A stretch of 64,000 bases of DNA from Armatimonadota bacterium (GTDB lineage Bacteria > Armatimonadota > DTGP01 > JAKQQT01): assembly GCA_036504095.1 (NCBI GenBank), contig DASXVS010000031.1, forward strand, positions 1 through 64,000. Reading direction: 5' to 3'. Below the pieces are notes generated by a model that was not told the origin of the DNA, did not search any database, and saw nothing but the letters and a program-made list of their open reading frames with translations. The translations under genes and the position numbers were made by a program. This document shows, piece after piece, positions 1-64,000 of the stretch. Each line of letters opens with the position of its first letter. The stretch's first letter is position 1.

Positions 1-45
1 GCCACCCTCCAGCACCAGGCTCGCCAATCGTTTCCGTGACTGCAT
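1..45 (-). CDS. Start of an unidentified gene, cut by the window edge
   Basis: Read on the minus strand, an ATG at 45-43 opens a frame beginning MQSRKRLASLVLEGG that runs off the window edge. A good ribosome-binding sequence (AGGAGC) lies about eight bases upstream, which is the main reason for calling a gene from only 15 codons. The first residues are basic and then turn hydrophobic, which could be the start of a signal or membrane segment, but this is too short to judge. No function can be assigned. Confidence 0.4.
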   Translation of the reverse strand, partial: MQSRKRLASLVLEGG

Positions 46-382
46 AAGCGATTGCTCCTGAAATGGCATCCCACACCTCCCGAGCGAAGTGTAAAGGATG
101 TCTTGTCAGAAACTGTCCACCATCTATTGTCATCAGACAATTCTGGGGGACCAAGCGGGGGAGCGGTAATGATGAATTCAGAGTGATGAATGATGAATGG
201 CGGATGGAGCGCGGGCGCCTCGCCCGCATTCGGGTTCGACCCTGCTACCGCTTCGACAGAACCGCGCCAACAACAGCTTTTCAACGCTCGGTAATACGCC
301 CAACCTTACCCGTAAATTGGACGAGGCTCTTCACGAACAAAGCAGACTGCTGGTGAATTGAGTGTGTCATGCATGATCCATG
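46..382. other. Intergenic stretch with a simple-sequence word and a small hairpin
   Basis: No convincing gene was seen on either strand. Around 167-200 there is an ATGATGAATTCAGAG / GATGAATGATGAATGG word of the same style as the hairpin-forming intergenic words elsewhere in the window, but here only one arm is present. Close by, GCGGGCG-CCT-CGCCCGC (about 213-229) can form a short GC-rich hairpin. The rest is unremarkable. Confidence 0.4.
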
Positions 383-802
383 CTAACTATCTTCGCGCAG
401 AGTGCGCATGCGCCACCAGACACCCCAGAGCAACAAGACGGCATTCCATACAAAGAGCAGTCCGAACCGGTCAATCCGAAGGAGTTCAAGCCCCTGCCCC
501 AACTTAGCAGCAGGCGGAAGATCCGCCTGAATGAATAGCAGAGAGACCCAACCAAACAGCATCGTCGAGCAGATGAGACACGTCCGTGCTGCCGTACGGG
601 CATACCCGCCCCATGACAAACCACAGGTTAGTCCCGTGACGGCCCCCAGCAATATCCCTCCGAGTGCGGTAATGAGAAAGAAAATGGGCTCTTCGGACGC
701 AACGCCATTTGGCCTGAACGCGCGGTAGATGTAATACATCCCATTGAGTATGACCAGATAACCCAGAGCCGCACCGCCAAGTGTTCCGATGACGGCTTTC
801 AT
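383..802 (-). CDS. Small integral membrane protein, unknown function
   Basis: This encodes about 139 residues with several hydrophobic stretches: an N-terminal segment starting MKAVIGTLGGAALGYLVI, a second near FFLITALGGILLGAVTGLTC, a third near TCLICSTMLFGWVSLLFI, and a C-terminal one near FGLLFVWNAVLLLWGVWW. Four membrane spans are likely. The frame stays open further upstream, but ATG 802 is preferred because the membrane segment begins directly there and the upstream residues look non-coding. The family was not recognised. It lies downstream of the minus-strand transport block but is separated by about 135 bases, so co-transcription is uncertain. Confidence 0.6.
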   Translation of the reverse strand: MKAVIGTLGGAALGYLVILNGMYYIYRAFRPNGVASEEPIFFLITALGGILLGAVTGLTCGLSWGGYARTAARTCLICSTMLFGWVSLLFIQADLPPAAKLGQGLELLRIDRFGLLFVWNAVLLLWGVWWRMRTLREDS

Positions 803-937
803 ACCAGTACCCACTGCGCATGCCTCCAATGGACGCGACCTAATGGCACTCGGCCATACCCATAGTTGCCAGCGCCGCGCGTCCATCATGGACCCTCCGC
901 GTCTAGTCCGGGAATCGCCTGTTATTGGGTTTTGGAT

Positions 938-2302
938 TCAGCCCTTCAAGCCGGTGAGGGTTATCCCCTGGATGAAGTAGCGCTGGCAGAAGAAGAAGAC
1001 CATCAGCACCGGGAGCATCACCAGCGTGGACGCGGCCATCATATAGCCGTACTCGCCGCCGTGCACGCTCTGGTACAACTGCAACGCGTACGCGATGGGC
1101 ATCTTGGTCGGTGAAGAGATGTAGATCAACGGCCCCATGAAGTTGTTCCAACTGCCCATGAACGTCATGATCGCCACCGTGGCGAGCGCCGGACGCACGA
1201 GGGGGAGCATGATGGTCCAGTAGGTGCGCCAGTAGGAGCAGCCGTCAATCTTGGCCGCCTCCTCCAACTCGGATGGGATCGTCAGGAAGAACTGGCGCAG
1301 CAGGAACACGTTGAATGCGCCGCCTCCGAGGAACGCGCCGGCCCAGAGGGGCACCAGGGTATCGATGTAGCCAAGGCGCTGCCAGATGAGGAACTGCGGG
1401 ATCATGGTCACGGCGCCGGGCAGCATCATGGTGGCCAGCAGGAGCACGAACAGGCCGTCGCGTCCGGGCCAGCGCAGGCGGGCGAACGAGAAAGCGACCA
1501 TCGAGGCCGTTAGCAGCGTGCCGATGATGCTGAAGATCGTTATCTTCAACGTGTTGTTGAGGTAGACGAGGCCGTACCTGGTTTCCTCGGGCAGGTAATT
1601 GAGGCTCTCCGGGTAGTTCTCCCACACGAAGCCCGGTTTGAGGATGGGCTTCACCGCATCCGGCGAGACTTTGCTCTCCTTGCCCAATCGTCCCCCGGCG
1701 TAGACCGGCGCCACTAGAATCGTGTCCTCGAGGTCCTTCACCAATGCCCAGACGCCGGTGCGCGGGGAATTCGGGTCGTCCGGCGGGACGATGGTCTGTT
1801 GATCCGCCGACAGGGCGGAACCGGCGACGGTCACCAGGGCGAGTTTTTCGCCTTTGCCGTCGTCGATTTTGACCGGGCGACGCGGCATAAACCGGATCTC
1901 GTTCGTCAGGATGTCCGCATCGACCTTGAACGACGTGGAGACGAGCCACAGGAACGGCACCATGAAGATGATCGCGCCGGTGAGTAGGACGAGATGCAGG
2001 TACGCCTGGCGCTGGTCCTCGCGGCGTTCCTTGATCTGCGCGGGCGTCTGAGCGTGTGCGAGCTTTCGGCCGAGCAGCAGGATGACCGCCGCCGCGCAGG
2101 ATGAGGCGAGGAGGACGGGGACGGCATCGACGTGCGCCAGCCACGGCCAGGCCAGGAGCGCGGCAGATAACAGCATCGCCCCGATGCCGGCCGCGCCGGC
2201 GCCGCGCCGGATAACGTCACGAAGGGTGACGAGCCATAGCCCGATGGCGACGTAGGCGACGAAGACCTCGGCGACCCAGATCAACGGAAGCAGTTTATCC
2301 AA
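938..2302 (-). CDS. Carbohydrate ABC transporter permease, MalG/AraQ type
   Basis: This is the second membrane subunit of a type I (CUT1) sugar importer. The C-terminal half carries the family's cytoplasmic EAA loop (EEAAKIDGCSYWRTYWTIM followed by LPL, near residue 345), where the transport ATPase docks, and the usual membrane helices. At 454 residues it is much longer than the usual roughly 280. The extra length is an N-terminal section of about 95 residues with some three predicted helices, plus an insert of roughly 100 residues after the STSFK motif (about 120-230), probably periplasmic. It is the last gene of a minus-strand block starting with the binding protein-permease fusion at 6629. 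No ATPase gene is in the window, so a shared MsmK/UgpC-type ATPase probably energises it. Confidence 0.9.
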   Translation of the reverse strand: MDKLLPLIWVAEVFVAYVAIGLWLVTLRDVIRRGAGAAGIGAMLLSAALLAWPWLAHVDAVPVLLASSCAAAVILLLGRKLAHAQTPAQIKERREDQRQAYLHLVLLTGAIIFMVPFLWLVSTSFKVDADILTNEIRFMPRRPVKIDDGKGEKLALVTVAGSALSADQQTIVPPDDPNSPRTGVWALVKDLEDTILVAPVYAGGRLGKESKVSPDAVKPILKPGFVWENYPESLNYLPEETRYGLVYLNNTLKITIFSIIGTLLTASMVAFSFARLRWPGRDGLFVLLLATMMLPGAVTMIPQFLIWQRLGYIDTLVPLWAGAFLGGGAFNVFLLRQFFLTIPSELEEAAKIDGCSYWRTYWTIMLPLVRPALATVAIMTFMGSWNNFMGPLIYISSPTKMPIAYALQLYQSVHGGEYGYMMAASTLVMLPVLMVFFFCQRYFIQGITLTGLKG

Positions 2303-2385
2303 TGCTAGCCCTCAGAAGCGAGAAGTGAGAGTTGAGAAGTGAGAAGTGAGAGTTGAGAATTGAGAAGTGAGAAGTGAGAGTTGAG
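2303..2385. repeat. Direct array of GAGAAGTGAGAGTT words
   Basis: The gap between the deacetylase and the permease is almost wholly made of short direct words (GAGAAGTGAGAGTTGAGAAG-like, about 2318-2385). The same vocabulary recurs at 20149-20220, where it forms a perfect hairpin. Here no complementary arm is seen. Confidence 0.7.
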
Positions 2386-3279
2386 TTATCGCTTTCGCGG
2401 TTTCGGAAACGGGACGGTCCGGATCGGCGGGAGCGGCGTCTTTTTCTGCCAATCCCGAATGGCTCTCGGGCGGGAGGCGGCGTCCAATTCCGAGATCGTT
2501 ACGAACCGGTATCCCCTGGCCTTGAGCGCGTTCACGATGCGGGGTAACTGATCGATCGTCTCCTGCACGCCATCGTGGAAGAGGAGGATTCCGCCGTTCG
2601 ACGCGTGTTTCATCGTCCGCTCGAAAAGGAGATCCGGGGCGGGGTTCGCGTAATCCGCCGGATCGTCCGTATACATCACGATCGTCTTTCCCAGTTCTCG
2701 GCACGCCGTAATGACATCAGCGTCGTATTCGCCGCCCGGGGGGCGCAGATACGGGTCGGCGGGCTTTCCGGTAATCCGCGATATCACCGCATCGCAGGCG
2801 GCGATCTCGGGCGCGATTAGGTCCGGCATGACGTGATTCAGGCGGGCGTGGTGATAGGTGTGGTTGCTGACCTGGTGCCCGGCCGCGACCTCCGCCTTGA
2901 TCAGGTCCGGATTGAACTGGGCCTCTTCGCCGATCACAAAGAAAGTCGCGGGGATGTCCAGCTGTTTCAGCGCGGCGAGCAGGCCCGGGGTGAACAGGGG
3001 ATGCGGTCCGTCGTCGATCGTCAGCGCCAGCATCTTTCGCGACGCATCGCCGCGGTACAGCTTTTCGAATCGCCAGCCTTTGCGTCGCTCCACGGTGTCC
3101 TGCGCGATAATCTGGAGGTCGCTGAGATAATCGCGCTCCTGATCCTTCGCCGTGAGCTGGAGTTTGATGGGGTCCATCGTCGCGGCCAGATCGGGCGCGA
3201 ACGGGATCTGTGCGAACGCCACGGGCAGGCCGGCGAGGAAGAGAGCAGGCAGCAGGATTGTTCGGGTGTACTTCATCAT
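2386..3279 (-). CDS. Secreted polysaccharide deacetylase (NodB/CE4)
   Basis: This is a carbohydrate esterase family 4 protein, expected to remove N- or O-acetyl groups from a polysaccharide outside the cytoplasm. After a signal peptide (MMKYTRTILLPALFLAGL) the NodB motifs appear in order: TIDDGPHP (metal and base Asp pair), NHTYHHARL (H-T-x-x-H zinc ligands), RPPGGEYD, and ILLFHDG. The start at 3279 (or the adjacent ATG at 3276) is chosen because the signal peptide begins there and the upstream gene ends only a few bases before. It is paralogous to the next gene upstream (3284-4210), with which it is tightly coupled. The substrate is unknown; chitin-like or peptidoglycan glycans are possible. 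Confidence 0.9.
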   Translation of the reverse strand: MMKYTRTILLPALFLAGLPVAFAQIPFAPDLAATMDPIKLQLTAKDQERDYLSDLQIIAQDTVERRKGWRFEKLYRGDASRKMLALTIDDGPHPLFTPGLLAALKQLDIPATFFVIGEEAQFNPDLIKAEVAAGHQVSNHTYHHARLNHVMPDLIAPEIAACDAVISRITGKPADPYLRPPGGEYDADVITACRELGKTIVMYTDDPADYANPAPDLLFERTMKHASNGGILLFHDGVQETIDQLPRIVNALKARGYRFVTISELDAASRPRAIRDWQKKTPLPPIRTVPFPKPRKR

Positions 3280-3283
3280 CTGG

Positions 3284-4210
3284 CTACTCGGGGCGGGCCA
3301 TCGCGCGGCGCGGGGACTCAACGGCGCGCGCGTGTTCCCTCGGGCCGGCCGTCCGCTGAGCCCATTGAGTGGACGCGGAGAGCAGCCTGGCCTGGCTGTC
3401 CGGCGGGAGGTTTCGGCGCGCGTCCAGTTGTGAGATCGTCACGCAGCGGTAACCGCGTTCGTCCAGCGCGTTGAGCAGCGCGGGCAGTATCCGGATGGTC
3501 TGCTTCACGTTGTCGTGGAGAAGGATGATTCCGCCGGGCGCGATGCGCTTCAGAAGGCGGTCCAACAGGACCTTCTCCCCGACGTTCTTGAAGTCCTGCG
3601 GGTCATTCGTGTACATCACAGGCGTCTTCCCGAGTCGGCGGCACGTAGAAACGACGCTCTCATTGATCTCGCCGCCGGGAGGGCGGAAATAGCGGTCGGC
3701 GGGTCGTTTCAGAATCCGTTCGAGCATAACGTCGCAGGCTTCGATCTCGGGGCCGGCCATCTCGGGAATCACTTTGTTCAGGCGGGCGTGGTGGAACGTG
3801 TGGTTGCTCACCTGATGCCCGGCCGCGGCTTCGGCGAGGACCATGTCGGGATAACGTTCCGCCATTTCGCCGATGACAAAGAAGGTCGCTTTGGCGTGGT
3901 GCTGGGCCAGTATGCGCAGGATCAATGGCACGAACATCGGGTGCGGACCATCGTCGAACGTGAGGGCGATCTCCTTGCGGCCGCGATTTCCCCAGTAGAG
4001 TTTGTCGCCCGAGCCTGCTTCCTTCTTACCGGGCCGCTGCTGGGAGAGGATGTAAAGGTCCGTCTGGAGATCGCGCTCCTGGTCCACGACCGAGAGGGCC
4101 TCTTTCAGCGGGTCCGCCAACGGGTTGCGAAATGGGTGTGCGACCGCCCCGGTCCCGAGGGCCAGAAGGCTGCAAGTCGCGGCGAGGACAATGTGTCGAT
4201 AAATCGTCAT
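3284..4210 (-). CDS. Secreted polysaccharide deacetylase (NodB/CE4), second paralogue
   Basis: This second CE4 deacetylase has the same layout as its downstream neighbour: a signal peptide (MTIYRHIVLAATCSLLALG), a linker containing QERDLQTDLYILSQQ, which is also recognisable in the paralogue, and then the NodB domain with TFDDGPHP, NHTFHHARL, RPPGGEIN, YTNDPQDF and IILLHDN. All expected metal-binding and catalytic residues are visible. The C-terminal tail (about 30 residues) is basic and unlike the neighbour. It lies 22 bases after the transporter fusion gene and five before the next deacetylase, so all four genes look co-transcribed. That suggests surface trimming of a glycan before uptake. 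Confidence 0.9.
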   Translation of the reverse strand: MTIYRHIVLAATCSLLALGTGAVAHPFRNPLADPLKEALSVVDQERDLQTDLYILSQQRPGKKEAGSGDKLYWGNRGRKEIALTFDDGPHPMFVPLILRILAQHHAKATFFVIGEMAERYPDMVLAEAAAGHQVSNHTFHHARLNKVIPEMAGPEIEACDVMLERILKRPADRYFRPPGGEINESVVSTCRRLGKTPVMYTNDPQDFKNVGEKVLLDRLLKRIAPGGIILLHDNVKQTIRILPALLNALDERGYRCVTISQLDARRNLPPDSQARLLSASTQWAQRTAGPREHARAVESPRRAMARPE

Positions 4211-4232
4211 ACGTAATCAGTTCGTGCGGCGT

Positions 4233-6629
4233 TCAGTCGCCGTAGTGCACCCAGCGCTGGCTGAGTTTCAACTGGAAAAGGGTGATGATCATGATCACCA
4301 CGAAGAGTATCCACGCTAGCGCGCTGGCGTAGCCCATTTTGAAGTACTGGAACGCGTTCTGGAACAGGAGCACGACCGGCATCATGGTGGAATCGGCGGG
4401 CGCGCCGAGCGGGCCCGCGCCGCGCATGATATAGGCGATTTCGAAGATCTGCAGGCTTCCGATAACGCCCATCACGCCCAGGAAGAAGATGGTGGGAGAA
4501 AGCATCGGCAGCATCACGTTGCGGAACTTGCCCCACACTCCGGCACCGTCCAGTTCGGCCGCTTCATAGAGATGCTGCGGAATCCCCTGCAAGCCGGCCA
4601 GCCACAGGATCATGCCGCTTCCCGCGCCCCAGAGGCCCATCAGGATGAACGCCGGTTTTGACCAGTTTTCGTCGGCCATCCAGTTCGGCGCGGCCCAGCC
4701 AAACCATCTCGTTAGGGTCGCGCCCCACGCGTGGTCGATGATGCCGTACTGGGGGTTGAGGAGCCACAGCCAGAGGATGGCGTTGGCCACCACTGGGGCG
4801 ATGCTCGGCAGGTAGTACGCCGTGCGGTAATAGTGCATCCCCTTGACTTTGGCGTTCAATAGGAGCGCAATTGCGAGGCCGGCCATCATTGTGAGCGGAA
4901 TCCCGATGATGCTCATGAAGCCTGCGTTGTAGAAGGACTTCACGAGGATCGGACCATCGCCCGCCGGGCTCAGCAGCTCGCGGTAGTTGGCCAGGGCGAG
5001 CCACCGAGGCTCGTGGAGGACGTCGTACTCGCAAAACGAGAGCAGGATACTCATCAGGATGGGGCCTAGCGTGAACACGAGGAACCCGATGATCCATGGC
5101 GCGGCGAACAGGTAGGCCGCGCGCGTTTCCGCCCGCCCGTTCCGTCCCTGCGTGCGCATCTTCATCAACACCCAGCCGATGGCCAGGGCGATGAGCCCGA
5201 AACCGATGGCGGTGAGGGCCTGATACGCCCAACGGGGGACAACCGGCGAGTGCTCGCGCTCAAATGCCTTGTCGAGCTCCTTCTGCACGGCGATCTGTCC
5301 GGCCATGAGGGCATCGTGCGGGGTCATGCCGCGCAAAGACTCGTCCATTGCGCGGACGTGCTCGTCCCACAGCCTCTGCCCTACGAAGGTGACAGGGCGG
5401 AACTTGGAGACCTTCATCATGTCCATGAAGACCTTCATGGCGGCCAGCACGCGCGGGCGATTCGGGAGGAACTCCTTCATGATGGCCGCGTTCACAACTC
5501 TGTTCGCGCGCATCTGGGGCAGGAACGGTCGTCCCGCTTTGGCGTATCCTTCGCGCTGCGCGATCCATCGGATACGCTGACCCTCCAGGCTCTCGTCGAA
5601 CTTGATGAACTGCCAGGCCAGTTCCCGCTGGGCCGGGGACACTCCGACGGGAATGACCCACGAGAATCCGCCCGACCAGGTGATGTACGGAGGCTGTCCC
5701 TTGTATCGACCTTCCCCGCGCAGGCGCGCCGCGGGAACGGGCGCCGGCACAACGCCGAAGTCCAGCGTCGGGTTGTAGCGCAGGATGCTGTCCATGAACC
5801 AGTTGCCGTCGGTCTTCATCGCGACCTTGCCGGTAAGGAACGGGTCCATCGCGTTACCGCCGAAGCCGCTCTGGAACGCATCGACCTTCACGCGGCCGCC
5901 CACGAGGTTGGTCATATCGACGAAGAACTGCAGGGATTCGGTGGTATACGGATTGGCAAGCGTGCATTTTCGGCCGTCGGGGCTCATGAATTCGCCGCCT
6001 GCCTGCCAGGAATACATGTACAGCCATACGTTTCCGAAGTTGGGGATGAAGCCGATCTGCTTTATATCTCCCTGCTTGTCATTCTTCGTGAGCAGGGGGG
6101 CGAGCCGTTTCAGGTCTTCCCAGGTTTTCGGTGGATTGTCCGGGTCCAGTCCGGCGGCGCGGAAGAGGGATTTGTTGTAGTAGAGGGCGCGGTCATCCGT
6201 GCTGTCCGGTATTGCGTAGACGTGGCCTTTGTACACGGCCTCCATCCACGTGGAGGGATAGAATTCGTTCTTTCGGATTCCGTTTGGAAGCTTCTGGTCG
6301 CGCGCGATGAGATCGTCGAGGGTCTGGAAGGCGTCCCGTGATGCCCAGTCGCCGACGGTGAACCGGTCCTGCCGGACCAGATCCGGCGGCATGCCGCCGG
6401 CAATCGCCGTGGAGAGCTTCTGGGGGTCCATACCGCCCGCGCCCATGCTGAGGCGTTTGACCTTACAGTTGTATTTCTCTTCGAACGCGGACACTTCGCG
6501 GTCGAAGCCCATGGTGTTAAGGCTCTTCTCAAGTTCTGGTCCCCACATGGTGAGTGTGGGAACGGCACGCGCCTTCGCGGGAACGAGGAAGGGCAACGCC
6601 ACGAGGAACACGCAAGCAAGGTTTCTCAT
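4233..6629 (-). CDS. Fusion of sugar-binding protein and MalF-type ABC permease
   Basis: One 798-residue chain joins two normally separate importer subunits. Residues 1 to about 450 form an extracellular solute-binding protein: a signal peptide (MRNLACVFLVALPFLVPAKA), then the MalE-like lobe (TLTMWGPELEKSL, WEDLKRLAPLLTKND, KVAMKTDGNWF). After a membrane helix at about 460-480 (YQALTAIGFGLIALAIGWVL) comes a MalF-type permease (AAPWIIGFLVFTLGPILMSI) with an EAA loop near residue 690 (YEAAELDGAGVWGKFRNVM). The frame stays open far upstream through purH, but ATG 6629 starts the signal peptide. A TATATT box ends six bases before this ATG, so the transcript may be leaderless. The partner permease is at 938-2302. 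Confidence 0.9.
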   Translation of the reverse strand: MRNLACVFLVALPFLVPAKARAVPTLTMWGPELEKSLNTMGFDREVSAFEEKYNCKVKRLSMGAGGMDPQKLSTAIAGGMPPDLVRQDRFTVGDWASRDAFQTLDDLIARDQKLPNGIRKNEFYPSTWMEAVYKGHVYAIPDSTDDRALYYNKSLFRAAGLDPDNPPKTWEDLKRLAPLLTKNDKQGDIKQIGFIPNFGNVWLYMYSWQAGGEFMSPDGRKCTLANPYTTESLQFFVDMTNLVGGRVKVDAFQSGFGGNAMDPFLTGKVAMKTDGNWFMDSILRYNPTLDFGVVPAPVPAARLRGEGRYKGQPPYITWSGGFSWVIPVGVSPAQRELAWQFIKFDESLEGQRIRWIAQREGYAKAGRPFLPQMRANRVVNAAIMKEFLPNRPRVLAAMKVFMDMMKVSKFRPVTFVGQRLWDEHVRAMDESLRGMTPHDALMAGQIAVQKELDKAFEREHSPVVPRWAYQALTAIGFGLIALAIGWVLMKMRTQGRNGRAETRAAYLFAAPWIIGFLVFTLGPILMSILLSFCEYDVLHEPRWLALANYRELLSPAGDGPILVKSFYNAGFMSIIGIPLTMMAGLAIALLLNAKVKGMHYYRTAYYLPSIAPVVANAILWLWLLNPQYGIIDHAWGATLTRWFGWAAPNWMADENWSKPAFILMGLWGAGSGMILWLAGLQGIPQHLYEAAELDGAGVWGKFRNVMLPMLSPTIFFLGVMGVIGSLQIFEIAYIMRGAGPLGAPADSTMMPVVLLFQNAFQYFKMGYASALAWILFVVIMIITLFQLKLSQRWVHYGD

Positions 6630-6669
6630 ACTGCTAATATAGATAATTCGCGCTGGATGAGACAGAATA

Positions 6670-6693
6670 GTGGCCGGAGCATTAATCGGCCAC
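6670..6693. terminator. Hairpin between purH and the transporter fusion
   Basis: GTGGCCG, a ten-base loop and CGGCCAC form a perfect seven-base stem downstream of the purH stop (minus strand) and upstream of the fusion gene start. It could end purH transcription; no clear T-run follows. Confidence 0.4.
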
Positions 6694-6778
6694 CGGCTGA
6701 AAGCGCGAAGCACACAAGCGGGCGGCGGGGTTCGGGCTGGATTGCGGCCGCGTTCACCCCGCCGAACCGGTTTGGTGT

Positions 6779-8356
6779 TCAGTGCTTGAAGTGCCGGATG
6801 CCAGTGAACACGAGCGGCACCCCGTACTGATTGCACACCGCAATCACGTCCGCGTCCTTTGTGCTGCCACCCGGCTCGATGATAGCCTTCACGCCGCCCT
6901 TGATGGCGGCCTCCGGACCGTCCGGGAATGGGAAGAACGCGTCGGAAGCCAGCACGGCGCCTTCGGCGCGCTCCCCTGCCTGCTCCAGCGCGAGTTTGAC
7001 GCTGTTGACCCGGTTCATCTGCCCTGCGCCCGCGCCCACCAACTGGAACTCGCGAGCGATCACGATGGCGTTGGATTTCACGTGGCGCATCACCGTCCAG
7101 GCGAAAAGCATCTGCTCTATCTGCCCCGGCGCAGGCTGCGTCTCCGAAACGACCTTCAGATCCGCCGGCGTCAGCTCGATGCGGTCGGGCTCCTGAACCA
7201 GCATCCCCCCCAGCACGCGCTTGAAATCGAGATCCTTGTCCGTCACGGGCCGCCCGGCGCGCTCCGCGGTTGAGGACCAGTCCGGCACTTCGATCAACCG
7301 GACCGTTTTGCCCCAGGATTTCCGGTTGGCGAACCGGTCCAGCGCGGCGGCGCTGAATGAAGGCGCGAGGATGATGTCCCATTTCTGGTTCTTCTCGCAC
7401 AGGGCCGCCGCCGTGTCATCGTCCAGTTCGCGATTCACGGCCACGATGCCGCCGAAGGCCGACACAGGGTCGCCGGCGCGGGCGCGGACAAACGCCTCGA
7501 CAGGGGAGTCCGCTATGGCGCAACCGCACGGATTCGTGTGCTTGATGATGGCGCACGCGGGCTGCGTGAATGACATTACGACCCGCATCGCTGCGTCAGC
7601 GTCCTGGATGTTGTTGTAGGAGAGCTCGAGGCCGCTCAGAAGGCGCGCATCGGCCAACGTTGGCCCGGTGTAACCGGTCTGCCGGTAGAATGCCGCCTGC
7701 TGATGCGGATTTTCGCCGTAGCGCATTCCGAGCGCCTTGTCGAGGGTCAGAGTCAACCGTTCCGGGAACAGGCCTTCGCCGCCGAGGAACCGGGTGATGG
7801 CGGCATCGTACGCGGACGTGTGGGCGTACGCCTTGACCGCCAGCCGGCGGCGCAGGGCATCGGACAGCGAGCCATTCGCCTGTAGTTCCGCGAGGACCGT
7901 GGCATAGTCCGCCGGGTCCACGACGATCCCAACCGCGTTGTGATTCTTGGCGGCGCTGCGCACCATCGAGGGGCCGCCGATATCGATGTTCTCGATCGCT
8001 TCGTCCAGCGTCACGTCCGGATTGGCAACCGTCTTCTCAAAGGGGTAGAGGTTGACGACCACAAGGTCGATCGGTTCGATGCCCTTCTCGGCGATGGCGG
8101 CCATGTGCTCGGGTTTTCGCCGGTCCGCGAGGATGGCGCCGTGAATCGCCGGGTGAAGGGTTTTGACGCGGCCATCCATCATCTCGGGGAATCCAGTGAC
8201 CTTATCCACCGGCGTCACGGGGATGTCGGCGTCGGCGAGGGCGCGCGCAGTGCCTCCGGTGGACAGGATTTCGAAATGCAGATCGACGAGACCGCGCGCG
8301 AATTCCGCCAGGCCGGCCTTGTCCGAGACGCTCAATAGAGCTCGTCCAGTTTTCAT
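6779..8356 (-). CDS. purH: Bifunctional AICAR transformylase / IMP cyclohydrolase
   Basis: PurH performs the last two steps of purine synthesis: formylation of AICAR with 10-formyl-tetrahydrofolate, and ring closure to IMP. The N-terminal cyclohydrolase (MGS-like) domain starts MKTGRALLSVSDKAG and contains STGGTARAL and the KTLHPAIHG motif. The C-terminal transformylase domain carries the catalytic KHTNPCG. The chain ends near VFTGIRHFKH, as expected for the family, and 525 residues is the normal length. It is divergent from the histidine kinase gene. No other purine gene is nearby. Confidence 0.97.
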   Translation of the reverse strand: MKTGRALLSVSDKAGLAEFARGLVDLHFEILSTGGTARALADADIPVTPVDKVTGFPEMMDGRVKTLHPAIHGAILADRRKPEHMAAIAEKGIEPIDLVVVNLYPFEKTVANPDVTLDEAIENIDIGGPSMVRSAAKNHNAVGIVVDPADYATVLAELQANGSLSDALRRRLAVKAYAHTSAYDAAITRFLGGEGLFPERLTLTLDKALGMRYGENPHQQAAFYRQTGYTGPTLADARLLSGLELSYNNIQDADAAMRVVMSFTQPACAIIKHTNPCGCAIADSPVEAFVRARAGDPVSAFGGIVAVNRELDDDTAAALCEKNQKWDIILAPSFSAAALDRFANRKSWGKTVRLIEVPDWSSTAERAGRPVTDKDLDFKRVLGGMLVQEPDRIELTPADLKVVSETQPAPGQIEQMLFAWTVMRHVKSNAIVIAREFQLVGAGAGQMNRVNSVKLALEQAGERAEGAVLASDAFFPFPDGPEAAIKGGVKAIIEPGGSTKDADVIAVCNQYGVPLVFTGIRHFKH

Positions 8357-8538
8357 ATATTGCTCCAGTGTCGATTTGATTTGCGCCGTGTTCGCTTCGA
8401 CGCAATCGGGTAATTACTATTCATATGGGGTCGCGGCGACGCCGCAACACGGGCATGATGGCCGTTGGCCCCGTGAATGGGCAACTGCGGGACGTCGATG
8501 GACGACGCCGGCCATCGGGACGCATGGGGGATATTGGT

Positions 8539-10194
8539 ATGCCGGCAAGCGCCGCGATGTTGGACAGCCTGATTGCGCACGTTCCCGTGAGCATGCAGGT
8601 TCTTGACAAGGACGGCTTGACCGTTCGCGTGAACGATGCCTATCTCGCGCTCTTCGGATATGGCACGCGGCAGGAGGTTGAAGGCAAACACAACCCGCGC
8701 ACCCACGCGTCGATCCGCGCGCAGGGCCTGGACCAGTACATAGAGCGAGCTTTCGCCGGCGAACTGGTGCACACGCCGACAGCGCCATTTCTGCCGCTGA
8801 GAGCCGGCTCCGCGGCTCCCGGCGAGATCCGCGCCACCCTCATTCCGATTTTCGACGATGCCGGCGCCGTTGAGAACGTCATCATCGTGCATGAGGACCT
8901 CAAGGCCCTGTCCACTTCGGAACGGGCATGGAAACGCCGCGACAAACTGATGTCCGGGCTGCAGGCCGCATATCGCCTCATCACCGACTGCCTGCAGGTA
9001 GGGGCCGTGATCGAAGCGGTTCTTGATGCGGCCCAGGAAGTGCTGGGCGCGGATAAGGCCGCCATCTGGGCCGGCGGGCGGGACGATGACTGGGATGCGC
9101 TCGCGCAGCGCGGGCTCTCCCCATCCTTTCAGGAGGACCTCAGAAGCGTTCGAGAACGGTCGCCCGCGCTCCAGGCTGTTGCCCGGGGCATCAAAGACAG
9201 CAACGAGGCGTGGGCGTACCATATGACGCATCCGGTCCTGCATTGCCCCGAGTTCGACAGGCTGCTCGCGGGGGAAGGGATCCGGCGCGTCCTCGTTGTG
9301 CCTCTCCGGAGCAGGGACGTGGTGTCCGGCACGCTGACGCAATACTTCTCGGACGACGCCGAGTTCGAGGCGACCCACATCGAGGCCGCGTGCCTACTCG
9401 CAGACCTGGCCGCCGCGGCCATGCACAACGCGTTTCTCTTCGAGCAACTCACCGCGATCAGGGATGAACTCGAGGAGCGGGCACAGGCAACCACGGAAGA
9501 CCTTCGCCTCGCCCACGAAGAGGCGGTGCTCAACGAGAAGCTCGCGGCCGTAGGCTATCTGGCGAAAGAAGTTGCACACGGCCTTCGCAACCCTTTGAAC
9601 GTGATCTCCGCGTCTTCGTATTACCTTCACTCCCGATGCCCCGGAGGCGACGAGAAGATCGAGCGCCACTTTGAGGCGATCGGCCGGTCGATCGGGCAGG
9701 CGGCGGACATGATCACGGACTTGACCGCCCTGGCCGGCGGATCGAAGCCGGAGGTGGTTCGCCTCGATATCACCGAATTGGCACACCGCGCCGTTCAGGA
9801 ACGCCTCACATCCGTCCGAGTACCGGTGGAGACAGATTGGGCCGCGGAACTCCCGCCCACGCGCGGTGACTGGGCGCAGCTTCTTCAGGCCATGCGGTCG
9901 CTCCTGGCGAACGCGGCCGCCGCGCGCCGGGAACGGCCGGTCTACGTCGGCACCTCCCGGGACGACGGCTTCGTCGAGTTCTCGGTTGGAGACGACAGGG
10001 AGGACCTGGCCGAGGAAGAAATTGGGTCCGCTTTTGGCACATTTTCGTCTTCCGCGACACAGTGGACCGGGTTGAGCCTCACAGTGGCGCGCCAGATCGC
10101 GAAGCGGCACGAAGGAAACGTCGTCGTCGATCGCGCCAATGGGGTTACGTGGTTCCGTATGCGCCTGCCCGTAGATGACGGCGCCGGCAGCTGA
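8539..10194 (+). CDS. PAS-GAF sensor histidine kinase with a degenerate ATP site
   Basis: This is a cytoplasmic two-component sensor of about 551 residues with no membrane segment. An N-terminal PAS domain (VPVSMQVLDKDGLTVRVNDA onward) is followed by a GAF domain (about 165-300) and a short coiled coil. The phospho-acceptor box EVAHGLRNPLNVISA has its histidine near residue 347. An N-box-like LLANAAAA and a G2-like GLSLTVARQIAKRH are present, but the G1 position reads VGDDRED instead of DxGxG, so ATP binding may be weak or altered. ATG 8539 is chosen because GGGGGA lies seven bases upstream; ATG 8524 and an earlier in-frame start at 8425 remain possible. No response regulator is adjacent. Confidence 0.8.
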   Translation: MPASAAMLDSLIAHVPVSMQVLDKDGLTVRVNDAYLALFGYGTRQEVEGKHNPRTHASIRAQGLDQYIERAFAGELVHTPTAPFLPLRAGSAAPGEIRATLIPIFDDAGAVENVIIVHEDLKALSTSERAWKRRDKLMSGLQAAYRLITDCLQVGAVIEAVLDAAQEVLGADKAAIWAGGRDDDWDALAQRGLSPSFQEDLRSVRERSPALQAVARGIKDSNEAWAYHMTHPVLHCPEFDRLLAGEGIRRVLVVPLRSRDVVSGTLTQYFSDDAEFEATHIEAACLLADLAAAAMHNAFLFEQLTAIRDELEERAQATTEDLRLAHEEAVLNEKLAAVGYLAKEVAHGLRNPLNVISASSYYLHSRCPGGDEKIERHFEAIGRSIGQAADMITDLTALAGGSKPEVVRLDITELAHRAVQERLTSVRVPVETDWAAELPPTRGDWAQLLQAMRSLLANAAAARRERPVYVGTSRDDGFVEFSVGDDREDLAEEEIGSAFGTFSSSATQWTGLSLTVARQIAKRHEGNVVVDRANGVTWFRMRLPVDDGAGS

Positions 10195-10365
10195 GATGGG
10201 CGCGACGGCGGCGTACCGATCAGAATCGAGGCGCGCGATGCCGGATTTCGCACGCTCTGCCGCCGTTTGCGCTGGCATTGCGCTCGCCTGCGCAGTCACC
10301 ATGTTGGGGTGGCCCGCAGCATGTTTATCGGTGGTCAACTGTCTATCAAAACGGGGAGTGAATAC

Positions 10366-11727
10366 ATGGGTGTAGGAATAAAGCTGGATCCGAACTATCT
10401 GTCGCCGGAAGCTTCCCCGGCAGAGATTTCGCAGTGGCAGGACCGGGTGGACTACGTCCACTCCGTACTCGTGGATGGCACAGGGCCGGGCGCGGCATTC
10501 CTCGGCTGGCTCTACCCTGACGCGCTTATGCCGGCCGAACTGCTCTCAGGCATCGAGGCGACTGCCGTCCGCCTGCGGGAGAAGGCGGACGTGATGGTGG
10601 TGATCGGGATCGGCGGCTCGTATCTTGGCGCCCGCGCGGTCATCGAAGCGCTTGCCGGAAGCGACGCCGGGCGTGTCGTCTTCGCCGGCCAGACGCTGGC
10701 GCCGGACTACATCGCATCGCTGCTGAAGAGCCTGAAGGGCAAGCGATGGTGCATCAACGTTGTGAGCAAATCGGGAACGACCACCGAGCCCGCCGTGGCA
10801 TTCCGCCTGCTGCGGGCCGCGCTTGAGGAGCAGGTAGGCGTCGAAGCGGCCAAGGACCTCATCGTGGCCACCACCGATCCGGATGCCGGGAAATCCGCGC
10901 TCCGGCGGGTCGCGACGACGAAAGGCTACGAGCTGTTCGACGTTCCGCCGAACGTTGGCGGCCGGTTCAGCGTTCTGAGCGCCGTCGGCATCCTGCCGAT
11001 CGCTTTCGCGGGCGTCGACGTTCGCGCCCTGGTGAAGGGCGCGGCTAATTGCTGCGCGGCGTGCGAAACCTCGGCGGTGAAGTCCAACCCCGCCTATTAC
11101 TGGGTGGCGGCGCGAAACCTCCTGTACCGCCAGGGCAAATCGATCGAACTCCTGGCCACGTGGGACCCCCGCCTGCTGTATTTCGCGGAATGGTGGAAGC
11201 AGTTGGTCGGCGAGAGCGAGGGTAAGGACCATATGAGCCTCTTCCCCGCGAGCGTGCAGTACACGACGGACCTCCACAGTATGGGGCAATGGGTCCAGGA
11301 CGGCCGGCGGTCGCTTCTGGAGACGTTCATCAGCATCGAAGACGCGTCGCCCAGCGTGCGGATTCCGGACGACCCGGACAACGCGGACGGCCTGAATTTC
11401 CTCACCGGTACGGAGATAGGCGAAGTCAACCGCAAGGCATTCGAGGGCACGGCTCTGGCACATCGCGATGGCGGCGTGCCGAACATGACGATCAGCATCC
11501 CCAAACTCGACGCGTATCACCTCGGCGCGCTGATCTACTTCTTCGAGCGCGGGACCGCTGTGAGCGGCTACCTGCTGGGCGTGAACCCGTTTGACCAGCC
11601 GGGCGTCGAAGCGTACAAGACGAACATGTTCGCCTTGTTGAAGAAACCGGGTTCCGAGGCGAAGAGCGCGGAAGTCCTGCGGCGGGTGGAGGAAGGGCGC
11701 AAGCTCGCGCCGATCGGTTTCGAATAG
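10366..11727 (+). CDS. pgi: Glucose-6-phosphate isomerase
   Basis: It interconverts glucose 6-phosphate and fructose 6-phosphate in glycolysis and gluconeogenesis. Recognisable landmarks are the sugar-binding SKSGTTTEPAVAFR, GGRFSVLSAVGILP, the GESEGKDHMSLFPASVQ region with a likely catalytic Glu, and the C-terminal AYKTNMFALLKKPG with the conserved Lys. At about 453 residues it belongs to the shorter bacterial type. The start ATG 10366 has a GGGGAG ribosome-binding site six bases upstream; the longer frame to 10267 lacks this support. Confidence 0.96.
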   Translation: MGVGIKLDPNYLSPEASPAEISQWQDRVDYVHSVLVDGTGPGAAFLGWLYPDALMPAELLSGIEATAVRLREKADVMVVIGIGGSYLGARAVIEALAGSDAGRVVFAGQTLAPDYIASLLKSLKGKRWCINVVSKSGTTTEPAVAFRLLRAALEEQVGVEAAKDLIVATTDPDAGKSALRRVATTKGYELFDVPPNVGGRFSVLSAVGILPIAFAGVDVRALVKGAANCCAACETSAVKSNPAYYWVAARNLLYRQGKSIELLATWDPRLLYFAEWWKQLVGESEGKDHMSLFPASVQYTTDLHSMGQWVQDGRRSLLETFISIEDASPSVRIPDDPDNADGLNFLTGTEIGEVNRKAFEGTALAHRDGGVPNMTISIPKLDAYHLGALIYFFERGTAVSGYLLGVNPFDQPGVEAYKTNMFALLKKPGSEAKSAEVLRRVEEGRKLAPIGFE

Positions 11728-11855
11728 CCGCCTTCGAAGGATCACAAAGGCGCGAAGGCACGAAGGGTATCCGGCCGGAGTCTTCGCCGTCTTTCAGTTC
11801 GTCCGGCATACAGTCATATACATAGCGGCGCGTTCAGCCGCACTGGAGGAATACA

Positions 11856-12737
11856 TTGAGCATTCGCATCACTCTCGTCGCGCTGGCTGCGGTCGGCCTC
11901 GCCGCCGCCTCTTCGGGCGCCGCCCCCGCGTTGCCGAAGGGCGTCGCCAAGCCGCACCTGAATTACGCCGCGATGAACAAACTGGGCTGGAAGCTGTCTT
12001 GCCAGGCCTACACGTTCCGCGATATGACGCTGTTCGAGACCATCGATACGCTTCAGGCGATCGGTATCCGTTACATCGAGCTGTACCCCGGGCAGCGTTT
12101 CTCGCCGGACAATCCAGCCTCGTTCGACCATAACGCATCGCCCGAAATGATCGCGCAATTACAGCGCAAACTCAAGGCCGCCCGCATCACGGCGGTCAAC
12201 TACGGAGTCGTCGGACTTGACGATAACGAGGCCGGAGACAGCAAGGTTTTCGATTTCGCAAGGAAGATGAAGCTGATCACGATCGTCTCGGAACCGCCCG
12301 AAAGCGCGATGCCGATGCTGGATCGGTTGTGCAAGGAATACAAGATCAACGTAGCGATTCACGACCACCCGACGCCGAGCCATTATGCCGTGCCGGAAAC
12401 CGTGCTCGCGGCGACAAAGGGGCTCAGCAAGCGCGTCGGTTCGTGCGCGGACACGGGCCACTGGTACCGCTCCGGCCGCGTTCCGGTTGAGTGCCTCCGG
12501 CAGTTGAAGGGCCGCATCATCAGCCTCCACTTCAAGGACCTTGATGCGGAGAAGCGTGACGCACCGTGGGGCACGGGAGTGCTCGATGCCTCGAAGATGC
12601 TCGAGGAGCTCAAGCGGCAGAAATTCAGGGGAGTTTTCTCCATCGAGTACGAATCGACAACGGGCGCCGAACTGGTGAGCAACGTTGCCAAATGCTGCCA
12701 GTTCTTCAGCGACGAAGCCGTACGCCTGACAAAATGA
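11856..12737 (+). CDS. Secreted sugar phosphate isomerase/epimerase-like TIM barrel
   Basis: This is a member of the xylose isomerase-like TIM-barrel superfamily (AP endonuclease 2 fold). It starts with TTG at 11856, placed five bases after a strong GGAGGA site. A signal peptide (MSIRITLVALAAVGLAAASS) precedes the barrel, so the protein acts outside the cytoplasm, unlike classical sugar-phosphate enzymes. Characteristic stretches are LSCQAYTFRDMTLFETID, the barrel strand YIELYPGQ, and late metal-site segments CADTGHWYRSG and ISLHFKDLD. Such secreted forms are common in glycan-degrading phyla, often of unknown substrate. A perfect hairpin follows the stop. Confidence 0.85.
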   Translation: MSIRITLVALAAVGLAAASSGAAPALPKGVAKPHLNYAAMNKLGWKLSCQAYTFRDMTLFETIDTLQAIGIRYIELYPGQRFSPDNPASFDHNASPEMIAQLQRKLKAARITAVNYGVVGLDDNEAGDSKVFDFARKMKLITIVSEPPESAMPMLDRLCKEYKINVAIHDHPTPSHYAVPETVLAATKGLSKRVGSCADTGHWYRSGRVPVECLRQLKGRIISLHFKDLDAEKRDAPWGTGVLDASKMLEELKRQKFRGVFSIEYESTTGAELVSNVAKCCQFFSDEAVRLTK

Positions 12738-12745
12738 TGATTTCA

Positions 12746-12798
12746 GAATGATGAGTGATGAATGTCCGATCGTCTCTGGCATTCATCACTCATCATTC
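12746..12798. terminator. Perfect 19-bp simple-sequence hairpin between convergent genes
   Basis: The left arm 12746-12764 (GAATGATGAGTGATGAATG) is the exact reverse complement of 12780-12798, with a 15-base loop. It sits between the plus-strand isomerase-like gene and the minus-strand NamZ gene and can serve both as terminator. Confidence 0.75.
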
Positions 12799-12838
12799 CT
12801 CACTTTCGTCTTTGTGCCTTCGTGCCTTTGTGGTTGGT

Positions 12839-14017
12839 TCACCTGCTGTACAGTATCGCCGCTTCCCGCATCGACGCAAACGCCGCGGCGTCTGACAGGA
12901 GGCGGCCGCGGATCTCCATGAGGGGCGTGAACGCATCCACGGCTTCGCGCACCCAGTTGGTCCCTGCCAGGATGTCGATCGGCATATGCGTTTCGTCGTA
13001 CTCGAACGGGGGCTGCTTCCATTCGAACGCGTCGGGGTACAGGCGCTTAACCGCTTGCAGGACGGCGATACCGCTGAGCACCGGCTCATACGCGTCACGG
13101 TCAAGGACATGGACGGCGCAGCCTCCGCACGCCGTTCCGGCGTGCTTATCGAAGGTCGGCTCGAAAACGACCGGACGGTAGCGGACGCCGGGCAGGTCCA
13201 GCGCGTTGAGCGCTGCCGCCAGATCCCAGCCATCTATGAACGGCGCGCCGAACATCTCGAACGGGCGCGTTGTGCCGCGCCCTTCACTCAGGTTCGTGCC
13301 TTCGAGGAGGCACATCCCGGGGTAAACGACCTCCGTGTCCACGGATGGCATGTTGGGTGACGGCATCGCCCACAGCAATCCCGGCTCATCGCCGCAGGCG
13401 GCGGGAACCCAGCCCTCAACGGGCACTACGCTCAGATCGGCCTTCGGGTAGTGCTCCGCACGCAGGTGGCGGGCGACCTCGCCGATGGTGAGCCCATGCC
13501 GCAAGGGAAGCGGGTGCAGACCGATGAACGAGGCGTATTCGGGGTCAAGAAGCGGGCCCTCGACCCGCGTACCGCCAATGGGGTTGGGACGGTCCAGCAC
13601 CAAAATCGGGACGCCTGCTTGCTCGCAAGCCTTCATGCAGAGCACCATCGTCCAGACGAACGTATAGGCGCGCGCGCCGATGTCCGGCAGGTCCACGACG
13701 AACAGGTCAACGCCGTCGAGACTTTCCTGAGTGGGCTCGCGGTGCTCACCGTACAGCGAGTAGACTGTGAGCCCGGTTCGAGCGTCGGTTCCACCCTCCC
13801 ACTCGATCATGTTGTCCTGGGTGTGGCCCCAGAGCCCGTGCTGCGGGCCGAACACCGCCTCGAGGTTGAAAACGCCGGATTGATGGGCCGCGTGGAACGC
13901 ATCGAACGAGAGGCGGACGTCGGATGTCAGGCTGGCCTGGTTGCACAACAGGGCCACGCTGCGGCCGCGGATGCGGGCGAATGCCTCCGCGACCATCGCA
14001 TCGACGCCTGTCTGCAC
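12839..14017 (-). CDS. namZ: DUF1343 protein, NamZ-type exo-beta-N-acetylmuramidase
   Basis: It matches the DUF1343 family, whose characterised members (NamZ) release terminal N-acetylmuramic acid from peptidoglycan fragments. Family signatures visible are LLCNQASLT, EAVFGPQHGLWG, VYSLYGEHREPT, DLPDIGARAYTFVWTM, LDRPNPIGG and FEMFGAPFIDGWDLA. At 392 residues it has the expected length. No convincing signal peptide is seen, unlike some homologues, so a cytoplasmic recycling role is possible. It starts five bases after the ACT-domain gene stop, suggesting co-transcription. The symbol rests on family resemblance, not on proven activity. Confidence 0.88.
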   Translation of the reverse strand: MQTGVDAMVAEAFARIRGRSVALLCNQASLTSDVRLSFDAFHAAHQSGVFNLEAVFGPQHGLWGHTQDNMIEWEGGTDARTGLTVYSLYGEHREPTQESLDGVDLFVVDLPDIGARAYTFVWTMVLCMKACEQAGVPILVLDRPNPIGGTRVEGPLLDPEYASFIGLHPLPLRHGLTIGEVARHLRAEHYPKADLSVVPVEGWVPAACGDEPGLLWAMPSPNMPSVDTEVVYPGMCLLEGTNLSEGRGTTRPFEMFGAPFIDGWDLAAALNALDLPGVRYRPVVFEPTFDKHAGTACGGCAVHVLDRDAYEPVLSGIAVLQAVKRLYPDAFEWKQPPFEYDETHMPIDILAGTNWVREAVDAFTPLMEIRGRLLSDAAAFASMREAAILYSR

Positions 14018-14021
14018 GGGT

Positions 14022-14423
14022 TCAGACGCCCGCGAGCGCCTTGACGGCGGCCTCGATGTCCGACACCTTGAATACCGCCGGGGAGGGGAAGCCCGGAGCG
14101 GTAACAGTGCCGTACACGTACTGGATGTTGACCCCGGCGTTGGCGAGGCGCTGCGTTACCTCGAGGAGGGCGCGCGGGCGGTCCGGCATCTGCACCAGGA
14201 GGACATCCGTTGTGCGGACGGCCAGGCCCACGGGCGCGAGCGCCTTCTCCGCCCCCGGCGCGTCGTCCACCACGAAGTGGGCCGTCCCGTGGTCGCTGGC
14301 CAGTGGGATAGACGACAGCGCGCGAATGTTGATACCCGCGTCGGCGAGGGCCGCCTGCGCGTTCGCCAACTGGCCGGGCTTATCCGTCAGAAATACCGTC
14401 ACTTGCTTCACAATGGTTACCAT
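14022..14423 (-). CDS. Tandem ACT-domain protein
   Basis: This 133-residue protein is made only of two ACT domains, the small-ligand (often amino-acid) binding fold. Repeat 1 begins VKQVTVFLTDKPGQLANAQA and repeat 2 at LLVQMPDRPRALLEVTQRL; each has the beta-alpha-beta pattern and the glycine before the helix or the IN(I/V) strand (ALADAGINIR, RLANAGVNIQ). There is no catalytic domain, so it may be a regulatory subunit or sensor. It is the first gene of a two-gene minus-strand unit with namZ, a pairing I cannot explain. Confidence 0.85.
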   Translation of the reverse strand: MVTIVKQVTVFLTDKPGQLANAQAALADAGINIRALSSIPLASDHGTAHFVVDDAPGAEKALAPVGLAVRTTDVLLVQMPDRPRALLEVTQRLANAGVNIQYVYGTVTAPGFPSPAVFKVSDIEAAVKALAGV

Positions 14424-14494
14424 ACGTTCATTATCGGCCGCCGCGCCACGCAGGGCAAGCCACGCCGGCCCGATGCGCGCGATACAATGGCAGT

Positions 14495-15616
14495 GTGAAA
14501 GCCCTGCTGCCGATCCTGGCGCTGGCGTGTGGACCGTCGTTCGGCGCGGCGAAACCCGTGGCGCTCCCGGTCAACTCGCCGCAGTTGTCGCTCGCGCGGC
14601 CGTATGCCGTTTTCACCGGCGCGGAGCAGCCCTTGGCGCTGGACCTCAAGGCTCCGAACTCCCCGGCTCCGCCGGAAGCGGCGGACTACTATGCGTACTG
14701 GGACGTTCCGGCGACGGCGGGAGCGGACCGGATAGCGGCCAGACGTCGCGCGTGGAGCCTGCGCGGCCGGATCATAGTTTCCGGTTCGTTGAGCGAGGTC
14801 ATCGCCGCGGTCACCGCTGCCGATTACCCGGGTGTCATCCTGAAGCCGCGGCTGACGGCTCAGTCAGCCGAAAATCGCTACCGCGTGGGATTTCAGCTGC
14901 GGCTCGCGGCGGATCTCGTGCAGAGGATCCCGCTCCCGACGCTCGACCTGTCCGGTTTTACAGGGGGCGCGGGCTGGGTCGAATACTGGATTAACGAATG
15001 CGTCAGGAACGGGGTGTCAGGGTTGCGGGTCGTCCCGCCGGAGGAGGCTGCCGCCGCCAAGAGCACGCGCGATGCGCTCGCGCCGCTGGCCGGCCCGAAT
15101 GTCTATCTGCCAACGTTATCCGAGGTGGCGATCCTGGTGCCGGAGCGGAGCGCCCAGTCGCCGGAAGCGTTCCGGTGCTATGCCGGGCTGCGGGCGTCGG
15201 GGGTATGGCCCAATTTCGTGAGCGAGGAGCAGATTGCCTCCCGCGCGGTATCCCTGGCCCGGTTCGCGGTGATTATTTGTCCTGATCCACTGTCACGCAC
15301 CGCGCGCCTCAAGGTTGAAGATGCAGCCCGTCGCGGGGCTATCGTTGTTGCAGTGGGTGAACCAGCACAGCGGGGCGCTCGCGTTCTCGCGTCCGGATAC
15401 GATGGGCTGCCGCTGATGACCGAAAGGCGAACCGGCGACGGACGCTGGATCGCAGCGAGGACGGCGCCGTGGTCTCCGGACGGAGCCTGGACGTCGTTCT
15501 GGGACGGGGTACTGTCGGACGCAGGCGTCCCGCGCAGAGCGTGGCTTGAAGCGGTCACCGCGCGCAACGTCGGCCGTATCACCGGCCGGTACACAAAGCC
15601 GAAAATGGCAAAGTAG
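14495..15616 (+). CDS. Secreted protein of unknown function
   Basis: A GTG start at 14495 opens a 373-residue protein with a signal peptide (MKALLPILALACGPSFGAA). The central part (GVILKPRLTAQSAENRYRVG, LPTLDLSGFTGGAGWVEYWI) and the C-terminal part (EVAILVPERSAQSPEAFRCY, FAVIICPDPLS) vaguely resemble the barrel end and the glutamine amidotransferase-like trimerisation domain of GH42-type beta-galactosidases. The resemblance is too weak for a call, and the usual catalytic region is missing. A TACAAT box lies eight bases before the start, so the message may be leaderless. ligA begins six bases after the stop and VanZ follows, suggesting a three-gene unit. Confidence 0.75.
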   Translation: MKALLPILALACGPSFGAAKPVALPVNSPQLSLARPYAVFTGAEQPLALDLKAPNSPAPPEAADYYAYWDVPATAGADRIAARRRAWSLRGRIIVSGSLSEVIAAVTAADYPGVILKPRLTAQSAENRYRVGFQLRLAADLVQRIPLPTLDLSGFTGGAGWVEYWINECVRNGVSGLRVVPPEEAAAAKSTRDALAPLAGPNVYLPTLSEVAILVPERSAQSPEAFRCYAGLRASGVWPNFVSEEQIASRAVSLARFAVIICPDPLSRTARLKVEDAARRGAIVVAVGEPAQRGARVLASGYDGLPLMTERRTGDGRWIAARTAPWSPDGAWTSFWDGVLSDAGVPRRAWLEAVTARNVGRITGRYTKPKMAK

Positions 15617-17626
<2,010 letters not shown>

Positions 17627-17632
17627 CGGCCC

Positions 17633-18004
17633 ATGTTCAAACGAGCGATCGCATCCCCGGCCACTTACGCCGCCCTGTTCGCAGCGTTCATCTTCCTCCT
17701 CTCCTCGGTCCCGAATCCCCCCATACTCGGCCCGATGGAAATGAACGACAAGATCAAACACGTGGCGCTCTATTCCGCCTTCGCCGCGCTCGTGAGCCGC
17801 GCCGTCGCGGCCCGCGAGCGCCGCCTTTTTCTGATCGCGGTGTGGACGGTCGCGCTCGTCGCCGTCTACGGCGCCACGGACGAGTATCACCAGCGGTTCA
17901 CGCCGGGGCGGAGCGGCGATGCCTTCGACTGGATGGCCGACGTGGCCGGCGCGGTCCTCGTGAGCCTCACCCTTCCGCTCTGGTTTCGCGGGGGTCAGGA
18001 TTAA
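17633..18004 (+). CDS. VanZ-family membrane protein
   Basis: This small integral membrane protein of 123 residues matches the VanZ/YfiM-like family: an N-terminal helix (YAALFAAFIFLLSSVPNPP), the DKIKHVALYSAFAAL motif, a central helix, and the diagnostic DEYHQRFTPGRSGDAFDWMAD loop followed by the last helix. The cellular role of most VanZ homologues is unknown; VanZ itself gives low-level teicoplanin resistance. It starts six bases after ligA, so it is probably co-transcribed. Confidence 0.88.
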   Translation: MFKRAIASPATYAALFAAFIFLLSSVPNPPILGPMEMNDKIKHVALYSAFAALVSRAVAARERRLFLIAVWTVALVAVYGATDEYHQRFTPGRSGDAFDWMADVAGAVLVSLTLPLWFRGGQD

Positions 18005-18115
18005 TACCTGGTTCGAAGGGGTATTTATAGTTACGGGCACAGTCTGGAACCTGCGATCCGCGAGCGAAGTCCATTCGCATGAGTGGTTCGTTCTTCTGGA
18101 GAAGTGAGGTGTCCA

Positions 18116-18370
18116 ATGAGCGCTCAATTACGATGTTTTGAATGCGGCCGGGAACTCCCCGCGCTGCCGGGATATTTGAGCCGTATGGGAGATGTCAAGG
18201 TGCGCTGCCTGGTCTGCGCCGAGAAGGCACAAGCCATGCGGCCCGTGATTCCCCTCGAGATGGTATCGACTGAAAAGAAACAGATCACACTGCACAAACC
18301 TCGGCCTCGCCATTCCGGGCTGAGCGAGGAGGCTCTGGATGCCCTGATCGGCCTGCCGCGCGCAGCGTGA
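18116..18370 (+). CDS. Small zinc-ribbon-like protein
   Basis: This 84-residue cytoplasmic protein carries two CxxC pairs (CFECGRELP and CLVCAEKA, spaced about 20 residues apart), which probably bind zinc. The C-terminal half is basic (PLEMVSTEKKQITLHKPRPR) and could contact nucleic acid. ATG 18116 has a GTGAGGTG ribosome-binding site; the longer frame to 18083 is not needed. The family was not recognised. A terminator hairpin follows. Confidence 0.7.
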   Translation: MSAQLRCFECGRELPALPGYLSRMGDVKVRCLVCAEKAQAMRPVIPLEMVSTEKKQITLHKPRPRHSGLSEEALDALIGLPRAA

Positions 18371-18407
18371 TGTCCAAAAACCTGGAACTGAAGAGAGTGG
18401 AGCTTCA

Positions 18408-18437
18408 ACGGGGAGACGCCGGTGCGCCTCCCCGTTT
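18408..18437 (+). terminator. Rho-independent-type terminator
   Basis: AACGGGGAG and CTCCCCGTT pair around a short loop, followed by a T-containing tail (GTTTCCTCATTT). It lies just past the zinc-ribbon gene. Confidence 0.6.
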
Positions 18438-18653
18438 CCTCATTTGGGTCGCGCGGGGGTGACGTCGTAACGGCAATAACCGACCGGGCGCGCGCCGGCG
18501 CGGCGCCGTTGCCTTCGGAACCCGCAGCGGTCCATCATTGACACGCGGGGGCGTTCACTGTCTAGGAAAAAGCGCCGATAGGTAAGCGGCTGACGCCGCC
18601 CGCCTGGCGCCCCGTTCGAGGGGTGCGCGGTCGCGCGCGTCCCCTGGGACTTG

Positions 18654-18839
18654 ATGAAAGACGCCGCTGAATCATTGCGAGAGTTGAAAAACGCCCTGGA
18701 TACACTCTCTCCCCAGGATTTTGCCGCCTGGAACGAATGGATGGAGAACCGGCTCACGGAGCGTCTGCGACGCCGCCACGAGCACCGCCCTCCGGCCAGT
18801 CCGATCCGTTCCGACGGCGAGGAGCCCACAGATGCCTGA
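18654..18839 (+). CDS. Small acidic-basic protein upstream of GNAT gene
   Basis: This is a 61-residue frame starting MKDAAESLRELKNALDTLSP and ending with a charged, proline-containing tail. A TTG three bases upstream is an alternative start. Helical, no signal or membrane segment. It overlaps the start of the following acetyltransferase gene by eight bases, which suggests translational coupling and is the main support for its being real. No family was recognised. It might be a small partner or regulator of the acetyltransferase, but nothing shows that directly. Confidence 0.5.
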   Translation: MKDAAESLRELKNALDTLSPQDFAAWNEWMENRLTERLRRRHEHRPPASPIRSDGEEPTDA

Positions 18840-19302
18840 TATGCTGGTTCCATTGTTGAACCTGCCCTCCAGCAAACCACTGGTAGAGGACCTGGCCGCG
18901 CAAGGCGTGGTCGTGCGTCCCGCCCATCCCTTTGAGCAGACCATCCTGCGCGCCTTTATCGAGAAGCACTTCAGTGCGGCGTGGGCGGACGAAGCGGTTG
19001 CGGGATTGTACAACAAGCCCGTGTCCACTATCCTCGCCATTCAGGACAAGAAGATCGTCGGCTTCGCCTCGTATGAGTGCACGAGGCGCGACTATTTCGG
19101 CCCCACTGGCGTTGATCCGGCGCAGCGCGGCCGAAACATCGGCAAGGCCCTGCTGATCGTCGCGTTGGAAGGCTTGCGCGATATGGGGTACGCCTACGCC
19201 ATCATCGGAGGCGCCGGCCCCGTGGATTTCTACGCCAAGGCCGTGAATGCGACCCCCATCCCGGATTCCAAGCCCGGAATATACCGCGATCTGCTCTGGT
19301 AG
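18832..19302 (+). CDS. GNAT-family N-acetyltransferase
   Basis: This is an acetyl-CoA-dependent acyltransferase of 156 residues. The acetyl-CoA pocket is marked by GVDPAQRGRNIGKALLIVAL, the family's R/Q-x-x-G-x-G/A pattern, preceded by a strand with FASYECTRRDYFGPTG and followed by GYAYAIIGGAGPVDFYAKAV. ATG 18832 is chosen because it overlaps the preceding small gene and begins MPDMLVPLLNLPSS; a longer frame to 18721 reads through that gene. The substrate is unknown. A perfect 14-bp hairpin follows the stop. Confidence 0.85.
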   Translation: MPDMLVPLLNLPSSKPLVEDLAAQGVVVRPAHPFEQTILRAFIEKHFSAAWADEAVAGLYNKPVSTILAIQDKKIVGFASYECTRRDYFGPTGVDPAQRGRNIGKALLIVALEGLRDMGYAYAIIGGAGPVDFYAKAVNATPIPDSKPGIYRDLLW

Positions 19303-19328
19303 ACTCGCCGACAGCGATTAGGCCATCA

Positions 19329-19379
19329 GGAAATGGGGAAACGATTGAATTATGCGACATTCTGAGTTTCCCCATTTCC
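19329..19379. terminator. Perfect 14-bp hairpin after GNAT gene
   Basis: GGAAATGGGGAAAC (19329-19342) pairs exactly with GTTTCCCCATTTCC (19366-19379), with a 23-base loop. It separates the acetyltransferase from the M48 protease gene. Confidence 0.6.
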
Positions 19380-19405
19380 TATTGCCATTACGGGAGGTAT
19401 GACTA

Positions 19406-20143
19406 ATGCGACGAAATCGAGTGTGGATCGCGGCGGCCGGCGTTCTGACGCTTCTGGCGACGGGCTGCGGAAAGTCCGGCAATGTCTTCAAGCCGAGTGT
19501 GGATCAGCAGAAGAAGCTTGGCGACGAGGCGGCGAAGGAGTACGAGAAGAAGTACAAGTTCGTGACAGGCGATAAACTGGCGCGCACCGAGCGCGTTGGA
19601 GAGCGGCTCTACCAGGCGCTCCCGGAAGATGACCGGAAAACCTGGACCTACAAGTTTCACGTCGTCGAGGACAAGGAAGTCAACGCATTCGCCATCCCCG
19701 GCGGCAATGTGTACATGTACACGGGCCTGCTGGACCGGATCACGACCGACGACGAACTCGCTGCCGTGCTGGGCCATGAGATGACCCACGTCCGCGCGCA
19801 GCACTGGGCGAAGCAGGTGGCCTCCAACCAGGAACGCTCCGCCGGATTGTCCGTGCTGCTGGGCGCGATGAAAGCCAGCAGCGACTGGTACAGCGCCGCC
19901 GACGTGGTGAACACGCTCTCCGACCTTCGGTATTCCCGCAAAGACGAAGACGAGGCGGACGCCGGCGGCCTGAGCAATATGGTGGCCGCGGGGTTCGACC
20001 CGCAGGGCATGCTGGACCTGTTCAAGATCCTCCAGGACGCCGGCGGGAGTGGGGGCACGCCGGCCTTCCTCCGCGATCACCCTATGACAAGCGACCGTGT
20101 CAAGAAGACGCAGGAGCGCATCGCGGCGCTGAAGAAGGGCTGA
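19406..20143 (+). CDS. M48-family metalloprotease, lipoprotein
   Basis: This is a 245-residue zinc endopeptidase of the BepA/Oma1-like M48 family, anchored as a lipoprotein: the signal LLATGCGKSG ends in a lipobox cysteine. The zinc site is HEMTH (about residues 124-128), with the third ligand likely the Glu in RKDEDEADAGG. The GGNVYMYTGLLDRI segment before HExxH is typical. Homologues act in envelope protein quality control. ATG 19406 follows GGGAGG. It is convergent with the helicase gene; a strong hairpin lies between. Confidence 0.93.
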   Translation: MRRNRVWIAAAGVLTLLATGCGKSGNVFKPSVDQQKKLGDEAAKEYEKKYKFVTGDKLARTERVGERLYQALPEDDRKTWTYKFHVVEDKEVNAFAIPGGNVYMYTGLLDRITTDDELAAVLGHEMTHVRAQHWAKQVASNQERSAGLSVLLGAMKASSDWYSAADVVNTLSDLRYSRKDEDEADAGGLSNMVAAGFDPQGMLDLFKILQDAGGSGGTPAFLRDHPMTSDRVKKTQERIAALKKG

Positions 20144-20167
20144 GAGTTGAGAGTTGAGAATTGAGAG

Positions 20168-20213
20168 TTGAGAATTGAGGCAGGGTTAGACGGAGCCCTG
20201 CCTCAATTCTCAA
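20168..20213. terminator. Perfect 18-bp simple-sequence hairpin between convergent genes
   Basis: TTGAGAATTGAGGCAGGG (20168-20185) pairs exactly with 20196-20213 around a ten-base loop. The left arm continues a run of GAGAGTTGAGAATTGAG words from 20143. It is well placed to terminate both the M48 gene and the helicase gene. Confidence 0.8.
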
Positions 20214-20237
20214 TACTAAACTCTCTCTTCTCTTGCG

Positions 20238-21935
20238 TCAGCCCTTCTTGCGGATCTTGGCTTTTACCACCGTGCGGGTGTCCTTCGGCTTGTCGTAGCC
20301 GCCGCTGTGCGTGCGGGGATGGCGAGGGGACTCGGGCGGGCGGGGGCGTTCCGGCTTGGCCCGGGCCACCCTCAATTCTACGCCGCGGAAGACGACGCCG
20401 GTGAGCGACCGGATGACCGTTTCCGCGGCTGATGCGGGCACCTCGACGAACGAACTGCGGTCGAAGATCTCAATGCTCCCGATGCTCGCGCCCGGCAGGC
20501 GGGCCTCATTGGCGATCATCCCGACGATGTCCTGCGGGCGAATCCCGGTGTCCCGCCCCGCGCTCAGATAGAGCCGCGCCATGCCGGTCTGTGCCATGAA
20601 CGCGGGAACCGGCGCGTTCTCCAGTTCGGCGAGCATGGGGGTATCGGCGATGGTGCGCTCCGTGGCGTGCAACAACTTCAGCGCAGCGGCGGCAACGTCG
20701 ATTTCGTCGTAATCCTCCCCGAGTTCCTCCGCCAGCACGCGGAAAGTGTCGAGTTTGCCCTCATCAAGCGCTGTCCGTACGGTGTCCCGGAAGGATGCCC
20801 ACCGGCGTTCGGCGACATCCTTCTCCGTTGGAAGACGCTCCACCTTGACCTTCTTGCCGGCGACCCGCTCGATGACACTCAGCAACTGCCGCTCGCGGGG
20901 AGAGACCAGAGAGACCGCGACGCCTGTCTTGCCGGCGCGCCCCGTCCGGCCTATCCGATGGATGTACTGCTCGGGGTCGGTGGGCAGATCGAAGTTGAAG
21001 ACGTGGGACACATCGTCGATGTCCAGTCCGCGGGCGGCCACGTCGGTGGCGACGAGGATGTCGGTGCTCCCCTCGCGGAAGCGTTTCAGCACCCTTTCGC
21101 GTTCGGCCTGCGCCATGTCGCCGTGGATGCCTTCGCCGGGGTAGCCCTGGATCTGAAGGCGCTCGGACAATTCGTCCACATCGCGACGCGTCCGGCAGAA
21201 CACCATGGCGCTGGTTGGCGCAAGGGCGTCCAGAAGCCGCATCAGCGCTTCCGATTTTGCGCGGCCGGGCACCTGGTACGCGTACTGCTTGATTTTGGGA
21301 ACGGCCAGAGTCTCGTGCTGGGTAGTGATGTGCTGTGCCTGCCGCATATAGCGCTTGGCCAGGCTGGCGATTCGGGGCGGAACGGTGGCGCTGAAGAGCG
21401 CGGTCTGCCGCGTCTCTGGCACCTGCTCGAGGATGAACTCGATGTCCTCTACGAAGCCCATGTCCAGCATCTGGTCGCCTTCATCGAGCACAACCGTGGT
21501 GACGTGATCGAGTTTGAGGGTGCCGCGGCGGATATGGTCCATGATCCGGCCGGGCGTTCCAACGACGACGTGCACGCCTGCGGCGAGTCCGCGAAGCTGG
21601 CGGTCGATCGGCTGGCCGCCATAGACCGCGAGCACCCGGACGCCCTGGTTGTGGCCGATGTCGTAGATCGCGCCGGCATCCTGCACAGCGAGTTCGCGGG
21701 TCGGGGCTAGAACCAGCGCCTGCGGGCGGGGTTCGTCCTTCACCAGGCGTTCGACGATCGGTATCGCGAACGCGGCCGTCTTGCCGGTGCCGGTCTGCGC
21801 CTGCGCCATGATGTCCGCTCCGGCCATCAATGGCGGTATCGCCGCCGCCTGAATCGGCGTTGGTTCTTCGTACCCCAAAGCCGCAATCGCCGCCGCCATC
21901 GGCTCGCTCAATCCCATTTCCGCAAACGTGCTCAT
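20238..21935 (-). CDS. deaD: DEAD-box RNA helicase, DeaD/CsdA type, with DEGD motif
   Basis: This is an ATP-dependent RNA helicase of 565 residues. In order: Q motif (YEEPTPIQAAAIPPLM), Walker A AQAQTGTGKT, APTRELA, GTPGRIMDH, motif II reading DEGD instead of DEAD (VVLDEGDQMLDMGF), SAT, the C-terminal RecA domain with HRIGRTGRAGKTG, and a DbpA-type RNA-binding domain (RLYLSAGRDTGIRPQDIVGM), ending in a basic tail. ATG 21935 has a GGAAGGA site; the frame to 21980 lacks one. A TATACT box about 30 bases upstream may be its promoter. It probably acts in ribosome assembly or cold adaptation. Confidence 0.93.
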   Translation of the reverse strand: MSTFAEMGLSEPMAAAIAALGYEEPTPIQAAAIPPLMAGADIMAQAQTGTGKTAAFAIPIVERLVKDEPRPQALVLAPTRELAVQDAGAIYDIGHNQGVRVLAVYGGQPIDRQLRGLAAGVHVVVGTPGRIMDHIRRGTLKLDHVTTVVLDEGDQMLDMGFVEDIEFILEQVPETRQTALFSATVPPRIASLAKRYMRQAQHITTQHETLAVPKIKQYAYQVPGRAKSEALMRLLDALAPTSAMVFCRTRRDVDELSERLQIQGYPGEGIHGDMAQAERERVLKRFREGSTDILVATDVAARGLDIDDVSHVFNFDLPTDPEQYIHRIGRTGRAGKTGVAVSLVSPRERQLLSVIERVAGKKVKVERLPTEKDVAERRWASFRDTVRTALDEGKLDTFRVLAEELGEDYDEIDVAAAALKLLHATERTIADTPMLAELENAPVPAFMAQTGMARLYLSAGRDTGIRPQDIVGMIANEARLPGASIGSIEIFDRSSFVEVPASAAETVIRSLTGVVFRGVELRVARAKPERPRPPESPRHPRTHSGGYDKPKDTRTVVKAKIRKKG

Positions 21936-22073
21936 TCTCAGTCCTTCCGCGCTTTCTCGCGCCGGTGTAGTATAGACCATTGATTCGCGAAACCATGCGG
22001 CGCCGACCTGCGTAGTACTTCATGACGCGCCGTTAGACGAACCGGACGCGCGCGGTAGAGAGAGGATGGGACC

Positions 22074-22340
22074 ATGGATAGCAAGAACCCGTTGTACTGG
22101 ATTTTGCCTGCGGGCGTGCTGGCATATGCGGCTTCCCCGGAGGTCCGCAAGGGCATTCGCACAACCGTCGTGAAGGGCGTGGCCGGGGTCCTGGACCTCG
22201 TCGAAAAGACCGAGGGAGCCACAGGCGGGTTGCGCGAAGGCATCAAGGGCATCGTGGACGAAGCGGAACGGCTCCGCAAAGAGCCCCGCCAGGAGCCGCA
22301 TCGTGTAGAGGTCGTGGACGCCGAACCCGCGATGGGCTGA
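22074..22340 (+). CDS. Small membrane-anchored protein, unknown
   Basis: This 88-residue protein begins with a hydrophobic segment (NPLYWILPAGVLAYAASPEV) and continues with an amphipathic, charged helical part (VAGVLDLVEKTEGATGGLR, then many Glu/Arg residues). The arrangement resembles small envelope- or stress-associated YtxH-like proteins, but the similarity is only general. The ATG at 22074 follows AGAGAGGATGGGACC. Divergent from the helicase, convergent with the glycosyltransferase. No firm family. Confidence 0.65.
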   Translation: MDSKNPLYWILPAGVLAYAASPEVRKGIRTTVVKGVAGVLDLVEKTEGATGGLREGIKGIVDEAERLRKEPRQEPHRVEVVDAEPAMG

Positions 22341-22349
22341 CGGTGATGT

Positions 22350-22416
22350 CACCACAGAGACACTAAGGCACAATGACACCAAAAATCTTCGTGCCGTTGT
22401 GCCTTTGTGGTGGTCA
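22350..22416. terminator. Hairpin with CACAGAG/AAGGCAC words between convergent genes
   Basis: ACCACAGAGACACTAAGGCA and the opposite-sense GTTGTGCCTTTGTGGT pair imperfectly. It sits between the small membrane protein and the glycosyltransferase, and overlaps the latter's stop. Confidence 0.55.
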
Positions 22417-23301
22417 CGTTAGCCAGGCGGCGAAGTCAGCGTCAGTGACGCGTTGTCGCTCGTATCGCGGCCGGGGGTTGCGGATGGCTTCCCGTCGGGC
22501 CGCCCAGACGGCCGGACCGTTCTTCAGCGTTTGCTGGAGGATGTAAGCCGCGTGGGCTATGGCATAGCGGCGCTGTAGCCCACGCGGCACGTTTTTTCGC
22601 ATGGCCCATTCGGCGTTCCGCTGGATGAGGAGCATCTTCCGCCGTCCCAAACGGCGCGCCGTGACGCCCTCGCGGTGGCGAACGATCGCGTCCGGCAGGT
22701 ACATTGTCCGGTATCCGGCCAGGCGCGCCCGCAACGCAAAATCCACGTCCTCGTTGTACGCCCAGAATGCCGCGTCGAACAGGCCGATATCATCCACCAC
22801 GCGCCTGCGGATCAGGGCGGCGCCCCCGGACGGGCCGAACACCTCCCGCCGGTTTGGCCAAAGTGACGCCTTATCCCCGCGAGCCAACTGATAGCCGCTG
22901 AGGGTCCTCCGATAGCCGATGCCGGCGTTCTCCATGAGGCCGGCATCGGCCCACTGCCGCATCGAACACGCGAAGAGGTCGAATTCCGGGCATTGAAGGA
23001 GGGCGTTTTCGAGGACCGCGATCAGATCCGGGTCAAACGCGGTGTCGTTGTTGAGCAGCAACACCGCATCCCCGATGGCGATCGAACAGGCAAGGTTGTT
23101 CGGTTCGCAAAACCCCAGGTTCTCCGTCAGCGCCACAACGCGGACACCGGCGTCATCCAGCATGCGTCGGGAGGCATCCACGCTGCCGTTGTCGACGACG
23201 ATAGTCTCGCGGGGCGGCGCGGTCTGGGCGGCCAGGGACGCCAGGTAGGCTGGGAGCACTTCGGCCCCGTTCCAGTTGACGGTGATGATGGAGATGGGCA
23301 T
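22414..23301 (-). CDS. Family 2 glycosyltransferase
   Basis: This is a GT-A fold inverting transferase of the rhamnosyltransferase-like group, using a nucleotide sugar to extend a surface polysaccharide. Motifs: SIITVNWNGAEVLPAY at the start, IVVDNGSVDAS, the metal-binding region LLNNDTAFDPD, and the acceptor-side FDAAFWAYNEDVDFALR with a likely catalytic Asp/Glu. 295 residues from ATG 23301; the upstream extension reads as non-coding. A TAAACT box ends eight bases before this ATG, consistent with a leaderless message. Confidence 0.9.
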   Translation of the reverse strand: MPISIITVNWNGAEVLPAYLASLAAQTAPPRETIVVDNGSVDASRRMLDDAGVRVVALTENLGFCEPNNLACSIAIGDAVLLLNNDTAFDPDLIAVLENALLQCPEFDLFACSMRQWADAGLMENAGIGYRRTLSGYQLARGDKASLWPNRREVFGPSGGAALIRRRVVDDIGLFDAAFWAYNEDVDFALRARLAGYRTMYLPDAIVRHREGVTARRLGRRKMLLIQRNAEWAMRKNVPRGLQRRYAIAHAAYILQQTLKNGPAVWAARREAIRNPRPRYERQRVTDADFAAWLT

Positions 23302-23460
23302 ATGCCTGTAGTTTAGCGCCCCACATACCCCGATTCTAGGCAGGCTGTCGGGACAATTGCCGTCACAACCGGCGTGCCGGCCATGTGCCGGGTTCGCGTG
23401 AGTGAGGCGCCCCGGGTCTGACGGCGGCTGCATCGTCCGGAGTAGACATGCTTGCTCGGT

Positions 23461-23477
23461 TGGCCGATTTCTTGCAC
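23461..23477 (+). promoter_or_regulatory. Sigma-54-type promoter of first PEP-CTERM gene
   Basis: TTGGCCGATTTCTTGCAC has the invariant GG (23462-23463) and GC (23474-23475) exactly ten bases apart, as RpoN promoters require. It lies 110 bases before the gene. The same element precedes three sibling genes. Confidence 0.7.
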
Positions 23478-23586
23478 GACTTAATGCGTGCCGGTCTGCT
23501 CCCGGCGCACGGTCGCGCCTGACTTGTCATCGGTTTGACTCCTGCGGCGCGACCCCACTCAGTTTTCGCAGGAAAGGAAAGAGGAG

Positions 23587-24360
23587 ATGCGAGCAATTAT
23601 TGTCGCTGCCGCATTGGCGGCGCTCACAGCACCAGCCTACTGCGCTGTGGTCGTGGACACCGGCGGTTTTGAAGGGTACGCTCTGGGCGCGTTGGCGGGC
23701 CAGAACGGCTGGACCCAGGTCAACGCCTTCGGCTCCGTCGACAGGCCGGTAGACATCGCCATCGGCCCAGGTGGCAGCAAAGTGATGGCGTTCGACTGCA
23801 CGAACGCCGCCGGAGAGCCCAATACCGAGGGATCCGTTCAGACGTCATTCGCCAACCTGACCGGGGTTGACCGCTACGCACGCGTTACATATGATCTCTA
23901 TCGAGACGGCGACGGCATTTACAACAACCTGTGGTGGTGGCCGGTTGGCAGCAATAACTGGTATGGCCTTCAGTGGGACAACGGGGCCAGCCAGCCCGCC
24001 AAAATCCTTCCATTCGGGTTCGGCGCACCGGATACGCCCATGCTTCAGAAGCAGTGGGTGAATATTGACCTCACATTCGATCTGGTGGCCGGCACCGAAG
24101 ACGCCTACATCAACGGGACGCTTCTTGCGGCCAACGTCAACGTGGGTACAGGCGAGTTCGCCGGCTGGTTCCTCGGTGATTCGTGCACGGTCGACCCCGC
24201 CCGCACGCCGAACGGCAAGGGCCAGAAGGCCTACGTGGACAATCTGCGGATCCTGGCGGGCAACACCCGGGGCGACCTGCAGCCCGTTCCCGAGCCAAGC
24301 AGCCTCGCGCTCCTCGCGGGCGGCCTTCTCCCGCTGCTCGGCCTTCGCCGCCGCAAGTAG
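23587..24360 (+). CDS. PEP-CTERM protein, DTGGFEGY family, copy 1
   Basis: This is an exported protein of 257 residues. It has a signal peptide (MRAIIVAAALAALTAPAYCA), a passenger domain opening VVVDTGGFEGYALGALAGQN and rich in Trp and Asn (probably a lectin-like beta-sandwich), then the sorting tail VPEPSSLALLAGGLLPLLGL ending RRRK. PEP-CTERM tails are cut by exosortase and linked to exopolysaccharide production; no exosortase is in the window. AAAGGAAAGAGGAG provides the ribosome-binding site. It is paralogous to 24625-25407 and 26899-27666. Confidence 0.9.
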   Translation: MRAIIVAAALAALTAPAYCAVVVDTGGFEGYALGALAGQNGWTQVNAFGSVDRPVDIAIGPGGSKVMAFDCTNAAGEPNTEGSVQTSFANLTGVDRYARVTYDLYRDGDGIYNNLWWWPVGSNNWYGLQWDNGASQPAKILPFGFGAPDTPMLQKQWVNIDLTFDLVAGTEDAYINGTLLAANVNVGTGEFAGWFLGDSCTVDPARTPNGKGQKAYVDNLRILAGNTRGDLQPVPEPSSLALLAGGLLPLLGLRRRK

Positions 24361-24376
24361 AGAAAAGCATCTTCCA

Positions 24377-24421
24377 TTCGGCATCCGGCCTTCAGGGTCA
24401 TCCTGAAGGCCGGGTGCCGAA
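24377..24421 (+). terminator. Strong terminator after PEP-CTERM copy 1
   Basis: TTCGGCATCCGGCCTTCAGG and its complement CCTGAAGGCCGGGTGCCGAA form a 20-position stem with one mispair and a five-base loop, followed by CGGCGTTTTGAGG. An almost identical terminator follows copy 2 at 25424-25468. Confidence 0.8.
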
Positions 24422-24473
24422 CGGCGTTTTGAGGGGCTTTCCGGCGCGTTGAAGACGCGATTCCAGCGTACGC

Positions 24474-24490
24474 TTGGCCCGTTTCTTGCA
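24474..24490 (+). promoter_or_regulatory. Sigma-54-type promoter of second PEP-CTERM gene
   Basis: TTGGCCCGTTTCTTGCA has GG (24476-24477) and GC (24488-24489) separated by ten bases. It is nearly identical to the elements at 23461 and 26804. Confidence 0.72.
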
Positions 24491-24624
24491 CCCGTATGGC
24501 ATGTCCGGCAGCGCAACTGGGCATTGCACGCCGCAAACGAATCAAGTACTCGCGAGATGGGCAGATGAGACCTGGCCACTGCCGCTCGGCGCGCCACTGC
24601 GTGTGCGCGCAGAAAGGACAGCGT

Positions 24625-25407
24625 ATGTTGCGCCAACTCTTCATTGCCGCCGGTGTGGCCGGCCTCCTTGCCATCGGAAGCGCCCACGCCGTTGTCATTT
24701 ACGACACCGGCGGTTTCGAGGGCTATGCCATCGGAGACATCGTTGGCCAGGACGGCTGGCAGAATGCCGGCAGTATCGGCCTGCCCGCTTCATGGACTTA
24801 CAACCCCGCGAAGATAGTCGCCGGTCCCGCTGGAGGCAAGGTCCTTCAGTTCGACAACATCGACAAGACCTATTCGTCCATCGACCGACCGTTCCAGAAC
24901 CTAGTCGGGACGTACAAGTATGGACAGGCCACGTTCGACTTCATGCGCGACGATGCGGCTATCTACAACAACTGCGACTGGTGGCCGTCCGGCGCGAACC
25001 CCTGGGGCGGCCTGGCGTGGGACCACGCGGCCGTTCCACCAGCCCTGATTCAACCGCACGGCGGCGGCAATGGCGAGACCCCGCAGCTGCCGAACACGTG
25101 GTACCACATCGTGATCCTGCATGACCTCATCAACGGCAAGGGATCCGCCTGGGTAAACGGCGCACTGGTCTGCGATAATGCCAGCATCGGTATGGGCAAC
25201 CAGTACAACGGCTGGTACTTCGATGACTGGAACACGGTCGATCAGGCCCGCACCCCGGGCGCGAAGGGCCGCAAGGGATTCGTGGACAATCTGTCCGTTT
25301 CCGCCGGCAACACTCTGAGCGACCTGCAGCCCGTACCGGAGCCCAGCAGCCTGGCGCTCCTGGCGGGCGGCCTTCTCCCGCTGCTCGGCCTTCGCCGCCG
25401 CAAGTAG
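24625..25407 (+). CDS. PEP-CTERM protein, DTGGFEGY family, copy 2
   Basis: At 260 residues this is close in layout to copy 1: signal peptide MLRQLFIAAGVAGLLAIGSA, passenger opening VVIYDTGGFEGYAIGDIVGQ, shared landmarks such as NNCDWWPSGANPWGG and NGWYFDDWNTVDQARTP, and the tail VPEPSSLALLAGGLLPLLGL plus RRRK. ATG 24625 is chosen for its AAAGGA site and the signal peptide; the frame extends upstream to 24496 through the promoter, which is unlikely to be translated. The function of the passenger is unknown; the fold may bind glycans. Confidence 0.9.
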   Translation: MLRQLFIAAGVAGLLAIGSAHAVVIYDTGGFEGYAIGDIVGQDGWQNAGSIGLPASWTYNPAKIVAGPAGGKVLQFDNIDKTYSSIDRPFQNLVGTYKYGQATFDFMRDDAAIYNNCDWWPSGANPWGGLAWDHAAVPPALIQPHGGGNGETPQLPNTWYHIVILHDLINGKGSAWVNGALVCDNASIGMGNQYNGWYFDDWNTVDQARTPGAKGRKGFVDNLSVSAGNTLSDLQPVPEPSSLALLAGGLLPLLGLRRRK

Positions 25408-25423
25408 AGAAGAGCATCCTCCA

Positions 25424-25468
25424 TTCGGCATCCGGCGTTCAGGGTCATCCTGAAGGCCGGGTGCCGAA
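25424..25468 (+). terminator. Strong terminator after PEP-CTERM copy 2
   Basis: Nearly the same stem-loop as at 24377-24421 (one arm has GGCGTTC for GGCCTTC), followed by GGCGTTTTTGG. The duplicated terminator shows that gene and terminator were copied together. Confidence 0.8.
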
Positions 25469-25557
25469 CGGCGTTTTTGGGGGCATCCCGGCGGGCCCCA
25501 AATCGTGGTTTCTAGGAGGCAGGCATACATCTTGGCAGTCTGACAAGCAGGCATATA

Positions 25558-25574
25558 TTGGCATCGTTTATGCC
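25558..25574 (+). promoter_or_regulatory. Probable sigma-54-type promoter of third PEP-CTERM gene
   Basis: TTGGCATCGTTTATGCC keeps GG (25560-25561) and GC (25572-25573) at ten-base spacing but differs in the -12 block (ATGCC). It is weaker than the other three, but it stands in the same relative position, about 100 bases before the gene. Confidence 0.5.
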
Positions 25575-25656
25575 GCTTATGCGTCAGGCGCTCAAACACT
25601 GGAGCGCCGGCGGCCGCTGAACACCGCGGCCGGATTGACGAGAAAGGGGCGGGAGC

Positions 25657-26688
25657 ATGTCCAAGATTGTCATACGGGCGTCGATTTTGACCGCATTGCT
25701 GGGCGCGACACTGGCGATTTCGGCACGGGCGGTCGTGTATACTCCATTCACAGATCCTCATCCAGTGATGAGCGGCGGAACGATCGGGTTCGCGTATGCG
25801 GGCGACAAGTTTGTCGGCTCGGTTCAGGGCGACGGCATGGGCCAGCTTTATTCCACCGACCTGAACGGTGGCAGCGTCCAGGTGTTCGCGCCGGGTGTCA
25901 GCCTGGCGCCGAGCCTTTCCAGCGAGCACTTTGTTGCCGCCTCGGTGGGCGCCGGCGGGTTCGCGCCGCGGGACCTTTTCGTCGCCGCAGGCAATTCCGT
26001 GGTGCACATCACGCATGACGGCCTTTCGTCGAGCATTCTGACCAGCGGACTCACGGGTGATGTCCGAGGTATCCTGTTTGACACGATCGGCACGTTCGGC
26101 GGCGATATGCTGGTAACCACCCACGCCGGGGCGGTATATCGGGTGAACAGCGCCGGCGTCGCGACGCCGCTGGCCTCAACGGGTGAGGACACCGAGGGCC
26201 TGGACATCGCGCCCATCGGAGCCGGTTTTGGCGCGTACGATGGTCAACTTGTGGTCGCCTCCGAGGGGTCCGGGCTGCTGAGAGCCATTTCCACGGCCGG
26301 AGTGGTGAGCGTGTTGAATCCCAACAGCCCGATCGGCGGGGTCGAGGAGCTGTCTTTCGTGCCGCTGACGCTTGGGCTGAGCGGCAACCCCGTGGAGGGG
26401 ATGTACGGGGCCAACTACACGCCCAACGTGGTGAAGGCCGGCGCCGGCCAGTTCGCCGGGATGCAGGGCGACATCATCGTGACCAGCGAGACCGGCCACG
26501 GTGTCTACCGCGTTCACTGGAACGGCACGACGTTTGAGAACAGCCTCGTCGGGAGCTTCCCGAACCAGCCGGAGGATGGCATCTTCGTGACGGCCGCCCA
26601 TATCAACGGCGGAGTGCCGGAACCGTCCAGCCTCGCGCTGCTGGCCGCCGGTTTGCTGCCGCTCCTCGGCCTTCGCCGCAAAAAGTGA
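25657..26688 (+). CDS. PEP-CTERM protein with probable beta-propeller domain
   Basis: This exported 343-residue protein is unlike its three neighbours in the passenger region. After a signal peptide (MSKIVIRASILTALLGATLA), repeated blade-like segments follow (GQLYSTDLNGGSVQVFAPG, GDMLVTTHAGAVYRVNSAG, GQLVVASEGSGLLRAISTAG, GDIIVTSETGHGVYRVHWNG), suggesting a beta-propeller. It ends in a typical VPEPSSLALLAAGLLPLLGL tail with RRKK. The ligand is unknown. AGAAAGGGGCGGGAGC lies before the ATG. It sits between DTGGFEGY copies 2 and 3, so the array is not a simple tandem. Confidence 0.88.
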   Translation: MSKIVIRASILTALLGATLAISARAVVYTPFTDPHPVMSGGTIGFAYAGDKFVGSVQGDGMGQLYSTDLNGGSVQVFAPGVSLAPSLSSEHFVAASVGAGGFAPRDLFVAAGNSVVHITHDGLSSSILTSGLTGDVRGILFDTIGTFGGDMLVTTHAGAVYRVNSAGVATPLASTGEDTEGLDIAPIGAGFGAYDGQLVVASEGSGLLRAISTAGVVSVLNPNSPIGGVEELSFVPLTLGLSGNPVEGMYGANYTPNVVKAGAGQFAGMQGDIIVTSETGHGVYRVHWNGTTFENSLVGSFPNQPEDGIFVTAAHINGGVPEPSSLALLAAGLLPLLGLRRKK

Positions 26689-26701
26689 CGCAATCGGCAA
26701 T

Positions 26702-26749
26702 CCGCACGCGGCATTCAGGCACGAAACGGGCCCCGAATGCCGGGTGCGG
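26702..26749 (+). terminator. Terminator after the propeller PEP-CTERM gene
   Basis: CCGCACGCGGCATTC and GAATGCCGGGTGCGG pair with one mispair around a GC-rich loop, followed by ATCCGCTTTTGG. Confidence 0.65.
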
Positions 26750-26803
26750 ATCCGCTTTTGGCGGGCCTGAGCGGCCGAATCGCCGTACGCCGGCCCCATC
26801 CGC

Positions 26804-26820
26804 TTGGCCGGTTTCTTGCA
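26804..26820 (+). promoter_or_regulatory. Sigma-54-type promoter of fourth PEP-CTERM gene
   Basis: TTGGCCGGTTTCTTGCA has GG (26806-26807) and GC (26818-26819) ten bases apart, matching the elements before copies 1 and 2 almost base for base. Confidence 0.72.
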
Positions 26821-26898
26821 CGCAATTACGCGAGGAAGAAGCGTTACGGCCTGGGCCGCCGCGGCGCCGTGTCATCTCATACCGAAAGGAGATCGATC

Positions 26899-27666
26899 AT
26901 GCGCTTTTCAATCTTGGGCGCGGCACTCGCCGTTGCCCTCCTGGGGCCGTCGGTGCGCTCAGCGGTTATCATCGACACCGGCGGCTTTGAAGGCTACACC
27001 CCTGGTAATATCATCGGCCAGCAAGGCTGGGTAAAGGGTGCGGCGGCATTCGGCACCACCACCCGGCCGGTCACGGTGGCAAACATCGTCGCCAACCCCA
27101 CCGGTTCCGGGCAGGTCCTCGAGTTCAACAACGTTGCTGCCGGCCAGACGGAAATCCAGATGCTGTTCCCGAACCTCACCGGCACGTACAAATTCGCGCG
27201 CTCGTCGTTCGATTACTACCGCGACGGCGCCGCCACGGCCAACAACCTGGACTGGTGGCCGAAGGGCAGCAACCCTTGGTGGGGCATCGCCTGGGACAGT
27301 CCGGCGGCGACCGGTGGTTCCATCGTGCCCGTGTTCAACGGAGTCGACGGGAGCACCGGCTCGGTTCCGCAGATTCCGAATCAGTGGATGCACATCGAGC
27401 AGCTCTGGGATCTTGAGACCGGAGACGTGTCCGCGTGGGTTAATGGAGCGTTGGTTTCGGACAAGGTGAACCAGGGCACCGGCGCGTTCAACGGCTGGTA
27501 CATCCGCGACTGGCATACGGTCCTAACGGCCCCGGGTCATAAGGCCTATGTGGACAACGTCGTGCTCCTGGCCGGCAACGACGTTGGCGCCGTGCCGGAG
27601 CCATCCACCCTGGCGCTGCTCGGCGCCGGCCTGCTCCCGCTCCTCGGCCTGCGCCGAAGGAAGTAG
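26899..27666 (+). CDS. PEP-CTERM protein, DTGGFEGY family, copy 3
   Basis: 255 residues: signal peptide MRFSILGAALAVALLGPSVR, passenger opening VIIDTGGFEGYTPGNIIGQQ, with NNLDWWPKGSNPWWG and NGWYIRDWHTV matching the two siblings, and a tail VPEPSTLALLGAGLLPLLGL ending RRRK. The start has the site AAAGGAGAT. It is convergent with the isomerase-end fragment and separated from it by a long simple-sequence hairpin. A decayed PEP-CTERM end at 29687-29859 faces the intact isomerase in the same convergent way. Confidence 0.9.
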   Translation: MRFSILGAALAVALLGPSVRSAVIIDTGGFEGYTPGNIIGQQGWVKGAAAFGTTTRPVTVANIVANPTGSGQVLEFNNVAAGQTEIQMLFPNLTGTYKFARSSFDYYRDGAATANNLDWWPKGSNPWWGIAWDSPAATGGSIVPVFNGVDGSTGSVPQIPNQWMHIEQLWDLETGDVSAWVNGALVSDKVNQGTGAFNGWYIRDWHTVLTAPGHKAYVDNVVLLAGNDVGAVPEPSTLALLGAGLLPLLGLRRRK

Positions 27667-27798
<132 letters not shown>

Positions 27799-27806
27799 GT
27801 CGTCAC

Positions 27807-28051
27807 GACAGCACGATGGGGTCGATGCCGAGGGTGTTGCACACGGCGATGAGTTCGCCAATGTAGTCGCCGATCACGGCGTGGATGTGGTTGGCGCTGT
27901 AGTTCTGCGCGAGGCTCCGAACGCTGCAGTCGAACTTCGCCCAGATGTGAGGCCACGAATAATCGGTCTGGCGTCCCAGTTCCTCGTTCTTGTCCCACCC
28001 GAAATCCACGAAGGATCCCGTGAACATCGCCATGCGGTATTGGCCTTCTTT
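27807..28051 (-). pseudogene. Orphan 3' end of the FucI/AraA-like isomerase gene
   Basis: This 245-base block aligns without gaps to 29941-30185, the 3' end of the intact isomerase gene, with only about ten mismatches. It still encodes the enzyme's C-terminus (MAMFTGSFVDFGWDKNEELG ... HAVIGDYIGELIAV, ending DPIVLS). Nearly all differences are synonymous; the only amino-acid change I see is Arg for Gln. It has no start region and directly abuts the stop codon of the HEAT-like gene. I read it as the displaced original end, or an incoming end, left by insertion of the HEAT-like cassette. Confidence 0.9.
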
Positions 28052-29523
28052 CAGCCGGTGAGTGACGCCAGTCTTTCATCGACGAGCTTCAGAAGATCAT
28101 TCTCCGAAGTCTGCCAGGAGTGCGACAGGTCGGAGCGTAACAACTTGATCACGGTCTGCTTGTAGGGTCTGTCGTTTTCCAGCGCGTCCTTGAACAGCCG
28201 GAAGCCTTCCACCGAATTGGCTTGAACCAGTTCCCTGACGCAGCTTTCCACAACACTGGGCACACCGCCCTTCCTGATCCCTTCCAGAATGTAAGGGATT
28301 GCGGCATCACCGAAGGAGCTGCGTAGTTCGTAGGCAAGCGGATAGGCGGACTTATCCCCCGACGCGAGCATTGGCCCCAACTTCGGAAGGTCGGCAAGAT
28401 TCTTTGCCCAGCAGATACATCCCAGGGCCTGTTCCCTAACCGACGGAACGTCTGCCAACTGCCACAACAGGTCCCCGGCCCGGTCCGTCTTGAGCTGGCC
28501 CAGAAATAGCACCAGCGGCCAAAGTGCTTCGCGTTCCTTGAATGTTCGTATGTGTGGGACTGCTGCCCAGACCGCATCCTCAATCGTCTTTGGAACGGTC
28601 GGTTGTTCATCCCATTTGTAGAACGGTGGCATGATGAACCTGAATGCTGTGAGTGCTCCGCCCACCGTGGTCGCGGAGTCGGAGCCGAGGAATGGAACTA
28701 TCGAGTCCGCCAACTGCTTGCCCACGGGCTGGAACAGAGCTTTGCGCCAGCTCAGATAGTATCCCAGAAGCTCGGTCGGCCCGTCCTTGGCTATGATGCG
28801 CGGGATCTCACGCTTTATAACGTCATCACCGTAGTAATCAAGGGCATTCAGGGCGTAGTTTTGCACAAATACACTCGGGTGATGCAGGCACTTGAGCAAG
28901 ACTGGCAACACTGCGTCATCGGGGGCCGCAAGGAGCGACGGAAGGTAGTCGCCTACTATCAAGCCCACGTCGTCCGGCTGGTGGGCAATCTGATCGTTGA
29001 CCCACGTCTTGCGCTGTCCGGTGGAGAATGGCTTGACGACGAGGGGGGTCCACTCCGACTCCGCGACCAGTTTCCTCTCCTTTTGATTCAGATGGTCGTA
29101 ATTCTTGAACCGCACCATGTAGGTGCCGGGCTTGCTGAAACTGCAGTACAAGTGTAGAGGCAGCCTTCCCCGCGGCGAGTTCTTCGGCGCGCCGGATCCG
29201 AGCTCCATGCCGCTAGAAATCTGGGGAGCATCGCTTGCGTGCTTCAGTCGCGGCAGCGGCTTGCCGTCCAGAGTCACATCAAAGTCGTTGACGTTGAAGA
29301 ACCACGGTTCATCGCGATAGGGGTAGCGAAGGCTCGATGTCAGAGTGTTTTGATCCGCGGGGAACTGAACATGCACCCATACGGGCATGTTCGTGTATAC
29401 GGGATCGTCGAATGTCAATGTCGCGCGAATCACGGCGGCATCGGCAATCGCGGCTGTATCCAGCGCCACAATCAGCATCACCAGCAAGACCGCGTGGACT
29501 AGCAGATACCTCCGGAGTGACAT
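28051..29523 (-). CDS. Secreted HEAT-like repeat protein carried between isomerase ends
   Basis: 490 residues with a signal peptide (MSLRRYLLVHAVLLVMLIVA). The first third is a beta-rich domain (VIRATLTFDDPVYTNMPVWV, GTYMVRFKNYDHL), followed by helical repeats of HEAT/armadillo character (DDAVLPVLLKCLHHPSVFVQ, REALWPLVLFLGQL, VREQALGCICWAKNLADLPK). Function unknown; such repeats usually mediate protein contacts. Base composition is visibly lower in G+C than neighbouring genes, suggesting separate origin. Its stop lies exactly at the edge of the repeated isomerase end, making it the cargo of a gene-end-flanked cassette. Confidence 0.8.
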   Translation of the reverse strand: MSLRRYLLVHAVLLVMLIVALDTAAIADAAVIRATLTFDDPVYTNMPVWVHVQFPADQNTLTSSLRYPYRDEPWFFNVNDFDVTLDGKPLPRLKHASDAPQISSGMELGSGAPKNSPRGRLPLHLYCSFSKPGTYMVRFKNYDHLNQKERKLVAESEWTPLVVKPFSTGQRKTWVNDQIAHQPDDVGLIVGDYLPSLLAAPDDAVLPVLLKCLHHPSVFVQNYALNALDYYGDDVIKREIPRIIAKDGPTELLGYYLSWRKALFQPVGKQLADSIVPFLGSDSATTVGGALTAFRFIMPPFYKWDEQPTVPKTIEDAVWAAVPHIRTFKEREALWPLVLFLGQLKTDRAGDLLWQLADVPSVREQALGCICWAKNLADLPKLGPMLASGDKSAYPLAYELRSSFGDAAIPYILEGIRKGGVPSVVESCVRELVQANSVEGFRLFKDALENDRPYKQTVIKLLRSDLSHSWQTSENDLLKLVDERLASLTG

Positions 29524-29936
29524 GCAAATGACCTCCTTGGCGAGCCGATGAACGGAACCTCCTGCCGCCGGACTCTCGGCGGCACGTCTTTCATGTTAGG
29601 CTACGCATCGCTGAGATTCCTTCAAAAGGGTTTGGCACTACCTGCAGAAGGTGCGTACGGCCTCGTGGTTTCTTTTTGCATAGGCTTTGCCAGGCAGCTC
29701 ACTGGCGGCCGGCACATCCAATTACATTACATTGGCCCGTTCTACAAACGGACTTGCCGTAGCATCAACACCGAGAACGACGCAGTGCCCGAGCCCGGCA
29801 GCCTCGAGTTTCTCGGCGCCGGCTCGCTCCCTCTGCTTGGCCTTCGTAGGCGAAAGTAGGGGATATAGCTTCCAGCATCCGGCATCCAGCATCCAGGACC
29901 TGAATGCTGAATGCTGGATGCTGAATGCTCTCTCGC
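29524..29936. other. Intergenic stretch with PEP-CTERM remnant and hairpin
   Basis: This gap holds a possible ribosome-binding region for the HEAT-like gene, the decayed PEP-CTERM end (29687-29859) and a hairpin built of GCATCCAGCATCCAG and GAATGCTGGATGCT words (about 29868-29932). No intact gene was seen. Confidence 0.6.
29687..29859 (+). pseudogene. Remnant of a PEP-CTERM gene
   Basis: The last frame ends with a clear sorting tail (VPEPGSLEFLGAGSLPLLGL then RRRK), but the upstream sequence is frameshifted. AGTSNYITLARSTNGLAVAS reads well in one frame and the PEP-CTERM tail in another. No signal peptide is seen. Like the intact gene at 26899-27666, it converges on an isomerase 3' end, so both sides of an ancestral convergent pair appear twice. 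Confidence 0.7.
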
Positions 29937-31391
29937 TTACGACAGTACGATGGGGTCGATGCCAAGGGTATTGCAGACGGCGATGAGTTCGCCGATGTAA
30001 TCGCCGATCACGGCGTGGATGTGGTTGGCGCTGTAGTTCTGCGCGAGGCTCTGAACGCTGCAGTCGAACTTCGCCCAGATGTGAGGCCACGAATAGTCGG
30101 TCTGTCGTCCCAGTTCCTCGTTTTTGTCCCACCCGAAATCCACGAAGGATCCCGTGAACATCGCCATGCGGTATTGGCCTTCTTTGCGGGTGAGGCGGGC
30201 GTAGGTGACTTTTTCGGCCGGTGCGCCGTAGAACTGCACGCTGGCGCCGCCGCCCTTGAAGTAGAAGGATGACGCGGGCATCAGGCGGATTTCCTTCCAG
30301 TTTTCCTTCCATACACTGCTGCGCTTGGCGAACCACGGCGCGTGCTGGCCCGAGTTCACTAGGTCGTAAACGTCCAGGTCTTCGTGATAGTGGCGGAGGT
30401 CGGCGAAGAGGACCGGCGTGCCGGTGAGTTCGTGCAAAATCTGCATCGAGAGCGCGCCGTTGCTGTCGCATTCGGTGGCGCAGATGGTGGGCTTTTTATC
30501 GCCTTCCCAGTCCACGGTGTCGTTCAGAAGCGCTTCGGCGATGTCCATCGTGCAGCCCTTCTCCCATTCGGTGTAATCCACCTGGCCGGTGAGGCCGCAG
30601 AAGTCGATGCCTTCGTCGCGGCAGAGGTCCTTGGCTGCGAGATAAACGCGCACCTGTCGGGCGAGCGTGCCGTCCAGCCCGTCGGTCAGTTGCTTGCCGT
30701 CGAACTGCACTTCCTTGCAGTTGGCCTTCAGCCAATCCAGCCCGGTCTGTACTCGGTCGGTCGCGATCTTCTCGGCCATCCAGGCGAGGGTGAGCTGGCT
30801 GCGGTGATAGACGTTGATTCCGAACTGGTCCATCCACTGGCTCTGGTCGATGTGTCCGGTGTACATGCCCATGCTGGGGCCGTCGAATTCGCCGTATCGC
30901 TGGCCGCGGAGGCGCTGGGCGACGTCGTCGCCGGTGGCCTGTTTTGCCGGTGTGTGCAGGGCGAGGAATCTTCGGACCCCTGCCTGAACATCCGGCTTGT
31001 CGATACTGCCGAGGACGCGGCCGAACGGGCGGCCGATCTCCTCCAGGGCGCCGGCGGATGCGAAGAACGAAACCCAGCCCGGGTACGCCGGATTGATGCA
31101 CCCGACGAAGAGGATCGGCGCTTCGGTGTGCTCGGCCGCCTGGGCGGTGAAATCGGGGAATGCCCAGACCGCGAAATTGTAGATAACCACATCACAGGAG
31201 GCATCCGTCAGGGCGCCGGCCTGCTCCTTGGCGGTTTTCCAGTTCCAGATGAGATCCTTCGCTTCGACGACCTCATGCCCCTCGGATTTGAGGAATGCGG
31301 CGATGTCGCCCTGGAAGCGGAAGCAGTCATCGCGTGTTGCGAGCATCGCGCGTTCGCGGCCGTCGCTAAACGTACAGATACCGACTCTCAT
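29937..31391 (-). CDS. L-fucose/L-arabinose isomerase-family protein
   Basis: A 484-residue cytoplasmic protein of the FucI/AraA superfamily, which converts aldoses to ketoses with a metal ion. The N-terminal Rossmann-like domain (VGICTFSDGRERAMLATRDD) and the central metal-site region (GLTGQVDYTEWEKGCTMDIA, TICATECDSNGALSMQILHE) are recognisable, as is the C-terminal domain ending IGELIAVCNTLGIDP. The exact sugar cannot be read. The nearby GH29 alpha-L-fucosidase makes fucose or a similar deoxysugar plausible. Its last 245 bases recur at 27807-28051. The start lies 100 bases from the divergent glycosidase-like gene. Confidence 0.85.
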   Translation of the reverse strand: MRVGICTFSDGRERAMLATRDDCFRFQGDIAAFLKSEGHEVVEAKDLIWNWKTAKEQAGALTDASCDVVIYNFAVWAFPDFTAQAAEHTEAPILFVGCINPAYPGWVSFFASAGALEEIGRPFGRVLGSIDKPDVQAGVRRFLALHTPAKQATGDDVAQRLRGQRYGEFDGPSMGMYTGHIDQSQWMDQFGINVYHRSQLTLAWMAEKIATDRVQTGLDWLKANCKEVQFDGKQLTDGLDGTLARQVRVYLAAKDLCRDEGIDFCGLTGQVDYTEWEKGCTMDIAEALLNDTVDWEGDKKPTICATECDSNGALSMQILHELTGTPVLFADLRHYHEDLDVYDLVNSGQHAPWFAKRSSVWKENWKEIRLMPASSFYFKGGGASVQFYGAPAEKVTYARLTRKEGQYRMAMFTGSFVDFGWDKNEELGRQTDYSWPHIWAKFDCSVQSLAQNYSANHIHAVIGDYIGELIAVCNTLGIDPIVLS

Positions 31392-31491
31392 TGGTGTTGT
31401 CTCCTTTGGGGGTTAAATGGGTGATCTTACCTGCCTCCATTCTAGCGTGCCCGGTGCCATACTGGATGCTGGGAAAGGGGAAATCGACGCC

Positions 31492-33702
31492 ATGCGCATT
31501 CTTGCCGCCTGCGTACTCTCATTCGCCGCCGTTTCAGCAGCCTGCGGCGGAGACAAGCCGTTCTCTTTCGGACGGTTCGGGTTCAGCAACAGCGATGGCC
31601 TGCTCACAATGAACGTATCCCCGAACGGTGTGAGCGTTCCAAACGGGATTACGGCGTCCTGGCGCACCCGCCGTGTGGAGCGCGTGCTGACCGTCGGCGC
31701 CGCTCAGAAGACGATTCTCCTTGCGCCGACACCGGACGGGCCCGGATGGCTTCGCTATACCCTGCTTTATCCGGGCATGGAAGCCAGGTTCGGCGTTCGG
31801 GCGCGCATTACCTTCAGCGAGAACAAGGCATTCGGCGCCTCAGTGAACGGCGCGGCGGTTGAATCGCCGTCAGACGGCTGGATAGCCATGAAGACGGCGG
31901 ATATCGTGGTGATGGAGGACGAGGGGTCGGTTCCGGCAATCCTCACGTTCAGCCCGATGCCGAAGCGGGTACGATTTCTCCGTGACACCGTGATTCAGCG
32001 CACGCTGGAGGCTGAATGCGACTCACCGATGATTGTGCGAGTGACGGTTCCTTCGCTGGAGCGCCGCACATTAACCGATTCGGCGGCGGTGAAACGCTTC
32101 ATCGGCCTCGTGGACACGCATCAGCCGATCGCGCGCCTGGTCAAGGAGACCTTCCGGCTTGACCGCTCGGCCGGCGCCGTATCGATCACGGACACCTACA
32201 CCCCGGCGAACGCCCGGATCGCACTGCCGCCGATGCTCGCGTTCGCGGCGTCGCACCAATACCCGATGAAGCCCATCGCGCCGGGACGTTTGTTCTGCAA
32301 ATACGGCCCGCTGGTGTTTGGCGGTAAAGACGGGACACTGACCTACAGCCTGCCGGTTCCGCCGGTCGTGGAGCGCGGGTACCTGGCGCCGGCCAAACAG
32401 GACCCGCTGACGCCTTTGCTCAACGAAGTCTGCGGGCATTGGCCCGCCGCCTGGAACCGCAACGGGGTGGACCTGGGCTACGCCGGCGTAACGAACGCGG
32501 CCATGGCCTGGAATCTGCTGACCCACGACAACAAACTGAAGGCACGCGACGCGTGGACGGCCCACCTGGATGCGGCCTTCACACTGCCTCCATACAAGAG
32601 TGACACCCCGCTCAAGCGATGGAAGTCGATGACCGAGCCATTCAGCAGCCGGTCGTTCCTCTGGGGCTACTCGATTGACAATAAGACGCGGCAATGTGAC
32701 ATCGAATGGGGAATCGGGCTGCCGCTGTACGGGCTGTACAAATATGGAACGACGACGGGCGACTGGGCGCGCGTGAGGCGGCATTGGCCCGCGTCCAAGC
32801 GCCTCGCGGGCTATTTCGATCTCGCCGACGACTATGCCTGGATGACGGTTTGTAACGCGGAGGACGGTTACAGCACGGGAACGGGTGACGCGCTGAACGC
32901 CGGGTATGCCGGGATGGCCGCGATGCTGGACATCGCGCGAAAACTCGGCGACCGAGAGGCTGAGGAGAAGTATGCCTACCGCCTCGCGAGGATGGCGCTG
33001 CTCACCGCGATGCGCCCCGCGTACACAAAATGGGGGCGCGCGCACGGTATGGTGGAGGCCAACGAAGCGGCACTGGGGTTCTGGGAGAACTCCTCGTTCA
33101 CAACGGCCAGTTTCGCCGGCGACCCGTGGGGCGTTACCACGCTGCTGAGCGGCGACGGATGTATGCCGGAGATACTCTGCCTGTACGCGACCACGCAGCC
33201 GACCGCGTGGAAGAGGTACCTCGACGAATATGCGCGGTTCTATCCCGACTGGTACGACGCGACCCGCAAGTACGAGGCCGAGGTGACCTATAACGGCAAT
33301 TCCGGTTACGTCACCTTCCCGCACCTGTTCGCCAGGGCGTGGTTCGGGGCGGGGCAGGAGGAGCTTCGCGAGTGGGTGGCGGCGGCCGCGCCCAACCGCA
33401 ATAACGCCTGGGTGGGGCCGAACGCCATCGCCGAAATCATCACCCAGCAGGCGCCGATGGTGCTCACGGACTGGGGGCGCGCACCGATCCCCGGCGGATC
33501 CTATGGCGCCAACTCCGCCATCGTGCGGGTCAACTCGCCCGAAGCGTTTACGCTGCGGTCTGCGCTGCGCCGCGACGTGACGAGTGTAAAGATTGACGGA
33601 CACTCGATGAATTTCACCGAAGTCGATACGCCGACCGGCGCGGAATTGCCGGTGCCGCTCACGAAAGGGCGGCATATTGTGAAGATTACGTTTGGATACT
33701 GA
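31492..33702 (+). CDS. Large secreted protein, probable six-hairpin glycosidase
   Basis: 736 residues from ATG 31492, with an N-terminal signal (MRILAACVLSFAAVSAACGG). The first 300 residues are beta-rich; the second half contains helical-hairpin segments typical of alpha/alpha-toroid glycosidases (WPASKRLAGYFDLADDYAWM, NAGYAGMAAMLDIARKLGDR, KYAYRLARMALLTAMRP). The DAEDGYSTGTGDA-like stretch and many aromatic residues suit a carbohydrate cleft, but no catalytic pair can be assigned. Upstream in-frame codons to 31417 lack a signal sequence. It precedes the alpha-L-fucosidase, so it probably works on the same glycan. Confidence 0.7.
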   Translation: MRILAACVLSFAAVSAACGGDKPFSFGRFGFSNSDGLLTMNVSPNGVSVPNGITASWRTRRVERVLTVGAAQKTILLAPTPDGPGWLRYTLLYPGMEARFGVRARITFSENKAFGASVNGAAVESPSDGWIAMKTADIVVMEDEGSVPAILTFSPMPKRVRFLRDTVIQRTLEAECDSPMIVRVTVPSLERRTLTDSAAVKRFIGLVDTHQPIARLVKETFRLDRSAGAVSITDTYTPANARIALPPMLAFAASHQYPMKPIAPGRLFCKYGPLVFGGKDGTLTYSLPVPPVVERGYLAPAKQDPLTPLLNEVCGHWPAAWNRNGVDLGYAGVTNAAMAWNLLTHDNKLKARDAWTAHLDAAFTLPPYKSDTPLKRWKSMTEPFSSRSFLWGYSIDNKTRQCDIEWGIGLPLYGLYKYGTTTGDWARVRRHWPASKRLAGYFDLADDYAWMTVCNAEDGYSTGTGDALNAGYAGMAAMLDIARKLGDREAEEKYAYRLARMALLTAMRPAYTKWGRAHGMVEANEAALGFWENSSFTTASFAGDPWGVTTLLSGDGCMPEILCLYATTQPTAWKRYLDEYARFYPDWYDATRKYEAEVTYNGNSGYVTFPHLFARAWFGAGQEELREWVAAAAPNRNNAWVGPNAIAEIITQQAPMVLTDWGRAPIPGGSYGANSAIVRVNSPEAFTLRSALRRDVTSVKIDGHSMNFTEVDTPTGAELPVPLTKGRHIVKITFGY

Positions 33703-33721
33703 AACGCAATCCTGAACCGAA

Positions 33722-33757
33722 CCCGCCGGCCGGGCCCAGGGCCCTTCACCGGCGTTG
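33722..33757 (+). terminator. GC-rich hairpin between two glycosidase genes
   Basis: CGCCGGCCGGGCCC and GGGCCCTTCACCGGCG pair imperfectly. It may terminate or attenuate transcription into the fucosidase gene. Confidence 0.4.
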
Positions 33758-33800
33758 TGTCGGGCACGGAAGCCCAACCTGCCTAGAGGAGAAGATGATC

Positions 33801-35576
33801 ATGATCAAGGCGTTTGCGCTGGCTCTGCTGGCCTTATCGATCTGCGGGGCGATTCCCGCGAGTGGAGCGACGGCGAAAGAGACCAAAGCCCAGAAGGACG
33901 CGCGGATGGCGTGGTGGCGGGAGGCCCGATTCGGCATGTTCATCCACTGGGGCCTTTACGCCGTGCCGGCTGGCCGCTGGAATGGCAAGACCGTGGACGG
34001 CGCCTCGGAATGGCTCCTAAACAACGCCCAGATAAAGGTCGCGGACTACGAACCGCTGCAGAAGCAGTTCAACCCCGTCAAGTTCGATGCCCTGGCGTGG
34101 GTGAGGCTCGCAAAGGCGGCGGGGGTCAAGTACATCACCATCACCAGCAAGCACCATGAAGGGTTCGCGCTGTGGGATACCAAGCAGACGGACTGGAGCG
34201 TGATGAACACGCCGTACGGCAAGGACATCCTGCGCCAACTGGCCGCGGCCTGCAAGGCGGAAGGCATCAAGCTGTGCTTCTACCACTCGATCATGGACTG
34301 GCATCACCCGGACTACCTACCGCGCCGTGCCTGGGATCCGCGACCGGGCCTGTCGCCCGATTACTCACGCTATGTGAAATACATGAAGGCCCAGTTGAAG
34401 GAACTTCTCACCGGATACGGCGACATTGGCGTGCTGTGGTTCGACGGCGAATGGGAAGACACCTGGACGCACGAACAGGGCGTTGACCTGTATAACTACG
34501 TTCGCGGCCTTCAGCCCAGCATCATCGTGAACAATCGCGTGGACACGGGCCGATCAGGAATGGGCGGGATGTCCACCAACGCGGAACCGGTCGGCGATTT
34601 CGGCACCCCGGAGCAGACCATTCCCGGCAGCGGCCTGCCCGGCGTGGATTGGGAATCGTGCATGACGATGAACGACTCTTGGGGCTACAAGGTGGATGAC
34701 CACAACTGGAAGTCGTCCGAGACGCTTATTCGCAACCTCATCGACTGCGCGTCCAAGGGCGGAAACTACCTCTTGAACGTCGGGCCGACCTCCGAGGGGC
34801 TTATCCCGCCGGAAAGCGTGGAACGGCTGAAGGCGATGGGCGCGTGGCTGAAGGTGAACGGCGAGTCAGTTTACGGCACGTCCGCCGGCCCATTCCCCAA
34901 GCCCCTGACGTGGGGCCGCGTGACCCAGCGCAAGGGCAAGCTCTACGCGCACGTTTTCAACGCATCCGGCGACAGCATCACACTGCCGGGTCTCCAGACG
35001 AAGGTGAAAACCGCCTACCTGCTTTCGGATACCGCGCACAAGGCGCTGAAAGTGGGCACGAACGCGGACGGCGCGACCGTGTCGCTCCCGAGTCCACTCC
35101 CTGACCCCGTCGCAACCGTGGTTGTGCTGGAGATCAGCGGCGCACCGAAAGTAGCGTTGCCGGAACTCGCGCAGGCCGCCAACGGTGTGATCTCGCTGAC
35201 GGCTCAGGATGCCGACCTCAAGTCCGGCCTTCAGTACGAATCCGGCAAGGATGCGATCGGCTATTGGACGGATGCGAACGGCTTCGCCTCGTGGAAATTC
35301 CGGGTGACAAAGCCGGGGACCTTCGCGGTGAAGGTGGATCAGGCGTGCGACTCCGGGACCGGCGGCAGCGTTTACAACGTCACCGTAGGCAACAGCTCCG
35401 TGAAGGGCGAAGTGACGCCAACCGGCAGTTGGTCGGCATTCATCCCCGTGGAGCTGGGCGAAATCCGGATCCCGTCCGCGGGAAGCTTCACGCTGACGGT
35501 CAAGGCGGTCAGCAAACCGGGCAACGCGGTGATGAACCTTCGGGCGGTGACGCTCACGCCGGCGGAGGGCAAGTAG
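33801..35576 (+). CDS. Secreted GH29 alpha-L-fucosidase with C-terminal binding module
   Basis: It hydrolyses terminal alpha-linked L-fucose. After a signal peptide (MIKAFALALLALSICGA), the GH29 barrel shows RFGMFIHWGLYAVPAGRW, TSKHHEGFALWDT, and the nucleophile in VLWFDGEWEDTW (Asp near residue 215). YLLNVGPTSEGLIPPESV closes the barrel. Residues after about 470 form a beta-sandwich of the carbohydrate-binding type (KFRVTKPGTFAVKVDQA). ATG 33801 is favoured over 33795 because AGGAGA then has normal spacing. The tag gene begins one base after the stop. Confidence 0.93.
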   Translation: MIKAFALALLALSICGAIPASGATAKETKAQKDARMAWWREARFGMFIHWGLYAVPAGRWNGKTVDGASEWLLNNAQIKVADYEPLQKQFNPVKFDALAWVRLAKAAGVKYITITSKHHEGFALWDTKQTDWSVMNTPYGKDILRQLAAACKAEGIKLCFYHSIMDWHHPDYLPRRAWDPRPGLSPDYSRYVKYMKAQLKELLTGYGDIGVLWFDGEWEDTWTHEQGVDLYNYVRGLQPSIIVNNRVDTGRSGMGGMSTNAEPVGDFGTPEQTIPGSGLPGVDWESCMTMNDSWGYKVDDHNWKSSETLIRNLIDCASKGGNYLLNVGPTSEGLIPPESVERLKAMGAWLKVNGESVYGTSAGPFPKPLTWGRVTQRKGKLYAHVFNASGDSITLPGLQTKVKTAYLLSDTAHKALKVGTNADGATVSLPSPLPDPVATVVVLEISGAPKVALPELAQAANGVISLTAQDADLKSGLQYESGKDAIGYWTDANGFASWKFRVTKPGTFAVKVDQACDSGTGGSVYNVTVGNSSVKGEVTPTGSWSAFIPVELGEIRIPSAGSFTLTVKAVSKPGNAVMNLRAVTLTPAEGK

Positions 35577-35577
35577 G

Positions 35578-36165
35578 GTGACGCGATGCGCGTGGGCTTC
35601 AGGCGACCTGATGGCGAGGTACCACGATGAGGAGTGGGGCGCGCCGTCTCACGACGACCGGCGCCTCTTCGAGATGCTGATCCTTGAAGGCGCTCAGGCC
35701 GGCCTGAGCTGGGATACCATTCTGAAGAAGCGCGCATCGTACCGGGCAGCGTTCGACGGGTTCGACCCGGCGCTGGTCGCGGAATACGGGCCGGGGAAAG
35801 TGGAGCAATTGCTCGCGGACCCCGGCATCGTCCGCAACCGCCTGAAGGTGAACGCCGCCATCACCAACGCCCGCGCATTCCTGGCTGTGCAGGCGGAATT
35901 CGGTTCCTTCGACGCCTACATCTGGCAGTTCACGGGCGGCAAGGTCTTGTGCAGCGCACGGCAGAGCCTTGAGGAGGTTCCCGCGAAGACGCCCGAGTCG
36001 GACGCCATGAGCAAAGACCTGCTCCGCCGGGGCTTCAAGTTCGTCGGCTCCACCATCTGCTACGCGTTCATGCAGGCGGTCGGGATGGTCAACGACCACA
36101 CGGTTGATTGCTTCCGATACGCCGAAGTGGGCGGACCAGGCTCGGCTACCGGTACTCCTCGATGA
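35578..36165 (+). CDS. tag: DNA-3-methyladenine glycosylase I
   Basis: This base-excision repair enzyme removes 3-methyladenine. It begins with GTG, one base after the fucosidase stop, with GGAGGG upstream. The zinc-snap ligands of Tag are all visible: Cys4 (MTRC), the His in ARYHDEEWG, and the late His and Cys in [10 protein letters not shown]. The base-recognition segment [17 protein letters not shown] carries the conserved Glu. 195 residues, normal length. Its 3' end overlaps the convergent prepilin gene by 20 bases. Confidence 0.96.
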
Positions 36166-36859
36166 TCGTATTGGCGATCGCCTGACGGTCCGCCGCGGTC
36201 GGCATGGGCACCCGGGGATCGTGCCAGTAGTCGGACGGCATAATCGTCTGCGCCATCTTCATCGACCTTGCGCTCGTGTCACAGAGGACCATGTTGATCC
36301 GGCCGCTGTGGTGGAAGAAGTAACCCTGCTTCTGCGCCGGGTACATGTACAGGCCCACAAGCCAGATGCCGACCTCCGCCGATGGGTGGCGCGACTCCAC
36401 GACGAAGATGGAGTTCGAGGGCTCCTTGATCTGACGCATCGTCACCACGCGGAATTTGGTGATATCCGCGTCCACTGACCCGAACAGGCTGCCGTTCAGC
36501 GCATAGGAGATCGGAAGCGTGCCGCCTTCGGCCGTGGATTTCGGGAATTTCCGGGCGTCCGGGTTGGCGGGGCAGGCGAACACGTCCTTGCTCTTCGCGT
36601 ACGGCGCCAGCGATTCGCGCCAGGTGTAGGGCACCGGAACGTTCACGCGCCGCAGCACCGGGTAGCAGTCGTCGTAATCCGCAAGATAGGTATACAGAGC
36701 GATTCCGAGCTGCTTCATGTTGCTGAGGCAGGCGGTGCTGTTCGCGCGGTTGCGGGCCTTCGCGAACACCGGGAACAGGATCGCGGCCAGAATCGCGATA
36801 ATGGCTATGACAACCAGCAGTTCGATGAGCGTAAACGCGCGGTGCTTGCGGGAGTCCAT
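36146..36859 (-). CDS. Type II secretion-like prepilin (DUF1559-like)
   Basis: This 237-residue pseudopilin-like protein has a short basic leader (MDSRKHRA) and the methylation-type signal [18 protein letters not shown], followed by [13 protein letters not shown]. The C-terminal part ([38 protein letters not shown]) has the H-x9-DG-like character of this large family, here with a Cys-Asp instead of Asp-Gly. Such proteins are exported by a type IV pilin/T2SS system and are abundant in Armatimonadota and Planctomycetes; the role is unknown. Start has AAGGAC; TATAAT at 36917-36922 (minus strand) is a likely -10 box. Confidence 0.9.
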
Positions 36860-37163
36860 CGGGTGCGGTCCTTTTTGGGGAAGCGGGAAATGATTACAGC
36901 ATGAGTATCTAGCTGATTATACGTCGCCGGGGCCGGACGGTGCAACGCTGCGTTTGGCCGCATTCGTGTCTGAATAGCGCTCAGATACCGCGGCGTATCA
37001 CACGGCTTCAGCCGATGAGGAATAACGTGACCCAGCAGGCCCCATAGTCCAGACACGCACCCGGTTTGGCCTCCCATCGCGCGGCGCTGTATCATGGGGC
37101 TGTTCCACCGGGCCACCGAAGGCGTTCACAGTTCAGGCGGCCCTTCTTCAGCGAGCGGAGCCA
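36860..37163. other. Divergent promoter region between prepilin and DUF3006 genes
   Basis: The prepilin side has a TATAAT box read on the minus strand (36922-36917). The remainder, including 36950-37140, shows no gene, repeat or strong hairpin that I can support. Confidence 0.4.
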
Positions 37164-37394
37164 ATGCCAAACGTCAGGACACGCGTGTTTCTGGACCGGA
37201 TCGAGGGCGATTTAGGAGTCATTGTCGCCGCTGATGGACGCAGCGTGGATGTCCCGCTGGCGTGGCTGCCCGAGGGGATTCGGGGAGGCGCGGAGCTCAC
37301 CGTGACGGTGGCCGAGGACCCCCATGCCACAACGGAGGGGCGCGCGCAAGCTGCCTCACTGATCGACGAACTCATCAGGCGGAGCGAGACATGA
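37164..37394 (+). CDS. DUF3006-family small protein
   Basis: 76 residues matching the DUF3006 pattern: RVFLDRIEGDLGVIVAADGR, then a short strand with VPLAWLPEGIRGGAELTVTV. Probably a small beta-barrel-like protein; function unknown. Often found next to secreted hydrolases. Its TGA overlaps the ATG of the next gene (ATGA), so the two are translationally coupled. Confidence 0.8.
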   Translation: MPNVRTRVFLDRIEGDLGVIVAADGRSVDVPLAWLPEGIRGGAELTVTVAEDPHATTEGRAQAASLIDELIRRSET

Positions 37395-39562
37395 AGTACC
37401 CGTCCACGTTCATGGCTGCAGTCGCTCTCCTCGCCGTTGAAACGGGCCCGTTTTGCGCGACCGTTCCCGACGGTTCCGGCGTGGTGACGGTGCTGGAGAA
37501 CCCCGTGCGTCCGGCCAACGTGGTCGTCCCATCCAGAGACCTCGGCGCGACGGTTGATGGCCTGGAATACGGTGACGTCGCGATGGTGTACACTCCCGCG
37601 AATCTTAAGGTGATGCGCGGGGTGGGTTTCGGGCCGCTCGCCTACCGCCTCCGGACCGAACTGGCGATCGAGGCGTGGCACTGGAACCCCAAAGGCCGCT
37701 GGAGCGACCCGGCGCGGAAACAGGGCTACTGGACGTCCGACGCCCGGCCGGGGCCACCCATCAATGTATCGTACGGCTATCGGCTACCCCGCCGGGGCAG
37801 CACGATCGACCAGGCAAACAACGATGGCTACAGCCGGATTGCCGACGGTGACGAGGCTACATTCTGGAAGAGCAATCCGTATCTGGACCGTCGTTATACG
37901 AGCGAAGACAATGCGAAGCACCCGCAGTGGCTCGTCATCGACCTGGGCGCGGCCGTTCCCGTCAACGCCATCCAGATCGCGTGGGGCGTGCCCTATGCCA
38001 CGGATTACCGGGTCGAGTACTGGCCGATTTCGCCGGGGCGGAAGGCCGACGGGATATCCTCCACCGTTGACGGGCGGCAATGGAAGGCGTTCCCGAGCGG
38101 CCTGGCCACGCGCGCCCGGGGCGGCAAAGCGTTTCTGAAACTATGCCGGGTACCGCTGAACGCGCGCCTCATCCGCGTCGTACTGACAGCGTCCTCGGGT
38201 AAGGCGCCGAAAAACTCGACGGACCCTCGCGACGCGACGGGATACGCGATCCGCGAGATATACGCCGGCACGGTGAACGCGAAAGGCACGTTGGTGGATG
38301 CGATCCGCCACGCGCACTCCGCTACAGGCCAGACCGTGATCTATGCGTCCTCCACCGACCCGTGGCATCGCGAGAAGGATATGGACCGGCGGATCGAGCA
38401 GCCGGGCTTCGACCTCCTGATGCGCAGCGGGCTTCCGAACAAGCGACCTCCGTTGCTGCCGGTTGGCATGCTGTATGACACACCGGAAAACGGGGCGGCC
38501 GCGATGCGCTATCTGAGGGCGCGCGGTTATCCCGTTGCCAATGTGGAGTTGGGAGAGGAGCCGGACGGTCAGTTCATGACGCCGGACGATTACGGAGCGC
38601 TCTTTGTGCAGTGGGCGACCGCTCTTCGGAAGGTCAACTCCAAACTGGTTTTCGGCGGCCCCGGGTTCCAAACCGATGTTGGCGGCTGGCCGACCTGGGT
38701 GGACGCGAAAGGCGACCGGTCGTGGACTCACCAGTTCCTCAGTTACCTCGCTTCCCGGAAGCGATCGGGAGACCTCGGCTTCTTCTCCTTCGAGTGGTAT
38801 CCGTTCGATGACGTCTGCGGGTCCATAACCCAGCAACTCCTCCAGGAGCCGACGCTGCTTGGGGATACCCTGCGGCGCCTCTGGAAAGAGGGCGTTCCGA
38901 GGGACATGCCGATGGTCATCACGGAATACGGCTACTCCTCATTCGCCGCTCGGGTCGAGGTGGATATCGAGGCGGCGCTGATGAATGCGGACATCGTGGG
39001 GCAGTTTCTCACACTGGGCGGGCATAGTGCGTACCTCTACGGCTACGAGCCAAACAGGCTGCTGCGCGAGTCCCCGGCGTGCGACACCTGGGGCAACCTG
39101 GCCCTGTTTCTGTACGATGACCTGCGCGGCGGCCTCTCTGCTACGGCGGCGTGCTGGGGCGCCGAAATGCTGATGAAGGATTTCCTGCGCGGCGCCTCGA
39201 AGGATCATCGGATAGAGGCGTGCGCGACCGACATCCGCAACCCGAAGGGGCTGCCACTCGTAACCGCATACAGCCAGCGCGATCCGGACGGAAAGCGGGC
39301 CCTGCTGCTGGTTAACAAGGACCCGTCGCGGGGGTGGAACGTGAGCGTTCGTCTGCTGGACGCACAGACCGGCGATATCCGCGGGTGGCGCACGGTGGTT
39401 GAGCAGGTCCAGTTCTCGAGGGGGCAGTACGTTTGGAAGCCGGACAGCGAGCGCGGCCGGGCGGTGGTGAACCTCCCGCCGCGCAGATCCTACATCCTCA
39501 AGCCGCCCGGCGACGGCTACCATCTACCGCCGTATTCGCTCACTGTTTTGCGGGAGAAGTGA
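37391..39562 (+). CDS. Secreted clan-A-type glycoside hydrolase with discoidin-like domain
   Basis: 723 residues. It has a signal peptide (MKYPSTFMAAVALLAVE) and a discoidin (F5/8)-like sandwich in the first half (HPQWLVIDLGAAVPVNAIQI). The catalytic barrel follows: VANVELGEEPDGQFMTPDDY has the likely acid/base Glu after strand 4, and PMVITEYGYSSFAARVEVDI has the likely nucleophile Glu at strand 7. A beta-sandwich ends the chain. The order resembles GH39- or GH5-type enzymes, but the family cannot be fixed by eye. It starts inside the DUF3006 stop codon. Substrate probably a plant or exopolysaccharide glycan. Confidence 0.8.
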   Translation: MKYPSTFMAAVALLAVETGPFCATVPDGSGVVTVLENPVRPANVVVPSRDLGATVDGLEYGDVAMVYTPANLKVMRGVGFGPLAYRLRTELAIEAWHWNPKGRWSDPARKQGYWTSDARPGPPINVSYGYRLPRRGSTIDQANNDGYSRIADGDEATFWKSNPYLDRRYTSEDNAKHPQWLVIDLGAAVPVNAIQIAWGVPYATDYRVEYWPISPGRKADGISSTVDGRQWKAFPSGLATRARGGKAFLKLCRVPLNARLIRVVLTASSGKAPKNSTDPRDATGYAIREIYAGTVNAKGTLVDAIRHAHSATGQTVIYASSTDPWHREKDMDRRIEQPGFDLLMRSGLPNKRPPLLPVGMLYDTPENGAAAMRYLRARGYPVANVELGEEPDGQFMTPDDYGALFVQWATALRKVNSKLVFGGPGFQTDVGGWPTWVDAKGDRSWTHQFLSYLASRKRSGDLGFFSFEWYPFDDVCGSITQQLLQEPTLLGDTLRRLWKEGVPRDMPMVITEYGYSSFAARVEVDIEAALMNADIVGQFLTLGGHSAYLYGYEPNRLLRESPACDTWGNLALFLYDDLRGGLSATAACWGAEMLMKDFLRGASKDHRIEACATDIRNPKGLPLVTAYSQRDPDGKRALLLVNKDPSRGWNVSVRLLDAQTGDIRGWRTVVEQVQFSRGQYVWKPDSERGRAVVNLPPRRSYILKPPGDGYHLPPYSLTVLREK

Positions 39563-39569
39563 TGGGCGC

Positions 39570-40676
39570 CTAGTCGGCGGCGGTCGTTCCGTCCACGCCG
39601 TACTGCTTGAGAAGCACTTCCAACTGCTGCAGGGCCAGCGGGGAGACGGCGCCGATGTTCTGCAACTGGGTGACGAGGTTGCCCAGCCCCATGGTGAGCA
39701 TCTTGCGGGATTCCCTGGCTCGCTGCGTGTCCGAGCCGGCCAGGAGGCGCATGGTGTCCGCGATCTGCATCAGGGAGCCGACGATGAGGTGTTCATTGCC
39801 GGGGGCGGGGCCAATGTGGCCGCCCTCTTCAGCCGACAGATTATGGACGGCTTCGGTATCGGCGCTGGTCAGGATCGGCGGTTCCTCGCGCTCGAGTTTT
39901 CGCAGGGCGATGCCCACGGCGCGATAGAGCGGTGTGTTGCTCATATCCTTGCCGGCCGCCACGCCGTAGTCTTCCTTGTTTGTGCCGTAGAACATCGGGT
40001 CGGTGGTGGCGTAGTTGACGAACATGAGGGCGATGAATTTCTGGAAGACGTCGCGGTCGAAACAGAGTTTGTCCCAGTAGTTGCCGTCGTTCTGGACGGA
40101 GAGGAGAACGTCCTTGATGAGCATGGCCACGAAGGCGCGGGCTTCGAGGTCCTGGGTCTGGTCCAGCGAGTGCTGCGGAAGGAGTTCCCAGCGATAGATG
40201 TAAGCGTCCTGGCCGGGATCCGCGGTAGGGACCGACTGAAAGACGTTGACCTTCATCATATTGTCGAGGGTGCGGCGGTCGGTGCCGTCCTTGCACAGGC
40301 GGATGGAGTAGCGCTTGAACTCTTCCATATCCGTGCCGAGGAAGAAGGACTGGCGTTTCGCGATACGTTCGTGGAGTTCGCCGAGGCGCAGCACGAGGCT
40401 TTCGCGCGCCGTCTGAATCATGGCCATCATCTCGGCCTGGAGTTCGGGGTCGTCCGAGAACGCTTCCAGCGTTTCGAACGTGGTCCGGATGATGGCGAAA
40501 TCATTCAGGCCGTCTTCGAGGCAGGGGTAGGCGATTCCGAGGGTCATATCCTCGGGAAAATCGTTGATCTCCTCCGCGTTGTGCCATCCCATCTCCGGCG
40601 GGACGAGGGCATAGAAGCGGTTCTTTGTTGCTTTGCTTTTCAGCAGGACGACGGTTCTGTTATCGGGACCTTCCAT
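39570..40676 (-). CDS. Conserved-looking cytoplasmic protein of unknown function
   Basis: 368 residues without signal peptide or membrane segment. The N-terminal part starts MEGPDNRTVVLLKSKATKNR; the middle is helical and acidic (DPELQAEMMAMIQTARESLV), and the C-terminal 60 residues form regular helices (MLTMGLGNLVTQLQNIGAVS). No motif was recognised. Expression seems well organised: TATAAT at 40709-40704 (minus strand), about 27 bases of leader and GAGAGGA before the ATG. It converges on the glycosidase gene, seven bases apart. Confidence 0.75.
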   Translation of the reverse strand: MEGPDNRTVVLLKSKATKNRFYALVPPEMGWHNAEEINDFPEDMTLGIAYPCLEDGLNDFAIIRTTFETLEAFSDDPELQAEMMAMIQTARESLVLRLGELHERIAKRQSFFLGTDMEEFKRYSIRLCKDGTDRRTLDNMMKVNVFQSVPTADPGQDAYIYRWELLPQHSLDQTQDLEARAFVAMLIKDVLLSVQNDGNYWDKLCFDRDVFQKFIALMFVNYATTDPMFYGTNKEDYGVAAGKDMSNTPLYRAVGIALRKLEREEPPILTSADTEAVHNLSAEEGGHIGPAPGNEHLIVGSLMQIADTMRLLAGSDTQRARESRKMLTMGLGNLVTQLQNIGAVSPLALQQLEVLLKQYGVDGTTAAD

Positions 40677-40786
40677 CAGGGGGCTGTTTCCTCTCTAGAA
40701 TCCATTATAGACGCGGGCATAGCGGGTGATGACAGCGACCGCGAGGGCACCGCCGCTTCGCCTTCCCAAAGCGCCGCTGCCGTCGT

Positions 40787-40816
40787 TTGACACACCCGTT
40801 CCTCGCGTGGTAATAT
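40787..40816 (+). promoter_or_regulatory. Sigma-70-type promoter of secG
   Basis: A perfect TTGACA (40787-40792), an 18-base spacer and TAATAT (40811-40816) precede secG by about 43 bases. Confidence 0.75.
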
Positions 40817-40858
40817 GGAAAGGCGTCAATTCTGAACGCCTTGAAGGAGCATCAGGTC

Positions 40859-41104
40859 TTGGAAATACTCCACAACATTGCGATGATCGCGCAGTTCTTC
40901 GTCGCCTTTGCGCTTATCGCGGTCGTCATGTCCCAAACCAATAAGGATCAGGGCATGGGCGGAGCGCTGAGCGGACAAAACGCTGATGCGTCCCGCTACA
41001 AGGGCGGCTACGAAGAGAAGATGGACAACCTGGCGAAGAACCTGGCGTTCTGGTTTCTGGGTCTCTCCTTCGCGGTGGCCGTCTTCGCCCACCTCGCGGG
41101 CTGA
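40859..41104 (+). CDS. secG: Preprotein translocase subunit SecG
   Basis: SecG is the small two-helix partner of SecYE in general protein export. 81 residues: helix 1 (IAMIAQFFVAFALIAVVMSQ), the conserved loop around QGMGGALSGQ, and helix 2 (LAKNLAFWFLGLSFAVAVFA). The start is most likely TTG at 40859 because AAGGAG (40844-40849) then has normal spacing; the earlier in-frame TTG at 40841 would place that site inside the gene. tRNA-Leu follows. Confidence 0.9.
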   Translation: MEILHNIAMIAQFFVAFALIAVVMSQTNKDQGMGGALSGQNADASRYKGGYEEKMDNLAKNLAFWFLGLSFAVAVFAHLAG

Positions 41105-41122
41105 AGGCCACACGCCGCCTGA

Positions 41123-41151
41123 TTGAAGGCGCGTGCGCGCACCGGTAGAAT
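41123..41151 (+). promoter_or_regulatory. Promoter of tRNA-Leu
   Basis: TTGAAG (41123-41128), a 17-base spacer and TAGAAT (41146-41151) lie 14 bases before the mature 5' end. Confidence 0.6.
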
Positions 41152-41164
41152 AGAATACAGCCAT

Positions 41165-41248
41165 GGGGATATGGTGGAACGGCAGACACGCTGTCTTGAG
41201 GGGGCAGTGCCGAAAGGCGTGAGAGTTCAAATCTCTCTATCCCCACCA
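41165..41248 (+). tRNA. tRNA-Leu (anticodon GAG)
   Basis: The acceptor arms GGGGATA and TATCCCC pair. The D region is GGTGGAACGGCAGACACG. The anticodon stem CTGTC/GGCAG encloses loop TTGAGGG with GAG at positions 34-36. The long variable arm (TGCCGAAAGGCGT) is class II, as for leucine. The T arm is GAGAG-TTCAAAT-CTCTC, and CCA is encoded at 41246-41248. Confidence 0.96.
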
Positions 41249-41330
41249 CAAACGGGCTGATGCCCGCGGCGGACAGCCGACCCGTTGTCTCGATGCTTCC
41301 GCATTCCCAATCCTGAAGGAGCGCGTCACA

Positions 41331-42884
41331 ATGGACCGGCGCTTCAGACGCAACGTGCTTGTCAGCGGCGTTGCGTTTTTTGTCAGTACAATGCCTGCCT
41401 GCCTCGCTTCGGACTGGCCGCAGTTCCGAGGCGGCCAGACGCTTTCCGGCGCCGCTCCGGCAACCTCCGGAACGATGCTTACCCCCGTCTGGAACGTTCG
41501 GCTCCCCTCGCTGATTGTCGGCGGCGCGACCTTTGGCCCCGGCATCTCAGCCTCGGCTGCCATCGCCACCGTCACCATAGGGGGAGTCCAACGGCGCACG
41601 GTTTTCATCGCCAGCCAGAACACCCACGTATACGCCTTTGACGCCGGCACCGGCAACCTCCTCTGGGAAGCCGCGGCGGGCGACCGCATCGAATCCACGC
41701 CGTTGGTCAGGGACAACGTCGTTTACTTTGTGACCAGTGGCGGAAGCCTCACCGCCCTCGACGCCGCCACGGGGTCCAGCCTCTGGGTCCACAACAGCGG
41801 AGGCTGGCAGGACCGGGCCTCTCCCAACTTCTCGGGAACGAACATCATCTGCTGCACGGGATACCCGAAGAAGGATATCTATGCGGTTCCGGCGGGCTTT
41901 GCCAACCCCGCGCCCGAGGCCTGGCATTTTTCGACGCTCCAGTTCGTTTACTCCTCGCCGGCGGTGGACCCGGCCACGCAGAATATCTACTGCGCTTCGC
42001 AGGATGGCTACGTGTATGGCTTGAAGCCGGATGGGACAGCCTTGTGGTCCACACCGTTCTATACAAACGGCGGCATCTTCCGCGCCTCTCCGGCGTTCGG
42101 AAACGGAAGAGTGTACATCACCGGGGGAAACTACGACTGGAACCTTCACGCCATAGACGCCGCCACGGGCAGTCTCGCATGGGATGCGCCGATGCGCCCT
42201 GTGCCGGATCCGGACACTCTGAGCCCGTTTGACTACAAGAACGCCATCATCTCGAGCGCGGCCGCCGACGGCAATTTCATCTGCCTGGCCGGCGGCTACT
42301 GCAATAACCTTGGTACGTCCCAACTCTACGCATACCGCGACGATGGCGCCACCGGCACGCTCCTGTGGAAGACGCCGCTGCCGAACAGGTCCCAGCAGTA
42401 CCTTTCATCGCCCGCCGTCACGCCTTCGTCGGTGATCGTGGGCGTGGCCGCCGCCACGGACCCGGCGCATCCCACCTGGCCAACCGGGCGGGTGTACGTT
42501 GCGGATCGGACCACCGGCGCGACGGTCTGGTACTCGGCCGGAAGCAGCGCCTATACCGGCGGTCCGATTCTGGCTTCGCCCGCTGTGTCCGGCGACCTTG
42601 TGGTTGTGGGTGACACGAGCGGGCTGGTGTCGGCATACCAGGCCGTGCCCGGCGGCGATGCGGATGGCGACGGCGTCGTGACGGTGCTCGACGCCGTGAA
42701 CTTGATGAATGTTTCCAGCGGGGACGGAATCGGAAGCCCGATGCAGACCCTTCGGGCCGACGTCTATCCTCGGGACACGGTATCCCCCGACGCGCTGCGA
42801 TCGTTTGGGGACGGAAAGATCACCCCGGGTGACGTGGATCGCGTCCTCGCCCGCGCGGTTGGACTGGAACTCGACCTGCCGTAA
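41331..42884 (+). CDS. Secreted PQQ-type beta-propeller protein with dockerin-like tail
   Basis: 517 residues with a signal peptide (RRFRRNVLVSGVAFFVSTMP). PQQ/BamB-like blades are evident (HVYAFDAGTGNLLWEAAAGD, SLTALDAATGSSLWVHNSGG, HAIDAATGSLAWDAPM, DLVVVGDTSGLVSAYQAVPG). After the propeller comes GDADGDGVVTVLDAVNLMNV and, about 40 residues on, FGDGKITPGDVDRVLARAVG. These are paired calcium-binding segments as in dockerins. The tail may anchor the protein to a partner or act as a calcium-stabilised cap. AAGGAGCG precedes the start. Confidence 0.88.
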   Translation: MDRRFRRNVLVSGVAFFVSTMPACLASDWPQFRGGQTLSGAAPATSGTMLTPVWNVRLPSLIVGGATFGPGISASAAIATVTIGGVQRRTVFIASQNTHVYAFDAGTGNLLWEAAAGDRIESTPLVRDNVVYFVTSGGSLTALDAATGSSLWVHNSGGWQDRASPNFSGTNIICCTGYPKKDIYAVPAGFANPAPEAWHFSTLQFVYSSPAVDPATQNIYCASQDGYVYGLKPDGTALWSTPFYTNGGIFRASPAFGNGRVYITGGNYDWNLHAIDAATGSLAWDAPMRPVPDPDTLSPFDYKNAIISSAAADGNFICLAGGYCNNLGTSQLYAYRDDGATGTLLWKTPLPNRSQQYLSSPAVTPSSVIVGVAAATDPAHPTWPTGRVYVADRTTGATVWYSAGSSAYTGGPILASPAVSGDLVVVGDTSGLVSAYQAVPGGDADGDGVVTVLDAVNLMNVSSGDGIGSPMQTLRADVYPRDTVSPDALRSFGDGKITPGDVDRVLARAVGLELDLP

Positions 42885-42916
42885 CGACGTTATTTTAGTG
42901 TCGGTGGTTGAAGTGC

Positions 42917-42954
42917 GATGGGCCGGCGAGTCAATGGCGATTCGCCGGCCCATC
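42917..42954 (+). terminator. 13-bp hairpin after propeller gene
   Basis: GATGGGCCGGCGA (42917-42929) pairs exactly with TCGCCGGCCCATC (42942-42954). It stands between the propeller gene and the reductase gene. Confidence 0.6.
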
Positions 42955-43009
42955 ACCGCGAGCGCAGCACTACAATCCCTTATCACCTTTCGAAAGGACA
43001 CCTCCCCCA

Positions 43010-43984
43010 ATGGCGGAAACCGCAATGAAGTACAGGCGCCTCGGTCGCGCCGGCATGCAAGTCTCAGAGGTCGCACTCGGGAGCTGGCTCACTTACGGCA
43101 ATGCCGTGGGAGACGACACGGCCGCGCAATGCGTGAGAACGGCCTACGACCTTGGCGTCAACTTTTTCGACACCGCGAACGTGTATGCAAGGGGCGAAGC
43201 GGAACTCGTCTACGGGAAGGTTCTGCGTGAATACCCGCGTGACACAATCGTGGTGGCCACCAAGGTCTACTTTCCGATGCGACCCGGCCCCAACGGCTCC
43301 GGCCTCGGCCGGAAGCACATCCGGGAGCAGATCGACGCCAGTCTCCAGCGCCTCGGAATGGACTATCTCGACCTTTACCAGTGTCATCGCTGGGACGCCA
43401 ACACCCCGGTCGAAGAGACCATCCTGGCCCTGGAAGACCTTGTGAAGGCGGGCAAGATCCTGTACTACGGCGTGAGCGAGTGGAGCGCCGAGCAGATTGA
43501 GCAGGGGCAGAACGTGGCGCGGTCCCGCGGCCTCTACGGGATGGTCAGCAACCAGCCTTACTACAACATGCTGGGGCGATCGATCGAGCGCGAAGTCATC
43601 CCCACTTGCGAACGGCACGGGATCGGGCAGGTAATCTTCTCGCCTTTGGCGCAGGGCGTTCTCACGGGCAAGTACCGGCCCGGTGAGCCGGCGCCGGCGG
43701 GCACGCGCGCCACCGACGAGAAAATGAGCATCTTCATGCGGCCGGGCGAAGGGGCGATGAGCGATGAGTCCCTGGCGCGCGTGCAGAGACTGGCCCCGAT
43801 TGCGGCCCGCCTCGGCGTCAGCATGGCCCAGATGGCGCTGGCGTGGATTTTGCGTCTGCCCAATATCAGCAGCGTCATCGTGGGAGCCAGCCGGCCCGAA
43901 CAGGTCAAGCAGAACGCGGCGGCCAGCGGAATCACCCTGGACGAGGCAACGTTGGCCGAAATCGAAGGCGTTCTGGGCTCCTGA
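43010..43984 (+). CDS. Aldo/keto reductase
   Basis: An NADPH-dependent carbonyl reductase with a TIM barrel, 324 residues, in the subgroup of the potassium-channel beta subunit and YghZ-like enzymes. Catalytic tetrad: Asp and Tyr in FFDTANVYARGEAELVYGK, Lys in VVATKVYFPM, His in LYQCHRWD. The cofactor-binding end is VIVGASRPEQVKQN. ATG 43010 has AAAGGA eleven bases upstream; ATG 43028 is a possible alternative. The substrate is unknown. Confidence 0.92.
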   Translation: MAETAMKYRRLGRAGMQVSEVALGSWLTYGNAVGDDTAAQCVRTAYDLGVNFFDTANVYARGEAELVYGKVLREYPRDTIVVATKVYFPMRPGPNGSGLGRKHIREQIDASLQRLGMDYLDLYQCHRWDANTPVEETILALEDLVKAGKILYYGVSEWSAEQIEQGQNVARSRGLYGMVSNQPYYNMLGRSIEREVIPTCERHGIGQVIFSPLAQGVLTGKYRPGEPAPAGTRATDEKMSIFMRPGEGAMSDESLARVQRLAPIAARLGVSMAQMALAWILRLPNISSVIVGASRPEQVKQNAAASGITLDEATLAEIEGVLGS

Positions 43985-44044
43985 CTCGATTGTTACAGCG
44001 CCTGGAAAGCGCGGCGCGACTCCCGGATCTTCGCTCGCGCCGCG

Positions 44045-46057
44045 CTATTCCAGCCCGCTCCAGAGTTTCATCAGGCGCACCGCCTCTGCCACCGTTACCG
44101 CGCCACCCGCGAACTGGGCCTGGTCAACCGTTCCCTTAGCTAAGCCGCCCGCTACCTTGAGCGCCGTCGGCACTTCGACAGGGAACACGGCCGGCGCGGT
44201 GTAATGCGCCTTGAGCCAATAGACCGGTTTCGGGTCGGCGGCGGGGGTATCGAACGCCTCGATGAAGAAGGTGCAGAAGCCGGATGCCGGCGGAGTGTAC
44301 GTAAACCCGCCGCCCTGGGGACCGGCCTTGGTGAACGAAGACGTTGCCACCGTCGCGCCCGCGGGGTCGATCAGCGTGACGTCGAGGCGCGTGGTATCGG
44401 TCCAGGCCGGGTCGGTGTGATACCACAGTTCAAGCCTGATCGGCTTCCCCGCCTGCGCCCAGATGGATGCCACCTTGTTGGCGACTCCCATTTCAGCGGG
44501 GCGGATGTCCAGGTCCGTAGCGCCGGCGAATTCCTGGGTGGTTTCCCGTGGTCCCGCGGCGGCGTGCGGCGGGCCGGTGATCCCGTCCCTGGCATAACAG
44601 ACGTAACCCGCGCCGCCGGCGTTGGCCGGGATCGTGATGGTCGCGTTGCCGGCGCCGTCCGTCGTGACGTTGGGCGCGTGCCCTGTGTAGTCTTTTAGCG
44701 TGATGTTGGCGCCAAAGGCGGTCGCTACCGCCACCGTTTGCGCTGAAGCCCCATTGTCGTTCAGGCCGACCAGCAGGTTATCGTGTCCCACCTCGTTCCC
44801 CATGCGCTCATAGGCGAAGACGTCGCCGGACTTCCACCGCTGCTGAGTGCGCCCGTAGGCGATTTTCTCGTGGATCCAGATCAGGGGGTCCACCGCGGGC
44901 TTCAGGCCGTAGCAGCCCGCTTCCGTGGAGTAATCGCGGTAGAAGACGCACGGATAACCTTCGTTCGTGAGGATATATGAGTAGGCGAGCATTTTGTTGG
45001 CCGTGATCGGATCGCTCACGTCGGTATCGTGGTTCTCCACGAACGTCACGGCATGAAACGGGTCCACTCCAACGAGGCCGGCGTGGTCCAGGGACGCCAT
45101 GTTGAACGCGCCGCCGCCGGAACACATCGCCTTCAACTGGTACCTTAGCGGAAAGTCGAACGCGCTGCACCGGTTGTTCATCCCCCCGGCGCCGTTCACC
45201 CAGCGCTGGACCTTGCCCAGGTTGCCGTCATAATACTCGCCGAACGCGAGTTTTCCGGCCATCGCTCCCGTGGAGAGGAACGATGACAGCCAGTCAGTGC
45301 TGATCCCCTTCACGTAGTCGAGGCGGTAACCATCGGCGTCCAGAGCCTTAGTCAGCCAGTCGCCCGCATTGTTGAGGCCGTTCCACAGATAGCGGTTGGG
45401 GGTGGTGGAATTGACCGGCGCGAGGTCCGCCCCGAACGGGCTGGATGCTTCCAGTCCGGCGTCACCCGGATCCCAATCCGCCGGCACGTTGGGATCCTGC
45501 GGCACGAATATCAGGGGGGACGGGTTGAAATGGAAATCGCCGGGGTTCTTCTCAAAACGTCCGCCCGGGTAATGGCCGTATGCGTCCACGTATCTGAACT
45601 GGCGATTGCCGGAGTCACCGTCACGGTGGTTCTCCACGACGTCCAAATAGATATCAAGGTTGTTGGCCTTCAGCAACGCGCACAGACGCTGCAGTTGCTG
45701 CCGCGTGCCGTAGCGCGTGGACCCGTTCTGGGGGCTATGCTGCCACTTCGAGCCGATATCGTAATCGTCTAACGGATCGTAGCCCATGGAGACGCCGCCG
45801 TTGGCGCCCTTGATGGCCGGCGGCAGCCAGACGGCAGTGAATCCGGCCGTGGAGAGCGAGTGCGCTCGAGCCGCCAGATTGTCCCACCAGAACGTGCTCC
45901 GGTAGTTGGGGTCGCTCGTGGCGACGTTGGGGGTCGGGACGTCCTTGTAGAAGCCCTGGAGCATCACGCCCGCATCGACCGGCGTCCGGGCGCCAACAAG
46001 GGCGATCGCCAGAACGGCCGCCACCACGGTCTGAATACGTATTCCGGCAATTGCCAT
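44045..46057 (-). CDS. Secreted GH13 alpha-amylase
   Basis: It hydrolyses alpha-1,4-glucans outside the cell. 670 residues: signal peptide (MAIAGIRIQTVVAAVLAIAL), then the barrel with FTAVWLPPAIKG, DIYLDVVENHRDGD, the nucleophile Asp in GYRLDYVKGIS (near residue 246), the acid/base Glu in LAFGEYYDG and the third Asp in TFVENHDTDV. After the amylase C domain comes a jelly-roll-like section and a short terminal helix-pair (GAVTVAEAVRLMKLWSGLE) like half a dockerin. The promoter TATAAT lies at 46094-46089 on the minus strand. Confidence 0.94.
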   Translation of the reverse strand: MAIAGIRIQTVVAAVLAIALVGARTPVDAGVMLQGFYKDVPTPNVATSDPNYRSTFWWDNLAARAHSLSTAGFTAVWLPPAIKGANGGVSMGYDPLDDYDIGSKWQHSPQNGSTRYGTRQQLQRLCALLKANNLDIYLDVVENHRDGDSGNRQFRYVDAYGHYPGGRFEKNPGDFHFNPSPLIFVPQDPNVPADWDPGDAGLEASSPFGADLAPVNSTTPNRYLWNGLNNAGDWLTKALDADGYRLDYVKGISTDWLSSFLSTGAMAGKLAFGEYYDGNLGKVQRWVNGAGGMNNRCSAFDFPLRYQLKAMCSGGGAFNMASLDHAGLVGVDPFHAVTFVENHDTDVSDPITANKMLAYSYILTNEGYPCVFYRDYSTEAGCYGLKPAVDPLIWIHEKIAYGRTQQRWKSGDVFAYERMGNEVGHDNLLVGLNDNGASAQTVAVATAFGANITLKDYTGHAPNVTTDGAGNATITIPANAGGAGYVCYARDGITGPPHAAAGPRETTQEFAGATDLDIRPAEMGVANKVASIWAQAGKPIRLELWYHTDPAWTDTTRLDVTLIDPAGATVATSSFTKAGPQGGGFTYTPPASGFCTFFIEAFDTPAADPKPVYWLKAHYTAPAVFPVEVPTALKVAGGLAKGTVDQAQFAGGAVTVAEAVRLMKLWSGLE

Positions 46058-46159
46058 ACCGCGCTCCAGTCAGAGAATGGGATAGTCCATTATACCACAG
46101 GCTGGCACGCGGAACGGAGTGCGGATACGCTGACACACGCGGCACCCCGGCCCGATTCC

Positions 46160-46939
46160 TCACATGCCGGCGTCGCTGAGCGCCTTCGCCGCCAGGAGTT
46201 CGTCAAGGAATCGCGCCGATTTGAGCGGCCGGTCCGTGTGGTAGGCGAGGAACGTGCGAACCATTCGCAACAGATGGACCCTCGCCTGCGTCGTCATCTC
46301 GATGCGGGACGCACGCGGCATCTCCGAGGCGAGCATCTTCCTCGCCGCATCGATGGCGTCGGCGGATACAGTGAAGGCGTCCCTGGCGGCGGTGCGGCAA
46401 TCACCGCAGACTACCCCGCCCATCGTCGGGCTGAATGCCGCGAATGCCTTGCCCTCGCCGTGGCAGCGGGCGCAGACGTCCAGCGACGGCGTATAGCCCG
46501 AGACCGCCATCATGTGGAGGGTGAAGGCGGTGACGACCAGGTCCGGCTCTTCCAGGGCGCTGAGGACGTACAGCCCGGCGAGCAGAAGGTCGAAAACTTC
46601 CGCGTTCGGGTGCCGTTCTTCGGTGAGGTGGTCGGTTAGCTCCGCCATGTAGCTTGCGGCGGCGATTTTGTGGAGGCTGGAGCGAATTCCGGGGAACGCC
46701 TCACGGACATCGACCTGCGTGACGACGTCGAGGTGCAGCCCGACGGCGAAGAGGACGCGGCAATACCCGAAAAGCTCTGTGGCGCCGGCAAGGCGGGAGG
46801 CGGGGCGCCGCGAGCCTTTCGCCACGGCGCTGACCTTGCCCAACTCGCGGGTGAGGAACGTGACGATTTTATCTGTCTCGGCCAGGTTGATGCGCCGCAG
46901 CACGATGGCGTTGGCGCGGTATACGCGAGGGGAAGGCAT
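46160..46939 (-). CDS. recO: DNA repair protein RecO
   Basis: RecO helps load RecA at gaps with RecF and RecR. 259 residues: N-terminal OB fold (YRANAIVLRRINLAETDKIV, LGKVSAVAKGSRRPASRLAG) and a central helical domain with a four-cysteine zinc finger (CARCHGEGKAF ... GVVCGDCRTA). The C-terminal helix holds FLDELLAAKALSDAGM. Standard length and order. It is preceded by deoC on the same strand, with a simple-sequence hairpin between. Confidence 0.95.
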   Translation of the reverse strand: MPSPRVYRANAIVLRRINLAETDKIVTFLTRELGKVSAVAKGSRRPASRLAGATELFGYCRVLFAVGLHLDVVTQVDVREAFPGIRSSLHKIAAASYMAELTDHLTEERHPNAEVFDLLLAGLYVLSALEEPDLVVTAFTLHMMAVSGYTPSLDVCARCHGEGKAFAAFSPTMGGVVCGDCRTAARDAFTVSADAIDAARKMLASEMPRASRIEMTTQARVHLLRMVRTFLAYHTDRPLKSARFLDELLAAKALSDAGM

Positions 46940-46944
46940 AGGGA

Positions 46945-47052
46945 GTGAGTTCCGGGTTCCGAGTTCCTAGTTGCGGGTTCCGAGTATCGGGTTTCGAGTA
47001 CGACCAGCGCCGACAGAAGACCTGTGAACTAGAAACTCGGAACTCGGAACTC
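46945..47052. repeat. Simple-sequence hairpin between deoC and recO
   Basis: Left words GAGTTCCGGGTTCCGAGTTC and right words AACTCGGAACTCGGAACTCG are complementary over about 20 bases around a long loop. Probably terminates deoC. Confidence 0.6.
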
Positions 47053-47056
47053 GAAA

Positions 47057-47737
47057 CTAAAAGGCGGCGATCAGCTCTTTCGCGGCGCTCGTGCCGAGGC
47101 GGGTGGCGCCGGCTTCGAGCATCGCCTTCGCCTGTTCGATCGTGCGGATGCCGCCCGCGGCCTTGACACCCATATCCGGCCCCACCGTCTTGCGGAGCAA
47201 GCTCACGTCGTCCACGGTCGCGCCGCCGGAACCGAAGCCGGTGCTGGTCTTCACGAAATCGGCGGCCACATCGCGCACGATGCTGGACGCCTGCACCTTC
47301 TCGTCGTCCGTCAGCGCGGAGCACTCGATGATGACCTTGGTGATGATGCGCGGCTTGTTGTGGCGAAGGCCTTCAACGCGTGCGGCCTCGATCAGTTTCG
47401 CCAGTTCCTTGCGTACGATTTCCCAGTCGCCGGTCTTGGCGGCGCCGAGGTTCATAACGATATCCACCTCTTCCGCGCCGGCTTCCACCGCGTTGGCGAT
47501 CTCCAGGGCCTTCGCCGAGTTGACGGAGCAGCCGGTGGGGAACCCAATGACCGTGCAGACCGGAACGCCGGACCCGGCAAGCACCTTTGCCGCCGTCTTG
47601 ATCCAGATGGGGTAGATGCACACGGAAGCGGGCTTCAGCTCACGGGCTTCCTCGCACAGCCTGACGATGGCATCTCGCGTTGCGTCCGGTTTCAGAAGCG
47701 TCATATCAAGCGTCTTGGCGAATTCTTCTTTGGTCAT
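47057..47737 (-). CDS. deoC: Deoxyribose-phosphate aldolase
   Basis: It splits 2-deoxyribose 5-phosphate into glyceraldehyde 3-phosphate and acetaldehyde in deoxynucleoside catabolism. 226 residues from ATG 47737 (MTKEEFAKTLDMTLLKPDAT). Visible signatures: VIGFPTGCSVNSAKALE, EEVDIVMNLGA, IIECSALTDDEKV, and the Schiff-base Lys in FVKTSTGFGSGGATVDDV, then KAAGGIRT. The longer frame to 47839 runs into the amidotransferase gene. The gene starts 49 bases after that gene's stop. Confidence 0.96.
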   Translation of the reverse strand: MTKEEFAKTLDMTLLKPDATRDAIVRLCEEARELKPASVCIYPIWIKTAAKVLAGSGVPVCTVIGFPTGCSVNSAKALEIANAVEAGAEEVDIVMNLGAAKTGDWEIVRKELAKLIEAARVEGLRHNKPRIITKVIIECSALTDDEKVQASSIVRDVAADFVKTSTGFGSGGATVDDVSLLRKTVGPDMGVKAAGGIRTIEQAKAMLEAGATRLGTSAAKELIAAF

Positions 47738-47786
47738 ATCAAACGATCCGATCACAGGTGTGAGGCGCGCGTGTCCTCGAGAGTCG

Positions 47787-48524
47787 TCAGGCCAGGGAAA
47801 TGATCTGTCGCAGCGGCATGAGCTGCCAGTCGGCGGCAAGCTGCGTTAGCGGCTGGGAACAGACGGCGCGGGCTTTGGCCGATTGGTAGAGGGTGTAGTA
47901 TTCCGGCCAGACGTCCCAATTGTTCGGCTTTTCCTCACCGGGCTGCAGCGTATCGCGGTAGTCCCTCCACGCCAGCGTTTCCTCGCCGTCGGTGATGATG
48001 AACGAAATGGACGAATACTTGTGGTTCTCGTGAACGTACCGCGTGGCCGCCTCGCAGGCCTCGCGCAATGTCCGTACCTCTCCCGATTCGATCCTGCCCA
48101 CGATGTTCAGGAAGAACCGCTCGCTGTCCGTTTCGCCGGTGGGCGCAAGGCCGTAGATGGGGATCCGCTCGCTTTCCTTGATGCCCCCGTTGTGGCAGAA
48201 GACGAAGCGGCCGTGCGTAAACGGGTGCGCGTTGGCCGGCGTGAGATCGCCGACGCTCGCCTTACGCAGATGACCGATGACGATATCGGCGCCGGACGTT
48301 TCCACGAGTGCGGCGGCCGAGGAGAAAGCGGGGTCCGTGGCCCCGTCCTTTTCGCTCTTGGTGAACAGGGTCAACGTAGCGGACCGGAGGGCGGCGAAAC
48401 CCCAGCCGTCCCCGTGACCGCAGGTGTTGCCCGGCAGTACGTTGCCGTTCGCGGCGAGCGCGCGAAATTCGTCCAGAACGCCTTTGTCCGGCGTTCCGCC
48501 AACCTGAACCATCATCCGGCACAT
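47787..48524 (-). CDS. Class II glutamine amidotransferase-like protein
   Basis: 245 residues with the N-terminal nucleophile fold. Cys2 (MCRMMVQVGG) would become the catalytic N-terminus after removal of Met. GHGDGWGFAAL, VIGHLRKASVG (substrate Arg) and FCHNGGIKESERIP (oxyanion Asn-Gly) match the YafJ/GATase_4 group. Only the glutaminase domain is present, so the acceptor reaction is unknown. Upstream of deoC on the same strand. Confidence 0.88.
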   Translation of the reverse strand: MCRMMVQVGGTPDKGVLDEFRALAANGNVLPGNTCGHGDGWGFAALRSATLTLFTKSEKDGATDPAFSSAAALVETSGADIVIGHLRKASVGDLTPANAHPFTHGRFVFCHNGGIKESERIPIYGLAPTGETDSERFFLNIVGRIESGEVRTLREACEAATRYVHENHKYSSISFIITDGEETLAWRDYRDTLQPGEEKPNNWDVWPEYYTLYQSAKARAVCSQPLTQLAADWQLMPLRQIISLA

Positions 48525-48537
48525 ATCGATCTCCCAG

Positions 48538-48660
48538 GAATCAGGATTCGGGAGTCAGGATTCAGTCTTGGTCCCGGCCGTTCGCCGGTTCATGCGACTG
48601 ACCGGCGCATTGCCCGTCCTGCCGAGCCTGCACTGAATCCCGAATCCTGACCCTTGAATC
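48538..48660. repeat. GGATTC-word inverted repeat
   Basis: GGAATCAGGATTCGGGAGTC words on the left and CTGAATCCCGAATCCTGACC words on the right are complementary around a loop of about 60 bases. It is located between the YjbQ-family gene and the amidotransferase gene. Confidence 0.6.
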
Positions 48661-49053
48661 CTACGTATATATCCAGACCTCGCGGTTTCGCGGGCCGTCA
48701 AACTCACAGAGGTAGATGCCCTGCCACGTGCCCAGCATCAACGTGCCGCCTTCCACGATGACCTGTACACTGGGTCCGGTGAGCACCGTCTTGATATGGC
48801 TGTCCGAGTTGCCTTCTGCGTGGCGGAACCCCGCCTCGCGCGGGATCAGGCGTCCGAGATAAGCCAGGACATCGCGCTGGACGTCCGGATCGGCGTTTTC
48901 GTTGATCGTGACCGCGGCGGTCGTGTGCGGACAGAAGACCGTGACCACGCCATCGGCGCCTCCGCCGTCCTGAACCGCCTGTTGGACCTGCCGGGTGATA
49001 TCGACCATTTGCTCGCGCGCGGCGGTCCGAACGCTTATCTTGCGCATACCCAT
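48661..49053 (-). CDS. YjbQ/UPF0047-family protein
   Basis: About 130 residues of the UPF0047 family, members of which show weak thiamine-phosphate synthase activity in Escherichia coli. Signatures: TVFCPHTTAAVTINENAD with the family's metal-binding His, RHAEGNSDSHIKTVL, and LGTWQGIYLCEFDGPRNREV. The start is uncertain; ATG 49053 or 49047 fits the family best, while the frame is open to 49119. It is divergent from dapF. Confidence 0.88.
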   Translation of the reverse strand: MGMRKISVRTAAREQMVDITRQVQQAVQDGGGADGVVTVFCPHTTAAVTINENADPDVQRDVLAYLGRLIPREAGFRHAEGNSDSHIKTVLTGPSVQVIVEGGTLMLGTWQGIYLCEFDGPRNREVWIYT

Positions 49054-49101
49054 ACCAGCCATCATAAACCCAACCACGGTTCGCGGGTCAAAGTGCCGCG
49101 A

Positions 49102-49198
49102 ACGAACCACAGAGGGCACGGAGGAAACTGAGGGTCACGGAGGCACGATGCAGATACCCTACCTGCACCTCCGCGGATTCCGTGTACTCCGTGGTCGT
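49102..49198. repeat. Inverted repeat of ACCACAGAG / CACGGAG words
   Basis: Left ACCACAGAGGGCACGGAGG and right CCGTGTACTCCGTGGT words can pair. It lies between divergent genes, so it cannot be a simple terminator for both and may affect dapF or YjbQ expression. Confidence 0.5.
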
Positions 49199-49210
49199 CA
49201 CATATGCTCC

Positions 49211-49228
49211 TATAATGTTGGCGGAGGA
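49211..49228 (+). promoter_or_regulatory. -10 box and ribosome-binding site of dapF
   Basis: TATAAT (49211-49216) is followed by GGAGGA (49223-49228) six bases before the GTG start, giving a very short leader. Confidence 0.65.
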
Positions 49229-49234
49229 CAGGCA

Positions 49235-50053
49235 GTGAAGTTTTCGAAAATGCATGGGTTGGGCAACGATTTTATACTGGTGGACGATCTGGCGAGGGCG
49301 ATCCCGGACGACAGCCTGCCGGAACTGGCCGCTCGCTTGAACGACCGCCACTTCGGCATCGGCGGCGACGGGCTTATCCTGGTTCGACCATCCGAGGTCG
49401 CGGATTTCAATATGCGTGTCATCAATTCGGACGGGTCTGAGGCCGAGATGTGCGGCAACGGTATCCGCTGTTTCGCCATTTTCCTTCACGAGCACGGATT
49501 GACGGAAAAGAATCCCGTCCGCGTCGAGACCGGCGCCGGCGTCCTGACCCTGGACGTCCACGGCTCGAACGTTACGGTTGATATGGGCGAACCGCGCCTT
49601 GACCGCGCCGCCATCCCAATGGCGGGTGAGGGGACCAATTTCAACGTCCCGTTGACCGTCGAGGGCCGCGAGTTCTTCGTCAACGGCGCCAATATGGGCA
49701 ACCCGCACGCTGTGATCTTCCTGGACACCCTGGACGGCTTCGCCTGGGAGCGTTATGGCCCCCGGATTTCAACCCACTCCCTCTTCCCGGCGGGCACAAA
49801 CGTCCACTTCGTTGAGCAGACGGGCCCGAACGAGGTCAGGGTCAAGGTCTGGGAGCGCGGCGCCGGCCCCACCCTGGCTTGCGGAACCGGCGCCTGCGCG
49901 ATCACGGTTGTTGCCGCCAGCCTCGGCAAGACCGGACGGAAGGTGAGGGTCAATCTCCCCGGCGGCCCGCTTCAGATCGACTGGCGGGCGGACAACCATG
50001 TCTTCATGACCGGCCCCGCCGTTGAAGTCTTCATCGGCGAAATCGAAGTGTAG
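49235..50053 (+). CDS. dapF: Diaminopimelate epimerase
   Basis: It converts LL- to meso-diaminopimelate for lysine and peptidoglycan. 272 residues from GTG 49235 (VKFSKMHGLGNDFILVDDLA), chosen for its GGAGGA site; the open frame upstream crosses a repeat. The two catalytic cysteines are in EMCGNGIRCFA and LACGTGACAITV. The last 30 codons (49962-50053) recur at 51381-51472 and 52217-52303, downstream of accessory genes. The intact gene's own end (VEVFIGEIEV) differs from the VTVFDGEI of both extra copies. Confidence 0.96.
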   Translation: MKFSKMHGLGNDFILVDDLARAIPDDSLPELAARLNDRHFGIGGDGLILVRPSEVADFNMRVINSDGSEAEMCGNGIRCFAIFLHEHGLTEKNPVRVETGAGVLTLDVHGSNVTVDMGEPRLDRAAIPMAGEGTNFNVPLTVEGREFFVNGANMGNPHAVIFLDTLDGFAWERYGPRISTHSLFPAGTNVHFVEQTGPNEVRVKVWERGAGPTLACGTGACAITVVAASLGKTGRKVRVNLPGGPLQIDWRADNHVFMTGPAVEVFIGEIEV

Positions 50054-50142
50054 CCGCGCACGTGGGGCGCCCGACGGCTGGGGCGTGTGCCTGCTATACT
50101 TACGGAAAGTTTGGTGACATCGAATCAGAGGAGGGGCGCAGA

Positions 50143-50465
50143 ATGGCGCTAAAAACGCAGGGGGTACTCGATCTTGTCAACCGAGCACTCAATCGAATAC
50201 CGATGCCCTATGGAGAAGACATAGTTGACGATGTCGCCTTGGACATCAAGAAGCACGAGTTAAGTCAGTACAATGCCCTTTGCGGGCCACTCACATCGAG
50301 CGTCGTGAACTGTTGGATCGGTCGCTGGACAAGCATCATCCTGAAACGGACTTCGGCAGGGCAGTTCTCAGCGACGAAAGGCAGCATCATATCGAGTTAC
50401 AGCAAGTTGCCCTAGCGGCAGAATTGAGAGACGCAGTGATACCCGGCGTCGCGACTACGACCTAG
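50143..50465 (+). pseudogene. Frameshifted small gene in dapF-associated cassette A
   Basis: ATG 50143 has a strong GAGGAGGGG site and opens MALKTQGVLDLVNRALNRIP ... HELSQYNALC. The reading then seems to switch frame at about 50280, where the other frame gives a more protein-like continuation (HIERRELLDRSLDKHHPETD ... HHIELQQVALAAELRDAV) ending at 50465. A single missing base near 50280-50283 would join them into one protein of about 107 residues. Either a true frameshift, or an assembly error. A TATACT box at 50095-50100 may be its promoter. Function unknown. Confidence 0.6.
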
Positions 50466-50545
50466 ACCTCGACAAGGAGATGTTCGTGTTACACACCTAT
50501 CCAACCGCGACCAACCTTGCGCACTCCGTCGCGGGCAAGAGGTTT

Positions 50546-51307
50546 ATGATGCGGCCCGTGTGCATGGCGTTGTCCGCATCCATTGCGATACTGCTGCTTT
50601 CGTCGTGTTCCAGCCCGTCCTTCAATGAAGCCCAAGCGCTAGGTGAGGCACAGAAGATCGTAAAGGAGCAGTTGAAGAGCCCTTCCACCGCGCAATTCTC
50701 TGAAACTCGAATCCTAGATCGGACCAAGAAGGCGGACGGAAAGCCAACTTATCTTGTTTTGACGACAGTCGATGCCCAAAATAGCTTCGGTGCAATGCTC
50801 CGTTCCCACTTTCTCGTAGTTATACGGTTCGAGAACGAGAAGCACGACCGATACCTTTCGTATAAGGGTCGGTCGACGCTGGAAATCAGGGGAGACACGC
50901 CAACCGAGGAGGAGATAGCGGTAGCTAAGGGCATGAACGACTGGTCTGATGAGGCCGCGAAAGATGTTGGAGGCACAACCGTCCCAGCGGTCAAACCTTC
51001 GCCACCCTTAACCGAGCGGCCCCCCGAACGTGCAAAGTGGGCGGATTTGGAGTCAGTTGTCCAGGCTGATCTTTCAAAGCGATTCGGCGGGCACAAACGC
51101 GTGTGGTTCTTGCCGGACGAATCAGGTGCGGGCGGCCGGATTATGACCTTCTGTGTCGAGGTACCCGATGGTAGTACTCGCAAGGTAACGGAGGAGTTTC
51201 GCGCCGATCCGGGCCAAGACAATCTATCTGAGGCGGAGAAGAAGCGCCACTGTTTCTACTCCGTGGAAGTTGGTCCGCCAGCGAGCAGCCTTCCCGCCAA
51301 TCCATAA
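50546..51307 (+). CDS. Lipoprotein of unknown function in cassette A
   Basis: About 253 residues. A lipoprotein signal (MMRPVCMALSASIAILLLSS then a lipobox with CSSPS) is clear. The mature part starts with an amphipathic helix (EAQALGEAQKIVKEQLKSPS) and a domain containing SPSTAQFSETRILDRTKKAD, a pattern seen in small secreted proteins of mobile DNA. A proline-rich linker (PAVKPSPPLTERPPERAKWA) leads to a second domain. ATG 50546 (or 50549) is preferred over 50480 because of the signal peptide. Its base composition is lower in G+C than dapF's. Confidence 0.75.
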   Translation: MMRPVCMALSASIAILLLSSCSSPSFNEAQALGEAQKIVKEQLKSPSTAQFSETRILDRTKKADGKPTYLVLTTVDAQNSFGAMLRSHFLVVIRFENEKHDRYLSYKGRSTLEIRGDTPTEEEIAVAKGMNDWSDEAAKDVGGTTVPAVKPSPPLTERPPERAKWADLESVVQADLSKRFGGHKRVWFLPDESGAGGRIMTFCVEVPDGSTRKVTEEFRADPGQDNLSEAEKKRHCFYSVEVGPPASSLPANP

Positions 51308-51599
51308 ACCGGGTTATTCCGGTTGGACCCATCTGTTGCTGGGGTATTCAGCGCCCAAACGGAGGACCGTTTTGGTTAGTGCGGCCCGCTTCAGATCGAC
51401 TGGCGGGCGGACAACCATGTCTTCATGACGGGCCCCGCGGTCACTGTTTTTGATGGCGAGATCGAGGCCTAACGGCACCAGGCGTGCTTGCGGAGTGGGC
51501 ATTTGGATACTAGCAAGTTGACATAACGCGGTGAACCGCGACAAGCTGACGTATCACCAGCTACCTCTTCTGCAATGAGCTTCTACGTGAGGTCCGACG
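51308..51599. other. Gap holding dapF end copy 2
   Basis: Apart from the repeated dapF end at 51381-51472 it contains no gene. A GTGAGGTC ribosome-binding site serves the next gene. Confidence 0.6.
51381..51472 (+). repeat. dapF 3' end, displaced copy 2
   Basis: The first 49 bases (51381-51429) are identical to 49962-50010 inside dapF; the rest diverges mainly at synonymous sites until a TAA. The encoded end reads [18 protein letters not shown] then [10 protein letters not shown]. No upstream dapF sequence is attached. It marks the right boundary of cassette A. Confidence 0.93.
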
Positions 51600-52157
51600 A
51601 TGACTGAAACGTTCTTCTGCGTAAACCGGGCATGTCGCAAACAGATTGACTCAACCGCCACCCACTGCCCTTCCTGTGGGGCAGACCAATCCCCTCCCTG
51701 GGTGAATCCGGCTTCGATCCGAACGCGTACGTATACTTGCCCGTCCTGTGGCGGTGTGTTTCCTGCACACGCGGAGTCATGTCCGCGCCGTGAATTCGGT
51801 CAATCACGGGAAGACCCCTCCAGGCCGTTGGGTTCCCGGGCAGCTTCGCCAGGTCGGGGTTTGGGGCCTGTCCACTCGGGAGCTGCACTTACTCCGCTAC
51901 CTGACCCGGCATCACTCACCCCTGCGTGCCAAAGGAAACTGATCACCACGATGTGGTCCATTTGGCCGTTCATCTGGATCATGTTGCTCACCAGCCCTGG
52001 CGACAAGATGATTATGTCGTTTGGGTTCGCTCTTGATGGCGTCGCGATCATCATAGCGATCATCCTCGTGGCTTCAAAGAGCAGGATTGACAATGCCCAC
52101 GGGTGGGCTAAGATTGCGCTAGAGATCGTAGTCTTCCTCTTCGTGGCCAACACCTAG
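51600..52157 (+). CDS. Zinc-ribbon membrane protein in cassette B
   Basis: 185 residues. The N-terminal 65 residues carry cysteine pairs of double zinc-ribbon type (CVNRACRKQIDSTATHCPSC, and TYTCPSCGGVFPAHAESCP). After a linker, two membrane helices follow (MWSIWPFIWIMLLTSP and LDGVAIIIAIILVASKS), and perhaps a third at the end. Cytoplasmic zinc ribbons on membrane proteins often contact partner proteins; the role here is unknown. The only gene between dapF end copies 2 and 3. Confidence 0.75.
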   Translation: MTETFFCVNRACRKQIDSTATHCPSCGADQSPPWVNPASIRTRTYTCPSCGGVFPAHAESCPRREFGQSREDPSRPLGSRAASPGRGLGPVHSGAALTPLPDPASLTPACQRKLITTMWSIWPFIWIMLLTSPGDKMIMSFGFALDGVAIIIAIILVASKSRIDNAHGWAKIALEIVVFLFVANT

Positions 52158-52216
52158 CGCTGTTGACGACTAGTGTAATGCCGCCAATGGACCCTACGAC
52201 ATTCAATACCGGACTT

Positions 52217-52303
52217 CCGCTTCAGATCGACTGGCGGGCGGACAACCACGTCTTCATGACCGGCCCCGCCGTCACCGTTTTTGACGGCGAGATCGATGGC
52301 TAG
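52217..52303 (+). repeat. dapF 3' end, displaced copy 3
   Basis: This matches the dapF end again (CCGCTTCAGATCGACTGG onward), ending TAG. It encodes [20 protein letters not shown] then FDGEIDG. It differs from copy 2 only at synonymous sites until the last residues. It marks the right boundary of cassette B; the long RNA follows. Confidence 0.93.
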
Positions 52304-52456
52304 TACAGGTTCGTCAGGCAACCTTATACAGGGTCTTCCGAGGTCAAGCGTAACCCCGATTTGAGCGTGAAATTGGGCTGAAATGGCTCAAATTCGATGC
52401 CCACTTCTTGACACCTCCCGGCCCTTGAAAAGCATGTTTTCCGTCGCGGGACCCGC

Positions 52457-52462
52457 TACAAT
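52457..52462 (+). promoter_or_regulatory. -10 box candidate for the long RNA
   Basis: TACAAT with no convincing -35 hexamer. It predicts a start near 52469. Confidence 0.4.
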
Positions 52463-52468
52463 ACTTTT

Positions 52469-53545
52469 CATCAGAGTTCAAGGCAAGGTTTTGATCGTGC
52501 CGCATGGGGAGGTTGTGGAACCCCTTTACCCGCGAACCGCATGAACGGGATGCAACTCTGACCGAGGCGTCGGGCTGATGGGATAGCCCACTCCGCAAAT
52601 CGATGAAGGCCGGGGGTATCGCCTGGAAAGGGCCCGGCCGGCGCAGCCGAAAGGCCGCGACGGTCGCAAGTCCGGAACAGGGAAGATAGCCCGGCTGGAG
52701 AAGAGCGGAGAGCCTCCTGCCCCCGCTACCCGAAAGGGTTGGCGGAAGGGTGCGGTCCTTTCTTGAGACCGGGCACTGCCTGGTTGAAGGAACGGGGCGA
52801 TCCGCCGAAATGAAGGCGAAAGCCATCAGGACAGCGGGTCCGGCGGTACGGGCAAAGCGCTTCAGCGCTTTGGAGGGCGGAGCGTCCTTAACCGGGAAGA
52901 GCGAAAGTTATCACCCGGGCAGTTCGCTCCTGGTCGTAAAGCAGAAATGCGGTGCGACTGGTGGGATGTTGGACCATCATCTCTGGCTAACGCCGGGAAT
53001 GTGGCTTGGCAGACCTGCCCCGCGGCGAAAGCCAGTCGTACAATCGAGGCCTCGACCGTTGGATGCGAAAGCATCGCGATAGGGGACCGCCGGCGGAACG
53101 CCACCGCGAAAGCGGAGGCGTCTCCGATCCGAAGGAGGCGAGGGCGATTCCGGGGGATGTGCCGCGACCGGCAACGGTCCGGCAACAGCATCACCCCAGC
53201 GATGGGCGATACCGGGCTCCAACCCGGGCAACGGGGTTGGAATCAAGGGCGCCCATGCCGATTCCGGTTTGCGCCGGAATTAAGGCCCGAAGACCCGCAA
53301 GGGTCGTGAACGGAATCTGGAACCGGGCCGGAAGCGCTCCCTCGGGAGTGTGAAAGGAACCGGAACCGAACTCGGCGAACCGGGGGAGTTCATCTTTCGA
53401 GGTGGATGACCCGGGGAATCGGGAACGGACCGAAAGGACGGACCCGTTCTCCGCCCGTCTCAACCGGAGAGCACGATCAAATGCGGCCACCGCAAAGCGG
53501 CCGCGGCACGGGGCCGGTCCGAAAGGGCCGGCCCCCTGTTCGTTT
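52469..53545 (+). ncRNA. Large structured non-coding RNA, about 1.08 kb, family unknown
   Basis: The region has no plausible protein but is dense with short GC-rich helices capped by GAAA-like loops: CCGAAAGG, ACCCGAAAGGGT, GATGCGAAAGCATC, CCGCGAAAGCGG, CCGAAGACCCGCAAGGGTC, GACCGAAAGGACGG and others, at roughly one per 60-100 bases. A TACAAT box precedes it and a perfect terminator hairpin ends it. The length and the ornate helices recall giant bacterial RNAs such as GOLLD, ROOL or OLE, but I do not recognise a specific consensus. Signatures of RNase P RNA, tmRNA, group I/II introns and rRNA were looked for and not seen. Limits are approximate. Confidence 0.65.
53510..53545 (+). terminator. 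Terminator of the long RNA
   Basis: GGGGCCGGTCC, GAAA loop, GGGCCGGCCCC, then TGTTCGTTTTGG. An eleven-position stem with one G-T pair. Confidence 0.75.
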
Positions 53546-53750
53546 TGGCGGCGCGCCCGTGCAACCCTTCACCGGGATACTGTGGGCACTGAGGCATCGG
53601 GAAGATGCATACAGCATTTGCCCGGTGGCCAACCTCCTTCCAGACCGAGTGGTCGCGCTTGTCTCCTCCCGGCCGCCTTGCATACAATGGCCCGTTGTCG
53701 ATGCCGGTCCCTGTCGGATGCGGCACTTTCCTGAGGAGACCTTTCTGACG

Positions 53751-56492
53751 ATGAGAATGAACCGAACAGTGAGGGCGCTGGCTGCTGTAGCGCTCATCAC
53801 ATCCGCCGCCAGGGCAGACACGGTGTATCTTCGCCGCTATCAACGGGTGGAACCGTACAGGGTCACGCCGGTGCAATGGGGTGACAAGTCCTACACCTAT
53901 ATGGATGCGGCCGATACCACACTGGATTCGCGCCACCCGGACGACAGCTTCGGCGCATCGAAGGCCCTCACGCTCGAACCCCGACAGCGGAACGTTGTGC
54001 TCATTCAGTTCGGCCAACTGAACCGGGCAATAGACCGGCGCTCCCGCATCACCGACGTGAAACTGGTCCTTCACCCCGTGCCGGGTCGCTTCACGAAAGA
54101 CGTCGACATCACCCTCCGGCGCATATCCACCGAGTGGCGTGACGGCGGCGCCGACGGCCACCCGATGTACTGGACTTCGACATGGAACCAGGCGCTCAGC
54201 AGCCCTCGCGCGAATGGGGTGGGCTGGTCAAAGCCGGGTGCGCAGGGCGGATCGGACCGACGCAACGACCCAAGCCTCACAACCGATACATCCGTGGGCT
54301 ACAGCGTGGCCACCAACACCTGGACTATCACCGGTCCGGGACTGGTGGAGGACGTCGCATACTGGTTCGGCAAGGCGTACAAGAACTTCGGCTGGGCCAT
54401 CGAAATGCAGAAGCCGGACGCCGCCCGCGGCCCCGTGCAGGTGTACAGCTCTGATGTGATGGAGGCGGATCTGCGCCCGGAACTGGTGGTGACCTTCGAA
54501 CCGATGCTCAACGAGGGCGAGCAGAAGGGCGTTGACCTCAACGTGACGTTCATCGCGCGCACACCGCGCTACCTTCGCTATCACGATGATGGCGTTAAGA
54601 GCTACGAGCGGAAGGCATACCGCGACGACAATCCGGGGATTATGAAGTTCCCGTTGAACGGAGACACAAAGAAGTGGCCGGATAAGGGCGAAGTCCTCAC
54701 TTATACGGCGACCATCAAGAACTCCGGGTTTGACAGGTATCGTGGCCCGGTGGATTGGGAGTGGCGTTACAACGGCCGGCTGTTGAAGAAGGGTGTGAAA
54801 CAGGTCGAGCTGGATGCGGAGCAGACGGCGACGGAGTCCATCCAGATGCCGTGGATCGGCGACCTTTCGGACATCCGGGACGAGAAGCTGACGTTTGAGA
54901 TCGATCCCAGCGACAGGATATCCGAGATCACGAAGAACAACAACCTCGAGAGCCGCTACATCAAGGCGCGTACGTGGAAGTATTGGGTGGAGCGCGATGC
55001 CTATGAGTATGGCAAGCAGTTCCTGACGGCCTACGGATCGTATTCGTACGAAGACTATCTGAAGTGGCACGAGCACATCTGGAACGAGACGTACCTGGAC
55101 AAGTCCCGGTTTGACGGGCTGGCGCCGGATGGAAGCCTGCAGCGCGTCGCTCTGGACGATTTCGAGATCGTGCCGACCGGGCGCCTGAGCGGCGGCATCC
55201 ACCGGTTGGACGACAAGCCGGACTTCCATTGGGACGGCGAATGGGGCACCGAGTGGTTGAAAGGCGACCAGTTGAAGGATGCCGCGGCGGTGAAGAACGC
55301 GCAGAACTTCCTCCGCGGACAGCGCATCTTCCTGGAAGGTTCACTCATCCATGAGGCCAGCCACCAGGTGTTGGGGGCGTTCGATGTCTACTGGTCCAAC
55401 ATCGAGCCACCTACCCTGACCGAACCGGGCAAACAGCACGCCAAGGACGGCGGGCAATACTATGTAACGCGTGGTGATATGTATGCCTACTCCGGACTGA
55501 TGGGCGGCGACGACACGCGGCCAAACGACCAGTACACCGAGGGCACAGGCCTCTATGCAGGCATCGATGTGCTGGGGTTCAACTCCGACACACCGTACCG
55601 CAACGGGTTCTATGGTGAATGGCAATATGACCTGCCGCGGTCCATTTCAGTGCGGCTGCTGGCCGCGGATGGGGAACCGATCCCGTACGCAAAGGTGAAA
55701 ATCTGGCAGTTTAGCGGGATGAAGATCACGGACGACAACGTCGTGGCGGAAGGGCTGACAGCCGACGCGAACGGCGTGCTGAAACTGCCCGACCAGGATT
55801 CCGGTGAAGCCTCGGACGTGACGACCGCCACGGGACACACGATGCTTAAGAAGAACCCGTTCGGGCGGATCGATGTCGTGGGCTCCAACACCCTGCTGAT
55901 GCTCAAGATCGAAGGGTTCGAGCAGAAGGACTACCGATTCGTGCGGACCGTGGATCTGAACCGGGCGTACGCGGAGGGATACCACGACGCCTATATCGAG
56001 GACGTGGGAACACAGATTTCACCAACGAAGGTGGACTGGGCGACGAACCTCGCCAAAGGAAAGGCTGTCCAGTCGGTCTTGAACCCCGGCGAGGCCGCAA
56101 AACTCACGGACGGTGACCCGGAAACCACCTGGAACGGAGGGCCCGCGCCATCGGGCAGTTACATGCAGATCGACCTTGGCGCGCCCGTACCGGTGGCGGC
56201 CATCCGGCTGTTGCAGAGCGCGTCGTACGGTCAGTTCTTTCAACGGTTCAAAATCGAGGCCGCCGATGACGCTTCGTTCCGGACCGGAGTGACCGAACTG
56301 AGCCGGCAGTTCCCGCTGAGCTTCGCCAAGGCGATGAGCGATGACCGCGATATCGACCCGGCCAGCCCGGCGATACATTGGGTCACTTACGGCGCACGTC
56401 CGACGACGGCGCGTTACCTTCGGATCACGTGCCTGCAGAACACCGACGGCGTGGCGATGTCGGAGATTCAGGTGTTCGGAGCGGCGCGGTAG
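53751..56492 (+). CDS. Large secreted HExxH protein (putative zincin) with DNRLRE and discoidin parts
   Basis: 913 residues from ATG 53751 (signal MRMNRTVRALAAVALITSAA). In order: a DNRLRE-like segment (DAADTTLDSRHPDDSFGASK, near 30-210), a CARDB/Ig-like domain (LTYTATIKNSGFDRYRGPVD), and a central domain with YGSYSYEDYLKWHEHIWN and LIHEASHQVLGAFDVYW. HEASH is an HExxH zinc site and the following Asp may be the third ligand. Then a beta domain (ISVRLLAADGEPIPYAKVKI) and a C-terminal discoidin-like domain (YMQIDLGAPVPVAAIRLLQS). It is a paralogue of 58497-60506. Probably a surface protease or glycan-targeted peptidase; the family was not recognised. Confidence 0.75.
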   Translation: MRMNRTVRALAAVALITSAARADTVYLRRYQRVEPYRVTPVQWGDKSYTYMDAADTTLDSRHPDDSFGASKALTLEPRQRNVVLIQFGQLNRAIDRRSRITDVKLVLHPVPGRFTKDVDITLRRISTEWRDGGADGHPMYWTSTWNQALSSPRANGVGWSKPGAQGGSDRRNDPSLTTDTSVGYSVATNTWTITGPGLVEDVAYWFGKAYKNFGWAIEMQKPDAARGPVQVYSSDVMEADLRPELVVTFEPMLNEGEQKGVDLNVTFIARTPRYLRYHDDGVKSYERKAYRDDNPGIMKFPLNGDTKKWPDKGEVLTYTATIKNSGFDRYRGPVDWEWRYNGRLLKKGVKQVELDAEQTATESIQMPWIGDLSDIRDEKLTFEIDPSDRISEITKNNNLESRYIKARTWKYWVERDAYEYGKQFLTAYGSYSYEDYLKWHEHIWNETYLDKSRFDGLAPDGSLQRVALDDFEIVPTGRLSGGIHRLDDKPDFHWDGEWGTEWLKGDQLKDAAAVKNAQNFLRGQRIFLEGSLIHEASHQVLGAFDVYWSNIEPPTLTEPGKQHAKDGGQYYVTRGDMYAYSGLMGGDDTRPNDQYTEGTGLYAGIDVLGFNSDTPYRNGFYGEWQYDLPRSISVRLLAADGEPIPYAKVKIWQFSGMKITDDNVVAEGLTADANGVLKLPDQDSGEASDVTTATGHTMLKKNPFGRIDVVGSNTLLMLKIEGFEQKDYRFVRTVDLNRAYAEGYHDAYIEDVGTQISPTKVDWATNLAKGKAVQSVLNPGEAAKLTDGDPETTWNGGPAPSGSYMQIDLGAPVPVAAIRLLQSASYGQFFQRFKIEAADDASFRTGVTELSRQFPLSFAKAMSDDRDIDPASPAIHWVTYGARPTTARYLRITCLQNTDGVAMSEIQVFGAAR

Positions 56493-56503
56493 ACCAGACT
56501 CCA

Positions 56504-56555
56504 AATGGCCTCCACCGGGCCGCCGCCAGAGGGCGGGTCGTCGGTGGAGGCCATT
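56504..56555. terminator. 14-bp hairpin between convergent genes
   Basis: AATGGCCTCCACCG (56504-56517) pairs exactly with CGGTGGAGGCCATT (56542-56555), serving both neighbours. Confidence 0.75.
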
Positions 56556-56586
56556 GTCGTGTGTATGAGCACGGCAAACTCAAGCA

Positions 56587-58458
56587 TCAACCGCGAATAT
56601 CTGTCCACGATTCGCCGGGTCCAAGGCAGACGTTATGCTCAACGCCTTCGATGCGGAAAGTCCTGGCCCGCGGCGCAAGGTTCGTGATGGAAAGCACACC
56701 ATTGAGTTTCCTGTATTCGATGGCGAGCGAAGGAGCATCCAGGCGGACATCACCGTCGCCGACCAACCTCGGCGCGATTTCCAGGTCAACGTCCAGGGCG
56801 ATCCGAACGCCCAGATAGTCGTGGATGAGGACCCATGCAAAGACGCAGGGATACTCATAGTAATGCGTCGATCCGTGGAAATCGGTGCCGTCGGCATAGT
56901 AGACGTGCCCCATGTCATAGCGCTCTGCCATATGCCAGCCGCTCTCTTTGCCCTTGCGAGCGACCGCCAGCAGCTGCCCCAGCAACACTTCCCCTTCGCC
57001 CCGGCTATGCCAGTATGCGGCGTCCCAGCACCACGTTCGGGCCATCGCGCAACTGTCGAACGGACCGTGGATACCGATCTCGCTGTCCGTGTAGTCGGCA
57101 ATCCGCGCGGATACGAACGAGGGGAACCGCTGGAACTCGGCGAACTCGTCTTGGACCAGTTTGGCGACGGCTTCCGTCTGGTCCTCCGTCGCCCACCCGA
57201 GCAATGGCGGCAGAATGTTGGCGGGCAGTTGCATATGGTCGTGTGGCACGCCGCGCCGGTCGATCCAATCGACGAAACGCCGGTTTGCCGGATTCCAATG
57301 CCCTTCAGGGAGCGGCAGGGACAACCGTGCGGCGATGCGCTCCGAAAGGTCCGCGAAATGCCGCGCCTGATCGATGCGCCCGAGGGCCGTTTCCAGTTGG
57401 GCCAGTAGCCTCAGGGCGTTGGCGGTGAGGGCCGTACTTTCTGTGGAGCATCCGTCCTTGATGACGGCGTCCTCATAAAACGCGTGAGCTTCCAGCCAAC
57501 CGTCCGGATCAATGAAGCGCACGATCTGCTTCGTGGCGCGTTCCATGTCTTCAATGCGCGCCTCCAGCCAGGCGCGGTCCTTCGTGAGAGCGTAGTAAAG
57601 CCACGCGTTTTCCTGGACTTCCGCGTTGCCGGACAGGCGGAACATCTGTGCTTCGTTCGAACCGTCGAGCGTAGCACGCCGCCAGAAGTACTCGCGTACG
57701 CCATCGGGCTGTACAGCGCACGGGCAGCCCCAGAATCCGTCCGGGTTTTCCCGCATCATGCGCAACTCGAGGTCGATCATCCGCCCGACGACGGCGAGAT
57801 CGACTTCGTCTCCGAACGCAATCCGTCCTTTGATGCCGAACTCGTGGTCGCAGGCGGGGTAGGTGCCGGCGAAGCGTTCGGTGGAGGGTGAACTCCGGAC
57901 GAACCCGTCGGGATCCGGATACGAAGCGCCCGCGGTGCGCTCTACAATGCACGGGACCATGGTATCCCAGTAGAACGCGGCGAGCGCCTCCTCGAACTCC
58001 TCGCCGTGCTCGACCCGGAAAGAGAAGCGGTTTCCCATGGCATCGGCTCTCGGCGGGCTTGAATGCTCTTCGGAAGAGCAGGCAGGCCCTTCAACCTCAA
58101 CCCCGCCTTCCCGCGCGCGGACCGTGGCGCCTCCGCGAACTCTGACGAGGATACTGGGGCGGCCGCTGCCGGAGGGGGCGAGCAGCCACACCAGCCCCTC
58201 GCCCTCAATGCGGTGCTCGCCAAGGACGTCCGGCAGGACGAAGAGCCCACCTTTCTCTCGCCGAACAATGGTGGCGCAACCGTCCGCGACCTTGAGGTGG
58301 AGGCGGCTGAAAGAACGCTGATCGGTGCTGCTAACCTCCGGCTGCTGGCCCGGCACTGAAGTACCGGTCTGACGGGCCTTCGGCCAATCGTCCTCCGGAC
58401 GAGGGATGCGAATGGCCGCGTCAGGGTTGTGCTGAGGTTCGTCCGGCATATCGTTCAT
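56587..58458 (-). CDS. Six-hairpin glycosidase-like protein
   Basis: 623 residues without signal peptide. The N-terminal 200 residues form a beta-rich domain; an alpha/alpha-toroid follows (NAWLYYALTKDRAWLEARIE, CSTESTALTANALRLLAQLE, FAWVLIHDYLGVRIALDVDL). The stretch YPACDHEFGIKGRIAF and the segment SCAMARTWCWDAAYWHSRGE suit an active-site cleft as in GH63/GH37/GH15-like enzymes, but catalytic acids cannot be named. It lies 38 bases after the HExxH protein gene (58497-60506) and is probably co-transcribed. Alternative start: ATG 58449. Confidence 0.75.
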   Translation of the reverse strand: MNDMPDEPQHNPDAAIRIPRPEDDWPKARQTGTSVPGQQPEVSSTDQRSFSRLHLKVADGCATIVRREKGGLFVLPDVLGEHRIEGEGLVWLLAPSGSGRPSILVRVRGGATVRAREGGVEVEGPACSSEEHSSPPRADAMGNRFSFRVEHGEEFEEALAAFYWDTMVPCIVERTAGASYPDPDGFVRSSPSTERFAGTYPACDHEFGIKGRIAFGDEVDLAVVGRMIDLELRMMRENPDGFWGCPCAVQPDGVREYFWRRATLDGSNEAQMFRLSGNAEVQENAWLYYALTKDRAWLEARIEDMERATKQIVRFIDPDGWLEAHAFYEDAVIKDGCSTESTALTANALRLLAQLETALGRIDQARHFADLSERIAARLSLPLPEGHWNPANRRFVDWIDRRGVPHDHMQLPANILPPLLGWATEDQTEAVAKLVQDEFAEFQRFPSFVSARIADYTDSEIGIHGPFDSCAMARTWCWDAAYWHSRGEGEVLLGQLLAVARKGKESGWHMAERYDMGHVYYADGTDFHGSTHYYEYPCVFAWVLIHDYLGVRIALDVDLEIAPRLVGDGDVRLDAPSLAIEYRKLNGVLSITNLAPRARTFRIEGVEHNVCLGPGESWTDIRG

Positions 58459-58496
58459 GCGTGTGCCCTTTCGTCTTTCGCCCTCGCCGCCAAAGC

Positions 58497-60506
58497 CTAC
58501 TCCGGCGCCATCTCAAGCGTGAACGTGGCCTCCTCGCGGTGGCCGCGCGCGTATTCCACCACGAAGTCCGTGATCGGCAGGAAGCCGTAACGCCACGCTG
58601 CGCCATCCTTGGCGCGGACCAGAAACAGCCCGTTGTTGCCCACCACATCGATGTGCCCGAATGGATTCGGCTTCAGCGTCATCCCGGTGGCTGTCGTGAA
58701 CTCATTCTTGACCGGGCGGTTAGCCAATACCAGACGCCCCTGGGCGTCCGTGGTGCCCGTCTGGATCGGATCATCCGCGATGCCGCCGTCATGCTTCTGG
58801 TACACGATGACCTCAGCGTTGGCCAGCGGTTTGCCTGCAACCGTCAGCGAGAGGGTGTTCCGCGTCGGAACCGCATAAAGGTATTCACCGAAGTAGCCTC
58901 GCCTCTTCCCATAGGTGAGCTTCATGCCGGCGACGTCGATATTGGCATAGGCCGGCGCGGTGTTGGGGCGAATGTCGCCGCCGCCCATCATGCCGCCGTT
59001 GGGCTGGCTGAACGGCTTCCCGTTCACCTTGTTGGCCTGCGCCGCAAGGTCCAGGTTGTAGTCATCGATGATTCCGATCTGGTGAGTCAGTTCGTGGTCG
59101 AGGGCCCACATGTAGGTGTTCGCGAGGTTCCGGTACTCGGTGGCGCTGCCGGTCGGGTACTTCCAGGAGCCGTCGTATGTACCGAACGCCGGGCCTTGCT
59201 CCACGTCGTCGGTGATCTTGTCCACGACGACGATCCGGTCGATCCGAACCGAGGTCGGAGCGCCGTTCGGCGCGAAGTCGTACCGGCTGTGCTTCATAAT
59301 GCGGTTCATGTTGTCCACGGTCGCGCCGCGGAGCCAGTCCTCGTAGGAGAACGAACCGTAGTAGTTGTTCACGCCATCGACGAGTTCAGTCATCCCCTTC
59401 TCGCAAAACGCGTCCAGGGTATAGGCGTCGGTGTTGAAGGTGAGCACGTTGTTCTTCCGGGTGATCTCGTCAAGGGTGTTCCCGGTATCGACGCGCGCCT
59501 CGAACGGATAGGCTCCCTGCTTCCAGTTCCAGGGCACGTTAACCGTTGTTTCCTGGCGTGGCTTCAGCGCCGGCACGCGTGCTTTCTTGACGAGCTTTCC
59601 ATCGATTCTGCACTCGAACTGCGTCGCTTTGGACGCGTTGCGTCCAACGTTGCGGATGTGGACGCCGTAGGATACCTTCTCGCCCGCGGAAGGCCAGTGT
59701 TTGGCCTCGGCTTCGCCCGGCACCATTTCGGGATAGCCGTTCTCGTACTTGGGGAAATATCGTCTGTAACGCGGTGTTTGCTCCGCGTAGGTCACGGTGA
59801 GGTCGGGACGATCGAGGCTCGACAGGAACCACTTCAACGGTTTGGCGGCCTCGAACCGGGCGTTGTCCAGCCAGAGCTTGTAGCTGTAACCGCCGGTGTC
59901 CGCATGGACCTCGAAGCTGGCCAGGTGGCGCCAGTCGAATCCAGTGTCAGCCTGCAGCCTCCAGCCTGCGATGGAGGATCTTGCCGTGGCATCGGCTCCT
60001 ATGGGCAGCCGCACCTCCACCCAGTCCTTCAGTGCGCCGGAGAGGATTCCTCCGGGGCTGAACTGGCGGCCCGTTTTCGGGTCCGTTCCCCCGTACTGCG
60101 CCGCGCGGCCCTGCATATCGTGGAAGATGAACCAGGGATCGCTGCCGCCCCAGCCGTTGGCGTTTTCAGATTTCAGGGAGACCCTGAACTCGGTCGCCTT
60201 GGACACATCGAGGTCCAGGTCCTTGGTGTCCGGGAAATAGACCCAGGCGTCGAATCCGCTGCCCGTATCAAACAAGATGGAGCTGTCGCCGGTCGTCTTC
60301 ACAGCCTTGTCGCCGGTGATGGTGTTGAAATGCTCCTGGTCCGTGGTACCGTAGCCCCAACGGCTGGTGAGGCGGGGCTCCGTGAACTCGCCGGCGATGA
60401 ATGCTCCCGCGCCGCGGCCTCCGTTGGGACGTGCGCAATATCCGGCGCGGTCCAGCAAGGCGAGAACGGCGAACGCAAGGGTGAGTGATCTACCTGTACG
60501 GCTCAT
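58497..60506 (-). CDS. Secreted HExxH protein (putative zincin), paralogue of 53751-56492
   Basis: 669 residues with a signal peptide (MSRTGRSLTLAFAVLALLDR). A beta-sandwich region (about 40-230) precedes a CARDB-like domain (VSYGVHIRNVGRNASKATQF). The central domain, YGSFSYEDWLRG then ALDHELTHQIGIIDDYN, has the HExxH zinc motif with a nearby Asp, followed by GGMMGGGDIRPN. The C-terminal carboxypeptidase-regulatory-like domain (LSLTVAGKPLANAEVIVYQK) and PNPFGHIDVVGNNGLFLV match the larger paralogue (PFGRIDVVGSNTLLML). The two proteins define one family in different domain contexts. Confidence 0.78.
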   Translation of the reverse strand: MSRTGRSLTLAFAVLALLDRAGYCARPNGGRGAGAFIAGEFTEPRLTSRWGYGTTDQEHFNTITGDKAVKTTGDSSILFDTGSGFDAWVYFPDTKDLDLDVSKATEFRVSLKSENANGWGGSDPWFIFHDMQGRAAQYGGTDPKTGRQFSPGGILSGALKDWVEVRLPIGADATARSSIAGWRLQADTGFDWRHLASFEVHADTGGYSYKLWLDNARFEAAKPLKWFLSSLDRPDLTVTYAEQTPRYRRYFPKYENGYPEMVPGEAEAKHWPSAGEKVSYGVHIRNVGRNASKATQFECRIDGKLVKKARVPALKPRQETTVNVPWNWKQGAYPFEARVDTGNTLDEITRKNNVLTFNTDAYTLDAFCEKGMTELVDGVNNYYGSFSYEDWLRGATVDNMNRIMKHSRYDFAPNGAPTSVRIDRIVVVDKITDDVEQGPAFGTYDGSWKYPTGSATEYRNLANTYMWALDHELTHQIGIIDDYNLDLAAQANKVNGKPFSQPNGGMMGGGDIRPNTAPAYANIDVAGMKLTYGKRRGYFGEYLYAVPTRNTLSLTVAGKPLANAEVIVYQKHDGGIADDPIQTGTTDAQGRLVLANRPVKNEFTTATGMTLKPNPFGHIDVVGNNGLFLVRAKDGAAWRYGFLPITDFVVEYARGHREEATFTLEMAPE

Positions 60507-60851
60507 GGGGTTTCCTTTCGACTGAGGTCACGCGACAGTATGCGCGGCGCCACGGTGCATTATATTGCGGATGCGCCTCAGTGGGGCAGGCGGCAAGAAT
60601 CAGGATTCGAAGCAGAACCGGATCTCAGCCGGAGCGGCCACATTCATTGATCGCATCGCCCCTTCCGTACGATTGTTCGCTCCTCGCCGGGCGGGGTATA
60701 ATGTGCGGTATGGAAGATCGTTTTCAGATAGTATCCGACTACCGGCCGGAGGGCGACCACGTAACTCCTGCGCCAGTTGATCGTAGGCGGCGTCTCGGCG
60801 CCTGTGGCATAATACGTTTGGGAATGTGATTGCCCCAGGGAGTTTGCCATA
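60507..60851. other. Gap with displaced uvrB promoter and 5' end
   Basis: The gap carries uvrB start copy 1 (60669-60759), and a CATAAT box at 60808-60813 that may drive hicA. No full gene. Confidence 0.6.
60669..60759 (+). repeat. uvrB promoter and 5' end, displaced copy 1
   Basis: It aligns without gaps to 61829-61920, the true uvrB promoter and start, and both put the ATG 41 bases from the left edge (60710 and 61870). TTGTTC, TATAAT and the first 16 codons ([16 protein letters not shown]) are kept; coding differences up to that point are synonymous. The frame then runs into foreign sequence and ends at 60829. Confidence 0.93.
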
Positions 60852-61040
60852 TTGAAGGTCCGCGATGTGCTGAGGCGACTGAACGAAGATGGCTGGGTGC
60901 TCGTCAGGACAACGGGCAGCCACCGCCACTTCAGGCGGCCGAACAGATCGGGGATCGTCACTGTGTCGGGACATCCATCCGACGAGCTTGCGCCGGGAAC
61001 GCTTCGCAGCATTTACCGCCAGGCGGGCTGGGAGAAATAG
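60852..61040 (+). CDS. hicA: HicA-family mRNA interferase toxin
   Basis: 62 residues of the HicA type, a small double-stranded-RNA-binding-like toxin that cuts mRNA during translation. Start TTG 60852 with CAGGGAG upstream. KVRDVLRRLNEDGWVLVRTT followed by GSHRHFRRP holds the catalytic His; the pattern G-S-H-x-x-F is diagnostic. TVSGHPSDELAPGTLRSIYR completes the fold. It lies directly after uvrB start copy 1 and before hicB, so it is cargo of the first uvrB cassette. Confidence 0.93.
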   Translation: MKVRDVLRRLNEDGWVLVRTTGSHRHFRRPNRSGIVTVSGHPSDELAPGTLRSIYRQAGWEK

Positions 61041-61043
61041 CTG

Positions 61044-61262
61044 GTGACCAGGGAATATTTGGTTGTTTACGAATCCGCCGCACAGAACATCTCGGCATAC
61101 GTCCCGGACCTCCCGGGTTGCGTCTCGACGGGCGCGACGATGGATGAGGCCAAGCGCAACATACGGGAGGCTATCGAAGGACACATCTCGGTGATGCGCG
61201 AATGCGGCGAGCCCATACCGGAGCCGACCTCACGGGCCGAGGCCATGCTCGTCTCGGCCTGA
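61044..61262 (+). CDS. hicB: HicB-family antitoxin
   Basis: 72 residues: the partial RNase H-like fold of HicB (YLVVYESAAQNISAYVPDLP, then GCVSTGATMDEAKRNIREAI). This short form has no C-terminal DNA-binding domain, so autoregulation, if any, is by another route. GTG 61044 starts four bases after the hicA stop, coupling the two. The chain ends PTSRAEAMLVSA. Confidence 0.93.
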   Translation: MTREYLVVYESAAQNISAYVPDLPGCVSTGATMDEAKRNIREAIEGHISVMRECGEPIPEPTSRAEAMLVSA

Positions 61263-61314
61263 TCTCCTTCGCCGCGTCATCCGCCCCTTCGCGTCTCAGC
61301 GTCGCTTCGCCCAC

Positions 61315-61377
61315 ACGTTTGTTCGCTCCTCGCCGGGCGGGGGTTAATGTGCGACATGGAAGACCGTATTCAGATGG
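61315..61377 (+). repeat. uvrB promoter and 5' end, displaced copy 2
   Basis: It aligns gaplessly with copy 1 and with the true start; its ATG at 61356 is again 41 bases from the left edge. The -10 box is degraded (GGTTAATG for GTATAATG). After MEDRIQMG the coding match is lost. More decayed than copy 1. It marks the boundary between the HicAB cassette and the next one. Confidence 0.88.
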
Positions 61378-61404
61378 GCTCCCATGACCCCCAGAGAGAC
61401 TCCG

Positions 61405-61812
61405 ATGACCACAATCGAACGCGCGGCGGACCTGCTGGCATGCAACCTAGATCTAGTCGTCCTTCGCGAGGAGGACACCATCCAAGTCCGACCCATTGCG
61501 CCAACCGGATTCCTAGTCCAGATCACGGAGCAACGCGGCACCTTCACGGTTTACTATGACGGCTGGCACGAAAGTTTCGACGATGCGGACACAGCTTTCC
61601 GGTGCTTCGCTTGGGGGTTATCCAGTCATGCACGGCTGAAGGTCGTCTCGGCGCGCGGCATTGCCTACAGGTGGACGGCAGAAACGCTGATAGATGGGGA
61701 ATGGGGGGTAGTCAGCACGACTGGACTTCTGTTCTGGCCTTTCTGGCGGCGCTCAACGACTCGGTATCTCCAGAATGAAGCGTTGCTCGATCCCGACGTT
61801 TGGATTGGCTGA
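61405..61812 (+). CDS. Unknown protein, cargo of the second uvrB cassette
   Basis: 135 residues starting MTTIERAADLLACNLDLVVL at ATG 61405 (ATG 61384 is a possible earlier start). The first 100 residues have alternating strands and helices (RGTFTVYYDGWHESFDDADT, AFRCFAWGLSSHARLKVVSA), and Trp/Tyr-rich turns; no signal or membrane segment. Size and setting resemble immunity or antitoxin-type accessory proteins, but no family is recognised. It stands between degraded uvrB start copy 2 and the real uvrB promoter. Confidence 0.7.
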   Translation: MTTIERAADLLACNLDLVVLREEDTIQVRPIAPTGFLVQITEQRGTFTVYYDGWHESFDDADTAFRCFAWGLSSHARLKVVSARGIAYRWTAETLIDGEWGVVSTTGLLFWPFWRRSTTRYLQNEALLDPDVWIG

Positions 61813-61832
61813 GCAGCTTCTCAGTCGCACGT

Positions 61833-61862
61833 TTGTTCGCTCATCGCCGGGCGCGGTATAAT
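61833..61862 (+). promoter_or_regulatory. Promoter of uvrB
   Basis: TTGTTC (61833-61838), an 18-base spacer and TATAAT (61857-61862) end seven bases before the ATG at 61870. The message is probably leaderless. Both elements are conserved in displaced copy 1. Confidence 0.75.
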
Positions 61863-61869
61863 AGCGGTT

Positions 61870-63984
61870 ATGGAAGACCGATTTCAGATAGTGTCCGATT
61901 ACCGGCCGGAAGGGGACCAGCCGAAGGCCATCGCCGGTCTCGTGCAGGGCGTCGAACGTGGCGACCGCATGCAGACGCTCGTCGGCGTCACCGGCTCCGG
62001 CAAGACGTTCACCATGGCGAACGTCATCCAGGAGGTCCAGCGCCCCACGCTCGTTATAGCGCACAACAAGACGCTGGCCGCGCAGTTGTGCTCCGAGTTC
62101 CGCGAGTTCTTCCCGCATAACGCGGTCGAGTACTTCGTCTCCTATTACGATTACTACCAGCCCGAAGCCTACATCCCGCAGACCGACACCTATATAGAGA
62201 AAGACTCGTCCATCAACGACGAGATCGATCGCCTGCGCCATGCGGCCACCCAGGCCGTGCTGGAGCGGCGGGACGTGATCATCGTTGCCTCGGTTTCGTG
62301 CATCTACGGCCTCGGATCGCCGGATGAGTACATGCGCCAGATCCTTCCGCTGCGCGCCGGGCAGTCCTATCACCGTGACCCCATCCTTCACCAACTGGTT
62401 GAAATGCAGTTCAGCCGCAACGACATCGCCCTCACGCGCGGCACGTTCCGCGTGAAGGGGGATACGCTGGAGGTTCACCCGACCGACGAGGAGGTCATCA
62501 CCCGCCTGGAGTTCTTCGGCGACGAACTGGAACGCATCCGCATCATGGACCCCCTGACGGGAGAGGTCCTTCGAGAGCAGGAGCGCGTGACCTTCTTCCC
62601 CGCCAGCCACTTCGTCTCGAGCAAACAAACCATCGACCGGGCATTGAAACAGATCGAGCAGGAATTGGAGGAGCAGCTGGCGTACTTCAACAGCGTGAAC
62701 AAACTGCTTGAAGCCCAACGCTTGGAGCAGCGCACGAAGTACGACATGGAGATGATCCGCGAAGTCGGGTTCTGCAGCGGCATCGAGAATTACAGCCGCC
62801 ACATGGATGGCCGCGAGCCCGGAACGCCTCCGAACACGCTGCTGACCTATTTCCCGGACGATTTTCTGTGCTTCATCGACGAGAGCCACGTCACGATTCC
62901 GCAGCTCAACGGCATGTACCACGGCGATATGAGCCGGAAGACTACGCTCGTCGATTTCGGGTTCCGCCTGCCCAGCGCGAAGGATAACCGGCCGCTGCGC
63001 TTCGAGGAGTTTCAGGAGCGTATCAATCAGGTGGTGTTCGTGTCCGCTACGCCCGGCCCGTTCGAGAAAGCAAACTCCGAGCAGACCGTCGAGCAGATCA
63101 TCCGTCCGACCGGCCTGCTGGACCCGGAGGTCGAGATCAGGCCTACCCGCGGCCAGATCGACGACCTGCTGGGAGAGGTCCGCCGCCGCGCCGAGAAGGG
63201 TGAGCGCTCACTCATCACCACGCTCACCAAGCGCATGGCGGAGGACCTGACGGAGTACCTGGTCAACCTGGGGGTGCGCGTGCAGTACATCCACAGCGAC
63301 GTCCAGACTCTGGAACGCAGCGAGATTCTCCGCGATCTCCGACTCGGCGAATACGACTGCATCGTGGGCATCAATCTCCTCCGTGAAGGCCTCGACCTGC
63401 CGGAGGTCACGCTTGTCGCGATCCTGGACGCGGACAAGGAAGGTTTCCTCCGCTCCGAAACCTCGATGATCCAGACGATGGGGCGCGCCGCCAGAAACGT
63501 CGGCGGCCGGGTCATCATGTACGCCGACCGGGTGACGGACAGCATGAAGCGCGCGATGGACGAAACGCTCCGCCGCCGCGCCATCCAGGAGGCGTACAAC
63601 ATCGAGCACGGCATAGAGCCCGCGACGATCATCAAGGGCATCCGCGACCTGCTGATGAGCGACGAGGCCGGCCGCGTATCGGAGAGCAAGGCGCAGTATA
63701 GCCCCTCGCTGGAGACGGGCGTGTTCGACCAGGCGGAACTGCCCTCGGCCATCGAGCGCCTCAAGGAGCAGATGAAGAAGGCCAGCAAGGAGCTGCGTTT
63801 CGAGGACGCCGCCGCGATGCGCGACCGCATCAAGCAACTGGAGGCCTTGCGCGACGACACCCTTCCGGAAGCGGATATGAGCGCCGAACTCTGGGGCCGC
63901 AACAAGCGCCAGCGCCCGGAGGGCGAGCCCCAGAAGCCGGACATGCTAACCAAGCACAAATCCGGCGGGCGCCGGAAGAGGTAG
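61870..63984 (+). CDS. uvrB: Excinuclease ABC subunit UvrB
   Basis: UvrB is the damage-verifying helicase-like subunit of nucleotide excision repair. 704 residues: Walker [25 protein letters not shown], the beta-hairpin region [20 protein letters not shown], Walker B-type [11 protein letters not shown], the helicase end ([40 protein letters not shown]), and the C-terminal UVR motif that binds UvrC ([20 protein letters not shown]). Complete. Its promoter and first codons occur twice more upstream, each time followed by cassette genes. Confidence 0.98.
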
Positions 63985-64000
63985 GTTGCTAGAATTGCGA

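Follow-up and report, generated by a model that had tools for sequence, protein, structure and literature searches.

What does the non-coding stretch of about 1 kb at 52469-53545 encode? The original prediction had read it, within the window (the whole 64,000-nucleotide stretch of DNA analysed here), as a large, discrete structured RNA of unknown family in which no known hallmark is recognisable. This reading is partly supported. The large, discrete structured RNA stands, but the statement on hallmarks does not, as SRP RNA is recognisable at the 5′ end and in the two terminal strands; "unknown family" holds for the ~885-nt interior only and not for the SRP-derived ends. Judged from its sequence, the 1-kb RNA almost certainly has SRP RNA ancestry, and we regard it as an SRP RNA paralogue because it combines an Alu domain, including the pseudoknot, with the same helix H1 as the organism's own SRP RNA. 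As a whole, the explanation that we consider reasonably probable is that of an SRP RNA gene paralogue that would dock on the ribosome through its Alu domain and carry a new body instead of Ffh, the body being known from one sequence.

The locus was confirmed as a non-coding, strongly structured and terminator-ended element. Internal open reading frames on both strands reach at most 160 aa, overlap one another and have no Pfam match, which agrees with the predicted non-coding character and for which a protein-coding reading was dropped. The predicted strong terminator was recovered as a GC-rich 11-bp stem with a GAAA loop (53510-53535) followed by CTGTTCGTTTT. The promoter claim is only half supported because, although TACAAT is present in the sequence, the promoter scan gave no −35 partner and hence no sigma-70 −35/−10 pair there; this box would put the transcription start near 52469. 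The base composition is 36% G, 28% C, 22% A and 14% T. The minimum free energy of the whole stretch is −549.6, compared with −473.8 in 40 dinucleotide shuffles (z = −8.4); 300-nt windows inside it give z values from −1.8 to −4.9, and the flanks are near 0. The minus strand of the region folds too (z = −5.1). Counting stems of 4 bp or longer, the plus strand has seven GNRA hairpins, with 0.8 expected and a maximum of five in 1000 shuffles, and the minus strand has none, in line with the many helices with GAAA-type loops noted earlier.

The covariance search against Rfam found no family at the gathering threshold for the element. GOLLD, ROOL, OLE and group II introns, which the original prediction had set aside, indeed gave no match at that level in the window and none at E ≤ 10 in 52469-53545, and the same was true of RNase P RNA. 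At a permissive threshold the sole notable match was RF01854 (large bacterial SRP RNA) at 52495-52637, where the alignment is good over the Alu part only; its score of 30.3 bits lies under the 60-bit gathering score because the rest of SRP RNA is missing. The features of the element are collected in Table 1.

Table 1 Positions of the SRP-like parts, the body and the borders of the 1-kb RNA
Feature	Position	Strand	Basis or remark
TACAAT, −10-like box	52457-52462	+	Sequence; scan without −35
Leader	52469-52489		Homology-set ends
H1, 5′ strand, TTTGATCGTGC	52490-52500	+	Same 11 nt flank/start own SRP RNA; pairs with 53471-53481
SRP Alu domain: H2 GCAT/ATGC (52502-52505/52550-52553), H3 with loop L2, H4 with loop L1.2	52495-52569	+	R2, RF01854, BLAST
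Pseudoknot (five-pair, loop-loop), L2 side, TGTGG	52514-52518	+	Alignment columns 20-24
Pseudoknot, L1.2 side, CCGCA	52537-52541	+	Alignment columns 43-47
Helix-5-like stem, 5′ strand (CTCTG, GAGGCG); ACCGAGGCG common to canonical SRP RNAs	52556-52569	+	Alignment and fold
Multi-branched body in place of distal helix 5 and S domain; many GNRA-capped hairpins	52570-53455	+	Folding
Helix-5-like stem, 3′ strand (CGTCTC, CGGAG)	53456-53469	+	Fold
H1, 3′ strand, GCACGATCAAA	53471-53481	+	Same sequence follows own SRP RNA
Trailer and terminator	53482-53545		Homology-set ends
Intrinsic terminator (11-bp stem, GAAA loop, T-rich tail)	53510-53545	+	Terminator scan

By homology, a bacterial SRP Alu domain makes up the first ~75 nt. 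A covariance model of this domain built from 19 SRP RNAs of the phylum, with the 1-kb RNA left out (R2), finds it at 35.7 bits (E 3.3e-8, 104 kb searched). A DNA search of 60 related genomes returned a single match, in the nearest relative G001 (72% over 100 nt, E 3.7e-6); the matched place is the SRP RNA of that genome, and the match extends from upstream of the mature 5′ end through the Alu domain to the first helix 5 strand (GACCGAGGCGYCGGGCTG). Local alignment of the 1-kb RNA with SRP RNA scored 50, and 200 shuffles gave at most 31. When the 1-kb RNA was included in the Alu model, exactly two Alu domains were found in the whole genome, those of the canonical SRP RNA and of the 1-kb RNA. 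When the Alu part is held in the SRP-like fold, 3 of 505 kcal/mol is lost, with the pseudoknot not yet counted. The UGU motif of the domain is UUU in the 1-kb RNA, H4 contains one C·A pair and the inner part of H3 differs from that of SRP RNAs, so that the Alu fold may be weakened.

Bacterial SRP Alu domains are characterised by five L2-L1.2 loop pairs and by helix H1, which stiffens the junction (PMC8137916). All five loop-loop pairs are standard in 20/20 aligned sequences, including the 1-kb RNA (columns 20-24/43-47), and two of the five show double changes across the alignment. The 1-kb RNA has U-A where SRP RNAs have AU, GC or CG (mostly A-U), and U-G in place of the C-G found in the others. 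The covariation check proposed earlier, run on the Alu part against SRP RNAs, thus revealed a pseudoknot kept through compensatory change. In the organism's own canonical SRP RNA (L034:4870-5136) one L2/L1.2 pair is changed as well, to A-U for G-C, and this RNA scores 134 bits, below the 166 bits of the G001 SRP RNA.

H1, the closing helix of large bacterial SRP RNA, is also present in the 1-kb RNA, and exactly the same two strands (TTTGATCGTGC/GCACGATCAAA, 11 bp) enclose the own canonical SRP RNA. The 11-mer occurs only twice in 64 kb, at 52490-52500 and 53471-53481, and most H1 pairs reach P ≥ 0.97 in the unconstrained ensemble of a 992-nt stretch. SRP RNA homology sets the mature ends at ~52495 (T52495) and ~53476 (A53476); between the homologous ends the 1-kb RNA measures ~982 nt, compared with 267 nt for the own canonical SRP RNA.

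Between the helix-5 strands lies a branched body of ~885 nt with no Rfam match, which folds at z = −7.6 (52577-53454) and in which a search for internal duplications found only short, weak repeats. The S domain (GGAA loop, CAGG/AGCA symmetric loop, Ffh site) is absent: the S-domain model R3, run with filters off, gave at best 7.2 bits with the core skipped, against 61-63 bits for canonical SRP RNAs and 61 bits for the own canonical copy. A normal 267-nt SRP RNA exists in the same genome and is the only place in it where an S domain was found. The genome has one ffh; a second, sub-threshold match was read as FtsY.

We found no relatives of the 1-kb RNA among 291 genomes of the phylum, phages and plasmids, and viral contigs searched with four patterns gave no match. 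An origin from a phage or plasmid was dropped as neither matched. The Alu model detected the domain in 143/291 phylum genomes; the score of the 1-kb RNA in this search is raised by its own place in the model, whereas its R2 score is unbiased. The 1-kb RNA passed the same strict filters, and therefore an equally conserved relative should have shown up. The class is represented by three genomes only, so the 1-kb RNA may be restricted to a genus or species. Second Alu domains in relatives were dropped as homologues, being duplicated or fragmented SRP RNAs or chance matches. Those of G270 (L048/L049) and G272 (L045/L051) are extra SRP RNAs, each genome having two SRP RNA genes, complete or almost so, that are either real duplicates or the product of mixed bins; that of G002:C382 is the beginning of an SRP RNA truncated where the contig ends, that of G253 lies within apparent coding sequence, and the second RF01854 matches of G012 and G017 are weak. 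Five matches in genome contigs of actinobacteria and Brevundimonas to the Alu pattern specific to the 1-kb RNA scored at most 16.9 bits with R1 and were taken as chance. So were body matches of 25-40 nt in 11 other genomes (E ~1e-3 per genome, 291 genomes), mostly to the terminator hairpin.

Several other explanations would also account for SRP-like ends around a new interior. One is an alternative, expanded SRP RNA whose S domain has diverged strongly but still binds Ffh, serving only some clients or conditions. It would fit the SRP architecture and ends and has the single Ffh as an available partner; additional helices are known to be tolerated in eukaryotic SRP RNAs (PMC4605306). Against it, no part of SRP RNA is more conserved than the Ffh site, which is absent here, and the S-domain motif is not above noise, so that we consider this reading unlikely. 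A decaying duplicate, with its interior replaced by inserted DNA and no present function, would agree with the weakened UGU motif, with the occurrence of the RNA in one genome only and with the adjoining dapF tail repeats, which suggest insertion activity. However, a dead copy should not retain a perfect 11-bp H1 across 980 nt, and the intact five-pair pseudoknot with its compensatory change, the strongly folding body, the strand-specific GNRA hairpins and the terminator all speak against decay, which makes a pseudogene improbable.

The size, the many GNRA loops and the branching resemble those of large ornate RNAs, and H1 could be a processing stem shared with SRP RNA. The element might then be a new RNA machine (such as a ribozyme, RNA cage or scaffold resembling OLE, ROOL or GOLLD) in which Alu and H1 form a processing or stability cap without ribosome binding. 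Such a cap would not need the pseudoknot and the helix-5 base, yet both are kept, and we give this idea little credence. Far less credible still is cis-regulation of the secreted HExxH peptidase gene at 53751-56492, with the element as its long 5′ leader. This gene is on the same strand and ~200 nt downstream, but the strong terminator and a promoter-like site at 53659-53688 lie in between, and the G001 orthologue of the gene has no such RNA upstream.

For the SRP RNA paralogue that we favour, we envisage that the SRP RNA gene was duplicated and that the copy retained the H1 precursor stem, the pseudoknotted Alu domain and the helix 5 base, whereas its S domain, the part that binds Ffh, would have given way to ~885 nt of new structured RNA. 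The 1-kb RNA would be transcribed and then processed at H1 as in SRP RNA. Its Alu domain probably docks at the ribosomal factor site by the dock-and-block mode described for the bacterial SRP Alu domain in B. subtilis (PMC8137916), and the body may carry or recruit something other than Ffh, or simply occupy ribosomes. In eukaryotes, Alu RNPs and BC200 illustrate that an Alu domain without an S domain acts on translation, there via SRP9/14, which bacteria lack; primate Alu RNPs inhibit translation (PMC8185352). By analogy with the logic of these RNPs, ribosome docking or occupancy could regulate translation in trans. We put forward only tentatively that the 1-kb RNA is a trans-acting bacterial counterpart of the Alu/BC200 RNPs, which would regulate translation or scaffold a new ribosome-associated RNP. 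If so, the Alu domain of SRP RNA, which is among the few RNAs of nearly all cells, would be reusable in bacteria as a ribosome-targeting module. Such an RNA would also offer a defined handle, through ribosome co-sedimentation and pseudoknot mutants, on the function of a large RNA, which OLE-type RNAs do not have. To our knowledge, Alu-domain derivatives without an S domain are known from eukaryotes only, and our literature search, which covered few subscription journals, found no long SRP-derived bacterial RNA lacking the S domain.

The 1-kb RNA shares H1, the H2/H3/H4 Alu domain, the five-pair L2/L1.2 pseudoknot and the start of helix 5 with large bacterial SRP RNA (RF01854; B. subtilis scRNA type). 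It differs in its ~982-nt length and ~885-nt new body, compared with ~260-270 nt and an S domain with the Ffh site, and in being a second copy beside the canonical one. Like the 7SL-derived primate Alu RNA and BC200, it has kept the SRP Alu domain, lost the S domain and gained unrelated sequence, and by analogy it may be ribosome-directed. In contrast to them, it is closed by H1, with the new part inserted inside the SRP frame and not appended; it is bacterial, has no SRP9/14, is about five times longer and is of independent origin. Extra helices also enlarge yeast scR1 and other expanded SRP RNAs, but scR1 (~520 nt) keeps the S domain and is the sole SRP RNA of the cell. OLE, ROOL and GOLLD have a similar size class, high folding and GNRA loops, whereas the 1-kb RNA does not match their Rfam models, has SRP parts and lies in no phage location that we could see.

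The 1-kb RNA begins ~160 bp past the last of three copies of the dapF 3′ end (49962-50057, 51381-51476 and 52212-52307), which have an exact 26-bp core. Between these copies lie short segments carrying a lipoprotein-like ORF (50480-51307) and a zinc-ribbon ORF (51600-52157). The arrangement looks as if DNA had been inserted more than once at the 3′ end of dapF; no integrase was seen nearby. The 1-kb RNA is absent beside both the dapF end and the peptidase gene of G001. The proteins encoded at 53751-56492, which has CARDB and F5/8 type C domains, and at 58497-60506 (minus strand) are two related secreted HExxH-type proteins with several more paralogues elsewhere in the genome. Further upstream, 23587-27666 contains a run of secreted proteins, each with a C-terminal PEP-CTERM-like PEPSSLALLAGGLLPLLGLRRRK motif.
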